DNA of 64,000 nt from Sphingobacteriaceae bacterium (GTDB taxonomy: Bacteria > Bacteroidota > Bacteroidia > Sphingobacteriales > Sphingobacteriaceae), in contig JACMJM010000011.1 in the NCBI GenBank assembly GCA_014380615.1, positions 62,001 to 126,000 of the forward strand, written 5' to 3'. This document shows, piece after piece, positions 1-64,000 of this stretch. The position numbers and the translations under genes were made by a program. The stretch's first letter is position 1, and every line of letters begins with the position of its first letter. Below the pieces are notes generated by a model. It ran no database searches. It had not been told where the DNA came from and saw only the letters and a program-made list of their open reading frames with translations.

Positions 1-309
1 AGGATTAATATAGTGCTGGCCAATGAGCACCAAATTAATTTGCCCCATCATTTTTCCCTCAACACCCTTTCTGAACTCTTTATCTGTTAAGGATTTCCAG
101 GGTCCAACATAAGTGGGTCCTGCAGTGGAGATGAGTGCATCAAAAGCACCGGCTTGTTTATACATATTCTCAATAGAGTTTGTGGAAGTGATATCTACCT
201 GGATATCGCCACTTTTTGAACCTGCTTTAATTATTTCATGTTCTTTTTCAAATGCACTGGTTAAGTGCTTGCCCATAGTGCCTGATGCACCTACGATTAT
301 AATTTTCAT
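1..309 (-). CDS. Short-chain dehydrogenase/NAD(P)-binding protein, 3' part outside window
   Basis: The first 103 codons of a minus-strand gene are visible from an ATG at 309. The protein opens with MKIIIVGASGTMGKH, a strand-turn-helix Rossmann start with a glycine-rich GASGTMG nucleotide loop. Further on it has a D-I-T segment (second Rossmann half) and an STAGPTYVGPW stretch, as in small atypical short-chain dehydrogenases of about 200 residues. The catalytic YxxxK would lie beyond the window edge and cannot be checked. It may be an oxidoreductase acting on small carbonyl compounds; the substrate is unknown. The upstream AraC regulator lies on the same strand 85 nt away, so the two could be linked functionally. 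Confidence 0.8.
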   Translation of the reverse strand, partial: MKIIIVGASGTMGKHLTSAFEKEHEIIKAGSKSGDIQVDITSTNSIENMYKQAGAFDALISTAGPTYVGPWKSLTDKEFRKGVEGKMMGQINLVLIGQHYINP

Positions 310-394
310 TTGTGATTTTTATTAAAATGGTATGATACAAAGATATTTTCAGCAGGAACTGAAGGATAGGACAAATCTGGAGTATAGCAGGATT

Positions 395-1258
395 CTACCT
401 CGATTTCAATCGATATGCCTCGGGCGAGTACCCGGTGTGTTTTTTGAAAAAGCGAATAAAGTAGGATACATCCTCATAGCCTAAAAGCTCTGCTATTTCT
501 TTGACCTGGTTGGGTGTGGCTAGCAGGTGCCGTTTCGCTTCAAGAATGATATGTTCGTTTATTAATTGTGAGGAAGTTTTGCCTACGGTTTCCTTGGTGA
601 TTTCATTAAGTTGAAAGGACGAGAGATTCATCAGATCAGTGTACTGAGAGACCTGCTTATGGATGATGATGTGCTTTTCGAGCAAGTCAAAAAATTCCTC
701 GAGCCTTTCTTGTGTATAGGGATGGGCGGCCGGAGATGATATTTCAGAGAAACGTCCCTGCCTCACCAGCTCTATCATCAGAATATCCAGATTTGCTTTG
801 ATGCTATCCTGATAACTCTCCTGCTTGTCTGCATATTCATCTAAGATATACTTGAAAATAAGGTCCAGCCTATGGAAACTGGGCGAATCAAATTGGCAGA
901 GGTTCTTTCTGCTGGCTCTCCTCAATCGCTGTATTTTAGATTTGTTTATCGGATGATAAAATTCGTTGTTGAACTCCATCAGATATCCGCTGCAACCTGC
1001 TTTCAACTCAAGCTGATGCACCTGACCAGGCTTAATGAAGAAAACAGAATGGTTTTGAACCGGGTACGATGTAAAGTCAATATCATGAGTTCCACTCCCA
1101 TCTTTTACCGCCAGAATAAAGAAGAAATTATGTCTGTGCAGTTGGTGGAGCAAGTCCTTAGTACCAACAACCTCCTCTAGTGTGCGGATATTAAACCGTT
1201 CAGGAGAAACCTCTTCCATAAAGGAAGAGCGAATTTGTCTGACAGGGATACTCTTCAT
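395..1258 (-). CDS. AraC-family transcriptional regulator
   Basis: This 287-residue protein has an N-terminal cupin-like sensor half (H-R-H near residue 40, then a KPGQVHQLEL strand) and a C-terminal AraC double helix-turn-helix over about residues 195-287. The second helix region reads IAELLGYEDVSYFIRFFKKH and ends in the typical GYSPEAYR signature. It is a cytoplasmic DNA-binding activator or repressor with an unknown small-molecule effector. It follows the DUF4386 gene by 19 nt on the same strand, so it probably sits at the end of the barrel-DUF4386-regulator operon and may control that operon or the dehydrogenase downstream. The family call is secure; the regulon is inference. Confidence 0.92.
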   Translation of the reverse strand: MKSIPVRQIRSSFMEEVSPERFNIRTLEEVVGTKDLLHQLHRHNFFFILAVKDGSGTHDIDFTSYPVQNHSVFFIKPGQVHQLELKAGCSGYLMEFNNEFYHPINKSKIQRLRRASRKNLCQFDSPSFHRLDLIFKYILDEYADKQESYQDSIKANLDILMIELVRQGRFSEISSPAAHPYTQERLEEFFDLLEKHIIIHKQVSQYTDLMNLSSFQLNEITKETVGKTSSQLINEHIILEAKRHLLATPNQVKEIAELLGYEDVSYFIRFFKKHTGYSPEAYRLKSR

Positions 1259-1277
1259 TGATATAATATTACAAAAA

Positions 1278-1997
1278 TTAATGGGTTTCTGACAAATACC
1301 CCTGCCCGCTGACCAATTGTAAGTGAAATCCTTTTCGAATCAGCCTGACTGCAAGTACCATTTCATAAACTGCGATAGGTAAGGCGAATAAGATGATCTG
1401 CATAGAGAAGTGAGGAATAATTCCAAACAGCTCCAGGATGGCCGCTATTAAAATCAGAACCGCACCGATTAGACCTAGAATAGAAAGATTCCTTGACACT
1501 AAACCTGATCTATAAAATATGGAACTGTAAATAAAAGTATTGACGCCAAGCATGAAATGAGGCCCAAGTATGAATGCCCAGGAATGGATGGTCTTTAAGG
1601 TATTGGCCGCGATCTGTAAAGTCGCCAACTCCGGACCGGAAGTATTACCATAGTCCTGACTTAACTTCAGTAGAGAAAGCAGGCTTAAAATACCAATCAG
1701 TATAAAGACAACCTCGAGCATCCTGAAACAGACATATGCCAGTCCCCAGCTCTCGCTGTATCTTCTCAGGAAAGGGAATAACATTATACCGGTTCCAATA
1801 TTCGCAATGGCTAGTATCAATTCGAATAAGGCACCTAGTGCAATCTGATTAGAATTTGCAGAAGCTGCAGCCAGCGAATCTGCATTCTTGAGAATTGGAT
1901 CATATAAAGCAAGTCCGATAATTGCTGTGACTGTAGCCGTGATAAAAAATGCGCCGGTAATAACCCCATCTCTTCTGTGTGTAGTCAATCTTTCCAT
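1278..1997 (-). CDS. DUF4386 family integral membrane protein
   Basis: The protein has 239 residues and about six hydrophobic segments: GAFFITATVTAIIGLALY near the start, a long pair around residues 95-115, and a final pair near 175-225. The sequence matches the DUF4386 pattern, an uncharacterised inner-membrane family common in Bacteroidota and Firmicutes. Its first 77 residues are very similar to the truncated gene at 14341-14763, and it is a more distant paralogue of 14793-15458. The gene starts 2 nt after the stop of the outer-membrane barrel gene, so the two are translationally close. No catalytic motif is visible and the function is unknown. Confidence 0.85.
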   Translation of the reverse strand: MERLTTHRRDGVITGAFFITATVTAIIGLALYDPILKNADSLAAASANSNQIALGALFELILAIANIGTGIMLFPFLRRYSESWGLAYVCFRMLEVVFILIGILSLLSLLKLSQDYGNTSGPELATLQIAANTLKTIHSWAFILGPHFMLGVNTFIYSSIFYRSGLVSRNLSILGLIGAVLILIAAILELFGIIPHFSMQIILFALPIAVYEMVLAVRLIRKGFHLQLVSGQGYLSETH

Positions 1998-1999
1998 TT

Positions 2000-2707
2000 T
2001 TATTTTTTTCTAGCAGATGAGAAAGGGCTTGATTTCCATGGTCTGTAAATGTGCAGACTGACCATTACGTTCCTGTTGTATATTTCCCTTGCGTTGGAAA
2101 TATTGGTCAACCCGTGATTATATCGCAGGTCAACAGTAGCCATCTGGTGCTTCGTTTTAAAAGTATAGCCTCCGCCGGCCTGGATACCTGCCTCAAATCT
2201 TTTAAAGTCCTGTCTCGAGTTCCCAAATGAAAGGTCACGCCGAACATCATTCATTTTTCTGGTACCGTAGATATTATAACCTACCGATGGTCCGGCATTG
2301 ACGTGGAATTTTCCTACATGAAAACGGGCCAGTATAGGTAATTCTACTGCGTACAGTCTGTCGGTTGTTTCATTGCCTGTTATTGGATTATCAGCTTTTA
2401 ATTTTCCGCCTTTCATTATCACGTATAACTCTGATGCTAATGAAAAACTTGGAGTGAGACCAGCCTGAAATGTTACGCCTGCGCGTGCACCCACGATTTG
2501 CTTCTTATAATCAGCTAACTCACTGTTAGAGCTTCCGTAGTTTAAGCTTGTACCGACTAATCGGATAAAAGGATTCAAATAGGTGTTTTGCTTAACCCTG
2601 GCTTTTTTAGAAGCTTCGGTAGTAATGGTGTCGACCGATTGGCCAAATGTGTTTGTGAATAGGAAAATCATACCTAGTACGAATCCTGTTTTAACTTTTG
2701 CTTGCAT
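2000..2707 (-). CDS. PorT-like outer-membrane beta-barrel protein
   Basis: This 235-residue protein has an N-terminal signal peptide (hydrophobic run to about residue 22, ending FGQS). A series of alternating amphipathic strands follows, ending near a HIYRPWK segment, as expected of the OMP_b-brl_2/PorT-like eight-stranded barrels of Bacteroidota. It is closely related to the protein at 15455-16147; both share FMMKGGKLKADNP-type strands and a HVGKFHVNAGPS-type strand. It is the first gene of a same-strand set with DUF4386 and AraC genes. It is probably an outer-membrane structural or sensing barrel; its ligand is unknown. Confidence 0.85.
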   Translation of the reverse strand: MQAKVKTGFVLGMIFLFTNTFGQSVDTITTEASKKARVKQNTYLNPFIRLVGTSLNYGSSNSELADYKKQIVGARAGVTFQAGLTPSFSLASELYVIMKGGKLKADNPITGNETTDRLYAVELPILARFHVGKFHVNAGPSVGYNIYGTRKMNDVRRDLSFGNSRQDFKRFEAGIQAGGGYTFKTKHQMATVDLRYNHGLTNISNAREIYNRNVMVSLHIYRPWKSSPFSSARKK

Positions 2708-2733
2708 ATTATTTTTTAGATTAATTTATGATG

Positions 2734-2741
2734 CAAAAGTA
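2734..2741 (-). promoter_or_regulatory. Candidate -7 promoter box of the barrel-DUF4386 operon
   Basis: On the minus strand this reads TACTTTTG, which matches the Bacteroidota -7 consensus TAnnTTTG, 26 nt before the ATG of the barrel gene. No clean TTG element is seen at the usual distance upstream, so this is a weak call. Confidence 0.35.
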
Positions 2742-3133
2742 TCCCCGATGCCAACGTAGGAGATAGGACAAAAATCTATTCGAATTGGACTTATCTGAAA
2801 TTGATGGGATTGAGGGAGCTGTTATCAGCTATTTTTGGCATCTGTACCGAATGAACAATTCTATCCATTTCACCGCTTAGGCACCAGAAAGTGCATAGCC
2901 CGGCAATGGCTCGGAGCCTGGGAAAGCCAATATAAAAACAGACGACCATTTCCCGCTTGTATAGCCTTTACGCATTGACGGGCGTCGGTATCTTTGTCGT
3001 GGGTGGTGAAATGGAATACGCCAACTAAAACAGGTCTGTCTTTACTGTCTCAATAACCCTTCAAATTGTCGTTATCCACCTCTTAATCTCTTGTACTTGA
3101 TAGCTAAATTTGTTTAGAAATCTAACTCTTACC
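2742..3133. other. Intergenic stretch with a possible gene remnant
   Basis: No intact gene is seen here. On the minus strand, 3049-2870 is open for 59 codons without a clear start. It reads DSKDRPVLVGVFHFTTHDKD and later QCVKAIQ and LSQAPSHCRAMHFLV, which looks more protein-like than the surrounding DNA. It could be a decayed fragment of an unidentified gene. It was not assigned to a family. Confidence 0.25.
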
Positions 3134-3700
3134 ATGGACGATAAATCACAACATATATTATTTGCGCATAGTGGAGGTGAGCAAGGAAGTGCGGGGCAAG
3201 GAAGCTTTGACTTAGTATCCTATCTCAGAGAGAAATTATCTAATAAACATGAAATCAGTTATCCAATAATTGAAGATCCAAAGGCTCCTACCTATGAAAT
3301 GTGGAAGATTTTATTTTGTCGGGAATTTAATAAAACTAAAAACCGATAATTCTTATTGGGCATTCTTTGGGGGGATCGATGCTGCTTAAATACCTTTCAG
3401 AAGAGGAGCCTAATATTCTTATTTCAGCATTATTCTTAATTTCAATTCCGCATTGGGGAAAGAATGGATGGGATGTTGAAGATTTCGAAATGCGTAAAAG
3501 TTTTGGAACTGAGCAAAACCATATTAACAAGGTATATCTATATCATTCGGAAAATGATACTATTGTTCCGTTCGAACATTTGAATTTTTACAAATCTGCT
3601 CTTCCACATGCAACTATACGGATACTAAAAAGGAACTGACCACGCTTTTACTAATGGCCTACCCGAATTAGTTTCAGACATTAAATCTTTGAATAGTTAA
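3134..3700 (+). pseudogene. Alpha/beta hydrolase gene with two opposite frameshifts
   Basis: Conceptual translation from the ATG at 3134 gives an alpha/beta hydrolase of about 188 residues in three frame segments. The first runs MDDKSQHILFAHSGG to EFNKTKN. The frame then slips at a run of five A (3338-3342) into PIILIGHSLGGSMLLKYL, which carries the nucleophile motif GHSLGG. It slips back at a second five-A run (3627-3631) into DHAFTNGLPELVSDI, ending at TAA 3698-3700. The acid (SENDTIVPF) and the histidine (DHAF) of the triad are both present. The outer segments share one frame, so the two slips cancel. Either the gene decayed recently or both runs are sequencing errors. The family is RBBP9/YdeN-like serine hydrolases; this is inference from motif order. 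Confidence 0.7.
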
Positions 3701-3754
3701 AATAGACCACTAATTGTAATCGACACACGAATTTGGATTGACATAAATAAAATT

Positions 3755-4321
3755 ATGAGAAAAGTAATTGCAGCAATCAATACAACACTTGACGGCGTTT
3801 GCGACCATACTAAAGGTATTGCTGATGAAGAAATACATCAACATTACACTGAATTGTTAGATAACGCAGGAGTTGTTCTGTATGGAAGGATAACGTATCA
3901 ACTTATGCAATTCTGGCAAACGCTGTTAAAAAATCCTTCAGGTGAAAAAACAATGGACGACTTTGCTTTGGCGATAGATAAAATTCCAAAAATAGTTTTT
4001 TCCCATACGTTGAAAAATACAGAATGGGAAAGTGCAACATTAGCAAACCGGGCCATTGAAGAAGAAGTTTTAGAACTCAAGCAACAACCAGGCAGAGACA
4101 TTTTAATTGGCAGTCGGAGTTTGATTATACAGCTAATGAAACTTAATTTGATTGACGAATACCAACTTTGTGTTCACCCTGTTGTTGCAGGAGGCGGTTT
4201 GCCCTTATTCGAAAATCTAAACGACAGGACTGTTCTTAAACTCCTAAAGGCTAAGACCTTTGGCGGTGGTGCAGTAATGCTTTACTATGAACCGACAAAC
4301 GAAAAAATAACGACCCGCTAA
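3755..4321 (+). CDS. Dihydrofolate reductase-like (RibD C-terminal domain) protein
   Basis: The protein has 188 residues, the usual length for stand-alone RibD_C/DHFR-fold proteins. It starts MRKVIAAINTTLDGV, the typical first strand. It continues with VVLYGRITYQLM (the GRxTY motif that binds NADPH), then DILIGSRSLIIQLMKLNLID and a C-terminal VHPVVAGGGLPLF, which are family hallmarks. Such proteins are probably NAD(P)H-dependent reductases; the substrate here is unknown and true folate reduction is unlikely. The gene stands alone between the broken hydrolase and a VOC gene, with long spacers on both sides, as in cargo-type genes. Confidence 0.88.
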   Translation: MRKVIAAINTTLDGVCDHTKGIADEEIHQHYTELLDNAGVVLYGRITYQLMQFWQTLLKNPSGEKTMDDFALAIDKIPKIVFSHTLKNTEWESATLANRAIEEEVLELKQQPGRDILIGSRSLIIQLMKLNLIDEYQLCVHPVVAGGGLPLFENLNDRTVLKLLKAKTFGGGAVMLYYEPTNEKITTR

Positions 4322-4396
4322 CGAGGTATTAATGGGAATTTGTGCCTGGCTAAACTTAATTTTACAATTCCAGGGCTTGCTAAAAGCCCAACCTCG
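4322..4396. repeat. Nested imperfect palindrome between two small accessory genes
   Basis: Directly after the stop codon the DNA contains CGAGGT, then TGGG, then CCTGG. It then answers with CCAGG, CCCA and ACCTCG in mirrored order across about 75 nt. This nested symmetry resembles recombination sites such as integron attC. However, the 3' end lacks the GTTRRRY core, so it is recorded only as a palindrome. It may also act as a weak terminator for the preceding gene. Confidence 0.4.
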
Positions 4397-4425
4397 GCGA
4401 AGAAAATAAATAGAGAGAAAAAATT

Positions 4426-4893
4426 ATGACAAAAAGTAAATTACCTCTAATGCACAATATGGGCATTGTTGTAAAATCCCTCGACAAGGCCATTTCTTTT
4501 TTCGAGGAGATAGGATTAAAACTTGAAGGACGAGCCATGGTTGAAGGTGAATGGGCAGGACGAGTAACGGGACTTGGAAATCAATCAGTAGAGATTGCAA
4601 TGATGGTTACCCCCGATGGACACAGCCGACTTGAACTTTCACAATTTCTTGCCCCGGCTACTATATCGGATCACAGGACAGCCCCGGTGAACTCACTCGG
4701 CTACCTACGACTGATGTTCACGGTCGAAAATATTGACGAATTAGTATCCAGACTTACCAAGCACGGTGCTGAACTTGTTGGCGAAGTAGTTCAATATGAA
4801 AACGTGTATCGGCTCTGCTATATTCGTGGAACGGAGGGGCTTCTTATCGGATTGGCAGAACAACTCGGCAATAAAACAGCGACAGACATTTAA
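4426..4893 (+). CDS. VOC (glyoxalase/bleomycin-resistance) superfamily protein
   Basis: The protein has 155 residues with paired beta-alpha-beta-beta-beta modules. MHNMGIVVKSLDKAISFFEEIG opens the first module (residues 9-30) and LRLMFTVENIDELVSRLTKHG the second (about 95-115). The fold binds a metal with residues spread over both modules: His near residue 10, a Glu near 77 (LELSQF) and a late Glu are candidate ligands. The chemistry could be isomerase, dioxygenase or drug binding; nothing in the neighbourhood decides. It is a single-gene unit, with a palindrome before it and an inverted repeat after it. Confidence 0.88.
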   Translation: MTKSKLPLMHNMGIVVKSLDKAISFFEEIGLKLEGRAMVEGEWAGRVTGLGNQSVEIAMMVTPDGHSRLELSQFLAPATISDHRTAPVNSLGYLRLMFTVENIDELVSRLTKHGAELVGEVVQYENVYRLCYIRGTEGLLIGLAEQLGNKTATDI

Positions 4894-4901
4894 GAAAACT
4901 C

Positions 4902-4934
4902 TTGACAGGGAATTTTCTTAAAGCTTTCTGTCAA
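4902..4934. terminator. Inverted repeat after the VOC gene, possible terminator
   Basis: TTGACAG at 4902-4908 is mirrored exactly by CTGTCAA at 4928-4934. The intervening 19 nt contain an AT-rich run. There is no U-tract directly after it, so termination is only a possibility. Confidence 0.35.
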
Positions 4935-4967
4935 TGAACATTGTGAGTTAATACAGTAAATTCTGCT

Positions 4968-5151
4968 CTTCGGGATGTTCTGAAAGGCATCCCGAAGTTC
5001 CGATGTTGGGAGATTTGAGATCTCCCTTTATTCATAGTTCGAGATGCGCTGCGCTCAACATCTCGAACAGCAGATTCAAGTTTGTCGGCTTGTGGGATTA
5101 CAAATCCCTTTTTATCTACCGTTCGACATCGCCCTGCGGAAGATATCAAAC
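4968..5151. repeat. Alternating array of five palindromes, REP/BIME-like
   Basis: Five hairpins follow each other at short spacing. A1 (4968-4997) has a 10-bp stem CTTCGGGATG. B1 (5008-5026) has the stem GGGAGAT with a 5-nt loop. A2 (5037-5068) has the 10-bp stem GTTCGAGATG. B2 (5094-5108) has the stem GGGATT with a 3-nt loop. A3 (5121-5151) has the imperfect stem GTTCGACATC. Long-loop A units thus alternate with short-loop B units. Such clusters are known from REP sequences mobilised by RAYT (TnpA-REP) transposases in many bacteria; no RAYT gene is in this window. The stretch has no convincing gene. Confidence 0.6.
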
Positions 5152-5221
5152 AGCGAGGTTTAAGCACATCTATAGTGAAAACGCAATCGAAACAACATTG
5201 ATCAGCCAATTCAGATTTTGG

Positions 5222-5572
5222 TTATTGTAATTCACTCTTTAAAAACTGCTTTTTAAAAGCAAAATGGTAGATTTCCGTTTGGGACGTTTTAACAGGATAG
5301 GCGTTTATAAACATCCACCCAGCTTTTCCCATATAGTTTAGGGCATCGATAATGGTATTGAATTTTTTTAACGTTAGGGCATCTGTTTTAACTCGTGTGT
5401 CACTCCAGAAACTTTTCTCAATACCAAAATCTAAATCAATAGTGACTTTGTTGCTTAACAAGCGTGGAGTCATAATTAATTGGCAATATTGTTCAACTTT
5501 GGTTGTATCAGATTGAGCATTTGAAATCAGTGAGCTGGATAAAATGATACCCATTAATAGAAATTTTTTCAT
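5222..5572 (-). CDS. Small secreted protein of unknown function
   Basis: This 116-residue protein has a clear Sec signal peptide (MKKFLLMGIILSSSLISNAQ, cleavage likely after NAQ). The mature part of about 96 residues contains VTIDLDFGIEKSFW, ALNYMGKAGWMFINAYP and a basic C-terminus. The segment around LNYMGKAGWMFINAYPV resembles a motif often found in small Bacteroidota periplasmic proteins, but I cannot name a family. The gene is the last of a same-strand series that follows the efflux operon; the 39 nt to the DUF2147 gene would allow co-transcription. Confidence 0.75.
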   Translation of the reverse strand: MKKFLLMGIILSSSLISNAQSDTTKVEQYCQLIMTPRLLSNKVTIDLDFGIEKSFWSDTRVKTDALTLKKFNTIIDALNYMGKAGWMFINAYPVKTSQTEIYHFAFKKQFLKSELQ

Positions 5573-5611
5573 TTTTTTTGTTTTATTTAAGGTGTTGAAT
5601 AGCGGATTTAA

Positions 5612-6064
5612 TTAGTCGAGCTTTGACCTCTGCCAGATCTCAGTTCTCCCGAACAGGGATATTCCGATGTATCCCCTGATCTCCAATTTTGTCCCTTTAA
5701 GCCGCATTTTACAACTATAAGTACTCCCATTTTTAGGGTCATAAATAGTTCCTCCGGTCCAGGCTTCATCCTTAAACTGAAAATTTTTGAGTAAAACCAA
5801 GTTTTTGACTGTATTAACTCGCATGGAAGCATCTGGATTCTCGGTATCTTTTTTAAGTGTTCGTCCATCCTTTTCATAGAGGTCATCTCCCGAGATAAGT
5901 TTTCCGAAGTAACGGCTGTTTTCCTTGTAAATCTGCACTTTGGCTTTGCCGCCGCTAGTAAGCCAAACCCCTACAATTTTGTCTGCCGAATGGTCTTGTG
6001 AGTAGCCTTCTTTGATTGTGCCGACTAGTAAAATGCAGATGATTATTTTGATTTTCTTATACAT
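5612..6064 (-). CDS. DUF2147 domain secreted protein
   Basis: The protein has 150 residues and a signal peptide of about 22 residues (MYKKIKIIICILLVGTIKEGYSQ). The mature chain shows the DUF2147 order: IVGVWLTSGGKAKVQIYKEN, then YFGKLISG, then DPKNGSTYSCKMRLKGTKLEIRGYIGISLFGRTEIWQR. These beta-rich proteins are predicted periplasmic and resemble lipocalin-like folds; their ligand is not known. It lies 80 nt behind a small barrel-like protein gene on the same strand. Confidence 0.88.
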   Translation of the reverse strand: MYKKIKIIICILLVGTIKEGYSQDHSADKIVGVWLTSGGKAKVQIYKENSRYFGKLISGDDLYEKDGRTLKKDTENPDASMRVNTVKNLVLLKNFQFKDEAWTGGTIYDPKNGSTYSCKMRLKGTKLEIRGYIGISLFGRTEIWQRSKLD

Positions 6065-6144
6065 GATATTAATTTTTATGATTGATTTTTTGAGTTGACT
6101 TTTAACTGTTTTTATATTACTGACTATCCGAATGAAAGCTGTTG

Positions 6145-6729
6145 TTATGGTTTTGATTTTACGCGGATTCCAAGGCCGAACTCAAAGCTGCTATCCTCCC
6201 CGAGCCCGTATATTCCGTCTTTTAGGGGGATATAAACTCTCGTACTGAAGAAACACTTTCCTTTACCAAGTTTTAGATTATACATCATACCGTACTCAGA
6301 ACTGACGCTACTCGTTTTTGTGGTGATGGTTTCCGGTATTTCATCATTCTGTAGTGTTCCCGAGTAAGCACTGTATTTGAGACCGGCGATGAAAGAATAG
6401 CTATTCACCATCTTTTTAGTGTAAAATGAAGCACCAATACCAATTTTTTGTGCCAGCGAATAACTGTAGTTCTGTTTAACATCCTCTCTGACAAAAGTCA
6501 TCAGGCCTGGTGATAAGGATGTATGTGATATAAAGGATAACTTCTTTTCTGTATTTCTTTGAATGATTGTTGAAAACCGTAAGCCGTCATTACCAAATAG
6601 GCTCATCCCGATAGCCGGTTCAATGGTCAATTTGCGATTAAGAGACCTGTGAGAAGTTTTTGTGGTTTGTCCCATACCAGCGCTTATACAAAGGGCCAGC
6701 AGAACCGTAGTAAATAATTTCTGTATCAT
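6145..6729 (-). CDS. Predicted outer-membrane beta-barrel protein
   Basis: The protein has 194 residues and a signal peptide ending at ISAGMGQ (about residue 20). The mature chain consists of alternating amphipathic strands (KLTIEPAIGMSLFG, SYSFIAGLKYSAYSG, KCFFSTRVYIPLKDG) and ends in a basic strand, consistent with a small outer-membrane barrel. The start overlaps the stop of the esterase gene by 4 nt (ATGA), so the two are translationally coupled. No close family was recognised. Confidence 0.7.
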   Translation of the reverse strand: MIQKLFTTVLLALCISAGMGQTTKTSHRSLNRKLTIEPAIGMSLFGNDGLRFSTIIQRNTEKKLSFISHTSLSPGLMTFVREDVKQNYSYSLAQKIGIGASFYTKKMVNSYSFIAGLKYSAYSGTLQNDEIPETITTKTSSVSSEYGMMYNLKLGKGKCFFSTRVYIPLKDGIYGLGEDSSFEFGLGIRVKSKP

Positions 6730-7511
6730 CTGTTGTTAAAATAAAATGTAATTGCGTCTTCTATGTCTTGATTTTTGGAGGAGAGGTGGCCCTTTCCATT
6801 TATTAAATTAAATTTCGATTTGGCCAACGGGTAGTATTTTACTAATCGTTGATATAGGAGGTCATTTGCAGGCAGTAAAGACTGCTCGTTACTGCCTGCT
6901 CCGATGAAAACCAACTGCGGACGGGTAATTAGCTCGGGTCTTTGTTCCTGTTCGTATTTTAAAACAACTGATCTATCGTAAAACAAGGATGGACTCAATA
7001 AAAGGTAGTTACCAAAGACTTGATTTTGTTTCGTAAAGGCGTAGGCTCCGAATAAGCCTCCATAGGAATGGCCAATTATGGTTCTATTACTTCGCTCCCG
7101 ACCGACTTTGAAGTCCGTTTCAATTTTTGGGATCAACTCGTTTTTTATGAAGTTTAAAAAAGCTTCACTTTTCCCCTTGCCGGTAGCTGTCATGGTTGGT
7201 GTGTAGTCGGCATCCCTTGGGCCGCCATATCCTATTCCTATGACTACAACATCCTGAACATTTAAATCCGCACTAATATCCCGACTGTTTTTTGCGACTA
7301 TTTCCTGGTTTTCTTTCGCATCGAGAACATATATAGTTGAATAAGGTGACGCTGATTGGTTGTACCCCTCAGGTAAGCTTACCCAAATGTTATAGGTCTC
7401 TCCATTTGTTGTAGACGAGATTGCAAACTCCTTTATGAGTTCAGGATTGAATTCTTCCTTTTTACAAGAGGTAAAGGCAAGAATTAAAGTAATTACTAAA
7501 AATGGTTTCAT
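6726..7511 (-). CDS. Putative lipoprotein esterase, esterase D/IroE-like alpha/beta hydrolase
   Basis: This 261-residue protein has a lipoprotein signal (MKPFLVITLILAFTSCKKEE, lipobox around Cys16), so it is probably anchored in a membrane facing the periplasm or surface. It carries the alpha/beta-hydrolase nucleophile motif GHSYGG near residue 150. DADYTPTM, a later LVFIGAGSNEQS strand and a KGHLSS histidine segment complete the Putative_esterase layout. Family members hydrolyse acyl or siderophore esters. It follows the efflux pump gene by 68 nt on the same strand and is coupled to the barrel gene downstream. The substrate is unknown. Confidence 0.88.
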   Translation of the reverse strand: MKPFLVITLILAFTSCKKEEFNPELIKEFAISSTTNGETYNIWVSLPEGYNQSASPYSTIYVLDAKENQEIVAKNSRDISADLNVQDVVVIGIGYGGPRDADYTPTMTATGKGKSEAFLNFIKNELIPKIETDFKVGRERSNRTIIGHSYGGLFGAYAFTKQNQVFGNYLLLSPSLFYDRSVVLKYEQEQRPELITRPQLVFIGAGSNEQSLLPANDLLYQRLVKYYPLAKSKFNLINGKGHLSSKNQDIEDAITFYFNNR

Positions 7512-7579
7512 ATTATAAGGTTTTATATTAGAAATTATAATCTGCCGGTATTTGATGTCCCAGCCTAAAAGTGAATGTA

Positions 7580-10500
7580 TTAGTCTATTGCTGGTGCTAA
7601 TAATTTATATAATACAGGTGTTACTATCCGCGATAGAAGAAGTGAACTTATAAGCCCCCCAACAAGAACCCAGGCAAGCGGCGAATACAATGGCGAATGC
7701 TCAAGTATTAAGGGGATTAAACCTCCGATGGCGGTAAACGTAGTTAGTATAATGGGGAGAAATCGTGTTTCACCAGCCTCGTGAATCGCAGCATCCAGAT
7801 TCTTACCCTCTCGACGGAGATGGTTTGTATAATCCACAAGCAGGATAGAGTTTTTAACTTCTATACCGGCCAGGGCGATTAGCCCCACTACAGCGATAAA
7901 TGAAAGTGTATTTCCTGATATCAGCAATGCAACAACTGCTCCTATCATCCCCAGAGGGATAACTGATAAGACTATAAGTATACTCTTGAAAGTTTTGAAC
8001 TCCAGCAATAAAATGGCGAGGAAACCAAAGATTGTAATCAGAATAATCTTACCAAGTCCGCCAAAGCTATGTTCTTTTGATTCTGCTTCACCGGCAACGG
8101 TATAAGTAACTCCGGCTGGAAGCTTAAGTTTTTCCATGGATTTGATCACTTTGCTGGTTACACGTTCGGTATTGTATCCATGCGCCACTGAGCTTGAAAT
8201 AGAGATATACCTCCTTTTGTTGTAATGTTTAATTGTTGGTATGGATGTTTGGAAATTTAAAGTAGCAAGATGGTTCAGTGGTACCAATGCACTTGATGCA
8301 GAAGGAATATAGATTTTATTAAATGCATCCAGTGTTTGGTTTTTGTCTCTTGCCAGGCCGATTGTAATCGGGAAATCATCACCTTTAGCATCCTTATAAT
8401 TTGCGATGCTAAGTCCGGAGATACCGAGTCTGATGGTCCTGTCAATCTCTCCGGGTGAAATTCCCAAAAGGGCTGCCTTATCTTTGTTGATGTTAAGTTG
8501 AAGGTCCGTTTTATATGTTTGGAGCGGATTTTTAACGTATATAGTTCCCTCAGTTTCCTGGATTAGATGCTCGACCCGACGAGCCATTTGCCTAAGGGTA
8601 TCAAGATCTTCGCCGAATACTCTGATAACAACAGGAGCCTCTACCGGCGGGCCTTGTTCAAACTGGTTTACTTCGATCCTTGCATTTGGCTCATTTTTAA
8701 AATCCTTCCGCAGATCCTGGATAAGGCCCTCGATTTCATCAAACTCTATATCATTAAGACAAACGAATAACTGTGCATAGTTTGGAGATTCATTTCTCTG
8801 AGCGATGTTATAATATACTCGGGGATTGCCTTTTCCTACATTCGTAGAAACTGATTTAACCTCTTTACGGGCAGCTACCACACGCTCTACTTTTCGAGCC
8901 AGGCTATCCGTTTTATAGATGTTCGTTCCAAGCGGAGTTTCAATGCTGATTAAAAACATAGGTTTCTCAGACCTTGGAAAGAGGCTAAATCCAACCACTT
9001 GAAATAAGAAGAGGCTGCCAATGAACAAACCCAATGCTATAGAAATGGTAGTCTTGGGGCGAAGAAGAGCTTTGTCTAGTAACTTTGAGTAAGAGCCAGT
9101 AATTAGCTTTTGTAACGCCTGCATAAATCTATTTCCTTCCGGATTTTCGTGCTTGCTGAGCATTACGCTTGCAAGAAATGGTACTATAGTCATTGAAACG
9201 AGCAAGGAAGCTAGTACAGTTAGTACAACTGCCATAGGAAGACTGCGGATGAAATCGCCTGATGTTTCAGGCAGGAAAATAATCGGCAAAAATGCTACTA
9301 TCAAGATAGCGGTACAACCAAGCACAGCAATTCCAATTTGTTTGGTGCCTTCAATTGCAGCATCTCTTCTAGAGTAGCCATTTCGGAGAAAACGCTCGAT
9401 GTTTTCAACCACTACAATACTGTCATCAACCAATAAGCCGAGCGATATGATCATTCCTACAATACTTAGTTGGTTAATAGTAAATCCAAACGTATCCAAT
9501 AGGAATAATCCCATTGCTATCGAAAGGGGAATAGAGATCATGACAATTATCGAAGCTCGGGTACCAAGAGGAATAAGTGTAACGATCACCAATAGAATGG
9601 CAATTAGAAAGTCTCTGGTAAAATGAGATAAGCGTTTGCTAACATCCTCCGATTGGACAAATGCTCTCTCTAAATGGATACCGGGTGGGATAGTGGGTTT
9701 AAAGTTTGAAAGTAATGCCTCTACTTGTTTGTTAATTGCTATGATGTTGGTTTTATCCTTTTCACTTATTGATAGAAACAGTGCATTTTTCCCGTTGAAC
9801 CTTGTGATATAACTTTTGTCGGCATGCTTGAGTTCAACCGAGGCAATGTCTTTAAGGTACACAAGCTGATCGCCGGATGCTACTACAACAGTATTTCGAA
9901 TCTCTTCAACGGAAGCATAGTCTCCACTAGTTCGGATATTAAATTTCTTACCCCCTGCATCAATACTTCCTCCAGGAATGTTAGAAGCATCACTTTGAAC
10001 CGCGGAAATTACCTTGCTCAGTGAAATGCTATTCTGAGCCATTTTCTCCAGGTCTATAGAAATGCGAATTTGCTCGTCCGCATAACCATTTATTTTAACC
10101 TTTTTTATGTCTTTTATAGTCTCAAGCTCTTTCTTTAAACGGTCAGCCTGATCAAACAACTCGCGGTGACTAGCGGTGTTACTTGTAAAAGCCAACTGAT
10201 AGGTATTTATATCCGAAGCGGTGACCTTCTGGATTTCGAGCGCCTGCAAATCTGCCGGAAGGGATGCACGCAAAGAGTTCATTTCCCTAACTACTTCATT
10301 GTATTTTTCTTTAGGATCTTCCTTGTAAAGGAACTCAATTTCGGTTACACAGAGCCCATCGTCAACATTCGACTTTATTGTCTTTACATTGTCGAGCTCG
10401 TTTAACTTTTCTTCGATTGGATCAGCTATAAGCTTCTCCATATCATTGGGGCTTGTGCCCGGGTACACAGACACAATTACGAATGTTGGCGGCTCGAATG

Positions 10501-10615
10501 TGGGATCTTCTCCTCTCGGCATGTGGAGAAGCGAGCCCAAGCCCAATGCCAAAAGCATTATAAAAATAATAATGGTGAACTGATAGTTCCTGATTGAAAA
10601 CTCTGTAATTCTCAT
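7580..10615 (-). CDS. RND efflux pump, inner-membrane permease
   Basis: The protein has 1011 residues, slightly shorter than AcrB (about 1049), with the RND layout. TM1 is near residue 15 and is followed by a large periplasmic porter domain beginning MPRGEDPTFEPPTFVI. The TM2-6 block contains GLLVDDSIVVVENIERFL (the paired Asp of the proton relay in TM4), and a second periplasmic domain and the TM7-12 block contain GIEVKNSILLVDY. It couples proton entry to drug or solvent export, working with the adaptor and TolC proteins encoded just upstream (12 nt to the adaptor). The proton-relay residues look intact. The substrate cannot be read from sequence. Confidence 0.95.
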   Translation of the reverse strand: MRITEFSIRNYQFTIIIFIMLLALGLGSLLHMPRGEDPTFEPPTFVIVSVYPGTSPNDMEKLIADPIEEKLNELDNVKTIKSNVDDGLCVTEIEFLYKEDPKEKYNEVVREMNSLRASLPADLQALEIQKVTASDINTYQLAFTSNTASHRELFDQADRLKKELETIKDIKKVKINGYADEQIRISIDLEKMAQNSISLSKVISAVQSDASNIPGGSIDAGGKKFNIRTSGDYASVEEIRNTVVVASGDQLVYLKDIASVELKHADKSYITRFNGKNALFLSISEKDKTNIIAINKQVEALLSNFKPTIPPGIHLERAFVQSEDVSKRLSHFTRDFLIAILLVIVTLIPLGTRASIIVMISIPLSIAMGLFLLDTFGFTINQLSIVGMIISLGLLVDDSIVVVENIERFLRNGYSRRDAAIEGTKQIGIAVLGCTAILIVAFLPIIFLPETSGDFIRSLPMAVVLTVLASLLVSMTIVPFLASVMLSKHENPEGNRFMQALQKLITGSYSKLLDKALLRPKTTISIALGLFIGSLFLFQVVGFSLFPRSEKPMFLISIETPLGTNIYKTDSLARKVERVVAARKEVKSVSTNVGKGNPRVYYNIAQRNESPNYAQLFVCLNDIEFDEIEGLIQDLRKDFKNEPNARIEVNQFEQGPPVEAPVVIRVFGEDLDTLRQMARRVEHLIQETEGTIYVKNPLQTYKTDLQLNINKDKAALLGISPGEIDRTIRLGISGLSIANYKDAKGDDFPITIGLARDKNQTLDAFNKIYIPSASSALVPLNHLATLNFQTSIPTIKHYNKRRYISISSSVAHGYNTERVTSKVIKSMEKLKLPAGVTYTVAGEAESKEHSFGGLGKIILITIFGFLAILLLEFKTFKSILIVLSVIPLGMIGAVVALLISGNTLSFIAVVGLIALAGIEVKNSILLVDYTNHLRREGKNLDAAIHEAGETRFLPIILTTFTAIGGLIPLILEHSPLYSPLAWVLVGGLISSLLLSRIVTPVLYKLLAPAID

Positions 10616-10626
10616 GATTTCTTCTA

Positions 10627-11664
10627 TTAATTTTGATGAATTTCTACAGGAAGCTTATCCGTTAAATAAGGTACGCCTTGTGTAATAACTGCTTTGATAT
10701 TCTCCAGACGCCCGGTTACGGCAACCATGTCTCTTAGTATATATTTTATTTGGACCCGGTGCAGAACTGCTTTCTTTTGATTTGATGAAAGGGAAAAAAC
10801 ATTTCCGCCGTGTTCATCGGCCTCCTGTAGAGCGTCTATCGGCAGCAAGTACACCGTTTGTGACTTTGAAGGAGATATTTCCACTTTACCTATCAGGCCA
10901 CTGGCAAGTTTCCGGCTTCCTGCTTTAACATCAATCTCTATGGCAAATGTTCCTGAGCGAGGATCAGCTGACTGTTCAATCCTTGAGATCTGGCCGGGAA
11001 AGCTGATACCGGGGTAAGCATCTAAGGTTATATCTGCTTTATCCCCAAGACGAAGCTTAGCCCAATCTTTATCTGAAACACCTACCCTGATAATCCAGTC
11101 ATCAGCGTTTGTTGAATTGATAAGGTATACTGGATTACCTGGAGATGCGATTTCACCTTCGTTAGCGAGCTTTGTAATTATAGTGCCCGTCTCTGTAGCA
11201 TAGATTGCAGAAAATCTCTTATTGAATTTTGCAATTTTCAGGGATTCCTTTGCCATATTAACAGCGGATTCTGCGTTCTCCCATCGCTCCACTGAGGTCA
11301 CACTGTCTTTCAGTAAGTTAGTTGCCCGGTCATAATCCTGCTTAACTCGTTTATATGTAGTTTGAAGCTGGTTTAACTGCGCATCAACTTCAGTCAGATT
11401 AAGTGTTGCCAATAATTGGCCCTTTTGTACATGCTGGCCTTCCTCAGCATACATATGAGATATTATACCACCAGTTTTAAAACTTAGTCGTACCTCTTTT
11501 TTTGACGTCATCATACCGCTGCATATAACCGGCACGGCCAGATCGACGGGTTTAATCTCTTGTGTTCTTACCGCGACTGCCTCGCGTGATTTCTTTCCAG
11601 GGACCGAGTGGCATGAAGCCAAAATCACGATCGTCATAGCAAGTACTACTGTGTTCTTTTTCAT
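10627..11664 (-). CDS. RND efflux periplasmic adaptor (membrane fusion) lipoprotein
   Basis: I start it at the ATG at 11664, giving 345 residues with a lipoprotein signal MKKNTVVLAMTIVILASC. An ATG 18 codons upstream is open but overlaps the TolC gene and hides the signal. The chain shows the adaptor order: a beta-barrel edge, a biotinyl/lipoyl hairpin half (GGIISHMYAEEGQHVQKGQL), an alpha-helical coiled coil (about residues 75-140), the second lipoyl half (IYATETGTIITKLANEGEI) and a C-terminal membrane-proximal domain. It bridges the pump and the TolC channel. It is the middle gene of the TolC-adaptor-pump operon. Confidence 0.93.
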   Translation of the reverse strand: MKKNTVVLAMTIVILASCHSVPGKKSREAVAVRTQEIKPVDLAVPVICSGMMTSKKEVRLSFKTGGIISHMYAEEGQHVQKGQLLATLNLTEVDAQLNQLQTTYKRVKQDYDRATNLLKDSVTSVERWENAESAVNMAKESLKIAKFNKRFSAIYATETGTIITKLANEGEIASPGNPVYLINSTNADDWIIRVGVSDKDWAKLRLGDKADITLDAYPGISFPGQISRIEQSADPRSGTFAIEIDVKAGSRKLASGLIGKVEISPSKSQTVYLLPIDALQEADEHGGNVFSLSSNQKKAVLHRVQIKYILRDMVAVTGRLENIKAVITQGVPYLTDKLPVEIHQN

Positions 11665-11686
11665 TTTTCCTTTTTTTAAATTGTGA

Positions 11687-13060
11687 TTATAAATTGTAGG
11701 CAGCTGTTGATCTTTCAAGTTCTGCCTGTTTGATTTTTACATTGGTTTGATCTATCTCTAGCGAGATTTGATCATTTAAAAGGTGGGTAAATGCATCTAA
11801 CAATTCTATTGCTAGTGCCTGTCCCTGCCGATACCGTAATTGAGTTTCACGATACAATTCTTTGGAGAGTTCCAGACTAGATGCAGAGCCGTTCACCTTG
11901 GCTACTGCTGTTCTTAGCTCCAGGTCTTTCGTGATATTTTCAACCTGAAACATGGTTGTTGCCTCAGATAATTTAGTCTGCATCATTTGCAAACTATTTA
12001 CAGCTTGTTGAACTTTAATGGAGGTTCGTGACCCATTAAATAGCGTCCATTTTAATTGTATACCACCAACCAGGTAACCATTGCTGTTATTTGAATGGAA
12101 GCTGCTTCCCTGGATACCAGAATTAAGAAATGCTCCGAGTTGTGGCATTCCTGTTGACCGCTCCTTTTTGATAAACAGCATCGACTCTCTGATCATGCTA
12201 TTCAGCTGGACTAGTTCGTCTCTTTTTGTATAGCTAGTATGCTCGGGAAAATCTAATTCATTGATAACAGTTGAGGCCTCCGTGTTTACTGTTACGACTT
12301 CGTCAAGAGGCCTGTTTAACAAGAAATTTAAATAAGCAATTGCAGCTTTGCGCTTGTTTTCAGCTTCAATAAGGTGGGACGTATTTTTTAAGAGCTCGGT
12401 CCTCACACTGAGAATATTGCTTTTAATTCCGATGTTGTTTTTTAAAAGGACATCAGTTACCCGTAAATTTTCTTTGATTAAAGATTCGGCGTTCTTATAG
12501 ATTAGAACTAATTTTTCCGCCTGCTGGCAGGTGTAATATGCCACACGGATATCTCTAATCAGCTCCCTCTTAAATGCGCTGAGTTCTGCCTGTTTTGCCG
12601 TAACGGCTTCTTTCTGGATACCATTTTGATGTTTTATCTCTCCATTTAGTAATGGAACAGTAAGTTGAATACGGCTATCTTGTAACCTTGGCTGTAAGAA
12701 TGCGACTTCCTGGTTAGCAATCATTGAGAAATCATTCGATGCGGTTAACTGATTGAGTGAGCCGTAAACAGGATTTAGTAGATCACCGAGAGGTAACTGA
12801 ATTTTGCGCCCGCCCGTAGCCGCGCTATAATCGCCGAGCAAAGTTATTGATGGTAGATAATAGCTTCTTGCCTCACGAAGAGCCAGACGGGACCGTTCCA
12901 AATCAAACTGCTTTCCCTTGAGTGCCAGATTGTTGTCGAGTCCCATGCGAATGTAACTGGTCAGGACTTCTGCAGTAGTATTAGCAGTTTGACCCGCAAC
13001 AGTACCTTGGTGGATGATATACATCGCTAAAACAATTCTGTAGATTTTAATACATTTCAT
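11687..13060 (-). CDS. TolC-family outer-membrane efflux channel
   Basis: The protein has 457 residues with a signal peptide ending around VAGQ (residue 24). The remainder shows two repeats of long amphipathic helices with barrel strands, including the internal YLNFLLNRPLDE turn and the ALAIELLDAFTHLLNDQISLEIDQTN helix typical of OEP domains. As a trimer it would form the outer-membrane exit duct. It is the first structural gene of the efflux operon, preceded by an AT-rich region with a TetR-type half-palindrome (13096-13108). Confidence 0.93.
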   Translation of the reverse strand: MKCIKIYRIVLAMYIIHQGTVAGQTANTTAEVLTSYIRMGLDNNLALKGKQFDLERSRLALREARSYYLPSITLLGDYSAATGGRKIQLPLGDLLNPVYGSLNQLTASNDFSMIANQEVAFLQPRLQDSRIQLTVPLLNGEIKHQNGIQKEAVTAKQAELSAFKRELIRDIRVAYYTCQQAEKLVLIYKNAESLIKENLRVTDVLLKNNIGIKSNILSVRTELLKNTSHLIEAENKRKAAIAYLNFLLNRPLDEVVTVNTEASTVINELDFPEHTSYTKRDELVQLNSMIRESMLFIKKERSTGMPQLGAFLNSGIQGSSFHSNNSNGYLVGGIQLKWTLFNGSRTSIKVQQAVNSLQMMQTKLSEATTMFQVENITKDLELRTAVAKVNGSASSLELSKELYRETQLRYRQGQALAIELLDAFTHLLNDQISLEIDQTNVKIKQAELERSTAAYNL

Positions 13061-13095
13061 AATCGTTGTTTATATAGTTAACATTAATAATTTTA

Positions 13096-13108
13096 TGAAC
13101 AGTGTTTA
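13096..13108. promoter_or_regulatory. Second copy of the putative TetR operator, before the efflux operon
   Basis: TGAACAGTGTTTA lies 36 nt before the TolC start. It matches the operator in the tetR promoter (TGAACACCGTTCA) in 10 of 13 positions and also shares flanking bases. A TTTTG element lies just upstream on the minus strand, so a repressor bound here would sit inside the promoter. Confidence 0.5.
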
Positions 13109-13129
13109 GTAATTAGGCAAAAAAAAGGA

Positions 13130-13744
13130 TTATGTTTTTATCCTTTTTAAAAAATCGTTGTAAGCGGTTTTCATATACTCTTTTGCAATGTCTTCTGTGA
13201 GTCCGAGACCCATATAGCTCTTTTTATTAAAAAGGGTGGTCAGGCCATGAACGATACCCCATAACTCCAGCGAGGCTTTGTCTACATCTATATAATCAAT
13301 TAATTTTTGATCAACACATTCTTTAACGGTATAGGTAAAAAACCCAAGTGCATTACCATATTTTGCCCAGCGATTCTTTCTGGTAAATTCACCCAGGGGA
13401 GAATCAAGCAAGAATTTTATATTGAAGCATTGCGGATTTTCAATATTATGCCTCATATACGTATGTCCAATTTGCTTAAGTCTTTCGAAAGGATCCTCAA
13501 TACCTTCCAGCTTTTTGTATTCCGTAACAAGGTTGTCAAAACAGCGGGTTTGTATATCAAAAAACAAGGCGTCCTTATCTTTATAATACAGATATATGGT
13601 GCCAGGACTATATTCAATTTTTTTTGCGATTAAACGAAGCGATGTACCAGCATATCCCTCTTTCAAAAACATCTCAAATGCAGCATCCATGATCAGCTTA
13701 CGCATATCATCTTTTTCTCTTTCTTTACGTTCGGTAATTCCCAT
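13130..13744 (-). CDS. TetR/AcrR-family repressor of the efflux operon
   Basis: The protein has 204 residues. Its N-terminal three-helix DNA-binding domain spans about residues 12-60, with the TetR signature GYAGTSLRLIAKKIEYSPGT followed by IYLYYKDKDALFF. The C-terminal helical domain is expected to bind the inducer. The gene lies just upstream of tolC-adaptor-pump on the same strand (69 nt). The same palindromic word occurs in its own promoter and before tolC, which supports autoregulation and control of the pump. The inducer is unknown. Confidence 0.93.
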   Translation of the reverse strand: MGITERKEREKDDMRKLIMDAAFEMFLKEGYAGTSLRLIAKKIEYSPGTIYLYYKDKDALFFDIQTRCFDNLVTEYKKLEGIEDPFERLKQIGHTYMRHNIENPQCFNIKFLLDSPLGEFTRKNRWAKYGNALGFFTYTVKECVDQKLIDYIDVDKASLELWGIVHGLTTLFNKKSYMGLGLTEDIAKEYMKTAYNDFLKRIKT

Positions 13745-13763
13745 AACTGTTTAATGAACGATA

Positions 13764-13794
13764 CAAATGTAATGAACACCGTTCAGTTATGCAA
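13764..13794 (-). promoter_or_regulatory. tetR promoter with an operator in the spacer
   Basis: On the minus strand TTGC (13794-13791) is separated by 19 nt from TACATTTG (13771-13764), an excellent Bacteroidota -33/-7 pair. The spacer contains the palindrome TGAACaccGTTCA (13773-13785), so repressor binding would directly block polymerase. The start codon follows 19 nt after the -7 box. Confidence 0.65.
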
Positions 13795-13880
13795 GAATTA
13801 TTTTGTTTTTTTTGAAAATATAAGTTTCTGTATCCAGAAGGGGATTCTTCGTGCCTTTCGAAGCTCCAACTTTTGCAACC

Positions 13881-14270
13881 TCAAGGAAAATCTCGCATTA
13901 TCTGAAAGATTAGGACTGCTAAAAAGAATGTTAAAATACTGAACCATTTTTCCATTTTCGATTTTGCAAAGATGTTTCCAAGTGTGTTCAGTATAAACAA
14001 AATCAGAAAGATCCATAGAATTAGATCAACGGCTTTGGATGAAAAAAAATCCCTTACCATATTGGCTTTAACCAATAAAATGAAGGATAAAAAAAGATTG
14101 ATTAAAATTGAAAATGTCTCAAAAATATACATCTGTGAATCGCTGGTAAGCCGACCTCCCCAGGTTAATTTGTAGGGGACGACTTTAGTCAGGATAAGGA
14201 CGTGAAACAGAGTTATTGCCGCCTGCAATATCAAAATTATTGTGATAGCATAACTTGAATCGAATTTCAT
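13881..14270 (-). CDS. Small four-helix membrane protein of unknown function
   Basis: The 129-residue protein has about four hydrophobic helices: ITIILILQAAITLFHVLIL, a FSILINLFLSFILLVKANM segment, LILWIFLILFILNTLGNIF, and a final WFSILTFFLAVLIFQIM. Loops are short and no enzymatic motif is present. I do not recognise a named family. It lies 70 nt after the DUF4260 tail of the chimeric scar on the same strand, so it may be the last gene of the LytTR-linked barrel/DUF4386 region. Confidence 0.7.
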   Translation of the reverse strand: MKFDSSYAITIILILQAAITLFHVLILTKVVPYKLTWGGRLTSDSQMYIFETFSILINLFLSFILLVKANMVRDFFSSKAVDLILWIFLILFILNTLGNIFAKSKMEKWFSILTFFLAVLIFQIMRDFP

Positions 14271-14340
14271 AGGAGTTTCTGGTTACTCGTAGCTAAAAAG
14301 ACAAGTTGGAGATACTGCAATCCGCGCTTTTTTAGCCTGT

Positions 14341-14763
14341 TAATTATTCCTTTTGCCCATCCGCCCCAGATTGGTATGCTTGAAATCATCATTAAATTTC
14401 AATCCGTAACCCATCATCCGGTCGAAAGAGGAATGCGAGAAAAGCAGTATGCCGGCTGCCAGAGCCTGGTCATTGTGAAAAATGAGCCCTGTTGCAATTA
14501 CAACGACTGAGATGCCGCGGTGATGAAAAATTCAATGCCGGGAATAACATAATTCCGGTTCCTATCATGGCAACCACAAGTGTTAATTCAAAAAATGCAC
14601 CCAGTGCTATCTGATTATAATTTGCAACAGCAGCTGATAAAGAGTCTGTGTTGTTTAAAATCGGGCCATACAAATTAAGGCCAATTATAGCCGCTACAGT
14701 AGCGGTGATGAAGAATGCACCTGTGATGATAGCATTACGATTATCTGATTTGAGTCTTTCCAT
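14341..14763 (-). pseudogene. Chimeric scar: DUF4386 N-terminal part joined out of frame to a DUF4260 C-terminal part
   Basis: From the ATG at 14763 the first 77 residues (MERLKSDNRNAIITGAFFIT to GTGIMLFPAL) closely match the DUF4386 protein at 1278-1997. The similarity then stops abruptly near 14530. Immediately beyond, in another frame, the DNA encodes HHRGISVVVIATG, then LLFSHSSFDRMMGYGLKFND and FKHTNLGRMGKR, ending at TAA 14341. This is the C-terminal half of a DUF4260 protein. A deletion or illegitimate recombination has removed the DUF4386 tail and the DUF4260 head. Neither half can be a complete protein; the short product of 97 residues that the DNA still encodes ends in frame-shifted nonsense. 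Confidence 0.75.
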
Positions 14764-14792
14764 TTTGTTGTTTTTATGCTTAACAGCTTCAT

Positions 14793-15458
14793 TTAAAGAT
14801 TTTTACTTCCTAGGATGGCTGAATATTTGAACCCTTTGATGACCAGGTACAGGCCCAGTGAGAACTCCCATAATGCTATCGGTGCTGCCATAAGCCCTGC
14901 CTGAGGAGACACTTGCGGAATGTAACCTAAAAGTGTACACGCCCAGGAGGCAACCAGCATGACTGCTCCTATAAAGCCTAACACAGGAAGAACGCGTGGT
15001 ATCAGGCGCGACCGGTACATTAAGTAACCTAGCAGCACTGCATTCACTGCAGGAAGTAAGCTTTGTCCGAAGAGGAACGTGGAGTTGTATTGTGCAACTA
15101 ATGCTTGTCCGACCTCTATTGTTCCTGTGCCCGCTTGCCGTAAGCTAACAATCGAAAGGAGGCTAACGATACCGGAATAGATAGTAGCGGCTTCAAGAAC
15201 CCTTGAGCCAACGAAACCCATAGCGACACCTTCATTTTGTCTTTTAAGCACCGGGTACAGTGCCACAGCGGTTCCAATCCCAGTAAGCGCAACGATCATC
15301 TCCAGAATAATTCCAATGAAAACCGGTCCGTCTGGAGCGTTGCCTGTGATAAAGCCTGGGCCACGCACCGAACTGTAAAGTGAAATGGTTGGGATGGATA
15401 CAAAAGTTAGCAGGTAGAATATTCCAGCTGCTAACGAAGTTTTTCTGTGAGCGTTCAT
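14793..15458 (-). CDS. DUF4386 family membrane protein
   Basis: The protein has 221 residues with about six membrane helices. It opens KTSLAAGIFYLLTFVSIPTI, has an IGIILEMIVALTGIGTAVALYPVL helix pair, and closes with APIALWEFSLGLYLVIKGFK. It belongs to DUF4386 like 1278-1997 but is more diverged from it than the truncated copy next to it. Its start overlaps the barrel gene stop by 4 nt, so the two are translationally coupled. The function is unknown; recurrent pairing with a PorT-like barrel suggests a shared envelope role. Confidence 0.85.
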   Translation of the reverse strand: MNAHRKTSLAAGIFYLLTFVSIPTISLYSSVRGPGFITGNAPDGPVFIGIILEMIVALTGIGTAVALYPVLKRQNEGVAMGFVGSRVLEAATIYSGIVSLLSIVSLRQAGTGTIEVGQALVAQYNSTFLFGQSLLPAVNAVLLGYLMYRSRLIPRVLPVLGFIGAVMLVASWACTLLGYIPQVSPQAGLMAAPIALWEFSLGLYLVIKGFKYSAILGSKNL

Positions 15459-16147
15459 TTGGAGAATGGATTATTCTTCCAGCGTGGAGAAGTATGAATG
15501 CTTACAACAAAACTCCTGTTATGTATATCCTGACTGCGGGAGATATTGGTGAGACCATAATTGTACCTCATATCTAAAGCAATCCTTTTTTCTTTTATGC
15601 GAAATGTATAACCGCCACCAATTTGGACACCGGCCTCGAAGCGCTTAAAGTCGTTGCTTGAATTTTTAAAGGCGATATCGGTAGACGCTCCGTTGATTTT
15701 GCGTGTTCCGCTAAGGTTATAAGCGATGGACGGGCCTGCATTAGCATGAAATTTTCCTAAATGCAACCTCGCCAGCACCGGTAATTCCAGGCTGTATAAG
15801 CGCTGTGTTATTTCGCTTTTCGTTAAGGGATTATCGGCTTTTAATTTGCCGCCCTTCATCATAAAATAGAATTCCGTTACGATTGAAAACGAAGGTGTGA
15901 TGCCTGCCTGAAAAGATACACCTGCTTGTATGCCCTTTGTCTCTTTTTTAAAATCTTCAAGGCCGTCATTCGATCCGCCGTAGTTGAGGTTTGTGCTCAC
16001 CCCATTAACCATAATGTCGAAATAGGTGTTGGTAATCTTTTTGGGCTTTTCTGTTTCGCCTGATTGTGGGTTTTGGGTCTGTGCAAAGGTGTTTGCACTT
16101 AGCAGGATCATCGCTGTGATGAGGATTGTTTGTAGTACTTCTTTCAT
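15455..16147 (-). CDS. PorT-like outer-membrane beta-barrel protein (paralogue of 2000-2707)
   Basis: The protein has 230 residues with a signal peptide ending at ANTFAQ (about residue 22). The mature chain shows the same strand order as the protein at 2000-2707, for example VSFQAGITPSFSIVTEFYFM, then MKGGKLKADNPLT and RLHLGKFHANAGPSIAYN. It is an OMP_b-brl_2/PorT-like barrel. It heads a unit with a DUF4386 gene (4-nt overlap), and the LytTR response-regulator gene ends 128 nt upstream, so this copy is probably under different control from the AraC-linked one. Confidence 0.87.
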   Translation of the reverse strand: MKEVLQTILITAMILLSANTFAQTQNPQSGETEKPKKITNTYFDIMVNGVSTNLNYGGSNDGLEDFKKETKGIQAGVSFQAGITPSFSIVTEFYFMMKGGKLKADNPLTKSEITQRLYSLELPVLARLHLGKFHANAGPSIAYNLSGTRKINGASTDIAFKNSSNDFKRFEAGVQIGGGYTFRIKEKRIALDMRYNYGLTNISRSQDIHNRSFVVSIHTSPRWKNNPFSK

Positions 16148-16275
16148 GATTCTTTCTTTTAAAATTTTGATTTAAACGAAAGTATATCAATGGCTTAGAC
16201 AGGGCAATTTTATTATGCAAAGCGGGGGAAAATGTCTGCATCCCTGAAGATTTCTTCTGCGAAATAAAGCAGATC

Positions 16276-16968
16276 TTAGGGTCTGTTGATGAGCTGAAGG
16301 AAAGCGTCTTTGTAGGTGTCGGAAATGGGAATCAACTGGTCGGAAATTTTTATCCTGCTGCGCTCAATGGATTCTATCTTATTGAGTGCCACCATAAAAG
16401 ATTTATGCACCCTGCACAGAATACTGGATGGGATCAGCTTCTCAAATTCGCTGAAATTCTGCAGAGTCATGATCTTTTTATCCACCGTATGGATCCTGCG
16501 GTAGTCCCGCATTCCTTCAATGTATATGATCTCATTAAGCATAATCTTTTCCAAGCGATTTTCTGTTTTTACGAAGATGAAATCTGGCTGAGGATCTGTA
16601 TGATGGCGGACGATATTTTCCTGCGCTTTATTAACCGCTTGTAGGAAGCGGTTGAACGTAAATGGCTTTAAAAGATAGTCTGTTATCTGCAGGTCGAAGC
16701 CCTTAAGCGCATATTCCTGGTAGGCGGTGGTAATGATCACCTGGCTGTTGATTTTGGAACTTTCAAGCAATTCTATACCAGACAGTTCATCCATGTTGAT
16801 GTCTAGGAAAAGGAGGTCTACTTTATTATTGTTAAGATAAGTAAGGCCGGTAAGTGCATTGTCAAACGTCGCGTTTAAACGCAAAAAAGGAATTTTCTCT
16901 ACAAAGTCCTTCGTTTTTTCGAGAGCAAGAGGCTCGTCTTCAATAATAATGCAGGAGTAGCTATCCAT
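16276..16968 (-). CDS. LytTR-family response regulator
   Basis: This 230-residue protein begins with a receiver domain. Acidic residues are at 10-12 (IIEDEP), the phospho-acceptor is Asp56 in DLLFLDINMD, there is a switch Thr in VIITTAYQEYALKGF, and a Lys in YLLKPF. A C-terminal LytTR DNA-binding domain follows from about residue 130 (FIFVKTENRLEKIMLNEIIY, then LCRVHKSFMVALNKI). It is paired with the histidine kinase gene by an 8-nt overlap. The likely targets are the adjacent barrel and DUF4386 genes; this is inference from position. Confidence 0.94.
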   Translation of the reverse strand: MDSYSCIIIEDEPLALEKTKDFVEKIPFLRLNATFDNALTGLTYLNNNKVDLLFLDINMDELSGIELLESSKINSQVIITTAYQEYALKGFDLQITDYLLKPFTFNRFLQAVNKAQENIVRHHTDPQPDFIFVKTENRLEKIMLNEIIYIEGMRDYRRIHTVDKKIMTLQNFSEFEKLIPSSILCRVHKSFMVALNKIESIERSRIKISDQLIPISDTYKDAFLQLINRP

Positions 16969-18028
16969 TGATGATCGTTAAGTTTACGCTGTATAGGTCG
17001 TCTTTTTTTTCTATTTCCAGGGTATGTTTGCCGGGATAAATAAGGTTCAATCGTTTTTCAATCAGCTCATTACCCAAACCGCTGTCGGCTTGCTTAACCG
17101 AGAACTTCGGATCGTATTTATTTTCACAAATCAGCTGTATGTTATGTTCCCTTATAAAGATATCAATGGAAATGGCATTCTTAACTTTTTTATTGTTGAC
17201 ATGCTTAAAAGCATTTTCGATAAAGGGAATAAAGATCATCGGGGCAACCATCTTGCTTCCGATAATGCCTGTAACAGCAAAATGAACATATTCTGTATTT
17301 GCAGTTCTTATTTTATGCAGGGCGATGTACTTTTCTATGTATTCAATCTCTCTGGATAGCAGGATTTTATCCGCTTTCGTTTCGTAGAGCATAAACCGCA
17401 TGATATCGCTTAGCTTATTCAAATAGTTTGATGCTTCAACCTGATCTTTTAAAATCAGGGCGTCTATATTGTTGATCGTGTTAAAGAGAAGATGCGGATC
17501 AAGCTGTGATTTTATCAGCGCCATTTCCATTTCATAATTCTTTTCTTTTAAAAGTGCTTTCAATTTAATTTCATCGAACCAGGTAATAAATCCTTTCATC
17601 ACCAATGCCGCTGTGCCGCAAATTAATTCGATAATAGTGGTAACCATTATAGTCCTCACCGCAGTAGACCGCCCGTTTTTCCCCCCTTCATCCATATCCA
17701 ACACCCGGCCCGTTTCTATAAAATACCGGTGCACGATATAAGAAACAATCGCTGTGGCAACGCACATCAATAAGCCATAGGCTACAGCGCGGACAAAGTT
17801 TTCCTGCTGAAGATATTTTGGAAATAAGATGAAATAGAATAAATAAAAAACCACTATGGAAGGTGCAAATGCAAAAAGGAAAATATTTCGGAGAGCATTC
17901 TCCACCCGGAACTCCGGATTACTTGCACCGGGGTTATCTCGATAGTAAACACCAAGGACTATTGCGATCAGGATGATGTAACAAGCCCAAAAGATAAAAT
18001 GTAAGACGATAACGATGGACTTTCTCAT
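16961..18028 (-). CDS. LytS/YehU-type sensor histidine kinase
   Basis: The protein has 355 residues. Four hydrophobic segments lie in the first 150 residues without a large periplasmic domain. The His_kinase domain follows with the phospho-acceptor His179 in LIKSQLDPHLLFNTINN, and then an HATPase region with FIPFIENAFKHV (N box) and a glycine region around DSGLGNELIEKRLNLIYPGK. It would phosphorylate the LytTR regulator encoded by the overlapping downstream gene. With little outside the membrane, the signal may be sensed in the membrane or by a partner protein. Confidence 0.93.
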   Translation of the reverse strand: MRKSIVIVLHFIFWACYIILIAIVLGVYYRDNPGASNPEFRVENALRNIFLFAFAPSIVVFYLFYFILFPKYLQQENFVRAVAYGLLMCVATAIVSYIVHRYFIETGRVLDMDEGGKNGRSTAVRTIMVTTIIELICGTAALVMKGFITWFDEIKLKALLKEKNYEMEMALIKSQLDPHLLFNTINNIDALILKDQVEASNYLNKLSDIMRFMLYETKADKILLSREIEYIEKYIALHKIRTANTEYVHFAVTGIIGSKMVAPMIFIPFIENAFKHVNNKKVKNAISIDIFIREHNIQLICENKYDPKFSVKQADSGLGNELIEKRLNLIYPGKHTLEIEKKDDLYSVNLTIING

Positions 18029-18153
18029 TGAACCTGCCGTTTAGATAGCAATGATTAAAGGTGTCTCTTTTAATTGGCTTTGAAGAATACCTTATGCAAA
18101 ATGGCAAGATATGTCTGCAAGATGAGCTTTTACGTATCCGATGAAATGTCAGG

Positions 18154-18927
18154 CTAAAACTCTTCCAGAATCATTTTCTTACTTGCAACCATTCCAGCCG
18201 TTGTTCCCATCGCTACGGCATTTGCCACAGTGCGCATGCGTGATGTGTTATCGCCGCAGGCAAAAACTCCATTAACGCTGGTTTCCTGAAGAGGGTCAAT
18301 TTTAATATAGCCATCTTCGCCTAATTCACACCCTAAATTTTCCGGGATCCTGGAATGTTGCTCAAAAGGGACGGGCGCATATATAGCGTTAACCGCTGAT
18401 TGGGTACCGTCTTTGAAAATGATGTTTTTAACCTGCCCATTACTGTGTTCAAGCATTTGCAGTTCTTTTGTCACTATTTTTATTTTATGCTTTTTGAGTT
18501 GTTCAGCCTGCCCGGCCGACAAGGTGGAAGCTCCATTAGTAAACACGGTTAAGTCGCTTGTCCAGTTAGAAATAAGGCGTGCTAAATCAAAAACAGCTTC
18601 GCCGTTACCCAAGATGCCGGTTATTTTATTTCTGACCTCATATCCGTGACAATAGGGGCAATGAAGAACCGAGATACCCCAGCATGCAGCAATTCCCGGG
18701 ATGTCGGGCAAGATGTCTCTAATACCCGTTGCAAAAATTAATTTCTTTGAAGCGAACCTTTCACCCGATGCTATCTGAATCTCAAAACCATGTTCCGTTT
18801 TTCTTCCCTTTGTTGCCAGTCCGTTGTAAAACTTAACGGTCTGATACCGTTTTACCTGTTCTTTCGCATGTGCTGCAATCGCCGCCGGTTCATCCCCATC
18901 ATGGGTAATAAAGTTATAACCTGTTGA
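18154..18927 (-). pseudogene. Thioredoxin-reductase-like flavoprotein gene lacking its 5' end
   Basis: The reading frame runs NFITHDGDEPAAIAAHAKEQ at 18915, then LIFATGIRDILPDIPGI. It continues with HCPYCHGYE (a CxxC pair), an NAD(P) glycine motif GILGNGEAVFDLA, and the C-terminal FAD signature VNGVFACGDNTSRMRTVANA. That is a pyridine nucleotide-disulphide oxidoreductase of about 300 residues. The first 40-45 residues, which hold the FAD-binding GxGxxG strand, are missing: homology ends near 18925, where an unrelated gene fragment begins. An ATG at 18711 remains in frame, but a product from there would lack the FAD loop. The lesion is consistent with the recombination event that placed a DUF1016 fragment and a transposase tail next to it. 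Confidence 0.8.
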
Positions 18928-18930
18928 TTA

Positions 18931-19140
18931 TCAATCTCGAATTTCGCAATCACTGATTGCGAAATTCGATTTGTATGACAGATAGAATTTTCGAAAGTAT
19001 TCCAGGTTTCGATGTGAGAACCCCTTTCCATATTCCTTAGTTAGATGGCCGCTCAGTTCTTTCAAGACTGATTCCGAATACGCAGCTCTATCTTTACCGT
19101 GTTGCTTTAAGTCATTTAATACCATCTCCCGAACTATCAT
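18931..19140 (-). pseudogene. DUF1016 (YhcG nuclease family) N-domain fragment
   Basis: The open stretch of 69 codons encodes HGKDRAAYSESVLKELSGHL and TKEYGKGFSHRNLEYFRKFY. This is the middle of the DUF1016 N-terminal domain found in YhcG-type PD-(D/E)xK nucleases. The residues that normally precede it and the whole C-terminal nuclease domain are missing, so it is a remnant. Its 3' end contains a perfect inverted repeat (18936-18969, stem TCGAATTTCGCAAT, loop closed by a C-G pair) that encodes the last dozen residues. It lies between a truncated flavoprotein gene and a transposase tail. Confidence 0.7.
18936..18969. repeat. Perfect inverted repeat at a gene-fragment junction
   Basis: The 14-bp arm at 18937-18950 (TCGAATTTCGCAAT) is matched exactly by 18956-18969 across a 5-nt spacer. 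The repeat sits within about 10 nt of the breakpoint between the flavoprotein and DUF1016 fragments. It may be a small inserted palindrome or a terminator-like structure. Confidence 0.65.
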
Positions 19141-19141
19141 T

Positions 19142-19297
19142 AACCATCACAAAAATATTCTAAACTACTTTGACAACAGAAGCACCAACGCATCAGCGGA
19201 ATCTTTCAATGCTAAAATCAAAGCTTTCAGGGCTCAGTATCGGGGTGTTGGAAATGTCAATTTCTTCCTTTTTAGACTCGCTAAATTATATGCCTAG
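19142..19297 (+). pseudogene. C-terminal remnant of an insertion-sequence transposase (ISAon1/ISL3-like)
   Basis: In the plus direction the DNA encodes NHHKNILNYFDNRSTNASAE, then SFNAKIKAFRAQYRGVGNVN and FFLFRLAKLYA followed by TAG at 19295. This is the final part of a DDE transposase of the type common in Bacteroidota (the NASAESFNAKIK..FR block is characteristic). The catalytic core is absent. After the stop, CCACAACTTTTGAGTCTGACC follows closely, the kind of sequence seen at the right end of these elements. The element was probably truncated by the same rearrangement that cut the flavoprotein and DUF1016 genes. Confidence 0.75.
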
Positions 19298-19398
19298 TCC
19301 ACAACTTTTGAGTCTGACCCAATAGGTCCCCGATTTGGTTGAACTTAGTTGAACTTGTTTGTACTGAAATTTTTGAGAAAAGTGTCTTTAAACGAAAA

Positions 19399-19422
19399 AA
19401 GCCTCTTTTTTCAAAGAGGCTT
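19399..19422 (-). terminator. Intrinsic terminator after tRNA-Lys
   Basis: A 10-bp stem (AAGCCTCTTT / AAAGAGGCTT) with a 4-nt loop is followed, in the minus direction, by six T. It lies 44 nt downstream of the 3' end of the tRNA. Confidence 0.8.
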
Positions 19423-19465
19423 GTACCAAAAAAATACGAATTGAAGGTTTTTTTTCCTTCTTTTG

Positions 19466-19538
19466 TGATCCCGCTGGGATTCGAACCCAGGACCACTACA
19501 TTAAAAGTGTAATGCTCTACCAGCTGAGCTACGGAATC
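19466..19538 (-). tRNA. tRNA-Lys (anticodon TTT)
   Basis: The minus strand folds as a 73-nt tRNA without an encoded CCA. The acceptor stem pairs GATTCCG with CGGGATC (one G-T wobble), the D arm contains AGCTCAGCTGGTAGAGC, and the anticodon loop is CTTTTAA with anticodon TTT. The T arm is CTGGGTTCGAATCCCAG and the discriminator base is A. It has its own promoter (19579-19609) and terminator (19399-19422). tRNA genes are common integration sites and the transposase remnant lies about 170 nt away, but the tRNA itself is intact. Confidence 0.97.
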
Positions 19539-19578
19539 AATTTAAATCGAACGTGTAACCGTTTTCTTTAAAGTGGTG

Positions 19579-19609
19579 CAAATATACAGCTATAACCAAT
19601 TGACTCCAA
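19579..19609 (-). promoter_or_regulatory. Promoter of tRNA-Lys
   Basis: On the minus strand TTGG (19609-19606) and TATATTTG (19586-19579) are 19 nt apart, an exact fit to the Bacteroidota -33/-7 pattern. The predicted start is about 35 nt before the mature tRNA. Confidence 0.7.
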
Positions 19610-19700
19610 GTTTTAAAAAGATATTTCTTTAATAATGCTCTAAGCTCTTAATTGTCAGTATTTAAATAATTGTAAGCATAACTTTTTGTGCTGAGCCGAA

Positions 19701-20264
19701 CTAGAAAAGCTGTAGAATTTCGGGTTTTTGTAAAGGGAATTCTTTAAATATCTGCCATTTTTTACCATCATGCTTCAGCAAAGTAAAGTGGTCTATCACG
19801 AAAGTGCGTTTAAATTTCCTGTTTTTAAGCTCATTCCAGATTTTAGGAAACACATCCGGTGGAATATCCCGGTAGGCAATGGTAACATGGGGATGAAATG
19901 TTGTATTGCCTTTAACTTCTTTCGGGTCTATTTTATTTTTATTAAATACTGCGGCTACATCTTTTTGTAAAGTGCTAAGCAATGGGTTTTTTACTCCGGC
20001 TATAAATAGGGTCTGAATGTTAAACGAATCAAAGTTTAACAGATCCTGCTTAAACGGACTGTGTTTAAAACCTACAGGCTTTAATAATTTAAGCAGTGTG
20101 TTTTCAAAACTCTCATCTACATTTACTGGCCTGTACAAGGTAATATGAATAGGGGGCTTTAGGGCCGCATAAATTTTATACCGTTCAGAAAGCTCTTTCC
20201 TGATGTCATCAATCTGTTCAGAAAGTTCTGGGGGCGGGATGATGGCTGTCAGGTATAAATTCAT
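19701..20264 (-). CDS. 2H phosphoesterase/2'-5' RNA ligase family protein
   Basis: The protein has 187 residues from the ATG at 20264. A TTG two codons earlier is open but lies inside the -7 box, so the ATG is preferred. The two catalytic histidine motifs of the 2H superfamily are present: PPIHITLYRP (H-I-T, about residue 40) and FHPHVTIAYRD (H-V-T, about residue 130). Members cleave or join 2'-5' phosphodiester or cyclic phosphate bonds in RNA or nucleotides; the substrate is unknown. The gene is divergent from dinB and shares a 55-nt promoter region with it. Confidence 0.87.
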   Translation of the reverse strand: MNLYLTAIIPPPELSEQIDDIRKELSERYKIYAALKPPIHITLYRPVNVDESFENTLLKLLKPVGFKHSPFKQDLLNFDSFNIQTLFIAGVKNPLLSTLQKDVAAVFNKNKIDPKEVKGNTTFHPHVTIAYRDIPPDVFPKIWNELKNRKFKRTFVIDHFTLLKHDGKKWQIFKEFPLQKPEILQLF

Positions 20265-20267
20265 ATG

Positions 20268-20275
20268 CAAATGTA
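20268..20275 (-). promoter_or_regulatory. -7 box of the 2H phosphoesterase gene, 3 nt before its ATG
   Basis: The minus strand reads TACATTTG, with the ATG 3 nt further on. With a start site about 7 nt from the box centre, transcription would begin at the start codon itself, giving a leaderless mRNA. No clear -33 element is present. Confidence 0.5.
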
Positions 20276-20306
20276 AATAATTGCTAATAAATTTAGTATA
20301 TTTTAT

Positions 20307-20314
20307 TATTTTTG
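20307..20314 (+). promoter_or_regulatory. -7 box of dinB, 5 nt before its ATG
   Basis: TATTTTTG fits TAnnTTTG and lies 5 nt before the start codon. A TTG at 20281-20283 is 23 nt upstream, at the long end of accepted spacing. Leaderless transcription is suggested. No LexA-like site was recognised. Confidence 0.45.
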
Positions 20315-20319
20315 AATAG

Positions 20320-21504
20320 ATGGAAGAGAAGCGGCATATCGTACATATTGATCTGGATTCCTTTTTTGTTTCCGTGGAACGGTTACATGATAAGTCGCTG
20401 GAAGGAAAGCCCGTGCTTATTGGCGGAAGTTCACAAAGGGGGGTAGTTGCTTCATGTAGTTATGAAGCAAGGAAGTTTGGTGTGCATTCGGCTATGCCGA
20501 TGAAAAAGGCTCTGCAGCTTTGCCCGCATGCTACGGTTGTCGGTGGGAACTATTCTTCGTACAGTAAGGCCTCCGCCCATGTAACTCAAATAATCAAAGA
20601 TCGGGTGCCTTTGTTTGAGAAAACGTCTATTGACGAGTTTTATATCGACTTAACCGGCATGGATAAGTTTTATGGTTGCTATCAGATCGCATCAGAACTC
20701 CGACAATCAGTAATCAAAGAAACCGGTTTGCCAATATCTTTCGGGCTTTCTTCCAATAAAACCGTTTCTAAAATAGCAACGGGCCAGGCAAAACCCAGCG
20801 GTCAGCTGTATGTAGAGCATGGCAGGGAGAAGGAGTTTCTGGCTCCCTTGCCGGTGTCGAAAATTCCGATGGTGGGTGAGAAGGCATGCGAGGTTTTATA
20901 CAGTATCGGAATCCATAAAATTGGCGATTTACAGGTGCAGAGTGTAAATAATCTCGAGCGTCATTTCGGCAAAATGGGTTTGATTATGTGGAACAAAGCA
21001 AATGGTATCGACAATTCGCAGGTAGATCCTTACCATGAACGTAAGTCTATTTCAAGCGAAAATACTTTCGAAAAAGACGTTTATGATGTAGCGCGAATGG
21101 AGCAGTTAATTATTTCGATGCTCGAGCAGCTTACTTTCAAACTTCGGTTAGAGAATAAGGTTGCTTCTTGCCTTGCGATAAAGATCCGTTACTCTAATTT
21201 CGATACTTTCACACAACAACTCTCTATTCCACCCACACATTCAGATATTCTGATCATACCCGAACTCAAAAAGCTCTTTGCCAAAGCATACCAAAACGGC
21301 AGGCCGGTGCGGCTGATCGGGGTTCGTTTGAGCAATCTTTCTGAGGGGGCGTATCAGCCCGGCCTGTTTGATAATCATGAGCGAAATGAAAACCTTTATA
21401 AAGCACTTGATAAATTAAATAGTCGTTTCGGCACTAAAACGGTTTCCAGGGCTGCTACATTCGGTATTTCCTCCCGGGAATTTAATCCGTTTATAAGGGA
21501 TTAG
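20320..21504 (+). CDS. dinB: DNA polymerase IV (Y-family translesion polymerase)
   Basis: The protein has 394 residues, near the usual size for DinB of Bacteroidota. The palm begins HIDLDSFFVSVE with Asp11 as metal ligand. The second catalytic pair is Asp105-Glu106 in TSIDEFYIDLT. The fingers carry SCSYEARKFGVHSAMP, the thumb has helix-hairpin-helix sequence around IPMVGEKACEVLYSIGI, and the little finger occupies roughly residues 235-345. It copies past damaged bases at the cost of fidelity. The C-terminus (residues 345-394, GAYQPGLFD) includes a PGLFD-type segment resembling a beta-clamp binding motif. Confidence 0.95.
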   Translation: MEEKRHIVHIDLDSFFVSVERLHDKSLEGKPVLIGGSSQRGVVASCSYEARKFGVHSAMPMKKALQLCPHATVVGGNYSSYSKASAHVTQIIKDRVPLFEKTSIDEFYIDLTGMDKFYGCYQIASELRQSVIKETGLPISFGLSSNKTVSKIATGQAKPSGQLYVEHGREKEFLAPLPVSKIPMVGEKACEVLYSIGIHKIGDLQVQSVNNLERHFGKMGLIMWNKANGIDNSQVDPYHERKSISSENTFEKDVYDVARMEQLIISMLEQLTFKLRLENKVASCLAIKIRYSNFDTFTQQLSIPPTHSDILIIPELKKLFAKAYQNGRPVRLIGVRLSNLSEGAYQPGLFDNHERNENLYKALDKLNSRFGTKTVSRAATFGISSREFNPFIRD

Positions 21505-21544
21505 AAGTTCGACTTGGAAATTCAAATATCAATTGTAGTTTTTG

Positions 21545-21552
21545 TAGTTTTG
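21545..21552 (+). promoter_or_regulatory. -7 box of the gmhB-like gene, 4 nt before its ATG
   Basis: TAGTTTTG lies 4 nt before the start codon, consistent with a leaderless transcript. The nearest TTG (21514) is 27 nt further upstream, which is too far to be a convincing -33 element. Confidence 0.4.
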
Positions 21553-21556
21553 CCAC

Positions 21557-22048
21557 ATGCGATTAAATAAGGCGGTGTTTTTAGACAGGGACGGAGTTTT
21601 AAATACAGAGCTGGGAGATTATGTATGCAAGGTTGAAGATTTTCATATCCTGGAACATAATTTTATGGCCCTTAAAGAACTACAAGACCGTGGATTTATG
21701 CTCATTGTTATCACCAATCAGGGTGGAATTGCCAAAGGGTGGTACAATGAAGCTACACTCGCTAAAATGCATCAAAAGCTGCGCGAAGCCTATCAGCAGC
21801 AAGGCGTGAGTTTTTCCGAAATATATTATTGCAGGCATAATCCATTGTATAACGGAAATTGTTTGTGCCGCAAGCCGGGCTCTATTATGCTCGAAAAAGC
21901 TATCGCCCGGTTTAATATCGATAAAACGAAATCCTATTTTATCGGAGATCGCGAACGCGATGTAATTGCGGGGCAGGCTGCCGGAGTAACAGGCATTTTA
22001 ATTGATTCGGACCAACCCATTTCAGAAATATTTCACCTTATTTCTTAA
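21557..22048 (+). CDS. gmhB: D-glycero-D-manno-heptose-1,7-bisphosphate 7-phosphatase-like HAD-IIIA phosphatase
   Basis: The protein has 163 residues. HAD motif I is FLDRDGVLN (Asp10 nucleophile, Asp12), motif II is VITNQGG, and motif III/IV is KPGSIMLEKA with SYFIGDRERDVIAG. A CxHx(n)CxC zinc loop (YYCRHNP..GNCLCRKPG) marks the GmhB/HisB-N subgroup. GmhB removes the 7-phosphate during ADP-heptose synthesis for lipopolysaccharide core. A histidinol-phosphatase role cannot be excluded, since no heptose genes are nearby, but length and loop favour GmhB. Confidence 0.85.
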   Translation: MRLNKAVFLDRDGVLNTELGDYVCKVEDFHILEHNFMALKELQDRGFMLIVITNQGGIAKGWYNEATLAKMHQKLREAYQQQGVSFSEIYYCRHNPLYNGNCLCRKPGSIMLEKAIARFNIDKTKSYFIGDRERDVIAGQAAGVTGILIDSDQPISEIFHLIS

Positions 22049-22122
22049 TGTTTAATTTGTGATTTTTTTGCTGATTCTTTTCGGATTGGAAGAATTACCA
22101 AATTAAACTTATATCAATTTAA

Positions 22123-22719
22123 CTACACCTCCAGTAAACTAATTACATCCCTGATTAAAGGGTAAGTGTTTTCTTTGATATAGTTAAAATCACCCGAAGC
22201 AAGCCATCTTGCCTCTGTAATTCCTTCTTCAAGCTGCGGCACCAGCTCCTGTCGCTTGGCTTTCATGTTAAACCATGTAGTTTTTTTGAATACTACTTGT
22301 CCCTTTTCTTCGTAAACATGCCAGGTTTTACATAGCAGATCGCCAAGTTTAGAAACTTTAATGCCACATTCTTCCTCCACTTCTCTTACCGCGGCTTTTT
22401 TGGTTTTTTCGCCCTCATCGAGCTTACCCTTCGGAAGATCCCATTTTCCTTTTCTGAAAATAAATAGAAACTGGTTCTCATCATTTCTCACCACTCCGCC
22501 CGCGGCTTTGATAACCATAAATAGCTTACGTATTTTCTTGAAAAATAGCTTTGGTTCTTTAGTTAGCAAAACATTTACCGAACCAGGTGTGCCTTTTACC
22601 AGTCGGTAAAATTTCATAAAATCAAACTCAGCTTCACTAATTTGCTGGTGGCTGCCAAGTCCGCCTGGTAAAGATTCGGATATAATTAGCGCGGTATCGT
22701 CAATATAAATTCTATACAT
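22123..22719 (-). CDS. Nudix hydrolase
   Basis: The protein has 198 residues. Residues 1-65 form a family-specific N-terminal extension. The Nudix domain starts at IKAAGGVVRNDENQFLFIFR, and the Nudix box is complete: GKLDEGEKTKKAAVREVEEECGI (23 residues, with the metal-binding REVEEE core). It hydrolyses a nucleoside diphosphate linked to another group; the substrate cannot be predicted. The gene is divergent from pyrE. The ARWLAS segment near the end is a common substrate-specificity region. Confidence 0.9.
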   Translation of the reverse strand: MYRIYIDDTALIISESLPGGLGSHQQISEAEFDFMKFYRLVKGTPGSVNVLLTKEPKLFFKKIRKLFMVIKAAGGVVRNDENQFLFIFRKGKWDLPKGKLDEGEKTKKAAVREVEEECGIKVSKLGDLLCKTWHVYEEKGQVVFKKTTWFNMKAKRQELVPQLEEGITEARWLASGDFNYIKENTYPLIRDVISLLEV

Positions 22720-22758
22720 ATTATTGAGTAAGGTTATCAGGGCTCCGTTTTAATTCAT

Positions 22759-22776
22759 ATCACATATTTATGTGAT
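22759..22776. promoter_or_regulatory. Perfect 18-bp palindrome in the nudix-pyrE promoter region
   Basis: ATCACATA-TT-TATGTGAT is an exact inverted repeat of two 8-bp arms, 40 nt before the start of the nudix gene and 76 nt before pyrE. It looks like a dimeric regulator operator. The half-sites resemble Crp half-sites in the reverse arrangement. No regulator is identified. Confidence 0.4.
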
Positions 22777-22840
22777 TTATTTTAGCAATAAAGCTGCGAA
22801 TTGAATGTAATTTCCCTTACAGTCCAACATTTTATTTTTA

Positions 22841-22848
22841 TACCTTTG
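22841..22848 (+). promoter_or_regulatory. -7 box of pyrE, 4 nt before its ATG
   Basis: TACCTTTG lies 4 nt before the pyrE start codon. The conserved PyrE N-terminus confirms that start, so transcription from this box would give a message with no 5' untranslated region. The -33 region has only a weak TTAC. Confidence 0.5.
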
Positions 22849-22852
22849 TGGC

Positions 22853-23515
22853 ATGATCAACAAGAGTGAGACTGAGCAGAAAGTAGCCGAGTTTTTGTTA
22901 CAAATAAAAGCAATTAAATTACAACCTGGCAATCCTTTTACATGGGCATCAGGAATTAAATCGCCGATTTATTGTGATAATCGGATTACGCTTTCCCATC
23001 CAACCATCAGAACATACATAAGACAAAATTTAACTGCACTTGTTCAGGATGAATTTGGATCTGTAGGGCTGATTGCGGGAGTAGCCACTGCGGGCATCCC
23101 CCAGGGGGCTTTGGTCGCTCAGGAGCTTGGTTTACCTTTCGCTTATGTTCGTTCAAAACCGAAAGAACACGGAACAGGCAGTTTAATAGAAGGTGAAGTA
23201 TTTGATGGTCAGCGTGTTGTGGTTGTTGAAGATTTGATATCAACCGGAAAAAGCAGCTTGCAGGCAGTTGAAGCTTTGCGTGAGGCGGGTTGTGATGTAG
23301 CCGGCCTGGTAGCGATATTTAGCTATGGCCTCGACGAAGCCACAGAGAATTTCAAAAAAGCAAAATGCCGCTTTTCAACACTCTCGAACTATAATGCTTT
23401 AATTCAGTATGCTTCCGAGCATCGCTTTATCAACAATGAAGACCTTGAACTGTTACGTAAATGGCGCGATAATCCCGCAGACTGGGGTAGAGCGATTGAA
23501 AATACAGTTAAATAG
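22853..23515 (+). CDS. pyrE: Orotate phosphoribosyltransferase
   Basis: The protein has 220 residues and the family layout: EQKVAEFLLQIKAIKLQPGN, FTWASGIKSPIYCDNR (orotate side), and the PRPP-binding motif VVVVEDLISTGKSS near residue 125. YVRSKPKEHGTGS is the flexible loop with catalytic Lys residues. It makes OMP from orotate and PRPP in de novo pyrimidine synthesis. An SRPBCC gene follows after 6 nt and is probably co-transcribed. Confidence 0.96.
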   Translation: MINKSETEQKVAEFLLQIKAIKLQPGNPFTWASGIKSPIYCDNRITLSHPTIRTYIRQNLTALVQDEFGSVGLIAGVATAGIPQGALVAQELGLPFAYVRSKPKEHGTGSLIEGEVFDGQRVVVVEDLISTGKSSLQAVEALREAGCDVAGLVAIFSYGLDEATENFKKAKCRFSTLSNYNALIQYASEHRFINNEDLELLRKWRDNPADWGRAIENTVK

Positions 23516-23521
23516 TTTGCG

Positions 23522-23917
23522 ATGTCGATTTTTGAAAGTAAAGTAGAGTTAGATAAGCCTGTAGCTGAAGTGTTTGCTTTTCTTTCGGATTTCAATAATC
23601 ATAAACAATTGATGCCGGATACGATCACCAACTGGTCATCAACCACAGATGAGGCTCGCTTTTCTGTGCAAAATATGGCGAAACTATCCCTGAAGATCTC
23701 CAACAGGATAGAAAATGAAACCATTATAATTATACCCGACGATAAGGTGCCTTTTAATGTAGAAATGCGTTGGGTTTTAGCTGACCTTGGCAATAATACT
23801 ACAGAGGTGATTTTTACCGTCATGGCCGAATTGAATATGATGATGAAAATGATGGCTGGCGGGCCCTTGCAAAGCCTGGTAAATTATCAAACCGAGGCAC
23901 TAAAGAAAGTTTTGTAA
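23522..23917 (+). CDS. SRPBCC-fold (polyketide cyclase/START-like) protein
   Basis: The 131-residue protein opens MSIFESKVELDKPVAEVFAF, the helix-grip pattern of SRPBCC proteins, with LSDFNNHKQLMPDTITNW forming the lid region. A long C-terminal helix (LQSLVNYQTEALKKVL) completes the fold. It is a cytoplasmic small-ligand binding protein of unknown ligand. The 6-nt gap to pyrE indicates an operon; a link with pyrimidine metabolism is not established. Confidence 0.85.
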   Translation: MSIFESKVELDKPVAEVFAFLSDFNNHKQLMPDTITNWSSTTDEARFSVQNMAKLSLKISNRIENETIIIIPDDKVPFNVEMRWVLADLGNNTTEVIFTVMAELNMMMKMMAGGPLQSLVNYQTEALKKVL

Positions 23918-23964
23918 AATGTAGCGGAATTCATCACCGCCACGTAGTATAGAAAAAGAACGTT

Positions 23965-24393
23965 ATGAAGTACACGTGTTTTTTCTTACTGATCACGATT
24001 ATATCCCTTAATTCCTGCAACGAACAAATTCTTACAGATAATGATGAAGATTGTCCTTCTTTGGTTTGTACCGAGGAGTTCAGGTCTGTTACAGTTAAAT
24101 TCAGAGATGCAAGCGGGAAGCCAGTCACGGTCACAAATTTTGGTTCAGTAATCAGGCGCACGGGCAAAACGCCGCAATCCGGAGTGGTGGACAGCATTAA
24201 TTTTAAAGGCAGTTATGCTGTTGTAACAGATAATGACACCAAAAATTTATCCACCCTTGGCGATACAATAGATGTAAGTGGGGTACATCATCAAACAAAT
24301 CAAAAGAAAACCGTACAGTTCGTGGTAAAGGGCGGTAAATGTGCCTGCCATATTGAGAAAGTATCTGGCCCGGAAGAAATAGTATTTGATTAG
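23965..24393 (+). CDS. Putative lipoprotein of unknown function
   Basis: The protein has 142 residues with a lipoprotein-like signal (KYTCFFLLITIISLNSCNEQ, lipobox Cys18). The mature part contains SVTVKFRDASGKPVTVTNFG, which resembles a small beta-sandwich, and a Cys-rich end KGGKCACHIEKVSGPEEI. It is probably anchored at the outer membrane. I do not recognise a family. It is followed after 22 nt by another lipoprotein gene on the same strand. Confidence 0.75.
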   Translation: MKYTCFFLLITIISLNSCNEQILTDNDEDCPSLVCTEEFRSVTVKFRDASGKPVTVTNFGSVIRRTGKTPQSGVVDSINFKGSYAVVTDNDTKNLSTLGDTIDVSGVHHQTNQKKTVQFVVKGGKCACHIEKVSGPEEIVFD

Positions 24394-24415
24394 AAATACA
24401 AACGTCTGAACCTGT

Positions 24416-25021
24416 ATGAAAAATTTATTAATACTCCTTGTTTTTTACGGAGCAGTCCCATCGGGATGCCAAAAAGATTCTTATGGAACTATCATGAGAG
24501 TAAACTATTACACTGTAAGCTGCACCGGAGAAATGACGGGGAAATGCTTACTGGTGCAAAAGGGCGACAATCTCGATACCCATAAATGGGAGTACTTTTA
24601 TTATCATAACAGCATAAAAGGATTTAATTACGAAGAGGGATATATCTACACGCTAGAAGTTAAAGAAGAGAAAATTAAGAATCCACTGATCGACGGCAGC
24701 AGTATAAATTATACTTTAAATAAAATTATATCAAAACAGAAGGCCTCAATATCGGCCTGTATTAGCGAAGTTATTAAAGATATCGAATCAGAGCATGTAA
24801 GTAATCCGCCGCGAAGTGTGTGGCAATATACATACCATGGAAAGATTGTTTATTACATCCCTGCTATTTGCTGCGACATTCCCAGCCGCTTACTTGATAA
24901 TGAGTGTAAGCTAATTTGCAATCCCGACGGGGGTTTTACTGGTGCGGGTGACGGAAAATGCACAGACTTTTTAACCGCCCGAACAGATGAAAAGCTTATC
25001 TGGCAGGATAAGAGAAAATAG
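24416..25021 (+). CDS. Cysteine-rich lipoprotein of unknown function
   Basis: The protein has 201 residues with a lipoprotein signal (MKNLLILLVFYGAVPSGCQK, Cys18). A DUF4377-like region follows: MRVNYYTVSCTGEMTGKCLLVQKGD, then FNYEEGYIYTLEVKEEKIKN. The C-terminal third has many cysteines (PAICCDIPSRLLDNECKLIC) and a GGFTGAGDGKC turn. DUF4377 proteins are secreted and of unknown function; the assignment is from pattern only. A strong terminator follows the stop codon by 9 nt. Confidence 0.75.
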   Translation: MKNLLILLVFYGAVPSGCQKDSYGTIMRVNYYTVSCTGEMTGKCLLVQKGDNLDTHKWEYFYYHNSIKGFNYEEGYIYTLEVKEEKIKNPLIDGSSINYTLNKIISKQKASISACISEVIKDIESEHVSNPPRSVWQYTYHGKIVYYIPAICCDIPSRLLDNECKLICNPDGGFTGAGDGKCTDFLTARTDEKLIWQDKRK

Positions 25022-25030
25022 CCTTCCTTT

Positions 25031-25063
25031 AACGCAGACAGCATTTGGAACGCTGTCTGCGTT
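25031..25063 (+). terminator. Intrinsic terminator after the lipoprotein pair
   Basis: A 12-bp perfect stem AACGCAGACAGC / GCTGTCTGCGTT closes a 9-nt loop. Only a short mixed tail (GTATAAAAA) follows, so it is a strong hairpin with a weak U-tract. It lies 9 nt after the stop codon. Confidence 0.65.
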
Positions 25064-25333
25064 GTATAAAAACCCTTAATAGCAGCACCTGCCTGTATTT
25101 TTAAACCCGATTGTATGGAAAGCCCGAAGAGGGTTGCCCGGGCGGAGGGCGGACTTGGAAGGAAAGCGGGGCAGCAGATCCTACGAAGAATGAAGAATCT
25201 TTCCAAAGCCAAATTTTCCGCTAAAATATTATTCATCAGACTTTTAGTCACTTAAAAAAATCTTTCAGGACAAAACTTCCGTTATGCTGAAGCAAAAGGC
25301 TTATGGCAATGGTTTTGACTAATCATAAGCACT
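25064..25333. other. Gap before clpB with a GC-rich block
   Basis: No gene was found. Positions 25115-25170 are a G-rich block (GCCCGAAGAGGGTTGCCC, GGGCGGAGGGCGG) unlike the AT-rich surroundings. It looks like one of the dispersed GC-rich intergenic repeats of this group. A short TTTTGAC near 25313 may belong to the clpB promoter, but no -7 box is convincing. Confidence 0.35.
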
Positions 25334-27949
25334 ATGAACTTCAATAATTTTACAATCAAGGCACAGGAAGCGGTACAGAAAGCTTCCGAAATAGCAGGCG
25401 GAAACCAGCAGCAGGCTATTGAGAATGCGCACCTTTTAAAGGCCTTGCTTATGGTTGATGAAAATGTAATCAACTACCTTTTGAAAAAGCTTAATGTAAA
25501 TATTAACCGCTTAAACACGGTTCTCGACGCAGAAATATCCAGCTACCCGAAGGTAAGCGGGAGCAATATTTATCTTTCTTCTTCGGCCAATTCTGCGCTG
25601 ATAAAGGCGCAGGGTTATTTGAAAGAATTCAAAGATGAATTTGTATCGGTAGAACACATTCTGCTCGGGATCTTAAATGCTAATGATAAAACCAGTAACA
25701 TACTGAAAGATGCGGGTGCTACCGAAAAAGATCTTAAAAAAGCTATTAAAGAGTTGCGTGGCGATAATCGGGTAACCGACCAAAACGCCGAAGCAACTTA
25801 TAATGCGCTGAATAAATACGCCCGGAATCTGAATGAATTTGCCGAGTCGGGCAAGCTTGACCCGGTGATTGGCCGTGATGAAGAGATTCGTCGGGTGATT
25901 CAGATTTTGTCGCGCCGGACTAAGAACAACCCTATTTTGATTGGTGAGCCTGGTGTTGGTAAAACAGCTATTGCCGAAGGTATCGCATTCAGGATAATTA
26001 AGGGTGATGTGCCCGAGAATTTAAAATCTAAAACGGTTTTCTCTTTGGATATGGGGTCGCTTATAGCAGGAGCAAAATACAAGGGGGAATTTGAAGAACG
26101 GTTGAAAGCGGTTATTAAAGAGGTTACGCAAAGCGATGGCGAAATAATTTTGTTTATCGACGAAATCCATACGCTTGTGGGTGCGGGCGGCGGAGAAGGT
26201 GCTATGGATGCGGCAAACATATTAAAGCCAGCCTTGGCTCGTGGCGAACTGCGTTCTATCGGCGCTACTACCTTAAACGAGTATCAAAAATATTTAGAAA
26301 AGGATAAGGCACTGGAACGCCGTTTCCAAAAGGTGATGGTAGAAGAGCCTGACACGCAGGATGCTATTTCAATTCTTCGCGGATTAAAGGAAAGGTACGA
26401 AACCCACCATAAGGTTCGCATAAAAGACGAAGCGATTATATCGGCTGTTGAGCTATCTCAACGGTATATTTCTGATCGCTTTTTGCCGGATAAAGCCATC
26501 GATTTGATGGATGAAGCGGCCTCTAAACTTCGCCTGGAGATGGATTCGGTGCCCGAAGCAGTAGATGAACTGGAGCGAAAAATTATGCAGCTTGAAATTG
26601 AGCGTGAGGCGATTAAACGTGAAAACGACGACAAGAAAGTTGCGGAGTTGAGTGAGGAAATTGCTAACCTTTCTTCAGATCGCGACTCTTTAAGAGCAAG
26701 CTGGAAAGGTGAAAAAGATCTTGTTGACGCGATAAATACCGAAGTTGAACAAATAGAAAACTATAAACTCGAAGCTGAGCAGGCCGAACGTGCGGGTGAT
26801 TATGGTCGTGTTGCCGAAATCCGTTACGGTAAGATCAAGGAATCGCAGGATAAAGTTGAGTTGCTTAAAAAGGAGTTAGCTGAAAAGCAATCTGGGGGGC
26901 GGATGCTGAAAGAGGAAGTTACATCTGATGATATTGCGGGTGTAGTTTCGCGATGGACTGGTATTCCGGTTACCAAAATGATTCAGAGTGAGCGTGAAAA
27001 ATTGCTTAACCTGGAAGATGAGCTGCATAAACGTGTAGCGGGCCAGGAAGAAGCCATTGAAGCAATTTCTGACGCGATACGCCGCTCGCGTGCAGGTTTA
27101 CAGGACAAACGTAAACCCATAGGCTCCTTTATTTTCTTAGGAACAACCGGTGTGGGTAAAACGGAGCTTGCCAAGGCCCTGGCCGAATTTTTATTCAATG
27201 ATGAGCATTCGATGGTTCGGATTGATATGAGCGAGTACCAGGAGCGTCATGCGGTTTCCAGGTTGATTGGCGCGCCTCCGGGATACGTTGGGTATGATGA
27301 AGGCGGACAACTTACCGAAGCGGTGAGACGGAAACCTTACAGTGTAATATTATTGGATGAAATCGAGAAAGCCCACCCCGATGTATTCAATATTTTGCTA
27401 CAGGTATTGGACGACGGCCGTTTGACAGATAATAAGGGTCGGGTGGTGAATTTTAAAAATACCATCATCATCATGACCTCCAACATCGGTTCGCATCTTA
27501 TTCAGGAGAACTTTAAGGGTTTGGATGATTTTAACCATGAAGAGGTGGTAGCCAAAACCAAGAACGAATTATTTGAGCTTTTGAAACAAACTATTCGTCC
27601 GGAGTTTTTGAACCGTATAGATGAGCTGATTATGTTCACGCCGTTAAACAGGAACGAAATACGCGACATCGCACGGCTGCAGTTTAATCAGGTTATACAA
27701 ACCCTGGCCGAGATGGGCATTGAAATGGAAGCTTCTGAAGATGCCCTCGACTGGTTGGCTCAATTGGGTTACGATCCGCAGTTTGGTGCCAGGCCATTGA
27801 AACGGGTGATTCAGAAACGGATTTTGAATGAACTTTCTAAAGAGATACTGGCAGGAAAAGTTGATAAAGAAAGCAGGATTCTGCTGGATGTGTTCGACAA
27901 TAAGTTTGTGTTTTTAAATAAAGATAAGCTGGAGGAGGCGAAGGTTTAA
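25334..27949 (+). CDS. clpB: ATP-dependent disaggregase ClpB
   Basis: The protein has 871 residues, the full ClpB length. The Clp N-domain (1-145) has two helical repeats. AAA1 carries Walker A GEPGVGKT near residue 205 and Walker [12 protein letters not shown]. The long M-domain coiled coil (about 410-530) distinguishes ClpB from ClpA/C. AAA2 has Walker A GTTGVGKT near 605, [20 protein letters not shown], and a C-terminal D2-small domain with an arginine-rich region. It rescues aggregated proteins with DnaK after heat stress. No IGF/L ClpP loop was seen. Confidence 0.97.
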
Positions 27950-27981
27950 ATAGCTCTGTCCGATTATAGAAATATATTTTT

Positions 27982-28026
27982 AAAGAGAGGTGTCTAAGAA
28001 GGCGTTTGTCGGAGAACACCCTCTTT
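27982..28026. terminator. Shared terminator between clpB and coaD
   Basis: AAAGAGAGGTGT and ACACCCTCTTT pair with one bulged base, enclosing a 22-nt loop. A and T runs flank it, so it may serve both converging genes. Confidence 0.45.
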
Positions 28027-28035
28027 ATTATTCCC

Positions 28036-28497
28036 CTACAAAAATTCCAAAGCCTCTTTGGGTACAAACTGGCTTACATCACCTTTGTGCTTTAATATGT
28101 CTCTAACAATTGTAGAACTTATAGAAGAATAGCCCGGATTGCTTAATATAAAAATGCTTTCTATGGATGGTTCGAGGGCATGATTCATCTGGGCGATAGC
28201 TTTCTCATATTCGAAATCTGATACCGTTCTAATCCCTCTTAACATGTACTGTGCACCAACTTTCCTGCAGAAATCTACTGTAAGCCCTTCGTAAGAAGCA
28301 ACTTCAATTTTAGGCTCATTTTTGAATACAGCTTCCAGAATTTGAATCCGTGTTTCGGTTTTAAGTTTAGAGCGCTTCGAGCTATTGTCTCCCACTCCGA
28401 TTATTACTTTGTCGAATAAAGAAACCGAACGGTTGAGAATATCAACATGAGCAATGGTAACAGGGTCGAAAGAGCCGGGGAAAAGTGCGATTTTCAT
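28036..28497 (-). CDS. coaD: Pantetheine-phosphate adenylyltransferase
   Basis: The protein has 153 residues. The nucleotidyltransferase T-G-x-x-H motif family start is MKIALFPGSFDPVTIAHVDI (GSFDPVTIAH is the diagnostic segment). YMLRGIRTVSDFEYEKAIAQMN is the CoaD-specific central block and SISSTIVRDI the nucleotide-binding ISST motif. It adenylates 4'-phosphopantetheine, the penultimate step of coenzyme A synthesis. A box close to the -7 consensus (TACCTTTA) lies 4 nt before the ATG. Confidence 0.97.
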   Translation of the reverse strand: MKIALFPGSFDPVTIAHVDILNRSVSLFDKVIIGVGDNSSKRSKLKTETRIQILEAVFKNEPKIEVASYEGLTVDFCRKVGAQYMLRGIRTVSDFEYEKAIAQMNHALEPSIESIFILSNPGYSSISSTIVRDILKHKGDVSQFVPKEALEFL

Positions 28498-28575
28498 GAA
28501 ATAAAGGTAAAGGCTAAAAGTTAAAGGGCAAAAGATTATAATCGCTAATTGTCTTTTAAGATCATGTTTTTAGAT

Positions 28576-29118
28576 CTATTCAGTTTTAAGTGTAAAAAAG
28601 CTGAAAGACGAAGACCCGTATTTTCGCTGTTCTGAAAAATTAGGGTGGCTGTCGAGCTTTTTTGTACTGGGATGTTCTATAATTAAAATACCATCGGGTT
28701 TTAATAAATTTCTGTCAAAAACAAGCTCAGCAATCTGCGGAATTTGAGGCATATCGTAAGGCGGGTCAGCAAATATCAGGTCGAACGTATCTGTTTCTTC
28801 TTTTAAGAATTTTAGTACATCGGCCTTGAATGGAGTTAGGGTGTTTACCTGATGCTGTTTTGCTATATCTTTTAAATAGTAAACGCATCCTTTATGGATA
28901 TCAACTGAGATAATTTCTGCCGCACCTCGCGAAGCAAACTCCATAGAAATGTTTCCTGTGCCGCTAAACAGGTCTAATATCTTTAGCCCTTCAAAATCAA
29001 GCTGATTGTTAAGAATATTAAAAAGAGCCTCTTTTGCCAAATCGGTTGTTGGCCGTACCGGAAGGTTGGCGGGCGGGTTGAGGCGCAAGCCTTTCAGCCT
29101 CCCGCCGATTATACGCAT
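28576..29118 (-). CDS. rsmD: 16S rRNA (guanine(966)-N(2))-methyltransferase
   Basis: The protein has 180 residues. It starts MRIIGGRLKGLRLNPPANLP-VRPTTDLAKEALFNIL, the RsmD signature. The SAM loop is ILDLFSGTGNISMEFASRGA and the catalytic motif IV is FADPPYD. The enzyme modifies G966 of 16S rRNA. Its start overlaps the DUF3822 gene by 10 nt, so they are co-transcribed; coaD lies 78 nt downstream on the same strand, a common Bacteroidota arrangement. Confidence 0.95.
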   Translation of the reverse strand: MRIIGGRLKGLRLNPPANLPVRPTTDLAKEALFNILNNQLDFEGLKILDLFSGTGNISMEFASRGAAEIISVDIHKGCVYYLKDIAKQHQVNTLTPFKADVLKFLKEETDTFDLIFADPPYDMPQIPQIAELVFDRNLLKPDGILIIEHPSTKKLDSHPNFSEQRKYGSSSFSFFTLKTE

Positions 29119-29948
29119 AACAGCAAACTAATTAACGAGAAATGCTGATGTTTAGGCAACTGATCAAATATGGTGGAATACAAAGTAATCTGCGAACTAT
29201 CGGCAAATGCGATATTATTAAAATACTTCTCAGCGCGGCGGTAATTGGCGTCGCCCTGATTAATGTTTCCGGAAAGAACCAGTGTAGTTTGTTGCGGTTC
29301 AATAGCAAACTGCTGTATTATATTTAAAAGAAAATAGTTAAAATCATCGGCATTGCTGATTTCGATAAGATTATAAAATACCAGCTTTTCGTCGGTGCTT
29401 AAAGACGCTTCGAAAGATTCTTCGTTAAAATTGAGTATAAGTTTTGTCGCCTTTGTGTCCGTGGTTTTTATTCCGCCCTCCACCAGTGGTTCTGCCTGGC
29501 TAAAGAAACGTACTTCGGGAAATGCGGCAACAAAAGCGGTAATGGTTTCCAGTTCCAGGGCTGATACACAATTTATACTGTCGGCATGTATGGTAGAAAT
29601 GAAAGTTTTTGTACTTCCGGTTGCCTTAATCAGCTTTTCGTAGCTTCCTAAATCATCGCGAGTATAATATTGTGTTGGAATGAAGGTAAAGTTATCGGTT
29701 TGTACCGATACTTTAACAGCAGCAAAAGGAGACCTTAAATAGTTGTTTTCCGCTAGCAGGTTGCCAAGAATGGATTCTGTATTGTCGCTAATCGGCGAGT
29801 CGTATAAAACCTGGAGACGGCTTTCTTTCTCGTTAATAATAGCATAAGAAATCCGCCTTGGCGCGATTCGTATAAGAAGCTGCGTATCTCTTGATTGCGA
29901 AGGGTTAAACTTCTCATCCTGTAAGTGTAATATGCCGAACTCGTTCAT
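29109..29948 (-). CDS. DUF3822 family protein
   Basis: The protein has 279 residues and no signal or membrane segment. It matches the DUF3822 pattern: TQLLIRIAPRRISYAIINEK near the start, LNFNEESFEASLSTDEKLVF in the middle and YFLLNIIQQFAIEPQQTTLV near the end. The fold is probably actin/ASKHA-like in two repeats. It is nearly always encoded immediately upstream of rsmD in Bacteroidota, as here (10-nt overlap). The function is unknown; a link to ribosome or cell-envelope work is speculation. Confidence 0.9.
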   Translation of the reverse strand: MNEFGILHLQDEKFNPSQSRDTQLLIRIAPRRISYAIINEKESRLQVLYDSPISDNTESILGNLLAENNYLRSPFAAVKVSVQTDNFTFIPTQYYTRDDLGSYEKLIKATGSTKTFISTIHADSINCVSALELETITAFVAAFPEVRFFSQAEPLVEGGIKTTDTKATKLILNFNEESFEASLSTDEKLVFYNLIEISNADDFNYFLLNIIQQFAIEPQQTTLVLSGNINQGDANYRRAEKYFNNIAFADSSQITLYSTIFDQLPKHQHFSLISLLLCV

Positions 29949-29953
29949 TACAA

Positions 29954-29985
29954 CAAAACTAATTTTTTTGAATGGAATTGCGCAA
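29954..29985 (-). promoter_or_regulatory. Promoter of the DUF3822-rsmD operon
   Basis: On the minus strand TTGC (29985-29982), a 20-nt spacer, and TAGTTTTG (29961-29954) form a good -33/-7 pair. The ATG is only 5 nt after the -7 box, implying a leaderless or nearly leaderless message. Confidence 0.6.
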
Positions 29986-29996
29986 TTTTACCGTAC

Positions 29997-31403
29997 ATGA
30001 TTCTTAGTACTTTACTTCAAAAGCAATTCCCGGTAAAACCCACCCCTCAGCAGGAATTGGTTTTTCTGGAATTAGACAAATTTATGGTTAGTGAACAAGG
30101 CGACGAATGTTTTGTGTTAAAAGGCTATGCCGGTACCGGAAAAACCACTATTATAGCTTCCTTAGTTAAGATTCTTCCACGTTTAAATTTAAAAACAGTG
30201 CTTCTTGCCCCTACCGGCCGGGCTGCGAAAGTCATCAGCAGTTACTCCGGAAAAAAGGCGTTTACCATTCACAAAAAAATTTACCGAAAGAAATCGGCCA
30301 TGAGCCTTGATATGAGTTTTGTAATTGGCGAGAATCTGGCAGAAAATACCATTTTTATTGTTGATGAGGCATCAATGATCTCTAATGAAGCTGCCGATTT
30401 TAACGGCCGAAGTTTGCTCGAAGATTTAATGATGTATGTATACAGCGGCAAAGATTGCAAACTGATGCTGGTTGGTGATACCGCACAACTTCCGCCTGTC
30501 GGATCTGACTACAGCCCGGCCTTAGACGGGAAATTATTGTCTGAGGTGTTTAACAGAAGCGTATTCGGTTACGAATTAACAGATGTTGTACGCCAGGAAA
30601 AGCAATCAGGGATTTTATATAACGCCACCCACATCAGAGAACTGATTCGTACACAGAAAGAAGAATTTCCGAGCCTAAAAGTGAAGGGCTTCCCCGATAT
30701 TTTTAACATGACAGGGGAGAGGCTTCCCGAGGGACTTGAATATGCTTATAATAAGTATGGGATGGAAAATACTCTGGTAGTATGCCGGTCGAATAAGAGT
30801 GCCAATAATTATAACGCCCAGATCAGAAATCGTATTTTATATCGCGAAGAGGAGTTAAGCGGTGGTGATTATTTAATGGTGGTTAGAAATAACTATTATT
30901 GGCTTTCGGCAGAGGAACAGAGTAATGCTTTTATCGCCAATGGTGATATAGCTAAGGTACGGAAACTGAAAAATATATCAGAAATGTATGGATTTCGCTT
31001 CGCCGACGTGGTTCTGGAATTTCTCGACTATCCTGACGATGAACCCCTAAGCTGCAAAGTAATGCTGGATACCCTTTATTGCGAAACACCGAACCTTCCA
31101 ACCGCCGACAGTAAAAGACTTTTTGAGGCTGTGATGGAAGACTATCAGCATATCGCGAATAAAAGAATGCGCATGGAGGAGCTTAAGAAAAACGAGTATT
31201 ATAATGCCCTGCAAGTTAAATTCGCATACGCTGTAACCTGTCATAAAGCTCAGGGCGGGCAGTGGGATGCGGTTTTTGTGGATCAGGGCTATCTAACCGA
31301 GGAGATGCTGAATACCGATTTTTTGCGTTGGATGTACACCGCGGTAACCCGTTCCGTTAAAGAGCTGTTTCTTGTTAACTTCAGTTCAAAGTTCTTTAGT
31401 TAA
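29997..31403 (+). CDS. RecD-like superfamily 1 DNA helicase
   Basis: The protein has 468 residues. Helicase motif I is GYAGTGKTTIIASL (near residue 43), motif II is IVDEASMIS and motif III is LMLVGDTAQLPPVG. The C-terminal UvrD_C_2 domain has YAVTCHKAQGGQWDAVFVD with a final YTAVTR (motif VI). The lack of the N-terminal RecD2 extension and the short length fit the stand-alone AAA30/RecD-like group. It would unwind DNA with ATP; the process served is unknown. Its end overlaps the convergent histidine kinase gene by 8 nt. Confidence 0.93.
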   Translation: MILSTLLQKQFPVKPTPQQELVFLELDKFMVSEQGDECFVLKGYAGTGKTTIIASLVKILPRLNLKTVLLAPTGRAAKVISSYSGKKAFTIHKKIYRKKSAMSLDMSFVIGENLAENTIFIVDEASMISNEAADFNGRSLLEDLMMYVYSGKDCKLMLVGDTAQLPPVGSDYSPALDGKLLSEVFNRSVFGYELTDVVRQEKQSGILYNATHIRELIRTQKEEFPSLKVKGFPDIFNMTGERLPEGLEYAYNKYGMENTLVVCRSNKSANNYNAQIRNRILYREEELSGGDYLMVVRNNYYWLSAEEQSNAFIANGDIAKVRKLKNISEMYGFRFADVVLEFLDYPDDEPLSCKVMLDTLYCETPNLPTADSKRLFEAVMEDYQHIANKRMRMEELKKNEYYNALQVKFAYAVTCHKAQGGQWDAVFVDQGYLTEEMLNTDFLRWMYTAVTRSVKELFLVNFSSKFFS

Positions 31404-32772
31404 AGCAGACGGTAAAAGTGGTCCCTAAATCAGGCTTGCTTTGTACCTCAATACTTCCGCCCATGGCTATTATTTGAGCTTTTGTAATGTAGAGCCCAAC
31501 ACCTTTGCTATCTTTCATGTGGTGAAAGGTTTTATAAAGTCCGAATAGGTTTTTGCCGTGCTGCTTAAGGTCTATACCCAGGCCATTATCCTTTACTTCG
31601 AGAAATACTTTTTCATCACCATTAAACGTTCTTATCGAAATTTCGGGCTGCCTTTCGGGATGACGGTATTTAACAGCATTAGAAAGCAGGTTTTGCATGA
31701 TACTTTCTAAATAACTCTTAGGGTAATGGATTATAGGCGCAGCAGAGAAGTCGAAATTAATTTTTGCTTTGGTTTTTTTAATATCTGCGGTAAGGTTTTT
31801 TTCAACCATGCTATACACCTGCATAAAACTTAGCTTTTCATATATTGCGAAAGATTCATGTTTGTTTTTAAGCAGATCAATCAAATCGTCCAGCTTTACA
31901 ATCAGGTTATCCGCAACTTCCTTTATTATTTTAATCAGGCTCTCTTTTTCGGTTTCTTCTTTCGCGTCATCATATAATTGGAGCAGGGCTATAAGGTTTA
32001 CCCCGGGCGAACGTAGGTCGTGCGAAGCTACATAAGCAAAGCGTTCCAATTCTGTGTTTTGCTTAATCAGGTCCTGACTTATGTTTTGTAATTCAACTTT
32101 TTGCGCCTCTAACTGATCGTTTTTTTTGCCGACTTCCTTAAATAGCTTGTCTATTTTTTCACGGCTTTGAATAATGTTTACCAGGGCCGATATTACAATA
32201 ATTAACAGTATCCAGTTACTAATTACAGTAAAAACCTGTATACGGCGGGTTAATTTTTCAATTACATTATTGCTCTTATCGAGATTGTTCTTTTCGGTAT
32301 TGGTTATGGTATTAATTAATTTACGGATTTGTGCTTCCGTGTTTTTTATCAGATTTAAGTCGGTACTTTTTTGCTCAGCGACGTTTTTATTAAGGCTTCG
32401 AAGGGTTTTACCTGTTTGCGCTCGTTTAAGATCTACCAGTTCATTTAACCTGTTTAGATTCCTCAGTTGATCGGGGCTGTCATTTAATACTGCATATAGT
32501 TTGATGTAGCTCTCATCAAGTTGTTGTTCGGCCTTTTGATACTCGCGAAGGTAACTGGAGTCTCGTGTTAATAAAAATCCGCGGTGCTGGGTTCCTGTGT
32601 CTTCCAGATTATTAAGTAATGCTGTTGCAGTTTCAATTATCGAATAGGTCTTCATCGATTCCGCATGATTCTTTTCGTTTTTCGATGTCTGGAAAAGAAA
32701 GAAAATAGTATTAATAACTATCAGTACGATAGTAGTGCCTATCAGGTAAAAGATGCTTTGAGCATTTTTCAT
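31396..32772 (-). CDS. CHASE3-domain sensor histidine kinase
   Basis: The protein has 458 residues. TM1 is at about 7-27, then an extracytoplasmic CHASE3 helical domain (about 35-180, with TQHRGFLLTRDSSYLREYQ), then TM2 at about 186-206. A coiled coil leads to HisKA with phospho-acceptor in FAYVASHDLRSPGVNLIALL, and the HATPase domain has LLSNAVKYRHP (N box) and VKDNGLGIDL (G1). No receiver is attached and no partner regulator is adjacent, so it is an orphan kinase. CHASE3 senses unknown periplasmic or membrane signals. Confidence 0.93.
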   Translation of the reverse strand: MKNAQSIFYLIGTTIVLIVINTIFFLFQTSKNEKNHAESMKTYSIIETATALLNNLEDTGTQHRGFLLTRDSSYLREYQKAEQQLDESYIKLYAVLNDSPDQLRNLNRLNELVDLKRAQTGKTLRSLNKNVAEQKSTDLNLIKNTEAQIRKLINTITNTEKNNLDKSNNVIEKLTRRIQVFTVISNWILLIIVISALVNIIQSREKIDKLFKEVGKKNDQLEAQKVELQNISQDLIKQNTELERFAYVASHDLRSPGVNLIALLQLYDDAKEETEKESLIKIIKEVADNLIVKLDDLIDLLKNKHESFAIYEKLSFMQVYSMVEKNLTADIKKTKAKINFDFSAAPIIHYPKSYLESIMQNLLSNAVKYRHPERQPEISIRTFNGDEKVFLEVKDNGLGIDLKQHGKNLFGLYKTFHHMKDSKGVGLYITKAQIIAMGGSIEVQSKPDLGTTFTVCFN

Positions 32773-32943
32773 TAAACTAGATGATTCCCTCTTGTAGACT
32801 CAAAGTTAAAAAAATTATACTGTGATGATGATTTCGTATAGATATTTTCAACCATCTGATTTAGCAGCGGTTGCAAGCCATGCGGCCAATTGTAGAATAA
32901 CCGTTAACTTATTTCAAAAAACGATTTTGTAATTGGAATTAGC

Positions 32944-32963
32944 AATACCCAATACTGGGTATT
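32944..32963. repeat. Perfect short hairpin between kinase and tmRNA terminator
   Basis: AATACCCA and TGGGTATT are exact inverted arms around a 4-nt loop. It lies 14 nt beyond the tmRNA terminator and could be a second terminator or an operator for the kinase gene. No U-run accompanies it. Confidence 0.4.
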
Positions 32964-32977
32964 CTTAATTTGCGGAA

Positions 32978-33013
32978 TAAAAAAAACACCCTTATGGTCT
33001 ATCATAAGGGTGT
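32978..33013 (-). terminator. Intrinsic terminator of tmRNA
   Basis: An 11-bp perfect stem (ACACCCTTATG / CATAAGGGTGT) with a 6-nt loop is followed on the minus strand by eight T. It begins 5 nt after the CCA end of the tmRNA. Confidence 0.85.
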
Positions 33014-33018
33014 ATGTT

Positions 33019-33387
33019 TGGTGGACCCGGAGAGATTCGAACTCTCGTCCAAACATGGAACAAATTATGCTTTCTACATGCTTATCTGCCATTTAATTGT
33101 AGGGAAGGGGAAGGCTGGCCGATTGCCTGTACCGTCTTCCTTAGGTGCTTTATCTTGTTCGGTTTCCACACCTTAAACCAAACCAGTCCTGTTGTTCGAT
33201 GCCCCGTATGCTGATATAACAGAACAGAATACCAGCGGGACAAAAGCTATGCTAATTCTAAATTAGGCAGCTAAGGCGTAGTTATTTTCGCCAATTATTG
33301 TTTTGAGAGTTCAGATTAGAGCGCTCGTCTCACAACGCGCTGCATGCTTACATACTTGCCGCCATCCTGTCAATTCCGGTCGGGCCC
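33019..33387 (-). ncRNA. ssrA: Transfer-messenger RNA (tmRNA)
   Basis: The tRNA-like ends pair: 5' GGGCCCG at 33387 with 3' CGGGTCC, a T arm GAGAGTTCGAATCTCTC, and an encoded CCA at 33019-33021. The 5' region reads GACCGGAATTGACAGGATGG, as in other tmRNAs. The internal reading frame at 33292-33263 encodes the tag GENNYALAA followed by TAA. It rescues stalled ribosomes with SmpB and marks products for proteolysis. The length of 369 nt including CCA is normal. Other translations in this stretch are shadows. Confidence 0.96.
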
Positions 33388-33390
33388 AGT

Positions 33391-33500
33391 ATTTTTGAGA
33401 TTCAAGATTTGAGAAGCAGGAATCAAGACTCGCTCTTTACCCTGGTCCGTATCTTAATCTCGGTACTAAGAACCAAGATGATGCTCTTGTTTCTTGTCTC
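33391..33500. repeat. Low-complexity dispersed words reaching into the aminotransferase 3' end
   Basis: Words such as GAGATTCAAGATTTGAG, GAATCAAGACTC, ACTAAGAACCAAGATG and TTGTTTCTTGTCTC repeat with small changes. They resemble the words between aroA and aroC (39059-39176). They extend through the stop codon of the aminotransferase, whose last residues (KQEVRDKKQEHHLGS) are encoded by them. Confidence 0.5.
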
Positions 33501-34713
33501 TAACTTCTTGCTTCACTGTCTTCCTCCCCGGATATTCCAGCAAGGCTTTCTCCAGGCAAATCATCGCGTTAGCCAGATCAGTTTTGTTCAAAACGTATGC
33601 CAATCTTATTTCGTCTCTTCCGGCACCCGGTGTACTATAAAAACCAGCCGCAGGAGCCATCATTACTGTCTGATTGTCATACGAAAACTCTTCAAGCATC
33701 CATTGGCAGAACTTTTCACAATCGTCTACCGGAAAACGTGCCACTACGTAGAACGCACCTCCCGGATTCGGGCAAAATACCCCGTCCATCTTATTTAGCG
33801 ACTCTACAAGCATATTGCGCCTTTCGGTATATTCTTTATTTACCCGCTCAAAGTAAGCAGGCGGAGTGTCAACAGCCGCTTCTGCCGCAATCTGGGCAAC
33901 CATACCCGGACTAAGCCTCGCCTGCGCAAATTTCAAGGCTGTTTCTATCACCCTGCTGTTTTTTGTAATAAAACATCCCAGGCGTGCGCCACAGGCACTG
34001 TAACGCTTTGATACGCTGTCGAAGATCAGTACATTATCGTCGATGCCATCCAGGTGCATCGGAGAATAGAACTTGTTATCGTCATAACAAAACTCCCGGT
34101 AGGCTTCATCCGCAAAAAGATACAAATCATACTTCAGGCAAAGCTTTTTTAATTCGGTCAGCTCTTCGTATGAATAAAGGTATCCGGTTGGATTATTGGG
34201 GTTACAAATGAAAATGGCCTTCGTTTTGTCTGTTATCTGCTTCTCAAATTCGCTAATCGCGGGTAACGCAAAGCCGGTTTCAATATTCGAAAGAACGGGT
34301 TTTATGGTTACGTTACTCATCCAGGCAAAAGCATTGTAATTCGCGTAAAAAGGCTCGGGAATAATAATCTCATCCCCGTCATCCATGCACGTCTGTAATG
34401 CGATTACTATCGCCTCCGAGGCTCCTGTAGTAACGAAAATATCTTCAATACTTATGTTGTAACCCGCATGATTATAATATTCAACCAGTTTTTTGCGGTA
34501 TGATAAGTTTCCTTCAGACTGTGTATAAGCCCAAACTTTGAAATCAATGTTTTTAATGGCATTGATCATCGCTTCGGGAGTTTCAATATCCGGTTGTCCA
34601 ATATTTAGATGGTATACAGTTTTACCAAGTCTTTTAGCCTGGTCTGCATACGGTGTTAATTTGCGGATAGGAGAAGCAGGCATCTGCTTTCCCTTATTGG
34701 AAATTTTTGGCAT
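33466..34713 (-). CDS. Class I/II PLP-dependent aminotransferase
   Basis: The protein has 415 residues of fold-type I. It begins MPKISNKGKQMPASPIRKL, has LNIGQPDIETPEAM, the GASEAIVIALQTCMDDGDEI block, FICNPNNPTGYLYS, and the PLP lysine in SVSKRYSACGARLGCFIT (near residue 245). The closest named activity is aspartate/aromatic aminotransferase. Family members beside aromatic genes transaminate phenylpyruvate or hydroxyphenylpyruvate, but here the aro operon is 3 kb away, so the substrate is open. The last 15 residues look like captured intergenic repeat. A TATTTTTG box lies 6 nt before the ATG. Confidence 0.92.
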   Translation of the reverse strand: MPKISNKGKQMPASPIRKLTPYADQAKRLGKTVYHLNIGQPDIETPEAMINAIKNIDFKVWAYTQSEGNLSYRKKLVEYYNHAGYNISIEDIFVTTGASEAIVIALQTCMDDGDEIIIPEPFYANYNAFAWMSNVTIKPVLSNIETGFALPAISEFEKQITDKTKAIFICNPNNPTGYLYSYEELTELKKLCLKYDLYLFADEAYREFCYDDNKFYSPMHLDGIDDNVLIFDSVSKRYSACGARLGCFITKNSRVIETALKFAQARLSPGMVAQIAAEAAVDTPPAYFERVNKEYTERRNMLVESLNKMDGVFCPNPGGAFYVVARFPVDDCEKFCQWMLEEFSYDNQTVMMAPAAGFYSTPGAGRDEIRLAYVLNKTDLANAMICLEKALLEYPGRKTVKQEVRDKKQEHHLGS

Positions 34714-34719
34714 GGGCTA

Positions 34720-34727
34720 CAAAAATA
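34720..34727 (-). promoter_or_regulatory. -7 box of the aminotransferase gene
   Basis: TATTTTTG on the minus strand lies 6 nt before the start codon and directly abuts the U-run of the terminator of the upstream DUF1573 gene. No -33 element is free of the terminator stem. Confidence 0.35.
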
Positions 34728-34728
34728 A

Positions 34729-34758
34729 AAAAACCTCTCTGTTTGCAGAGAGGTTTTT
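34729..34758 (-). terminator. Intrinsic terminator of the DUF1573 gene
   Basis: An 11-bp stem AAACCTCTCTG / CAGAGAGGTTT with the 4-nt loop TTTG is flanked by A and T runs. On the minus strand it follows the DUF1573 stop by about 20 nt and ends just before the aminotransferase promoter box. Confidence 0.8.
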
Positions 34759-34779
34759 CAAAATCTTTCTGATATAATT

Positions 34780-35172
34780 CTACTTGCTGCTGGCAGCAAC
34801 TACTTCACCTTTAATAATTAAAACTTTAATAGGTGTTCTGGCGTTCGATCTCACAGTTAACTGTTTAATGAACGGGCCGGGAGCAGCGGCATTAAAGCTG
34901 GCTTTAATAATGCCAGACTCGCCTTTTTTAATAGGTGTTTTTGAGTACTCGGGTACAGTGCAACCGCATGTAGATTCTACATTTGAAATAATAAGAGGCT
35001 GATCTCCGATGTTAGTAAACTTAAACTCAAAAGTGACAGGCTTAGCCTGAGGGATCTTGGCGAAATCATGTGATTCAGATTCAAATTTGAATTCTGCCTC
35101 AGTACCGGTCTTCATGGCCGTAATTGCCACAAAACTTATAATTACCGCACAAATTGTTAATAGCTTTTTCAT
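34780..35172 (-). CDS. DUF1573 domain secreted protein
   Basis: The protein has 130 residues with a signal peptide (MKKLLTICAVIISFVAITAM). The mature chain is a single DUF1573 immunoglobulin-like domain: HDFAKIPQAKPVTFEFKFTN, then GDQPLIISNVESTCGCTVPE, then PIKKGESGIIKASFN. The Cys-Gly-Cys pair is a family hallmark. Such proteins are exported and abundant in Bacteroidota, but their role is unknown. It is a single-gene unit with its own terminator. Confidence 0.92.
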   Translation of the reverse strand: MKKLLTICAVIISFVAITAMKTGTEAEFKFESESHDFAKIPQAKPVTFEFKFTNIGDQPLIISNVESTCGCTVPEYSKTPIKKGESGIIKASFNAAAPGPFIKQLTVRSNARTPIKVLIIKGEVVAASSK

Positions 35173-35392
35173 TTTTTTTATGTGTTTGATATTGGACTGA
35201 TAAAATCGTAAAGGTTTAACGCAAGTATATAAATTTTAAACGACGATAGATATCAAGTGTTGTGCAAATATAATTTTTTTTTGAACAATCAATAATGATT
35301 CACAATTCTTACGCAAAGAAAAAGATAGGGTTTCATAAGCTGTATATTTTATTAATTTTGACAACCAGAGTGGAGAAAGCCTGTAAATACAA

Positions 35393-37795
35393 ATGAAAGT
35401 AACTAATCAATTCGATGTTTCTGAGCTAAGCTTTGAAGACTTCAAACAGATTGTCCTGAATGATTACCGTTTATGTTATGAAAGCAGGCAGACGAGTTTG
35501 CTGGGGCGTAAAGAAGTACTTACAGGAAAAGCTAAGTTTGGAATCTTTGGCGATGGTAAAGAAGTTGCTCAGGTGGCTATGGCCAAGGCCTTTAAAAACG
35601 GCGATTGGCGCTCGGGATATTATCGCGATCAGACTTTTATGTTTGCTACCGGTATGGCAACTATTACCGAGTTCTTCTCTCAATTATACGCTAACACTGA
35701 TCTTGAAGCAGAGCCCTTCTCGGGCGGACGCCAGATGAACGCTCATTTCGCCACCCGTATTTTAAATGAGGATGGTAGCTGGAAAAACCAGACAGAAATG
35801 AAGATCACGTCTTCGGATATTTCAACCACCGGCGGGCAAATGGCGAGGCTTGTCGGCCTGGCCCAGGCTTCTAAATTTTACAGAAATAATCCGGATTTAG
35901 AGTTTCTCAAAAACTTTTCGATAAACGGCAATGAGGTTGCCTTTGGTACCATAGGTAACGGTTCAACTTCCGAAGGGGTATTTTTCGAGGCGATTAATGC
36001 TGCCGGGGTACTACAGATTCCATTGGCCATTTCTATATGGGATGACAGTTATGCCATATCGGTGCCTCAGGAATATCAAACCACCAAACAAGATATTTCT
36101 GAAGTATTGAGAGGTTTCCAGCGCGACGATAAAGGCGAGGGGCTGGAGATCTTTAAGGTTCGCGGATGGGATTATCCGGGCCTTTGTGAAACTTACGAAA
36201 AGGCGATAGCTATTTGCCGCGAACAACATGTCCCGGTAATGATCCATGTTTGGGAAATGACCCAGCCACAAGGACATTCTTCATCCGGTTCGCACGAACG
36301 CTATAAAAGCCAGGATAGATTGAATTGGGAAGCCGAGTATGATTGCCTTCTTCAAATGCGTAAATGGGTATTGCAGTCGGCTGTAGCAACCGAGGACGAC
36401 CTTGTAGCGATAGAGGAACAGGCCCGTAAATATGTTAAAGAATGCCAGAAAACCGCTTGGGATTCTTTTCACAAAGTTTTAATTGCCGAAGCAAGGGAGG
36501 TTGCCGACTTGTTAACAGCATTGGGCCGTGAAGAGTTTAATTTGTTGGCCGCCCCGTTACAAAGCAATGCTGAAGTTACACGAAGAGATATTTTTATCGC
36601 GATTCGTAAGGCTATTCGCTCGCTGGCTACCGATTCTTCGGAAGCAAAGCAAAATCTTTTAAACTGGTACCAGAAACATTGGGATCTGAACCAGGAACGT
36701 TATAATTCAAAGCTATTTACAGATTCTTCGGAATCTCCTCTCGCGGTTCCCGTTATCAAAGCAAGTTACGGTAATGATGATCAATTAATAGACGGCCGTG
36801 AGATACTGAACGCCTGTTTCGACGAAAACTTTACTCGGGACATACGGATTCTGGCTTTCGGTGAAGATGTGGGCAGTATAGGAGATGTGAACCAGGGTTT
36901 CGCCGGATTGCAGGCCAAGCACGGAAAGATTCGAGTTTCCGACACTGGTATCCGCGAAAGTACAATAATAGGGCAGGGTATAGGTCTCGCTTTACGCGGA
37001 TTAAGGCCCATTGCCGAGATCCAGTATCTTGACTATCTTCTTTATGCGTTGTATGTGGTAAGCGACGACTTGGCCTGTTTGAGCTATCGTACAAAAGGCG
37101 GGCAAAAATCCCCCTTAATCATCCGTACACGCGGACATCGTTTGGAAGGAATCTGGCACTCGGGCTCACCCATGTCTATGATACTTGGTTCGATGCGGGG
37201 AATTCATGTATGTGTACCACGTAACATGACCCAAGCCGCGGGAATGTATAATACCCTGCTGCGCGGTGATGAGCCAGCCATCGTTATCGAAAACCTGAAT
37301 GGGTACCGTCTTAAAGAGCGGCTTCCTTTAAATGCAGGCGAATTCACCGTGCCTTTAGGCATTGCTGAAGTGGTAAAAGAGGGCACTGATATGACGGTGG
37401 TTTCCTATGGTTCTACTTTGCGTGTAGTAGAAGAAGCTGTTCCCGAGCTTGAAAGATTAGGTATTCATATCGAAATAGTAGATCCCCAAACTCTTCATCC
37501 TTTCGATTTGAAATCTGAATGTGTAAAATCACTAAAGAAAACGAATAAGCTTTTAGTGGTAGATGAGGATATACCTGGTGGTGCTTCGGCATACATCCTT
37601 CAACAAATTCTCGAAACTCAAAAAGGATATTACCATTTAGACAGTGCTCCCAGAACTATTTCCGCCAAAGAACACCGCCCGCCTTACGGCTCGGACGGGG
37701 ATTATTTTACCAAACCTTCGGTTGATGATATAGTGGAAACTATTTATGAGATGATGAATGAGGCGAATCCTGGGAAATATCCGAAGTGGTATTAG
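35393..37795 (+). CDS. 2-oxoacid dehydrogenase E1 component, fused alpha and beta subunits
   Basis: The protein has 800 residues. The alpha-type half (1 to about 400) has GRQMNAHFATRILNEDGSWK and the TPP pocket sequence FGTIGNGSTSEGVFFEAINA. The beta-type half (about 450-800) has ILAFGEDVGSIGDVNQGFAG, LALRGLRPIAEIQYLDYLLY and RGHRLEGIWHSGSPM, ending with a transketolase C-terminal domain. It decarboxylates a 2-oxoacid, probably a branched-chain or pyruvate-type substrate, in a complex with E2 and E3 that are not in this window. A -7 box TAATTTTG lies near 35357, and GGAGAAA before the ATG could be a weak ribosome site. Confidence 0.93.
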   Translation: MKVTNQFDVSELSFEDFKQIVLNDYRLCYESRQTSLLGRKEVLTGKAKFGIFGDGKEVAQVAMAKAFKNGDWRSGYYRDQTFMFATGMATITEFFSQLYANTDLEAEPFSGGRQMNAHFATRILNEDGSWKNQTEMKITSSDISTTGGQMARLVGLAQASKFYRNNPDLEFLKNFSINGNEVAFGTIGNGSTSEGVFFEAINAAGVLQIPLAISIWDDSYAISVPQEYQTTKQDISEVLRGFQRDDKGEGLEIFKVRGWDYPGLCETYEKAIAICREQHVPVMIHVWEMTQPQGHSSSGSHERYKSQDRLNWEAEYDCLLQMRKWVLQSAVATEDDLVAIEEQARKYVKECQKTAWDSFHKVLIAEAREVADLLTALGREEFNLLAAPLQSNAEVTRRDIFIAIRKAIRSLATDSSEAKQNLLNWYQKHWDLNQERYNSKLFTDSSESPLAVPVIKASYGNDDQLIDGREILNACFDENFTRDIRILAFGEDVGSIGDVNQGFAGLQAKHGKIRVSDTGIRESTIIGQGIGLALRGLRPIAEIQYLDYLLYALYVVSDDLACLSYRTKGGQKSPLIIRTRGHRLEGIWHSGSPMSMILGSMRGIHVCVPRNMTQAAGMYNTLLRGDEPAIVIENLNGYRLKERLPLNAGEFTVPLGIAEVVKEGTDMTVVSYGSTLRVVEEAVPELERLGIHIEIVDPQTLHPFDLKSECVKSLKKTNKLLVVDEDIPGGASAYILQQILETQKGYYHLDSAPRTISAKEHRPPYGSDGDYFTKPSVDDIVETIYEMMNEANPGKYPKWY

Positions 37796-37814
37796 AGTTT
37801 AAGGAAATTAATAG

Positions 37815-37932
37815 GCTCTTCGACTCCGCTTAGAGCGACAAGGTTTATTAGAATGACACGTTTTTTAGAATAGCACGTTTCGGAGTATTTTGATTACCTA
37901 AAATGTTGTCATTCTAAGCCGAGTCGAAGGAC
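37815..37932. repeat. Inverted-repeat element with CTTCGACTC ends
   Basis: The left end, GCTCTTCGACTCCGCTTAG, is mirrored by CTAAGCCGAGTCGAAGGAC at the right, with a few differences over 26 positions. Inside are two direct copies of GAAT(G/A)(A/G)CACGTTT. It fills the gap between the converging E1 and aroC genes, and could act as a bidirectional terminator. The TCATTCTAAGCCGAGTCGAAG word type is common as a dispersed repeat in Bacteroidota. Confidence 0.55.
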
Positions 37933-37957
37933 GAGTATATTTTATAAACTAAACGTA

Positions 37958-39052
37958 TTACCCCTGATACGCCTGCTGTCTCAACCAATGATCGGCTACT
38001 ACCAGCGCTGCCATTGCCTCAACGATAGCAACCGCCCTTGGTACTACACACGGATCATGACGCCCTTTTCCTTTAATCTCGGCTGCATTGCCTTCTTTAT
38101 CAACGGTTTGCTGATTGCTCATTATAGTAGCCACGGGTTTAAACGCTACCCTGAAATTAATATCCATTCCATTCGAAATGCCGCCTTGTATTCCGCCCGA
38201 ATAATTGGTAAGTGTTGAAACGGATTGGCCTTCGGAAGCCGGTACAAACAAATCGTTATGCTCTGAGCCGCGCATTTCAGAACCGGCAAAACCAGAGCCA
38301 TAATCGAAACCATGTACCGCGTTAATACTCAGCATAGCTTTGCCAAGATCAGCATGAAGTTTATCAAATACTGGTTCGCCTAAGCCAACCGGGCAATTTT
38401 TAATGATACACGAAATCTTTCCGCCAACAGTATCTCCATCTTTGCGCACCTGATCGATAAATTCAATCATTTCATTTGCTGTTGCGGGATCAGCACAGCG
38501 AACAATATTGCTCTCCCGGATTTCAACGAGTTTTTTAATCGTGTTTATTTTGATGTTCGGGGCATCGATAGTTCCGGCCGAAGAAACATGTGCGAATACC
38601 TCAATACCTTTTTGCTCTAGAAATAACTTCGCTATAGCACCTGCGGCAACTCTTGCCGCCGTTTCGCGTGCAGATGACCTGCCGCCGCCACGATAATCGC
38701 GGATTCCATATTTAGATTGGTAAGTAAAATCTGCGTGCGACGGTCGGAAAATATCTTTATTGTGGTCGTAATCTTTTGAACGGTGATCCTCATTTGGGAT
38801 CAATAACGCAATCGGTGTGCCTGTTGTCTTTCCCTCAAAAACTCCCGAAAGAATTTGAGCTGTATCGCTTTCTTTACGCTGAGTAGTGATTTTCGACTGA
38901 CCAGGCTTCCGTTTATCTAGTTCACTTTGAATAAATTCTAAGTCAACCTCAATGTTAGAAGGACAACCGTCTATGATTACGCCTATTGCCTCACCATGTG
39001 ATTCACCGAATGTTGTTATGCGGAATAATTGTCCGAAGGAGTTACCTGCCAT
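37958..39052 (-). CDS. aroC: Chorismate synthase
   Basis: I start it at ATG 39052 ([20 protein letters not shown]), giving 364 residues. An open extension of 36 codons upstream is encoded by intergenic repeat and is rejected. Family signatures are [37 protein letters not shown] and [14 protein letters not shown]. It uses reduced FMN to convert EPSP to chorismate. It is the last gene of the pheA-DAHP synthase-aroA-aroC series, 125 nt after aroA. Confidence 0.97.
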
Positions 39053-39058
39053 TTTATT

Positions 39059-39164
39059 AGATGTGAGATATGAGATATTAGATTTGAGGCTTTGTTCAAA
39101 TCTAATATCTCTTGCTTTAATTATAGATGATTCGAAATGTTCAATACTCTCATATCTCACATCT
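39059..39164. repeat. Two nested perfect inverted repeats between aroA and aroC
   Basis: The outer arms at 39059-39075 and 39148-39164 match over 17 bp (AGATGTGAGATATGAGA). The inner arms at 39072-39087 and 39096-39111 match over 16 bp (GAGATATTAGATTTGA). The two left arms overlap by 4 nt, so the two stems can nearly stack into one long structure with an 8-nt inner loop. No gene is present. Confidence 0.7.
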
Positions 39165-39176
39165 CAAATCTCATGT

Positions 39177-40451
39177 CTATTCTTCTATTTCAAACCCCGC
39201 CTTTTTCAAATCTTCCCAAAACTTAGGGTAAGATTTTCCAACCACTTGAGGTTCTTCAATTTCCAGTTCTTTAATTTTTAAGGCAAGTGGAGCGAATGCC
39301 ATTGCCATCCGGTGATCTTCATACGTTTTGATACTGATCTTAGCCGGAAAATTCAGGCCCGAACAATCAAGATGATAGTTTTTATTGTCTTCATTCAAAC
39401 TCACTCCAATTTTCGCAAGTTCATTTTGCAAGGCTGCTATCCGGTCGGTTTCCTTGATCTTTAAGGTCTCTAAGCCTGTAAAAGTAGCATTATGCCCCAG
39501 TGCCGCGGAACAAACGATAATTGTTTGAGCCAGATCGGGGCAATCTTTAAGATCAAAAAACTTACCTGTTGGTGCATTCCCGTTCTTGCTTAGCTTGAGT
39601 CCTTCGGCAACAAATTCTGTGCTGATACCAAAGTTTTCCATGATAGAACTAATCCTGCTATCACCCTGCAAACTATTTTTCTTTAAATAGGGAAGAATAA
39701 CCGAACCCTCATCAGACAAGGCCGCAATGGAGTACCAGTACGAGGCAGCGCTCCAATCGGGTTCAATGGTAATTTCAGAATCTTTAAATTCCTGATGGGC
39801 GATCCTGATTACATCATCGTTCCATACATGTTCAATTCCGGCATCTTTAAGCATCGATAAAGTCATCTCCACATAAGGCCGGGAGGTTAGTTCACCTTCA
39901 ATTTTTAGTTCCAATCCATGAGGAAGGGAAGGAGCAACCAGTAGCAGGGCGGTAATAAACTGCGAACTAATAGTTCCTTTAATAGTTACCTGATCGGTTT
40001 TTTGCTTAAAAGAACTTTTGAATTGTATAGGCGGAAAGCCATCTTTCTCCACATAATCTATTTCGGCACCAAGGCTTCGCAACGCATCTACCAATATCCC
40101 GATAGGCCGCTGTTTCATCCTCTCTGTTCCGGTAAGGATTACTTCTGTGCCCGTAACAGCAAAATAAGCTGTTAAAAAGCGCATAGCAGTACCGGCAGGG
40201 CCGATATTCACTATCGGAAGGTCAATGGTTGCACACTCAGCGTCTTTGACCTTTAAGCTTTCGCCTTTTACCTCTTCTACAATTCCCGCAAGCGTTACCG
40301 TATCATCAGCAGAGGAAAGATTTTTTACCAGTACCCTCCCGCCGCTTAATGCATTTAAAATCAAAGCCCGGTTGCTTTCACTTTTTGAACCGGTAAGCTG
40401 TATGGTGCAATTAGTGTTTTTACCGGGTTTCGAAAGAATCAGATGATCCAT
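39177..40451 (-). CDS. aroA: 3-phosphoshikimate 1-carboxyvinyltransferase (EPSP synthase)
   Basis: The protein has 424 residues. It has KSESNRALILNALSGG near the N-terminus (shikimate phosphate-binding), the GPAGTAMRFLTAYFAV active-site loop, RMKQRPIGILVDALRSLG, and a C-terminal KIKETDRIAALQNELAKIG and YEDHRMAMAFAPLAL. It joins PEP to shikimate-3-phosphate. The start codon shares a base with the stop of the DAHP synthase gene (TAATG), indicating tight translational coupling. The loop GPAGTAM differs slightly from the common GNAGTAM (Asn to Pro), a class-type variation. Confidence 0.97.
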   Translation of the reverse strand: MDHLILSKPGKNTNCTIQLTGSKSESNRALILNALSGGRVLVKNLSSADDTVTLAGIVEEVKGESLKVKDAECATIDLPIVNIGPAGTAMRFLTAYFAVTGTEVILTGTERMKQRPIGILVDALRSLGAEIDYVEKDGFPPIQFKSSFKQKTDQVTIKGTISSQFITALLLVAPSLPHGLELKIEGELTSRPYVEMTLSMLKDAGIEHVWNDDVIRIAHQEFKDSEITIEPDWSAASYWYSIAALSDEGSVILPYLKKNSLQGDSRISSIMENFGISTEFVAEGLKLSKNGNAPTGKFFDLKDCPDLAQTIIVCSAALGHNATFTGLETLKIKETDRIAALQNELAKIGVSLNEDNKNYHLDCSGLNFPAKISIKTYEDHRMAMAFAPLALKIKELEIEEPQVVGKSYPKFWEDLKKAGFEIEE

Positions 40452-41560
40452 TATTTTTGCTCTAAAGTCTCAGTAGCATTCATTATTTCAGTTTGCTTAC
40501 GGATAGATTCGTTATGAATCAGCTCCAGCATTTTTGTAGTAAAAGCCTCATCTAATTTCAATGCTTTTGCGAAGCTGGCACGTTTTTCGATCACTTCTTC
40601 CCAACGGTTAAGTTGTAAAATAGTAATGTCGTTATCACGTTTGTATTCTCCGATTTTATCAACAACTGCCATGCGCTCAGACATTTTCTGTATGATTTGG
40701 TCGTCTAATTTGTCGATTTGTTTACGCAATTCGGCTAGTTTATCAGAAACTTCAGCGCTTTTAGGCTCAGGAGTACGGATAGTTAAGTTATCGATTAAAT
40801 CCGATAAAGCAGCGGGGGTAAGCTGTTGTTTGGCATCTGTCCATGCAACAGAAGGATCGATGTGCGACTCGATCATCAATCCGTCCATTTCCAGATCTAA
40901 TGCTTTTTGAGAAATGTAAGGGATTAGATCGCGGTTACCGCAAATGTGACTAGGATCGCAGATTACCGGTAACTCAGGGCACATGGTCATTAACTGAATA
41001 GTTAGCTCCCACATTGGTTCGTTACGGAAAGCAGATTTCTCGAAAGAAGAGAAACCACGGGAAATAGCAGCCAATTTGGTGATGCCGGCCTGATTGATCC
41101 GCTCCAAAGCGCCAATCCAGAGCTGTAAATCAGGATTAACGGGGTTTTTAACCATTACGGGAACATCAACACCTTTTAAGGCGTCGGCAATTTCCTGTAC
41201 GGTAAAAGGGTTAACAGTAGAGCGTGCACCAACCCAAAGAATATCAACTTTAGCTTTTAAAGCTTCTTCAACATGTTTCGCGTTTGCAACCTCTACAGTA
41301 ATAGGCAATCCTGTTTCAGCTTTTGCACGGTTAAGCCATTCTAAACCAATGCTTCCGATACCTTCGAATTCTCCCGGACGGGTACGTGGTTTCCAGATAC
41401 CTGCTCTTAGAACAGAGATTTTTCCGGTTTTAGCTAAAAGATGGGCAGTAGCAAGAAGTTGTTCTTCAGTTTCTGCACTGCATGGCCCACCGATAATAAG
41501 GGGCTGATTTTTCGGGGTTAGCCAGTTGCTTAACGGCTCTATGTTGAGGTTCAGTTTCAT
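40451..41560 (-). CDS. Bifunctional DAHP synthase - chorismate mutase
   Basis: The protein has 369 residues. The N-terminal domain (about 1-260) is a KDO8PS-type (type I beta) DAHP synthase: PLIIGGPCSAETEEQL, LRAGIWKPRTRPGEFEGIGS, ICDPSHICGNR and a DGLMIESHIDPSVAWTDAKQ metal region. The C-terminal part (about 270-350) is a type II chorismate mutase helix set, with LRKQIDKLDDQIIQKMSERM. The protein thus makes the first committed intermediate and converts chorismate to prephenate; fusion of the mutase allows prephenate/chorismate feedback. It sits between pheA and aroA in an operon. Confidence 0.95.
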   Translation of the reverse strand: MKLNLNIEPLSNWLTPKNQPLIIGGPCSAETEEQLLATAHLLAKTGKISVLRAGIWKPRTRPGEFEGIGSIGLEWLNRAKAETGLPITVEVANAKHVEEALKAKVDILWVGARSTVNPFTVQEIADALKGVDVPVMVKNPVNPDLQLWIGALERINQAGITKLAAISRGFSSFEKSAFRNEPMWELTIQLMTMCPELPVICDPSHICGNRDLIPYISQKALDLEMDGLMIESHIDPSVAWTDAKQQLTPAALSDLIDNLTIRTPEPKSAEVSDKLAELRKQIDKLDDQIIQKMSERMAVVDKIGEYKRDNDITILQLNRWEEVIEKRASFAKALKLDEAFTTKMLELIHNESIRKQTEIMNATETLEQK

Positions 41561-41630
41561 ACTATTTAGTTGTGAGTGGTACGTTTACGTTCTTAGCTCT
41601 ATTGTATATTCTCTTTATATTTCGATTTGT

Positions 41631-41697
41631 AGTATCAGGTATAAAGTATCATGATAAGGTGGTTATGCGTGTTGTCTTGATACCTGATACTTTATAC
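41631..41697. repeat. Inverted repeat of TATAAAGTATCAGG words between pheA and DAHP synthase genes
   Basis: AGTATCAGGTAT (41631-41642) is matched exactly by ATACCTGATACT (41680-41691), and GTATAAAGTATC (41639-41650) by GATACTTTATAC (41686-41697). The words are circular permutations of one another. The remaining 147-nt gap has no gene. Confidence 0.6.
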
Positions 41698-41707
41698 TCT
41701 GTACTTA

Positions 41708-42538
41708 TTACACTCCGTCGTTCTTCCTATACTCTCCCATAATTGCAAAGTTTACGGTATATCTCAAAATTTTTCTTACCGCTTCATCGTAGTCTTCCTT
41801 AGATGAAAATTCAAGGTCGATATAGAAGTTGTATTGGTTGCGTTTACCTAGCACAGGCATACTTTGCACCTTGCTCATATTGATGTTGTGTTCGGCAAAA
41901 ACATTAAGAACCTTTACCAGTGAACCGGGTTCATCTGCTACCTGAAAAGAGATAGAGGCCTTATTGGCATCTTCTATTAAAATGTCTTTGTTATCCGTTA
42001 ATATCAGAAAACGGGTATAATTCTTTTTGTTGGTTTCGATGCGGCGCTCCATAATTTCGAGGCCGTACGTTTCTGCCGCAAGTTTGTTGGCAATAGCCGC
42101 AACATCTTTCAACTGCTCTTCCTGGATACGTTTTGCGCAGGCAGCAGTATCTACACTCTCAGCAACCTTTAAATGCGGATGCTCGTTGAAGAAGTCATCA
42201 CACTGGCGGATTGCGATAGGATGAGACTCCACTCGTACAATATCCTCAAACTTTACCCCGGGGAGAGCCATTAGGTTAAGCTGAATGTGCAGGTACACCT
42301 CGCCAATTATAGAAAAATGGTAGTCGCGCAGCAGCGTATAATTAGGCAGGAGACTTCCGGCAATCGAATTTTCGATAGCCATCACCACAAAATCCGCCTT
42401 TTTATTTCTCAGTTCTTCGCAGGTTTGTTTAAAACTATTACATTCTATAGTTTCAATACCCTCACCAAAAAATTTAAGTGCGGCTTCTTCGTGAAACGAT
42501 GCCTTAATACCCTGGATTGCTACTCTTTTTTTACTCAT
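41708..42538 (-). CDS. pheA: Prephenate dehydratase
   Basis: The protein has 276 residues. The dehydratase domain begins VAIQGIKASFHEEAALKFF, and has VVMAIENSIAGSLLPNYTLL, VESHPIAIRQCDDFF and KNYTRFLIL (TRF is the catalytic motif). A C-terminal ACT regulatory domain (about 195-276) has SISFQVADEPGSLVKVLNVF and binds Phe for feedback. It converts prephenate to phenylpyruvate. It is the first structural gene of the aro operon and is preceded by a leader-peptide attenuator. Confidence 0.97.
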   Translation of the reverse strand: MSKKRVAIQGIKASFHEEAALKFFGEGIETIECNSFKQTCEELRNKKADFVVMAIENSIAGSLLPNYTLLRDYHFSIIGEVYLHIQLNLMALPGVKFEDIVRVESHPIAIRQCDDFFNEHPHLKVAESVDTAACAKRIQEEQLKDVAAIANKLAAETYGLEIMERRIETNKKNYTRFLILTDNKDILIEDANKASISFQVADEPGSLVKVLNVFAEHNINMSKVQSMPVLGKRNQYNFYIDLEFSSKEDYDEAVRKILRYTVNFAIMGEYRKNDGV

Positions 42539-42547
42539 TGTTTAAAC

Positions 42548-42576
42548 AAAAAATCCCGGCCTTTTGGGCCGGGACT
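42548..42576 (-). terminator. Attenuator terminator before pheA
   Basis: On the minus strand TCCCGGCC (42574-42567), loop CAAAA, and GGCCGGGA (42561-42554) form an 8-bp GC-rich stem followed by six T. It lies 10 nt before the pheA start codon, so termination here silences the operon. The ascending arm also pairs with the alternative arm at 42610-42619. Confidence 0.88.
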
Positions 42577-42609
42577 CTGTATATAATTTCGTTTGGTTCA
42601 AAACATATC

Positions 42610-42619
42610 AGTCCCGGCT
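42610..42619 (-). promoter_or_regulatory. Antiterminator arm of the pheA attenuator
   Basis: AGCCGGGACT on the minus strand is complementary over 9 bp (GCCGGGACT with AGTCCCGGC at 42576-42568) to the ascending arm of the terminator. The two structures are mutually exclusive. It lies 1 nt after the leader peptide stop codon, so a ribosome that reaches the stop would cover it. Confidence 0.75.
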
Positions 42620-42620
42620 T

Positions 42621-42671
42621 TTACTGGTAGTAGTAAAAGTAACCGAAATAATATGTGTTGATGTGTTGCAT
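42621..42671 (-). CDS. Tyr/Phe-rich leader peptide of the pheA operon
   Basis: A 16-residue peptide reads MQHINTYYFGYFYYYQ and ends in TAA. Six residues are Tyr and two Phe, all in positions 7-15, far above what chance would give in a peptide of this size. It begins about 10 nt after the promoter start and ends 1 nt before the antiterminator arm. It is too short for an independent function and has the layout of a ribosome-stalling leader, sensing charged tRNA-Tyr and tRNA-Phe. No initiator motif is obvious upstream, which is usual in this phylum. Confidence 0.85.
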   Translation of the reverse strand: MQHINTYYFGYFYYYQ

Positions 42672-42687
42672 TTCTTATTTGATGTGG

Positions 42688-42718
42688 CAAATGTAAGATA
42701 CTTTAATCTAAAGTCAAA
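42688..42718 (-). promoter_or_regulatory. Promoter of the pheA leader
   Basis: TTTG (42718-42715), a 19-nt spacer, and TACATTTG (42695-42688) on the minus strand form a textbook Bacteroidota promoter. Transcription would begin near 42681, giving a short 5' end before the leader peptide ATG at 42671. Confidence 0.75.
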
Positions 42719-42776
42719 ATATAAAATTAAAATTTAAATAAATGTATGTGATGCGTATAAGCCTTATCGCCGCATT

Positions 42777-42949
42777 AGGATTCACGCCTGCGCTGGAAAG
42801 GCGCAAGTGTACGTGTAGTGTGTTCAAAACGGCACTCGTGATTGAACGATTCCGTCATAGCCGAACTTATCGGCAATCGTAAAGCGTATAGTATTGGAGC
42901 TGGTTGATTTAGTACTGCAGTAGGATTCCTGCCTGCGCAGGAAAACGGA
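42777..42949. repeat. Degenerate direct repeat of AGGATTC..CCTGCGC elements
   Basis: AGGATTCACGCCTGCGCTGG (42777 on) and AGGATTCCTGCCTGCGCAGG (42922 on) are near-identical 27-bp units 145 nt apart. The second contains a hairpin TTCCTGC-CTGC-GCAGGAA (42926-42943). The intervening DNA has no gene. It resembles dispersed GC-rich intergenic repeats. The gap from 42719 to 42972 is otherwise empty. Confidence 0.55.
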
Positions 42950-42972
42950 CCCCTGGTTGCCGTCTTTGTTAC

Positions 42973-43362
42973 CTACTTCTTCAGCTGGCTGCGCAGTTCA
43001 TTCATTAAATCCTCTTTATCAGGCAAAACCGAAACCGCGAAATAATAACAATCTTCTAAGGGATAACCTGTAACACTTACTCTTTTTCTTGTAGCGGGAG
43101 AAATAGTATTGATGGTAGCGACAGAGCCGTTCTCTACTTTTTTAAGAAATAAGCTATATTCCGGGTCTACCTCGATTCCTGCGAATGCACTGGTACCAAC
43201 TACTTCATCTTGAGTTTTATTTAATACTTCACAGGCAACAGCATTTGCGAACAGATAATTCCAGTTAAAATCAATAAGGTATATCGCAAACTTTTGTGTG
43301 TTGAGTTCATCCAGAGGAAGTTCGGAATAACGCTTATACTTCGAGATCGGAAATTTGTGCAT
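42973..43362 (-). CDS. Single PAS-domain protein
   Basis: The protein has 129 residues. It matches a PAS fold: FAIYLIDFNWNYLFANAVAC, then EVLNKTQDEVVGTSAF, then RKRVSVTGYPLEDCYYFAVS. There is no attached kinase or output domain and no Cys-based flavin (LOV) motif. It may bind a small ligand or cofactor and signal through a partner. It has the same strand as the Crp/Fnr gene upstream, 116 nt away, but an operon is uncertain. Confidence 0.75.
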   Translation of the reverse strand: MHKFPISKYKRYSELPLDELNTQKFAIYLIDFNWNYLFANAVACEVLNKTQDEVVGTSAFAGIEVDPEYSLFLKKVENGSVATINTISPATRKRVSVTGYPLEDCYYFAVSVLPDKEDLMNELRSQLKK

Positions 43363-43478
43363 AAATGTAAAAGTAGTAAAGGGAGTGTTGTTTTAGAAGT
43401 ATGTGAGCGTATTAATTTCGTGGCATTACTTTTTGGGGAAGTCCTTTTTGTTTTAGAGTAATCTGTATATGATAAGAA

Positions 43479-44060
43479 TTATTTCTTCTTAATAATATGC
43501 GCCTTAATCCGGCTGAGTGATTCCGGTGTTATGCCGAGATACGATGCGATCTGCTGCTGAGGTACCCTTTGCGGGATGTTAGGGTATTTTTCTATAAACT
43601 GTAAGTACCGCGATTCGGCCGGGTGCGCCACTGTAGCATAAAAACGACTCTCAAGCACCGAATAGGCCCGCAAAAGCATCAGCCTGAATACACGCTCTAG
43701 TTGAGGGATGTCACGAAAGAGGCTTTGTTTGCTTTCGAAATCGATCAACAGCACTTCAGTATCTTCGAGGGTTTCGATAAAAAGGTTTGAGGGCTTTTGT
43801 TCGGAGAAGCTGCCGATATCGCTTATCCACCAGTCTTCGACCGCAAATTGTAGAATCACTTCGTCGCCGTTTTGATCGATATAGTATTTCTTAACGCAGC
43901 CTTTAACAATATAAGCTTCAAATTTACAAACCTCGCCGGGCTGCAGCAATTGTGTTTTCCTCTTGAAAAATTTGTGCTTGAGCCGGGAATGAAAAATTTC
44001 GAGTTCATCCTGACTGATGGGAGCGCAACTGCTGATATGCCGATCTATCTCCTGAAACAT
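43479..44060 (-). CDS. Crp/Fnr-family transcriptional regulator
   Basis: I start it at ATG 44060 (193 residues). A TTG two codons earlier is open but lies inside the -7 box. The N-terminal cyclic-nucleotide-binding fold contains FFKRKTQLLQPGEVCKFEAY, then GDEVILQFAVEDWWISDI. The C-terminal winged helix has PQQQIASYLGITPESLSRIK, as in Crp family members that lack the Arg of the cAMP pocket. The ligand is unknown. A palindrome across its own promoter (44071-44100) suggests autoregulation. Confidence 0.92.
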   Translation of the reverse strand: MFQEIDRHISSCAPISQDELEIFHSRLKHKFFKRKTQLLQPGEVCKFEAYIVKGCVKKYYIDQNGDEVILQFAVEDWWISDIGSFSEQKPSNLFIETLEDTEVLLIDFESKQSLFRDIPQLERVFRLMLLRAYSVLESRFYATVAHPAESRYLQFIEKYPNIPQRVPQQQIASYLGITPESLSRIKAHIIKKK

Positions 44061-44063
44061 GAC

Positions 44064-44100
44064 CAAATATAAAAGTCCTTATCGTTTGATAAAGACTTTT
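44064..44100 (-). promoter_or_regulatory. Promoter and palindromic operator of the Crp/Fnr gene
   Basis: TATATTTG (44071-44064) is the -7 box, 3 nt before the ATG. Directly upstream, AAAAGTCcTTATC and GATAAaGACTTTT (44071-44100) form an inverted repeat with one mismatched pair. A bound dimer would block the promoter, which fits autorepression. Confidence 0.6.
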
Positions 44101-44121
44101 ATATTTTAATCCCTGATTTAT

Positions 44122-44652
44122 TTAGCCTTGTTTCACCAATTGGATTTCTGCCAATATGCGGATATCATCACTCACTACTACGGCTCCGGCTTCTGTAACG
44201 GCGTTCCATGTTAGCCCGAATTCTTTGCGGCTTATTTTTCCCGATACGGTAAAGCCCGCTTTGGTTTGTCCGTATGGATCCACAACAATACCGCCAAAGT
44301 CTATATTTAAAGTAAGCGGCTTAGTAGTGCCGCGGATAGTTAAGTCGCCCTCAAGTTTAGCTTCATCACCGTCACCGCTATATTTTTTTCCAACAAATTT
44401 CAATTGCCCATGCTCCTCCGCATTAAAGAAATCAGCCGATTTAAGGTGTGCATCTCTCTGTTCGTTATTGGTATTTATCGAATCAATATCAGCGGTAAAC
44501 TCAATTTTAGATGCTGTGTTAAAATCATCACCCTCAGTTTCAACCTCAAGATCGAAGGTTTGAAAATAACCGGTTACGGTAGTGATCATTAGATGTTTAA
44601 CTTTAAACTGCACTTCACTGTGAGTGGGGTCTATTTTCCATTTAGTTGCCAT
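44122..44652 (-). CDS. YceI-family protein
   Basis: The protein has 176 residues. It begins MATKWKIDPTHSEVQFKVKH, the YceI signature (DPxHS), and continues with GYFQTFDLEVETEGDDFNTA, INTNNEQRDAHLKSADFFNA and GDLTIRGTTKPLTLNIDF. The fold is a lipocalin-like barrel that binds isoprenoids such as ubiquinone. No signal peptide is visible, so this version is probably cytoplasmic. It is just upstream (62 nt) of the Crp/Fnr gene, on the same strand. Confidence 0.94.
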   Translation of the reverse strand: MATKWKIDPTHSEVQFKVKHLMITTVTGYFQTFDLEVETEGDDFNTASKIEFTADIDSINTNNEQRDAHLKSADFFNAEEHGQLKFVGKKYSGDGDEAKLEGDLTIRGTTKPLTLNIDFGGIVVDPYGQTKAGFTVSGKISRKEFGLTWNAVTEAGAVVVSDDIRILAEIQLVKQG

Positions 44653-44873
44653 TGTTTTATTTTTTTAGTGGTTAATTACCAACCGATAATGTATCGGGTT
44701 GTTTTGATGAAACAAAATTAATGTTGCAACATGTAATAGTTCTTGATGTATGATAAGAAATGGGGGAGATACTTGTGATAGAATAAATTTTTTTGGACTG
44801 TCTGTTTCAACATGATTCCTGTTTTCTCTAATATTTTTTCTTTGCCTATATTTATCCACCTTATCATTTTCTT

Positions 44874-47246
44874 ATGGACTTTATTATTCTACTACTTCTT
44901 ATAGTGGTAATTGTACTCATTCTACAGCAACGTTCATCTTTCAGCGAAACAATTGAACGCCTCGAAATGCGGGTATTGAGGTTGCAGGAGATTATTGAAA
45001 ATCTTGACGCTTCCAAAGAATCTGGCCCGAAGGCCATCGAAAAGTCAGATCCTCCTGTTGCGGTTAAGCAGCAGCCGGTTCAGGAGACAGCTGTTAGGCC
45101 GCAGGAAGTCGAAAAAACTCCCGAGTTAGAGATATCACCCGTTCCCGAAGTCACTAAAACTCCCGAACCCATACCTGTCTTTGAAAAACAGCCGATCAGG
45201 CCCTCATATGTTCCCCCTCCAGAACAAGAACCAGAGCTTTCGTTTTTTGAACGTTATCCTGATCTGGAAAAATTTATCGGTGAAAACCTTGTGAATAAAA
45301 TCGGAATCGCAATCCTTGTTTTGTCTATTGGTTACTTTGTTAAATATGCCATTGATGCTAATTGGATAGGAGAGATCGGGAGAGTTGCGATAGGAATTGT
45401 ATGCGGCGGGATTTTGATTGGCTTTGCGCATAAATTGAAAGATAAATATAATGCTTTCAGTTCCGTGCTTGTAGGCGGGGGATTAGCCGTTTTCTATTTC
45501 ACCATCACGCTGGCGTTTCATCAGTTTCATTTGTTCAGTCAACTCACCGCATTTATTATCCTGATTATCGTTACCTCTTTTGCCGTGGCTCTTTCACTAT
45601 TGTACAACAAGCAGGAGCTTGCGGTGATTGCTTTAGTAGGAGGCTTTCTAAGCCCTTTTATGCTAAGCACAGGAACTGCAAACTACAACGGATTGTTTCT
45701 TTACCTGGTGATTTTAAATATCGGGCTGCTCATTATCGCCTATTATAAGTCGTGGCGCATTCTTAATATTATCGCGTTTGCTTTAACTGTGATGGTGTTT
45801 ACGGCAGTCTTATTCAGACTTACTGCGCCAACCTATCATCTTGGATTTATTTACGCTACTATCTTTTACCTGCTTTATTTCGCTATCAACATCGCTTATA
45901 ATGTAAGAGAAAACAGAAGCTTTATCGCCTCAGATTTTAGTATTCTGCTCATCAACACCGCATTGTATTTTTCAGTCGGACTTTATCTGTTAACCCAAAT
46001 GCATTATGAACAGTATCGGGGACTATTTAGTGCTGGTTTAGGAGTGGTTAATTTATGCTTATCTTACATCCTTTTCCGAAACAAAAAAGTGGATACCAAC
46101 GTGCTGTTTTTATTGATCGGGATAACGCTTACATTTATTTCCCTTACAGCACCAATTCAACTCAAGGGGAATCATATAACCCTATTCTGGGCTTCGGAGG
46201 CAGTGCTTCTTTACTGGTTATATCTTAAATCCGATATAAAACTTACGCGAATTACCGCTCTCATTATTTGGGTGGCTATGTTGATTAGTTTAGTGATGGA
46301 TTGGGTATCAATATACAGCAACGGCAGTGTGCTTCCGATACTGGCAAACAAAGGTTTTATTACTACCGTATTCTCGGCAATCGCTACTTTTATCCTTGCA
46401 TTACTGGTACATAAAGACACTTCGCTTGAAAGCGAATATCAATTTAAAATACCACGAAATACATTCAGGATAACGGCTCTTGCGGTTCTTTTTCTCGCCG
46501 GATTATTTGAGGTAAATCACCAGTTTAATACCCGCTATCCGCAGGGGCTTGTAACAGGAATATACCTCATGCTCTATGTATCAGCGTTTATCCTGATGTT
46601 TAAATTATTGTCTGATAAACTAATATCGATAACTCTTTTCTGGACGGCAAAGGCACTTGCTATGGCTGCCGCTATAGCGATGTACTTTCTTTACTATTCA
46701 TCATTTTTATCGGCACAGGAGTATATCTTAGAGACAAGGCGTCTTTCTCCAAATCACTTCGCCGCACATTGGATTTCTTCAGTATTCATTGCGGTACTCT
46801 TTTATCATCTTGTGCGGGTATGCAGAGAGAACATGGATGATAATTCGCTCGCAAAATCAACATGGTTAATTTGCGGTAGTATTGTACTTTTTTTAAGTCT
46901 GGATATCAATCTGGCCAGCAATATGCTTTTTTATTCCAAAGCCCATTCCATTAATGAAGTTCAGCGTGTATATATTAAAACCGGTTTGCCTGTTCTATGG
47001 GGAGTTTTGTCCTTTTCTATGATGTGGCTGGGAATGAATTTTAAGGATCGCAACCTGCGCATCATCTCATTAAGTTTGTTCAGTTTTACTTTACTTAAGC
47101 TGTTCCTGTTTGATATTCGCAATATTCCGGCTGCGGGCAAAATTGTTGCCTTCTTTTGCTTGGGTGTATTGCTTTTAATCGTATCCTTTATGTACCAAAG
47201 AGTTAAACAGATTATTGTAGCAGATGAAGAACATCCCGAAGTTTAA
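44874..47246 (+). CDS. DUF2339 family polytopic membrane protein
   Basis: The protein has 790 residues. The N-terminal helix is followed by a coiled coil (SETIERLEMRVLRLQEIIEN) and a Pro/Glu-rich linker (about 45-120). About 20 or more membrane helices then fill the rest. DUF2339 signature sequences include RYPDLEKFIGENLVNKIGIA and VLVGGGLAVFYFTITLAF. The family is uncharacterised and often paired with DUF3999 genes, as here with a 23-nt overlap. A role in envelope or polymer processing is possible but unproven. Confidence 0.92.
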   Translation: MDFIILLLLIVVIVLILQQRSSFSETIERLEMRVLRLQEIIENLDASKESGPKAIEKSDPPVAVKQQPVQETAVRPQEVEKTPELEISPVPEVTKTPEPIPVFEKQPIRPSYVPPPEQEPELSFFERYPDLEKFIGENLVNKIGIAILVLSIGYFVKYAIDANWIGEIGRVAIGIVCGGILIGFAHKLKDKYNAFSSVLVGGGLAVFYFTITLAFHQFHLFSQLTAFIILIIVTSFAVALSLLYNKQELAVIALVGGFLSPFMLSTGTANYNGLFLYLVILNIGLLIIAYYKSWRILNIIAFALTVMVFTAVLFRLTAPTYHLGFIYATIFYLLYFAINIAYNVRENRSFIASDFSILLINTALYFSVGLYLLTQMHYEQYRGLFSAGLGVVNLCLSYILFRNKKVDTNVLFLLIGITLTFISLTAPIQLKGNHITLFWASEAVLLYWLYLKSDIKLTRITALIIWVAMLISLVMDWVSIYSNGSVLPILANKGFITTVFSAIATFILALLVHKDTSLESEYQFKIPRNTFRITALAVLFLAGLFEVNHQFNTRYPQGLVTGIYLMLYVSAFILMFKLLSDKLISITLFWTAKALAMAAAIAMYFLYYSSFLSAQEYILETRRLSPNHFAAHWISSVFIAVLFYHLVRVCRENMDDNSLAKSTWLICGSIVLFLSLDINLASNMLFYSKAHSINEVQRVYIKTGLPVLWGVLSFSMMWLGMNFKDRNLRIISLSLFSFTLLKLFLFDIRNIPAAGKIVAFFCLGVLLLIVSFMYQRVKQIIVADEEHPEV

Positions 47247-48447
47247 CAAATTATTCCTGCCCTTTTCTCTGGTAGCAAGCATCTTCTCATCGGCATGGGC
47301 GCAGGATAAATTTGTTTATAAGGCAGATCTTGAGAAGATAACGCAACCCGGCTTTTACAAGGTTTACCTTGATCCTGAACTAGTTGCCAAAAGTCAGGTA
47401 GATCTCTCTGACTTGAGGATTATGGATAAAAAGAAAAATTTTGTTCCGTATATCCGGCTCCAAAGTCTGCCATCGGTAAAAGAAGATTTTTTGGATTTTC
47501 CCATTCTTCAAACTTCTGAAAATACAGATTCTATCACTTCCATAATTATTGAGAATAGAAGAGGCTTATTGATACGTTCACTTTGGTTGAAGCTAAAAAA
47601 CACAGCCGTTTCTCGCAAAGCAGATGTGCTTGGTAGTGATGACAGGCAAAGGTGGTTCGCTATTGATGAAGAGGTTCCGCTGGCGCAGGCAACGGCAGGC
47701 AATGCCGACAGCTATTTGCAATCCCTTTCTTTTCCCGCCAGCAATTATAAATACTTTAAGGTTAATGTAAACAATAAACAGAAAAGCCCTCTCAAGATAT
47801 TGAGTGCAGGAATTTTTTCCACCGAAACCGAGGATGCAACATTCAGCTTGCTTCCTTCTCCGTCAGTAAGCCGAAAAGACAGCAGCGATAAGATTAGCTA
47901 TCTCCAATTCCGCTTCAAAGAAAAATTTCAAGTGAATAAACTCTTTGTTTCTATTATAAGCCCCAGGTATTTTAGAAGAACTGTTATGGTGTTTGAAGTT
48001 GAGGGCAAAGAAAGGTTGCTCCTTAGCGAAACAGTAATTACTTCGGAGAGCCGACCAGAGATCGTGGTTTCGTCAAAAGCCCAAAACTTCGAACTGCAGA
48101 TTCTTAATGGCGATAACCCGGCTTTAGAAATAGCATCCATACAGGCCTGGCAGCTGAATGAGTATATATTGGCTTATCTCGAACCTAGTCAGAACTATCA
48201 ATTATTGGTGGGAGACAAGCACGCTCTGCAGCCAGATTATGATCTGAAATTTTTCGGGGATTCCGCCCTTAGGAGCGCTTCGGGTATTAAACACTTAGGG
48301 CTTGAGAAAAATCCGTTATTGAAGTTAGCTATTACAAAAAAGAGTGCTGATTATACTCTGTGGTTGTGGGTGGCCATAGTACTGGTATTGGGTTTACTAA
48401 GTTTTTCTACCTGGAGGATGATGGGGGCTTTAAAGGAGAAGGGTTAA
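47224..48447 (+). CDS. DUF3999 family membrane-anchored protein
   Basis: The protein has 407 residues. A signal peptide ends at ASIFSSAWAQ (about residue 27). The periplasmic part is beta-rich with domains of the galactose-binding type, for example NTAVSRKADVLGSDDRQRWF and SLSFPASNYKYFKVNV. One C-terminal membrane helix (LWLWVAIVLVLGLLSFSTW) anchors it. It overlaps the DUF2339 gene by 23 nt in another frame, so the proteins probably form a complex. The cargo or substrate is unknown. Confidence 0.9.
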   Translation: MKNIPKFNKLFLPFSLVASIFSSAWAQDKFVYKADLEKITQPGFYKVYLDPELVAKSQVDLSDLRIMDKKKNFVPYIRLQSLPSVKEDFLDFPILQTSENTDSITSIIIENRRGLLIRSLWLKLKNTAVSRKADVLGSDDRQRWFAIDEEVPLAQATAGNADSYLQSLSFPASNYKYFKVNVNNKQKSPLKILSAGIFSTETEDATFSLLPSPSVSRKDSSDKISYLQFRFKEKFQVNKLFVSIISPRYFRRTVMVFEVEGKERLLLSETVITSESRPEIVVSSKAQNFELQILNGDNPALEIASIQAWQLNEYILAYLEPSQNYQLLVGDKHALQPDYDLKFFGDSALRSASGIKHLGLEKNPLLKLAITKKSADYTLWLWVAIVLVLGLLSFSTWRMMGALKEKG

Positions 48448-48800
48448 AAAAAATATTACTACCCTTTTGATTTTTAAATACTTGCCTTTCCCTTCTAAAA
48501 AGGCTAGGTCAACCATTAGCAAGGCAGAGTCTGATAAGCCTTCCAACCAGCTAATTGTCCTAAAAGCGCTGTCCTTTTTTGGCTCAAGTCCGAAAGAGTA
48601 TACACCCACTACTACGTTTTTTATTCCAAACTTTCCTTTTTTCGGGAAATTAAACCCCAATGTGGGACGATATAACTAATTCTTTCCCCGAAAAATAAAA
48701 TTTCAAATAATAAATGCTTTTTTTAAAGATTCGGCACCGACATTGCATATCTGTTGTGAAGTTTTGAATACTGCACATTTAAAACGTTAAAATTTAACTT
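48448..48800. other. Gap without a convincing gene
   Basis: Short open stretches exist on both strands (48467-48679 plus, 48430-48660 minus), but neither has a recognisable domain or convincing start. The DNA is AT-rich; TGTTGTGAAGTTTTG near 48750 might be the -33 side of a promoter for the following sugar transferase gene. Otherwise I see nothing in it. Confidence 0.4.
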
Positions 48801-50180
48801 ATGGGTACACGCTACTTATTTCTCTTACGAATCATCCTTGCCCTCAGTGATATTATTCTTATCAATCTCTGTCTTTTTATAAGTTTTCAATTCAGCAGCC
48901 TGCTTAATGGTGAGGTACAGGAATTTTATCGGCAAAATATCATTATTTGCAATCTTATCTGGCTTATCAGCACCAGTATCTTCAGGTTATATACAACTGA
49001 TACTATTCATAGCCTGGTGCTTATTTATCGTGCTACCTGGAAAAGTATAGCATTGCATAGTTTCCTGTTCTTAACCTTTATTTTCTTTACGGGGAGTGCT
49101 TCATTTCCCCGCGAGTTTTTAGCTATATTCTACACCATGTTTACCGTAGGTTTTATGCTCAGCCGATTCACCGGAACCGCTATTCAAGACAATTTGCACA
49201 AGCATTTCGATATCCGTAAAGCCGTTGCTGTATTAGGCATGAACCCAGGCGGATTAAAACTGGCCGCTTATCTTGAAGAGCAAAGCAGCCTTAACTTTAC
49301 AGGTTTCCTTGGCGATGAAGGGTTTTATATCGATCCGCAAGGCAAGCTAATCCCCGCAGCATCCGAACAATTAAGAAAAGCAGCTCACGCGGGTGTTAAG
49401 GAGGTGTATGTATCACTCGACGCCACTCGCATGGAAGATATCCCACAACTCATCCGAGAAGGAGAGAGACATTGCGTTCGCTTAAAGTTCGTTCCCGACT
49501 TAAGCGGCGGACAAGCCGCATTCAGAATAGAACACATGGGTGGCTTTCCTGTGCTTTGCGCCAGAAAAGAACCGCTGGAAGATATTCAGAATCGCTTCAA
49601 AAAACGCTTTCTCGATGTAGCCATCAGTCTTTCGGTGATGGTATTTATCTTTAGTTGGTTGTATCCCATCCTCGCTATCATTATTAAATGGCAAAGCAAT
49701 GGCCCGGTTTTGTTTAAACAACTAAGATCAGGCCGCGATAACAAGCCTTTTTATTGCTATAAGTTTAGAAGCATGTGCCTAAACGCCGACAGCAACTCTA
49801 AGCAAGCTACCCGTAACGACGACCGCATTACACCCATCGGTAAGTTTATGCGCAAAACCAGCCTCGACGAATTTCCACAGTTTATCAATGTGCTGTTGGG
49901 CGATATGAGCGTTATCGGGCCTCGGCCGCACATGCTTAGCCATACAGAACAATACCGTGCCCTTATCGACAAATATATGGTTCGCCAGTTTTTAAAACCC
50001 GGCATTAGTGGCTGGGCACAGGTAAACGGCTACCGAGGCGAAACAAAAGAAACTGCTGCGATGGAAAAGCGTGTAGAACACGATATATGGTACATGGAAA
50101 ACTGGTCGTCGATGTTAGATGTACGCGTTTTGTTTATGACCGTTATCAACGCCATTAAAGGCGAAGAAAACGCTTACTAG
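48801..50180 (+). CDS. Exopolysaccharide polyprenyl sugar-1-phosphate transferase (WcaJ-like)
   Basis: The protein has 459 residues. The N-terminal half has four membrane helices and a nucleotide-binding-like region (KAVAVLGMNPGGLKLAAYLE). The C-terminal half is the Bact_transf domain: KRFLDVAISLSVMVFIFSWL, GPVLFKQLRSGRDNKPFYCY, KFMRKTSLDEFPQFINVLLG, and DMSVIGPRPHM. These transfer a sugar phosphate to undecaprenyl phosphate to start capsule or exopolysaccharide units. No other polysaccharide gene is nearby, so it is a solitary initiator or the capsule locus is elsewhere. Confidence 0.94.
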   Translation: MGTRYLFLLRIILALSDIILINLCLFISFQFSSLLNGEVQEFYRQNIIICNLIWLISTSIFRLYTTDTIHSLVLIYRATWKSIALHSFLFLTFIFFTGSASFPREFLAIFYTMFTVGFMLSRFTGTAIQDNLHKHFDIRKAVAVLGMNPGGLKLAAYLEEQSSLNFTGFLGDEGFYIDPQGKLIPAASEQLRKAAHAGVKEVYVSLDATRMEDIPQLIREGERHCVRLKFVPDLSGGQAAFRIEHMGGFPVLCARKEPLEDIQNRFKKRFLDVAISLSVMVFIFSWLYPILAIIIKWQSNGPVLFKQLRSGRDNKPFYCYKFRSMCLNADSNSKQATRNDDRITPIGKFMRKTSLDEFPQFINVLLGDMSVIGPRPHMLSHTEQYRALIDKYMVRQFLKPGISGWAQVNGYRGETKETAAMEKRVEHDIWYMENWSSMLDVRVLFMTVINAIKGEENAY

Positions 50181-50235
50181 GCTAGTGCTCAAAATTAGGT
50201 CCCAAAAAAGTTGCGCGCATCTGTTACTTTGAACG

Positions 50236-50652
50236 ATGGCGAATTTGGACACTCACGTCTTTATTGTAATTCCTATGATAAAAAAGAAAGTCATCCTCCT
50301 CGACCATGACCTTTCCTGTCTTGATCTTATGCAGATCATGATGAGCGAACTGGATTTCGAAAGTTATCCGTTTAGTTCATGGGAATCGCGCACCATTCAG
50401 GATTTCATCACTATTCGTCCCGATCTCATTATTCTCGATCAACGTCTTATCGGTAGCCGTGGCCCCGATATCTGCCTGATCCTTAAATCCGTAAATCAAC
50501 TGCGCCATGTGCCCATCATACTCGCCTCCGAAAGTGAAGAACTGGAAGCGGCAGCTAGAAAATGCTCTGCCGACGGGTATATCGAAAAGCCTTACAACAT
50601 GGCCGAAATAGAAAAAATGGTGCAGTGGTTTGATGAGAGTGTAAAGTATTAA
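50236..50652 (+). CDS. Single-domain response regulator
   Basis: The protein has 138 residues from the ATG at 50236. A second ATG at 50275 would give MIKKKVILLDHDLS, a typical receiver start. The first is supported by a partial TACTTTG box 4 nt before it, so both are possible. The receiver has an acidic DHD near residue 29, a candidate phospho-acceptor Asp in PDLIILDQRLIGSRG, and LASES and EKPY near the end. No output domain is present. It follows the sugar transferase by 55 nt, suggesting a possible role in controlling polysaccharide. Confidence 0.85.
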   Translation: MANLDTHVFIVIPMIKKKVILLDHDLSCLDLMQIMMSELDFESYPFSSWESRTIQDFITIRPDLIILDQRLIGSRGPDICLILKSVNQLRHVPIILASESEELEAAARKCSADGYIEKPYNMAEIEKMVQWFDESVKY

Positions 50653-50793
50653 GGGATATAAAAAGCTTATCGTTATAATTTGAAATCTACTAAAAGAGGC
50701 TTAGCGTTTGTTGATTCGATCATAAAAATTTCTAATTTTGAATTAGGGTAATAGAGAAATTTCGTCTTACCAATAATCACTTTGCTTAAAGCT

Positions 50794-50997
50794 ATGAACA
50801 AACCAAAAGTAATCTCATATACCCGCAGGTTTTTCCTGCAATTTATAGCTTTTGCGTTAGTTAAGTTTTTAGGGGATAAGTATATTTTCGGGAAAGAATT
50901 CGAACCTTATGGCCTTATTTTCTGGTCGTTTTGGATGGCTGCGGTTATAACCTGGTTATATTATAGAAAACAGAAGAAACAGATACAGGCAGCCTAG
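50794..50997 (+). CDS. Small membrane protein of unknown function
   Basis: The ATG at 50794 gives 67 residues: MNKPKVISYTRRFFLQFIAF, two hydrophobic stretches (about 12-28 and 44-58), and a basic C-terminus KQKKQIQ. It is probably a two-helix inner-membrane protein. No family was recognised and no operon partner is close; the short size makes the coding call moderate. Confidence 0.6.
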   Translation: MNKPKVISYTRRFFLQFIAFALVKFLGDKYIFGKEFEPYGLIFWSFWMAAVITWLYYRKQKKQIQAA

Positions 50998-51098
50998 AAT
51001 TGCTAATTCAGAAAGAACTCACCTTTCTCAAACTATCCTGACTCCTTGTTACTTCTTATTATAGTACCAGCCTGGCAAAGTTTTTAGCATATTAATAT

Positions 51099-51416
51099 AT
51101 GAATGCACTTTTTATATGCAGCCGAAATAAATGGCGAAGTAAAACTGCTGAAGAGATTTTTCAAAAAAAAGAAGGTGTGGCGGTACGCTCTGCGGGAACT
51201 TCAAGTGTTGCGCGAATTAAAGTGAATGAGAAATTAATTGATTGGGCCGACCTGATTTTTGTGATGGAAAATCATCATAAACAATGGTTAAATAGGAACT
51301 ATTCGGACTCCCTGACTGGAAAAAAATTAGTAGTATTGGATATTCCGGACGAATATCACTACATGGATGAAGAATTGATACAAATGCTCGAGCTTGCTAC
51401 AAAGCCATATTGGTAA
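51099..51416 (+). CDS. Low-molecular-weight protein tyrosine phosphatase-like protein
   Basis: The protein has 105 residues. It begins MNALFICSRNKWRSKTAEEI, with the P-loop Cys7-x5-Arg13 (CSRNKWRS), followed by VRSAGTSSVARIKVNE, a LIDWADLIFVMEN strand, and DIPDEYHYMDEELIQ in the position of the general acid. It is shorter than classical LMW-PTPs (about 150 residues) and lacks their DP pair at the end, so activity towards phosphotyrosine is uncertain. This small variant is widespread in bacteria. Confidence 0.85.
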   Translation: MNALFICSRNKWRSKTAEEIFQKKEGVAVRSAGTSSVARIKVNEKLIDWADLIFVMENHHKQWLNRNYSDSLTGKKLVVLDIPDEYHYMDEELIQMLELATKPYW

Positions 51417-51536
51417 TAATTTACAATCGCTTTGATGGGTTGGAGACTCTCTATAGGCAAGATGCAGTGTTTATGCCGTTTGTATCGCAATATTAATAAT
51501 TCTCCCCGGCTAATTTACCCAGGAGAATTATCTCAT

Positions 51537-51710
51537 TTAAAGATCAGTTAACTGCGGGCCACTTTTTTTAATCATTTCCTTTACCGCTTTCTACTTAAGC
51601 TCATTTAAAGCATCGGCAAGGTTCTGCATCTCGGGGTGGAGGGCTGGAACAAATTCTTCAGGCTGCTTGGGTGCTATCAGATTCGGTAGTTTTGGTAAGA
51701 AGCTCCACAT
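51537..51710 (-). pseudogene. Short gene interrupted by an in-frame TAG
   Basis: From ATG 51710 the minus strand encodes MWSFLPKLPNLIAPKQPEEF, VPALHPEMQNLADALNELK, then TAG (51591-51593), then KAVKEMIKKSGPQLTDL and TAA in the same frame. The sequence after the TAG looks as protein-like as the part before. A single substitution of a Glu, Lys or Gln codon would restore a 57-residue protein. The family is unknown. It fills most of the gap 51417-51779. Confidence 0.4.
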
Positions 51711-51779
51711 GGCTAATTTCTTCTATTTAGACCCGGAAAAATTTTTATTTCCTATTTTTGGTACTGATAAAATCAAAAA

Positions 51780-52748
51780 ATGTTTTTTAAAAAGATTAAA
51801 AGAAAAGAATCGGGAGTTTTACTTTACGGCATAACACCACCTAAAATACAAACAGAACCAGAAAGGGTGACTGAAATTGCGGCTAAAACCATAAATAACC
51901 TGTGTGCTTTAGATTTTGATGCACTGATTGTATACGATGTACAAGATGAATCGGCCCGAACTGATATTGAACGGCCTTTTCCTTTTACCTCGGCCCTCGA
52001 TCCATTCGAATACGCCAGTGGTTATTTGAAGGAACTTAAAGTGCCGAAAATAATCTATCGCCCTGCTGGAAAATACTCACGGGAGGAGCTTGCGCAATGG
52101 CTAAACGGCTTAAAAATTCATGGATTTTACCCGATTTTTGTGGGTTTACCATCCCCGGATTATGTGGTAAAAACCAACCTGACGGAAGCCTATCAGATTT
52201 GGGGCGAGCAACACGGTGAGCAGTCTGTGATCGGGGCCATAACCATTCCGGAGCGGCATGCTGTATTAAAAGACGAAGATGCCCGGATGATGAATAAGGT
52301 AGAATCAGGAGTGTCTTATTTTATCTCGCAATGTATTTTTAATGTCGACTACACCAAAAAAATGTTAGACGACCTGTTGTTGGCTTTCGGGAAAAATAAT
52401 CAGGAATTACCTACAATCATATTTACGCTCACTATTTGCGGTTCGGTTAAAACACTTCATTTCATGGAATGGCTGGGAATCCATATCCCCGATGATATCA
52501 GGGAAGATCTTCGTTTAAGTGACGATCCGGTGAAGTACTCGGTAGAACTGGCTACTGCGTTTGCAAAAGAGCTGATTCAATTCTGTCAGGAAAGGTCTAT
52601 ACCCTTTGGATTTAATATCGAAAGCGTAGCCATTCGAAAGGTAGAAATAGACGCCTCCCTCGAACTACTGACTATCGTTTCCCAGCTTTTGAAAGCAAAT
52701 GGGTTGAGGGATGAGATTAAACAAGCAGATAAACCATTAGTTGCTTGA
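51780..52748 (+). CDS. Methylenetetrahydrofolate reductase-like protein
   Basis: The protein has 322 residues and a TIM-barrel pattern as in MTHFR family members: GVLLYGITPPKIQTEPERVT, LDFDALIVYDVQDE (strand 2), a central HGFYPIFVGLPSP strand, IGAITIPERH (strand 5), a GVSYFISQCIFNVDYTKK strand (the FAD-side QxxF region of MTHFR) and IPFGFNIESVAIRKVEIDAS near the end. The FAD and folate site residues are only partly recognisable, so it may be a paralogue with another substrate. The gene has no close partners. Confidence 0.75.
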   Translation: MFFKKIKRKESGVLLYGITPPKIQTEPERVTEIAAKTINNLCALDFDALIVYDVQDESARTDIERPFPFTSALDPFEYASGYLKELKVPKIIYRPAGKYSREELAQWLNGLKIHGFYPIFVGLPSPDYVVKTNLTEAYQIWGEQHGEQSVIGAITIPERHAVLKDEDARMMNKVESGVSYFISQCIFNVDYTKKMLDDLLLAFGKNNQELPTIIFTLTICGSVKTLHFMEWLGIHIPDDIREDLRLSDDPVKYSVELATAFAKELIQFCQERSIPFGFNIESVAIRKVEIDASLELLTIVSQLLKANGLRDEIKQADKPLVA

Positions 52749-53243
52749 GCGACCATTGTTGGTGTATTTGTGGCCTAAAAAAATTAGTATAGCCACGAGG
52801 CTCGAAGGCAAAAGTTAACTTGATTCCTAGTTGAGAGTTCAGGTAATTTCTTTACTACTTTTTTCACGCAAAGGACGCAAAGATAGAACACGCAAAGAAG
52901 GGAAGGTGTTTCGCAGCCCTTGTGTACTTTTAGGCAACCTTTGTGGCTTGGTTACTTTGTGGCCTATAAAGTTCAAACCGTTTCCACCCGCACTGCCTTG
53001 CGTTCCAATACCTTAACCCAAGCTCCATAAAGCAAGCCAAGGCACTTCATTCGCACATGGCCTACTAATACCACATTCTCCTCAGGTTAAATTGTGCTGG
53101 AATCTCGGATTGTTGGTTTCCTGTAATGCTTCTGTTGGATAATGGAATTTGAAAAACTTAATGTTTTTAAAACTTTGTTGCCCTTCATCGCATTTACTTG
53201 AAAGCCATCTGTTTTAAAGCCCCGACTATTTTTGGTTCCCTCT
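52749..53243. other. Long intergenic gap with a CGCAAAG repeat
   Basis: No gene was found. At 52865-52898 the word CACGCAAAG is followed by GACGCAAAG and then ACACGCAAAG, a spaced repeat also present near 63211. The rest is AT-rich; TTGTTTAAA-type stretches near 53170-53230 may belong to the promoter of the next gene. Confidence 0.45.
52865..52898. repeat. Spaced CGCAAAG repeats
   Basis: Three copies of ACGCAAAG-like words occur in 34 nt: CACGCAAAGGACGCAAAG and, 8 nt later, CACGCAAAG. The same words recur at 63211-63251. Confidence 0.6.
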
Positions 53244-54923
53244 ATGAAGTTTAAATCATTTATTAAAATCTATTATCCGGCGGTTTTAATTCTTATTGCT
53301 TTATTAAGTTTTACTTTATATGCCTGGCTCGAAGCGTCGGCCGATTATAAGGCACGGACAAATAAACTGTTCGAACAAAGAGCGTTTAGAGTTGGCGAAA
53401 TTATCGGGAACCGGATGGTTGATTATTCCCAGATATTGAGGGGCTGCCAGGCACTATTTGATTCGAGCAAGGAGATAAGCGTGGGCGAATGGGAAACTTA
53501 TGTAAGAGGCTTAAAAGTTGCGGAGAATTACCCGGGAATACAGGGCCTCGCAGTCTCCCGGTACGTGGCCGCGAGTGATTCGTCGAAGGTGTCGAAGGAG
53601 TTAAGGGGGCTCAACCTCCGTTATAAGATCACATCGCCCTTTGAATATCCGGTGATAGTACCGGTGCTATATATCGAACCTTTTAACAAAAGAAACGAAC
53701 GTGCTATAGGTTTCGATCTATACAGCGAGGCTCGTCGTCGTGATGCGATTAAACGGGCTATCACTACCCGAGAGCCTTCTATTACAAGAAAGATTAAACT
53801 GCGACAGGAAACCCATGCCGATGTGCAGCCCGGTTTCCTGATGTTTCTTCCTATATTTTCGGATACCTCGCATACCAGGGTGGCTGGTTTTGTAGCCAAC
53901 GTATTCAGAACACATGATTTAATGGGTGCCCTGTTAAACAGGTATTCAGAAGTCGACCTTCAACTATATGATGGAACAACACTGTCGGAGAAGCATCTTA
54001 TCTATGAAAAAACTATAAATTCTTCCTCTTATAATCGGTTAAAAGGGCCACTTGTATTCGATACCACTTTGGTAGTAGCGGGGTTACCCTGGCGATTAAT
54101 CGTCAGCCCGAATGAGAACTTCGGATCTACTATAGAGAGGCAGCAACCCTTTTTGATTTTGGCTGTTGGAGTGATTTTAAGTGTCCTGTTATTCGTAGTA
54201 TCTTACAATAATATTCGCCGTAAAGGCCGAATCGGAGTGGAACTGCAAAAAACGCTTGCCTTAGAAAAAAAGAAAGACGAGTTTATTAGTATAGCCAGCC
54301 ATGAACTTAAAACTCCCCTCACAAGTATTAAAGCTTCTATACAGCTACTCGAGCGGGCCGACTTAAAAGAAAGAGATAAGTTTATGCTGGCAAAGGCCGG
54401 TAACAATGTCGACAAGTTACAGGCATTAATAGGTGATTTGCTGGATATTTCAAAGATTCAGGCCGGGCAGCTTCAGTTGAATAAGGAAGATTTCAAATTG
54501 TCGGCTCTTATTCGGGATTGTATAGAAAGTGTGGGCCACATTTATTCAAGTCATAAAATCGAAATTTTGAACATCATACCTGACTTAATTTATCACGGGG
54601 ATAAATTCAGGTTAGAGCAGGCTCTAAATAACCTGTTTATTAATGCCATAAAGTATTCCCCCGGCTCGGAAAAGGTTTTTGTAGATATGGGTTTATCTCA
54701 GGGCATTATAAAAATCAAAATCATCGACGAGGGTATTGGTATTTCCGAACAAAACATTAAGAAAATTTTCGATCGTTTTTTCAGGGCGGAAGAGCTTTCT
54801 CCTGTAATATCCGGATTAGGCATTGGTTTACATATCTCAAACGAAATTATTAAAAGGCACGGTGGTTCTATAACAGTAACCAGCGAACTTAATCAAGGTT
54901 CGATTTTTACTATAATACTTTAA
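53244..54923 (+). CDS. CHASE-domain hybrid-free sensor histidine kinase
   Basis: I prefer ATG 53244 (559 residues, MKFKSFIKIYYPAVLILIAL). TM1 is at about 8-30. An extracytoplasmic CHASE domain follows (about 70-260, with FEYPVIVPVLYIEPFNKRNE and GFDLYSEARRRDAIKRA). TM2 is at about 308-328. HisKA carries ISIASHELKTPLTSIKASIQ, and HATPase has NNLFINAIKYSPG, IDEGIGISEQNIKKIFDRFF and GLGIGLHISNEIIKRHGG. CHASE often senses cytokinin-like or other small molecules. No response regulator is adjacent, so it is an orphan sensor. Confidence 0.94.
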   Translation: MKFKSFIKIYYPAVLILIALLSFTLYAWLEASADYKARTNKLFEQRAFRVGEIIGNRMVDYSQILRGCQALFDSSKEISVGEWETYVRGLKVAENYPGIQGLAVSRYVAASDSSKVSKELRGLNLRYKITSPFEYPVIVPVLYIEPFNKRNERAIGFDLYSEARRRDAIKRAITTREPSITRKIKLRQETHADVQPGFLMFLPIFSDTSHTRVAGFVANVFRTHDLMGALLNRYSEVDLQLYDGTTLSEKHLIYEKTINSSSYNRLKGPLVFDTTLVVAGLPWRLIVSPNENFGSTIERQQPFLILAVGVILSVLLFVVSYNNIRRKGRIGVELQKTLALEKKKDEFISIASHELKTPLTSIKASIQLLERADLKERDKFMLAKAGNNVDKLQALIGDLLDISKIQAGQLQLNKEDFKLSALIRDCIESVGHIYSSHKIEILNIIPDLIYHGDKFRLEQALNNLFINAIKYSPGSEKVFVDMGLSQGIIKIKIIDEGIGISEQNIKKIFDRFFRAEELSPVISGLGIGLHISNEIIKRHGGSITVTSELNQGSIFTIIL

Positions 54924-55039
54924 TTACTATCAAAAATGCCTTTTTGGGACTAATTTTAGGGATTAACATATTTAAATAGCTGAATCTATTGATAAATCTT
55001 CTGAATATTTTATCTTTAGGGCATCTAATACCTATTATA

Positions 55040-55267
55040 ATGTCTGTTTTACCTACTGAAAAGGCTCTCGAACTCGAGAGGCTGGAAAAAATCGCTACCG
55101 AAAAAAGAATCGCTTACGAAAAGCTGGATAATGAATTATTTGCCAAGAACGCTTCGCAAGATATTGCTTTGTTACCCGAATATACCAAAGCTAAAAGAGA
55201 ACTCACTCAGGCTGTGAATGATTATAACACATTCAGATTCAGTCTTTCTGTTGCTTATAATATTTAA
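55040..55267 (+). CDS. Small coiled-coil protein, paralogue of 58815-59045
   Basis: From the ATG at 55040 the protein has 75 residues (MSVLPTEKALELERLEKIAT). It is highly charged with heptad-like helices and contains KLDNELFAKNASQDIALLPE and YTKAKRELTQAVNDYNTF. The layout matches the protein at 58815-59045 (ITEKQLAYQEIDKKLFGEGE, LKTYIKAKKELDEAV). An upstream ATG at 54989 adds 17 residues that are not similar in the other copy. The function is unknown; it may be a small regulatory or interaction protein. Confidence 0.65.
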   Translation: MSVLPTEKALELERLEKIATEKRIAYEKLDNELFAKNASQDIALLPEYTKAKRELTQAVNDYNTFRFSLSVAYNI

Positions 55268-55450
55268 GAGCCTTTACCGAATTTGGCTTGTGCGTTAGAA
55301 ATGCTTTGCTTTTAATTTATGGAGGATACTTTAGATCGCTATGTTTCTGCTTTTTTGTGATGCCATTTTTTTACACTTTGCTTCTGTTTAAGCAGATGAA
55401 TATCTTAGTAACAATCCTCCATGTTTTTATCTTAGTATAAACCGTATTCT

Positions 55451-55600
55451 ATGGAAACAATACTCGAAGTAATAGCCTCTTTATACCTGGGAACTCCGGG
55501 TGGTTCCGCAAACAAAAAAAACAGTAGTGTAAGGCCTTTTTATATTATTTTCGCTGTGGTTTACCTATGCTTTATTGTGTGGCTGGCTGCTGATCTTTAA
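55451..55600 (+). CDS. Predicted 49-residue membrane peptide
   Basis: ATG 55451 to TAA 55600 encodes 49 residues: METILEVIASLYLGTPGGSA, a short polar loop, and one hydrophobic helix PFYIIFAVVYLCFIVWLAAD. It overlaps the end of the convergent thioredoxin-family gene by 29 nt. There is no ribosome site and no homologue was recognised, so it may be chance; the single-pass membrane pattern is plausible. Confidence 0.4.
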   Translation: METILEVIASLYLGTPGGSANKKNSSVRPFYIIFAVVYLCFIVWLAADL

Positions 55601-56756
55601 AAATCAGTTTTTTAATTCTTTTTTCAAGATCACCTTCAGAAAATCCTGTCCATGAGCTTATAATCTTTCCTTCCGGTGAGATAAGCACATAATGAGGAAT
55701 TCCGCGAACGCCGTATTGTGCGGCAATTCCCGACATGCCCAGGCCGTCGCTCAAATTCACCCAGGTTACTTTCTGACTCTCGGTGGCCTTTCTCCAAAGC
55801 TCCTTCTTAACATCAACACTTAAGCTAACAACGGTGAGGCTGTCTGTATAAGAAGATGATAATTTCCTCAATTCGGGCATGGCCATAATGCATGGCCCGC
55901 AACCCAGACTCCAGAAATCAAGCAATAAATGCTTTCCCTTATAGTCGGCGAGGAAATGTTGCTTTCCTTCAAGGTCTTTTAATGCTTTATCAGCCATCGG
56001 CTCGCCTTTTTTTACCACTTTCGGGGGAAATAGACTGGTGTAAATTTCCTGACCCACCGCACTTTCTTTTTGTTTCTTATCTAACCTATTAAATAGAGCC
56101 AGAGTTGGTTCGCGCAGCACCGACTTCTTATTATATTTCACATCCATAGCAATTGTCTTCAATTTATCTATCCAAATAGATGTGACCGGTGATGTTTCTA
56201 ATAATCTTATTTCGGCTCTATGTATTATGGCAGTTATAGAGTCTTGTTTTTGATCAACTGAATCGATAGAGGCTTTTATTTTTTTGCGTTGATCAGTACT
56301 CCCTTTTTCCAAAATGCGTGATGTTAAAGTATTTCTGATAACGGAAAGCTGTTGAAGTTTGTCCATGTCGCTTTTCGTAGCTTTAGTATAGCGGTTTGTT
56401 TCTATTTGCTCCTTGATAGGGCTTTCTACTAACCAGGTTCTAAGTAATTTATCATTACCTGTGATTCGTATTCGGACGGCAGGGGAGACCCACACATCCA
56501 ACCATTTTGAAGGGAATCCGGGAGCGTTGCTTAGAATTACTAAGTGGGTTAGTCCTTCTGTTTTGCCTCTAAATTTAAATTTACCACCAAATATGGTATC
56601 AGTTGCAATGTTTGAGAAAACATTTCCATCATCTTGAAATAAAGAGATTTCCGTGCTGTCCTCAATACCGGTAAGCTTTCCCTCAATGGTATATTCTTTT
56701 TGGGCATAAAGCTGTAAAGTGGAAAATATGAGGGCTATTGCGATCAGTGATTTCAT
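55572..56756 (-). CDS. TlpA-like thioredoxin-fold protein with DUF4369 N-terminal domain
   Basis: I prefer ATG 56756 (394 residues; MKSLIAIALIFSTLQLYAQ signal). An earlier start adds 9 residues before the signal. The N-terminal half has EYTIEGKLTGIEDSTEISLF, as in DUF4369. The C-terminal thioredoxin domain begins near residue 250 with KHLLLDFWSLGCGPCIMAMP; the CGPC pair is the redox active site. It probably reduces or protects cysteines in the periplasm or outer membrane, for example in cytochrome maturation. It is the only gene facing minus here. Confidence 0.9.
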   Translation of the reverse strand: MKSLIAIALIFSTLQLYAQKEYTIEGKLTGIEDSTEISLFQDDGNVFSNIATDTIFGGKFKFRGKTEGLTHLVILSNAPGFPSKWLDVWVSPAVRIRITGNDKLLRTWLVESPIKEQIETNRYTKATKSDMDKLQQLSVIRNTLTSRILEKGSTDQRKKIKASIDSVDQKQDSITAIIHRAEIRLLETSPVTSIWIDKLKTIAMDVKYNKKSVLREPTLALFNRLDKKQKESAVGQEIYTSLFPPKVVKKGEPMADKALKDLEGKQHFLADYKGKHLLLDFWSLGCGPCIMAMPELRKLSSSYTDSLTVVSLSVDVKKELWRKATESQKVTWVNLSDGLGMSGIAAQYGVRGIPHYVLISPEGKIISSWTGFSEGDLEKRIKKLIFKDQQPATQ

Positions 56757-57100
56757 TGCTGTGATTAAATTGTGCTCATGCAAAACTAATTTTTTAGTTT
56801 TTAATTTACAAGTTTTTTAAAGACCAACCTTTTTTGTTTCCCCTGCAAGACATCTTAATCAGGTTTGTAAAATATTCTTCCAAAACAGGGTTACTTATTT
56901 AACTCTTCTGTATTAATTTAAAAGAAATAATAAACTAAGCCAGTAAATTAAAAGAGGAGGGAGGTAAAAAAGGGATAATTGCATTTTTAAGATTTTATAA
57001 GCCATTTTAAGCCCTTCTCATTGAATGATGGTTATGCGTTTCTGCAAGCCGTCGGAATTATAACTATAACTAAATTTTCTTTAAAATTAATTTTACAGGT
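56757..57100. other. Divergent gap without a gene
   Basis: This AT-rich space between the divergent TlpA-like and lipoprotein genes contains no open gene. AAAAGAGGAGGGAGGTAAAA near 56950 is purine-rich. No clear -7/-33 pair stands out in either direction. Confidence 0.4.
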
Positions 57101-57774
57101 ATGAAAAAACTAATTTATACTTCAGGGATTTGTATTGTCCTAAGTTCGGCCTGCTCATCTGATAAAAGTTCGGATGGCATTCTGTTCGCCAGCCCACAAC
57201 CCCAAAGCGGGAAACAATTTCAAAAGTTTCCGGCAAGCGTGCTGGGCGAATATTGGGCGGAGGGGAAAGACGTTTCATTGAATATCCGCGATGACGGAAT
57301 GTTCCTGAATACCTTATATCCTGCTGAAGCGCATATCCGGCAACTGGATTCAATGCATGTGTTAATAGGAGATTCGATAATAAGAGATAAAGAGCTGGGA
57401 ATTGATTATCCCGCCAGGCGCTGGGGAGATAGTGTTTCCTTTAATTTAAACTACGTAGACACCTTGTTTACTTTTGATGAGAACCATGTGCTATCAAAAT
57501 TAAAAAACTCTTATATCCTAAATTCCCGGAAAAGGAGGGATGGAAGGCGGGAATGCTGGAAAAAAGAAACAGGATGTTGATATTGAGTTATATTGATGAA
57601 AAGGAAGTTGGATCACTAAAAAAACTCTCTGAAAGTTTTATTGATTCTGTTCCGTATCAATTCAAGATTAACAGCTCGAAATTTAAAGACTTTGTAAGCC
57701 AGGGGGGCTTCGCCCGGGCAGATACCTTAAAACTAAAAGAGCGGCCTCGTAAGTTCTTTCGACACCGAAATTAA
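57101..57774 (+). pseudogene. Lipoprotein gene with a single frameshift
   Basis: ATG 57101 encodes MKKLIYTSGICIVLSSACSS, a lipoprotein signal with Cys18. It continues to YILNSRKRR, where the frame is lost. In the next frame the DNA reads PKFPEKEGWKAGMLEKRNRM and LILSYIDEKEVGSLKKLSES, ending with TAA at 57774. Adding one base near 57520 (in AAATTCCC) would join both into one protein of about 224 residues. The downstream gene is a DUF4349 lipoprotein. Either a recent inactivating mutation or a sequencing error. Confidence 0.65.
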
Positions 57775-57804
57775 ACAATCAATTCACCCTTAAAAATTAA
57801 ACAA

Positions 57805-58668
57805 ATGAAACGGAGAATATTTTCGGCAGGGATTTTTATTGCCCTGATTTTTACAGCATGCAATTCAAATAAATCAGCAGAATCGTCATCGTCGACCGAT
57901 TCTACGACCGTTACTTCGGCTCTTACTGCAGACCTGAGCCTTGAAAAGGCCAAACTGGTTAAAACTGCCGACATCGACTTTAAAGTAAAGGACGTTTACG
58001 AAAGCAGCGGCGACATTCACCTGAAAGTGAGGAAGTTTGGCGGAATGGTAATGCACAATGACATTCAGAGTTTCAAGCTCGACAGTAAAACAATCCCGCT
58101 TTCTGATGATTCAATCCAGGTAATTTCATCTTATAATGTAGAAGCTAGTATGGTAGTGCGTATCCCCTCCGAAAGCTTAAGTGATTTTGTGGCTTCGGTA
58201 GCTTCAGACGCAAGCATAATTTATAGTGCTAAGCTTGATATAGAGGATCGAAGTATAGAGTATCTTGGCAGCGGCTTAAAGCAGCAGAGCAGGCAAAAAA
58301 TACTCGATAAGGAGTTAAAAAAGGACACACTTAAAACGGATGAGATCCTTCAGCTGGCAGCTCAGCGGGATGCCATTATCGATCGGAAAATGGAGAATCT
58401 GAAAACCGACGCTTCGGTGCGATACAGTATAATTAGTCTGCATTTTACTCAAAATACGTTGTTAAAAAAGGAAATCCTGTCTGATAGTAATTTAAGTACT
58501 TACCGGCCACCTTTTTATAAGCGTTTTTCCGATGCGTTGCTTTCAGGGCTTAATGTATTTGTGAGTATTCTTGTAGGTATAGCTTATGTATGGCCATTTA
58601 TTCTTTTTGCCACAGCGATATTGTTGGTTTATCGCCACGTGCGGCGTAGGTACAAATTGAAAGTTTAG
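57805..58668 (+). CDS. DUF4349 domain lipoprotein
   Basis: The protein has 287 residues with a lipoprotein signal (MKRRIFSAGIFIALIFTACN, Cys19). The periplasmic DUF4349 domain has KLVKTADIDFKVKDVYESSG and KFGGMVMHNDIQSFKLDSK, then ASMVVRIPSESLSDFVASVA and a coiled-coil segment. A C-terminal membrane helix (VSILVGIAYVWPFILFATAI) follows. The family role is unknown; it has an envelope location. It follows the frameshifted lipoprotein gene by 30 nt and was probably co-transcribed with it. Confidence 0.92.
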   Translation: MKRRIFSAGIFIALIFTACNSNKSAESSSSTDSTTVTSALTADLSLEKAKLVKTADIDFKVKDVYESSGDIHLKVRKFGGMVMHNDIQSFKLDSKTIPLSDDSIQVISSYNVEASMVVRIPSESLSDFVASVASDASIIYSAKLDIEDRSIEYLGSGLKQQSRQKILDKELKKDTLKTDEILQLAAQRDAIIDRKMENLKTDASVRYSIISLHFTQNTLLKKEILSDSNLSTYRPPFYKRFSDALLSGLNVFVSILVGIAYVWPFILFATAILLVYRHVRRRYKLKV

Positions 58669-58692
58669 ATGGCAGATTTGTATATGCTACTC

Positions 58693-58733
58693 GCAACCGC
58701 AATCACCTTATTTATCGAGGTGATTGCGGCTGC
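58693..58733. terminator. Long stem after the DUF4349 gene
   Basis: GCAACCGCAATCACCT and AGGTGATTGCGGCTGC pair over 16 bp with one mismatch, loop 9 nt, 24 nt after the stop. No U-run follows, so termination efficiency is uncertain. Confidence 0.5.
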
Positions 58734-58814
58734 AAACCTTAAGCATTATGAATTACGACGCATATTTTAACAATCCACATTTATAGTCTAACTTTGTGAA
58801 ATAACTCTCTCAAA

Positions 58815-59045
58815 ATGGAGCAATTGCCCAAAGACATTAACGAACAAATCGAAACGCTAGAAAAGTCGGTAACCGAGAAGCAGCTTGCTTATCAGGAAAT
58901 AGACAAAAAGCTTTTTGGTGAAGGTGAAGTGGAAGATCCTTCTTTGTTGAAAACTTACATAAAAGCGAAAAAAGAATTAGATGAGGCTGTAGATAGCCAT
59001 ATTTCTTTTTTCAAGAGCGTTACTTCGGCGGATCCGAAAAATTAG
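58815..59045 (+). CDS. Small coiled-coil protein, paralogue of 55040-55267
   Basis: The protein has 76 residues, mostly charged and helical: EQIETLEKSVTEKQLAYQEI, DKKLFGEGEVEDPSLLKTYI, KAKKELDEAVDSHISFF. It shares the order of LEK, TEK, AY, LF, LL, YxKAKxEL, AV with the protein at 55040-55267, so both derive from one ancestor. No membrane segment or domain is recognised. It lies between a terminator-like stem and the convergent BLUF gene. Confidence 0.7.
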   Translation: MEQLPKDINEQIETLEKSVTEKQLAYQEIDKKLFGEGEVEDPSLLKTYIKAKKELDEAVDSHISFFKSVTSADPKN

Positions 59046-59067
59046 GACCGAACGATTTGCGGCGAAA

Positions 59068-59493
59068 TCAAAGCTGCGTCTGTTTATTTACCCCGTCTGA
59101 TTTTCCACGGAGTAAATTAAACAGGGAAACAAGTTCTCTCGCACCCCTGCTGCCCGGTGTATAGATATCTTTATATGCCGGATCATTGGCGATCTCTTCT
59201 TTAGAAACCAGCCTGAAACTCATTGACCAGCCTGGAAATAAACGATTCTCAGCAAATCCCTCTTTAAGTGTAACCACATTGCCGTGTCGGCTATCCTTGC
59301 AAATATCAGCATAAAGCAGTTTTACATCTTGCTCGTTACCCTCAAGAAGCTGCATAAACTTGTTTTCGAAATACAAAAGCATCCCGGTAATATCCATTGT
59401 TTTATTCCGGTCTCTCGATCTGTCCAACAGAAATTTTAAGTCTTCTTCTGTGGGATGATTAGTAGTCTCGCTACGGTAAATAAGAAAATACAT
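59068..59493 (-). CDS. Stand-alone BLUF-domain blue-light photoreceptor
   Basis: The protein has 141 residues. The BLUF fold is clear: Tyr6 in MYFLIYRSET, Asn30 in SRDRNKTMDITGMLLY, Gln48 in NKFMQLLEGNE, and Trp89-x-Met91 in FPGWSMSFRLV, which are the photoactive Tyr, Asn and Gln and the Trp/Met pair of BLUF sensors. FAD binding and a Tyr-Gln hydrogen-bond switch are expected. No output domain is attached, so it must act through a partner; none is obvious nearby. The gene converges with the coiled-coil gene, 22 nt apart. Confidence 0.93.
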   Translation of the reverse strand: MYFLIYRSETTNHPTEEDLKFLLDRSRDRNKTMDITGMLLYFENKFMQLLEGNEQDVKLLYADICKDSRHGNVVTLKEGFAENRLFPGWSMSFRLVSKEEIANDPAYKDIYTPGSRGARELVSLFNLLRGKSDGVNKQTQL

Positions 59494-59959
59494 AGTGTGA
59501 GTTTAAAGCTGAATAACAGCAGGAGCAAAGGTTTAAGTTATTGTTGTTTAACCCTGCTTCGCCCTTTATGTTTGTCTGTTCCCAAAGCTATCGGTAATTT
59601 TTGATAATTTTTTAGAATCAAAAAATCCCAACGGATGAGGAAGGCTGTCTGAGGATTAAAATCAATATGTTAGCCTAAACCCCAACTTATGAATTTGAGG
59701 TAGCAATTATTACCTCAAGTTTACTACAAATGCCTGGCCTGATAATTTGCGTGTACCCGTAAAATCTTTGATAGATTTTGGTTATAGTTTGGCACTAAGG
59801 CTTAAAACCGTTTACTTTACGAACAGGATGTGTCTATAACCAATTTTGAAATTTGATTTTCGTTTATCATTTACAAAAAAGTGTTTGCTAAGTTGTGAAC
59901 TTGTTTTTTGTTGTGAGTAATTGATAAAATCTCATTCATTAATATTTAAAAGAAATTTT
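59494..59959. other. Gap before the GH95 gene
   Basis: No gene is visible. TTGATAGATTTTGGTTATAG near 59768 could contribute to a promoter. The lead into the GH95 ATG is AT-rich. Nothing else can be supported. Confidence 0.4.
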
Positions 59960-62900
59960 ATGAAAGCGAAGTTTTTTTCTGCGGCTGTTTTAACGGCGAT
60001 GTTATTTCAAACGCTGTTCTCGGCTGTAGAGGCCAAGACCGGAACTTTTGGCAAGGCTGAAATTATACGCCTGCAAAAAAAGGAAAAAGTAGCGGTATCC
60101 CGATACGAGGTACTTGGGGTGATTTTTGAAAAAGGAAAGATTTCAATTGCCGAGGCAGGCGGGGTTTTAGGAGTATTGATACGAAAAAACGATGAGGCGA
60201 GTGCCGCAACCGACAAACTGGTAGTAAAAGTGTTTGACGATAAAGGTTCAGTTATCACACAGAAAAGTTATTCTTTAAATGCCACGGTAAAAAAGGGAAC
60301 TCAGCATATCGGCATAGAGGGGCTGTCTTTTACAAATGCTTCCTATCTGCAGGCGCATATAGAAACCAGTAAAGGTGTTGTTGTATCACCGAAAGGAAGT
60401 AAAATTTCTCAGGGGAGTTATAAAGGCTTGCCCTTGCTGGGCGACTGGATTACCAACGAAGAGTTGGGTAATGGCCCGGGTGTTCAGGCGCCGACAAAAG
60501 TACCGGCCGGTGTAAACCCTCAGTTGGTTAATACCAAAACTTCTAACGTCAACTATTCTTATAACGAAAATTATCCGGCTATCCGAGCCAATAATATGCT
60601 TTGGTATAAAACCGGTGCCTACGATGTAAAATCGACTATTTACGATCGTGATGGTGCAGATTGGGAGCAGCAGGCCTTGCCAATTGGTAACGGCTTTATG
60701 GGAGCGATGCTGTTCGGAATGCCGGGAAAAGATCATATTCAGTTTAACGAAGAAACGTTTTGGGCGGCGGGCTACCGTGGCGTACAAAAAGGTGTCGACC
60801 CGACATATGTTAATCCGGATATGAGTGAAGGGATAAACGGGTACATGAACGCGGGAAATATCTTTATTGATTTTAATTTGCCCTCTAATCCGCAAATTGT
60901 AAACTACTACCGCGATTTAAATCTGGAGGATGCCGTTGCGCATGTACAGTACGAATACAATAACGTAAAATATAACCGGGAATATTTCGCGAGCTTTTCG
61001 GCTAAAGTATTGGTTTTTAGGTATACAGCTGATAAAGCGGGGGCTCTTAATTTTACAGTTAATCCTGTATCTGCCCATCCAGGATCTATCACTGTTAATA
61101 ATGGCGAAATAACCATTGTTGGCAATCTAAAAGATTCTGAACCTTACCGCGGTGGCGGAAGGGCGGCTTACAGTCAGAAATCTGATCTGGAGTATTGCAC
61201 AAAAATAAAGGTCATTGCTGATAACGGTAAGATAACAGATAATTATGCCAATGTAGGCGTTGAAGGTGCCACGGCGGTTACCGTTATTGTGGCCTCATCA
61301 ACAGACTATGACCCTAATCAGTTTGTAATCGGCAAAAACGGAAAAGTAGATCTCGCTGCTAAGCAATTTAAACATTTAAAGGGCCTTCAATATACTATCG
61401 ATAAAACAACTAGTCGCCTGGCTGGTGTAAAAGGTAAAAGTTTTGAGAAATTAAAGGCCGAACATATCGCAGATTATCAAAAACTGTTTAACCGGGTTTC
61501 TTTCAGGCTTACAGATGAGAAGGAGGTGAGTCAGATTCCTACAAACGAGCTTCAGCTATCTTACAACAAAGTAATACCGCTGGTTAATAAGGGAGCCAGT
61601 ATAGCTTTCGCTGAGCCAGCCTATAATTCACTAAATAAGCACCTCGAAGAATTGCATTACAACTACGCAAGGTATTTGATGATCGCCTCATCACGGGAAA
61701 CCACTCTTCCGGCGAATCTTCAGGGTAAGTGGAACCAGAGTGTGGCAGAGATTTGGGGATCTACGTATTGTATCAACATCAACTTGCAAATGAATTACTG
61801 GTTTGCGGGTGGTGCCAACCTTCTCGAAAGCGGAAAAGCACTTATTAACTGGTTTAATTCGCAGATTCCGGCGGGGAGAATAACCTCTAAAAATATGTAT
61901 AAGATTGAGCCAAAGAGCTATACATTAACCGGCAACACCATAAGTTTTGCTAACAAGGCTGTGCCCCACACAGACGATGTATTTATTATGCATACCAAGC
62001 AATCCATTAACGGACAAACGGATATGACCGGATCCAGAAATATACAGTCGCCCGGCAACACCGCCTTTATGATGTATAATCTTTGGGACCTTTACCTTTC
62101 AAGCGGTGATAAAAAATTACTTGCGGCAGAAATTTATCCGATAATGAGAAAGTCGGCTAATTTTTATACTCAATACATATATGCCAACAAGAAAAGCGCG
62201 ACAGATACTAAGAACTATCCCAAGGGATATTACTATACCACCGGATCGGGCCGTTCGCCCGAACAAGGGCCAACTCAGGAAGGGGTTAAATATGATTTGC
62301 AATTAGTAGCGGGTATGTTTGATTATACCATTCAAGCGGCAGAAATACTGGGTGAGGATAAGGATAAGGTAGCCGCCTGGAAGGAAATACGAAATAATAT
62401 TGAAATTCCGGTCGAGCTGGGTGCTGATAAGCAGATTAAAGAATGGGCCCAGGAAACCAGTTACAATACTGATGCCAGCGGGAAAGCAATGGGTGATCCA
62501 TATCACAGGCATATTTCTCATCTTGTGGCTTTATATCCGGGTACGCTGATTAACCCGACAACACCGGAATTGCTTAAGGGCGCGAAAATTACACTCGAAA
62601 AGCGTGGCGACGACGCTACCGGTTGGTCGATAGCCAATAAGTTTCTAATGTGGGCCAGAGTACTCGACGGCGATAAGGCACTTCAGTTATTCAGATATCA
62701 GCTGGCACAAAGAACATACAGCAATTTGTTCGACTTTCATGCGCCCTTCCAGATAGACGGAAACTTTGGTTCGGCCGCTGGTGTAATGGAGCTTTTGATG
62801 CAAAGCCAGACAGGAACAATATACATTTTACCAGCTTTACCCAAAGTATGGGATAAGGGATCTGTAGCGGGAATCAGAGCAAAAACAGGAGCGGATGTTT

Positions 62901-63100
62901 CGCTTAAATGGTCGGGTAATAAGGCTGATGAGGTTGTTATCAGGCCCGTTGTGAACGGAGATGTGAGAATTGGCTATAAGCTTGCCAACTCGATTATAGT
63001 ATCTGATGGTGTGAAGTCGAGTACTTTAGCGGGTAATAACGGGATTTTTACTATCACAGGGGCTAAAGCGGGTGCGGCGTTAAAGATTAGCTTCCGGTAG
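59960..63100 (+). CDS. Secreted glycoside hydrolase family 95 (alpha-L-fucosidase-like) with N-terminal extension
   Basis: From ATG 59960 the protein has 1046 residues with a signal peptide (MKAKFFSAAVLTAMLFQTLF, cleaved near VEA). The GH95 N-terminal beta-sandwich starts near residue 211 (NNMLWYKTGA, then LPIGNGFMGAMLFG and IQFNEETFWAAGY). The catalytic (alpha/alpha)6 barrel has INLQMNYWFAGGANL (the Asn pair that positions the catalytic water in GH95) and FQIDGNFGSAAGVMELLMQS (the Asp region). Residues about 25-210 form an additional domain without a recognised family. It probably removes fucose or galactose from plant or host glycans. Other carbohydrate genes are absent, so it is a solitary enzyme. 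Confidence 0.9.
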   Translation: MKAKFFSAAVLTAMLFQTLFSAVEAKTGTFGKAEIIRLQKKEKVAVSRYEVLGVIFEKGKISIAEAGGVLGVLIRKNDEASAATDKLVVKVFDDKGSVITQKSYSLNATVKKGTQHIGIEGLSFTNASYLQAHIETSKGVVVSPKGSKISQGSYKGLPLLGDWITNEELGNGPGVQAPTKVPAGVNPQLVNTKTSNVNYSYNENYPAIRANNMLWYKTGAYDVKSTIYDRDGADWEQQALPIGNGFMGAMLFGMPGKDHIQFNEETFWAAGYRGVQKGVDPTYVNPDMSEGINGYMNAGNIFIDFNLPSNPQIVNYYRDLNLEDAVAHVQYEYNNVKYNREYFASFSAKVLVFRYTADKAGALNFTVNPVSAHPGSITVNNGEITIVGNLKDSEPYRGGGRAAYSQKSDLEYCTKIKVIADNGKITDNYANVGVEGATAVTVIVASSTDYDPNQFVIGKNGKVDLAAKQFKHLKGLQYTIDKTTSRLAGVKGKSFEKLKAEHIADYQKLFNRVSFRLTDEKEVSQIPTNELQLSYNKVIPLVNKGASIAFAEPAYNSLNKHLEELHYNYARYLMIASSRETTLPANLQGKWNQSVAEIWGSTYCININLQMNYWFAGGANLLESGKALINWFNSQIPAGRITSKNMYKIEPKSYTLTGNTISFANKAVPHTDDVFIMHTKQSINGQTDMTGSRNIQSPGNTAFMMYNLWDLYLSSGDKKLLAAEIYPIMRKSANFYTQYIYANKKSATDTKNYPKGYYYTTGSGRSPEQGPTQEGVKYDLQLVAGMFDYTIQAAEILGEDKDKVAAWKEIRNNIEIPVELGADKQIKEWAQETSYNTDASGKAMGDPYHRHISHLVALYPGTLINPTTPELLKGAKITLEKRGDDATGWSIANKFLMWARVLDGDKALQLFRYQLAQRTYSNLFDFHAPFQIDGNFGSAAGVMELLMQSQTGTIYILPALPKVWDKGSVAGIRAKTGADVSLKWSGNKADEVVIRPVVNGDVRIGYKLANSIIVSDGVKSSTLAGNNGIFTITGAKAGAALKISFR

Positions 63101-63210
63101 GGTTTTTATATTTCACACAAAGGGCGAAAAGGTTTTGTATTTCCAATGAAGGGCTTTTTGGGTGAATCTATTAAAAAACGTTAAGAGGTGTAAAGCTGGT
63201 TGTGTAATTT

Positions 63211-63251
63211 CACGCAAAGTACGCAAAGAGGAGAACGCAAAGATCGCAAAG
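63211..63251. repeat. Spaced CGCAAAG repeats
   Basis: CACGCAAAGTACGCAAAG, then AACGCAAAGATCGCAAAG, four copies of the word in 41 nt. The same word cluster occurs at 52865-52898, so this is a dispersed family. Confidence 0.6.
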
Positions 63252-63361
63252 GTTGCTTGGATAGATTTGCGTCTTGTTATTGCTTTGCTTTAAAATAATA
63301 TTCGCAAAAAAAGAGACGAAGATAAAATCTCCACCTCTTTCCTTTATTGCTATATTGATTT

Positions 63362-63811
63362 TTACTGCACCCTGCCGTCTTTTTTATCCTGTGATCTTCC
63401 GATCGCATAACCTGCTCCGGCCCCAACAAGTCCTCCTACAACAGCTCCGCGGCCATCTTTCTTATCTACTATAATTCCGGTTACCGCACCTGCTCCGGCA
63501 CCTATTGCAGCACCTTTGGCAGCTTTACTCCATCCTTTTTTCTGTGGCTGGGTATTAGTGTATGTTTCCGAAACTCCTTTTACATACGTCCGTTCTGACG
63601 AAGACGCTGATGAGTTTCTGCGTGAAGCGATTTTTTCTTTTTCTTGAGAAAGAAAAACTTCTTTGGCGTCAGCTCTTCGGAAGCTGTCTAATTGAATACT
63701 ATCTCTTACTTGTCGGAAGGCTTCTTCTTTTGATTGTACCGTAGTTTCAGACTTATTACTGCAGGCGGCAAATGTGGCTGCTACTGCAAAGATTAGTGCG
63801 ATTTTTTTCAT
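63362..63811 (-). CDS. Glycine-zipper lipoprotein
   Basis: The protein has 149 residues with a lipoprotein signal (MKKIALIFAVAATFAACSNK, Cys17). The middle is charged and polar (KEAFRQVRDSIQLDSFRRAD). The C-terminal third is a glycine zipper: AAKGAAIGAGAGAVTGIIVD, KKDGRGAVVGGLVGAGAGYA, a YMGG/17-kDa-antigen-like pattern that can insert in or contact membranes. Its role is probably envelope integrity. It is a single-gene unit at the window end. Confidence 0.87.
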   Translation of the reverse strand: MKKIALIFAVAATFAACSNKSETTVQSKEEAFRQVRDSIQLDSFRRADAKEVFLSQEKEKIASRRNSSASSSERTYVKGVSETYTNTQPQKKGWSKAAKGAAIGAGAGAVTGIIVDKKDGRGAVVGGLVGAGAGYAIGRSQDKKDGRVQ

Positions 63812-64000
63812 AATATAATTTATAATTGTGAATTTAAGTGTGCTTTAAATATTATAACATTTTGAATACCTAAGCTGCCATCATAATGCAAAGACCGATC
63901 CACGATTTCTTTAAACAAAATTTTTTTACATATGGCCACATGGAGCTAATAGGGCTATGAAATAAAATAAACCAATAGAATAGCGACAGAGGGTAGTGTC

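Follow-up and report, generated by a model that had tools for sequence, protein, structure and literature searches.

A classic-type Tyr/Phe leader-peptide attenuator predicted upstream of the pheA operon in Sphingobacteriaceae

Layout of the pheA locus

The window, a stretch of 64,000 nucleotides from a Sphingobacteriaceae bacterium, carries on its minus strand an operon that begins with pheA and continues with genes for a DAHP synthase-chorismate mutase fusion, EPSP synthase and chorismate synthase (Table 1). The true start of aroC probably lies downstream of the listed GTG; its Pfam match begins at residue 46. Ahead of pheA, a predicted promoter is followed by a short frame in which half of the codons (8/16) specify Tyr or Phe, by two complementary arms and by a predicted T-tailed terminator that ends 9 nt before the pheA ATG. 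From the leader to the T run, the RNA folds at -43.0 kcal/mol, compared with -18.3 +/- 3.3 kcal/mol for shuffled versions (z -7.4). Simple scans for promoter hexamers and terminator hairpins, taken alone, returned sites no more numerous than in shuffles, and the case for an attenuator therefore rests on structure and conservation.

An initial annotation of this region had listed a consensus promoter, a 16-codon Tyr/Phe leader frame, an antiterminator of 9 bp and a GC-rich terminator followed by six T. Both antiterminator arms lie where it had put them, and leader frame, promoter and T run are present as well. The coordinate check moved the promoter start from 42718 to 42717, placed arm 1 two nucleotides past the stop codon instead of one, and shortened the distance between terminator and pheA ATG from 10 to 9 nt.

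Table 1. Features of the pheA leader and operon, in window positions
Feature	Position	Strand	Basis
Predicted promoter, Bacteroidota type TTG-N19-TAnnTTTG	42717-42688	minus	elements and spacing also in relatives
Promoter element TTGACT	42717-42712	minus	
Promoter element TACATTTG	42695-42688	minus	
Leader frame MQHINTYYFGYFYYYQ-stop, 6 Tyr and 2 Phe in 16 codons	42671-42621 (ATG at 42671, TAA 42623-42621)	minus	sequence and relatives
Protector hairpin, sequesters arm 1	42661-42598	minus	fold, covariation, cognate pairing test
Protector pairs	42661-42658/42601-42598; 42656-42649/42610-42603; 42648-42643/42617-42612; inner stem 42639-42632/42625-42618	minus	
Arm 1, 5' antiterminator arm, GCCGGGACT	42618-42610	minus	sequence; pairing with arm 2 in relatives
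Segment 3' of arm 1, GATATGTTTTGA; leader partner in the protector, alternatively antiterminator extension	42609-42598	minus	
Arm 2, 3' antiterminator arm and 5' terminator arm, AGTCCCGGC	42576-42568	minus	sequence, fold, covariation
Predicted intrinsic terminator with six T	42578-42548 (hairpin 42578-42550, six T 42553-42548)	minus	sequence and covariation
pheA, prephenate dehydratase with ACT domain	42538-41708 (ATG at 42538)	minus	Pfam PDT 3e-57, ACT 3e-8
DAHP synthase-chorismate mutase fusion	41560-40451	minus	Pfam DAHP_synth_1, CM_2
aroA, EPSP synthase	40451-39177	minus	Pfam
aroC, chorismate synthase	39160-37958	minus	Pfam

Conservation in the family and class

We found pheA in 176 of the 181 genomes of the family. 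The DAHP synthase-chorismate mutase gene follows it in 110/110 loci; of these, 104 also show aroA and 71 aroC, many loci being too short to include them. Upstream DNA was read for the 110 loci and for 80 further genomes, and in practically every region a short frame rich in aromatic codons precedes the same arms and a T-tailed terminator. Among the relatives, the leader RNAs ahead of pheA number about 95 distinct sequences. The control codons (Tyr, Phe or Trp) vary among genera while the frame stays aromatic-rich throughout; many leaders also carry a Trp codon, which suits an operon of the shared pathway. Besides, the full promoter was present in 97 and its TAnnTTTG element in 102 of 108 relatives.

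Built from 37 diverse members, an RNA model scored 105.5 bits in the window and gave one strong match (>65 bits) per genome, adjoining pheA, in the pheA-bearing genomes of the family, save for a few divergent ones (G008, G009, G032) with no strong match. Four further families of the class (G037, G050, G041, G038) gave weaker matches upstream of pheA (36-53 bits); leader frames with terminators are visible in these genomes and in G048, while two other pheA loci, those of G047 and G057, showed no leader frame with terminator. Run against the genome of the window in search of further copies, the model returned, beyond pheA, only plain terminators among the matches inspected.

Three alternative helices

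The protector is the minimum free energy structure in the window and in nearly all of the 37 relatives. It joins leader codons to arm 1 and to the next 12 nt, taking in arm 1 except for one or two bases, and the RNA up to arm 2 folds at -22.3 kcal/mol (z -6.4). In the alignment of relatives, 11 of its pairs covary (a number reached by 1/500 shuffles), 45 cells are changed on both sides (0/500), and pairing is kept in 82.9% of cells, against 32-44% for slid versions. Compensatory changes include ACATATT/AATATGT in some genera and CGCATATT/AATATGCG in others, and genera with an arm 1 of GCGGGG have CGC in the leader in place of CGG. An alignment-free test over 21 genera (20,000 permutations) further showed that the 5' half of the leader pairs better with its own than with a swapped post-arm-1 segment (p 1e-4; control pair, p 0.054). 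In the same 21 genera, a match of this segment to the stretch preceding arm 2 was likewise found without alignment (p 0.0012). Since it both pairs with its own leader and matches the latter stretch, the segment probably changes partner from the one to the other. As read from the sequence, the design is the classic four-arm one, with a protector.

The antiterminator, 9 bp long in the window, shares arm 2 with the terminator and reaches -20.2 kcal/mol, far beyond shuffles. Its arms are paired in 91.8% of cells across the 37 relatives, yet its covariation is modest and weaker than that of protector and terminator (5 cells, reached by 24/500 shuffles; score, 3/500). In the terminator, 20 cells carry compensatory changes, a count as high in 0/500 shuffles. 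Slid-structure controls scored much lower in these helix counts; the shuffle and permutation tests remove the relatedness of the genomes only in part. RNAalifold on the whole alignment recovered no more than the inner stem of the protector and the terminator, because the alternative helices compete, and the named structures were counted instead. The mutual exclusion of antiterminator and terminator ahead of pheA, proposed in the initial annotation, is thus borne out with conserved helices, and the conservation check it had called for found leader frame and alternative stems kept in relatives, with compensatory changes. Given the conserved leader RNAs, promoter, T runs and helices with their base changes, the element is far from chance.

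Ribosome position and the proposed switch

We consider it very probable that this element is a classic ribosome-mediated transcription attenuator of the trp/phe type, placed before pheA-DAHPS/CM-aroA-aroC. The supply of charged tRNA-Tyr and tRNA-Phe would set the expression of these genes through a four-segment scheme of protector, antiterminator and terminator, in which each helix excludes the next. With no ribosome, energies and transcription order suggest that leader codons and arm 1 would form the protector, that the antiterminator could not start and that the terminator would form. A ribosome stalled on a Tyr or Phe codon would open the protector and free arm 1, whose pairing with arm 2 would block the terminator and allow the operon to be read. 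A ribosome at the stop codon would, judging by its footprint, cover arm 1 and let the terminator form.

In a calculation of geometry and folding only, which assumed a ribosome footprint of 12 nt, placing the A site at Tyr/Phe codons 7-15 left the antiterminator at about 1.0 at the decision point, and a ribosome at the stop codon brought this value to 0. This agrees with the earlier proposal that a ribosome at the stop abolishes the antiterminator and a stalled one does not; its restriction to early Tyr/Phe codons has to be dropped, as every such codon up to codon 15 leaves the antiterminator possible. At equilibrium of the full-length RNA, the terminator wins at every ribosome position and the ribosome states are not separated, so the switch would depend on co-transcriptional timing. 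At the decision point without a ribosome, equilibrium slightly favours the completed antiterminator over the protector. We therefore deduce the default state from the order of transcription: without translation, the operon is probably OFF, provided that the protector forms first. The stop codon recurs at two places. Of 109 parsed leaders, 21 (7 genera) share the arrangement of the window, with the stop shortly ahead of arm 1; most of the others extend the frame across arm 1, with SKSRD or a similar ending, and have their stop immediately past it. In either case a terminating ribosome would sit on arm 1, in keeping with the mechanism.

Alternative explanations

A three-arm attenuator without a protector, as initially annotated, would make read-through the default of an untranslated leader. 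The start of arm 1 two nucleotides after the stop would suit such a design, as would the slightly greater stability of the antiterminator once both helices are complete. However, the claim that no separate protector hairpin is needed is contradicted by a protector that comes out as the minimum free energy structure in the window and in almost all of the 37 relatives and that shows covariation, including cognate-specific pairing, and we regard the three-arm version as very unlikely. Much the same holds for hairpins acting mainly on pheA translation, through start-site occlusion or leader-coupled reinitiation, and not on termination: although the terminator ends just 9 nt from the pheA ATG in the window, this distance varies from about 8 to 99 nt among relatives, yet a T run of 5 to 10 is found in 108/108 of them, and this reading, too, has little to recommend it.

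That conserved alternative structures precede a biosynthetic operon would also be expected of a ligand-binding riboswitch or a T-box with a leader frame by chance. Yet an Rfam search of the region gave no family at gathering score, Bacteroid-trp RNA (RF01692) included, and the best match, a weak full-length one to Phe_leader (RF01859), reached 30.3 bits with a cut-off of 55; moreover, the aromatic frame is kept across genera though its codons vary, which makes such an element highly improbable. Least credible of all is a plain terminator whose upstream frame arose by chance, for which we see next to no room: terminator and promoter scans alone do match shuffle counts, but frame, arms and RNA model are conserved across the family.

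Relation to known attenuators

With E. coli pheL and RF01859, the pheA leader of the window has in common a peptide rich in the amino acid of its operon, the logic of protector, antiterminator and terminator, and the target pheA. The enterobacterial pheA leader is dominated by Phe. The window differs from the gammaproteobacterial leader in its ratio of Tyr to Phe (6 to 2) and in an operon with DAHPS/CM, aroA and aroC; the element thus works like the Phe_leader family yet falls outside RF01859.

The classic trp, his, ilv, thr and leu attenuators of Proteobacteria and Actinobacteria share the four segments and the ribosome-position logic with our element (PMC1262725, PMC1183508), which differs in its mixed Tyr/Phe(/Trp) control codons and, in most relatives, in a leader frame that runs through arm 1. 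Before their own Firmicutes case, Naville and Gautheret knew such systems only from Proteobacteria and Actinobacteria (PMC2965389). Within the phylum, Bacteroid-trp RNA is likewise a cis-regulatory RNA of an aromatic pathway (PMC2864571), and a transcriptome study of Flavobacterium psychrophilum reports strong clues for leader-peptide attenuation before amino-acid operons (PMC9723704). The pheA leader is classed here as a new example of the classic attenuator that is absent from Rfam; no Bacteroidota pheA example of this design appeared in the literature searched, which did not cover a 2010 comparative survey, so that priority is uncertain. As a classic attenuator it is well resolved, each of its three alternative helices having comparative support, and it comes from a phylum where the literature found merely hinted at such systems, and it could seed a new RNA family entry.

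Tyrosine codons and the tyrosine route

The observation in the initial annotation that the operon encodes no tyrosine enzymes stands and can be widened: the TyrA protein query detected no prephenate dehydrogenase in this genome (G000, 93% complete), and most TyrA-less relatives are able to make Tyr from Phe. Across the family, 61 of 181 genomes were positive for TyrA and 114 for phenylalanine hydroxylase, with both enzymes in 28 and neither in 34. PF02153 matches of 20-33 bits in TyrA-less genomes (that of G000 at noise level) were not taken as TyrA, because true TyrA exceeds 100 bits and the protein query finds none there. The hydroxylase, too, was not detected in the 93% complete G000, even at E 10, while the sister genome G001 carries it, as do most TyrA-less relatives. 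In Echinicola and Dyella, fitness data support a route to Tyr through such phenylalanine hydroxylases (PMC7311316). With no detectable TyrA here and the hydroxylase in the sister and most TyrA-less relatives, pheA probably, if with less certainty, also feeds tyrosine via phenylalanine in this lineage; if so, Tyr codons would be sensible controls.

Averaged by genus, Tyr/(Tyr+Phe) is lower in 7 TyrA-positive than in 14 TyrA-less genera, with a p of 0.001 that overstates the case because there are only 1-3 independent contrasts; that leaders are richer in Tyr in TyrA-less genera is thus suggestive only. It is conceivable, though we lean against it, that leader codons were retuned to the Tyr route, becoming Tyr-rich where TyrA was lost and the hydroxylase is present and Phe-rich where TyrA was kept. 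The Phe-rich leader of genus g3, which lacks both enzymes, was counted for this reading; the 34 genomes with neither enzyme detectable, G000 included, speak against it. Several of these 34 (G000 and 33 others) have Tyr-rich pheA leaders, and the group may consist of Tyr auxotrophs, reflect assembly gaps or use an unrecognised Tyr route. In genus g13, which otherwise lacks TyrA, one genome (G174, L165) has a TyrA that shares 55% identity with the query; its leader, which probably starts at TTG, keeps Tyr and Trp codons with no shift to Phe and counts against retuning. Leader codon mixes with and without TyrA offer a testable case of a leader peptide following a pathway change.

Similar leaders and neighbouring features

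In G017 (L226, 794-921), a leader MTNINYINNWWWYGKNRAGKLI with a protector-like fold and a T-tailed terminator directly precedes genes for anthranilate synthase component I (Pfam Anth_synt_I_N, Chorismate_bind) and a glutamine amidotransferase; it is apparently a Trp attenuator of the same design as the pheA leader. Another leader, MIFNTSIITTIIITTG, lies with a terminator before aspartokinase (Pfam AA_kinase, ACT) on the minus strand of G034 (L224, 1723-1852) and G013 (L227, 1785-1914), apparently an attenuator of the Thr/Ile type that resembles enterobacterial thrL. The window also contains a minus-strand tmRNA gene at 33019-33387, which closely follows an aminotransferase gene.
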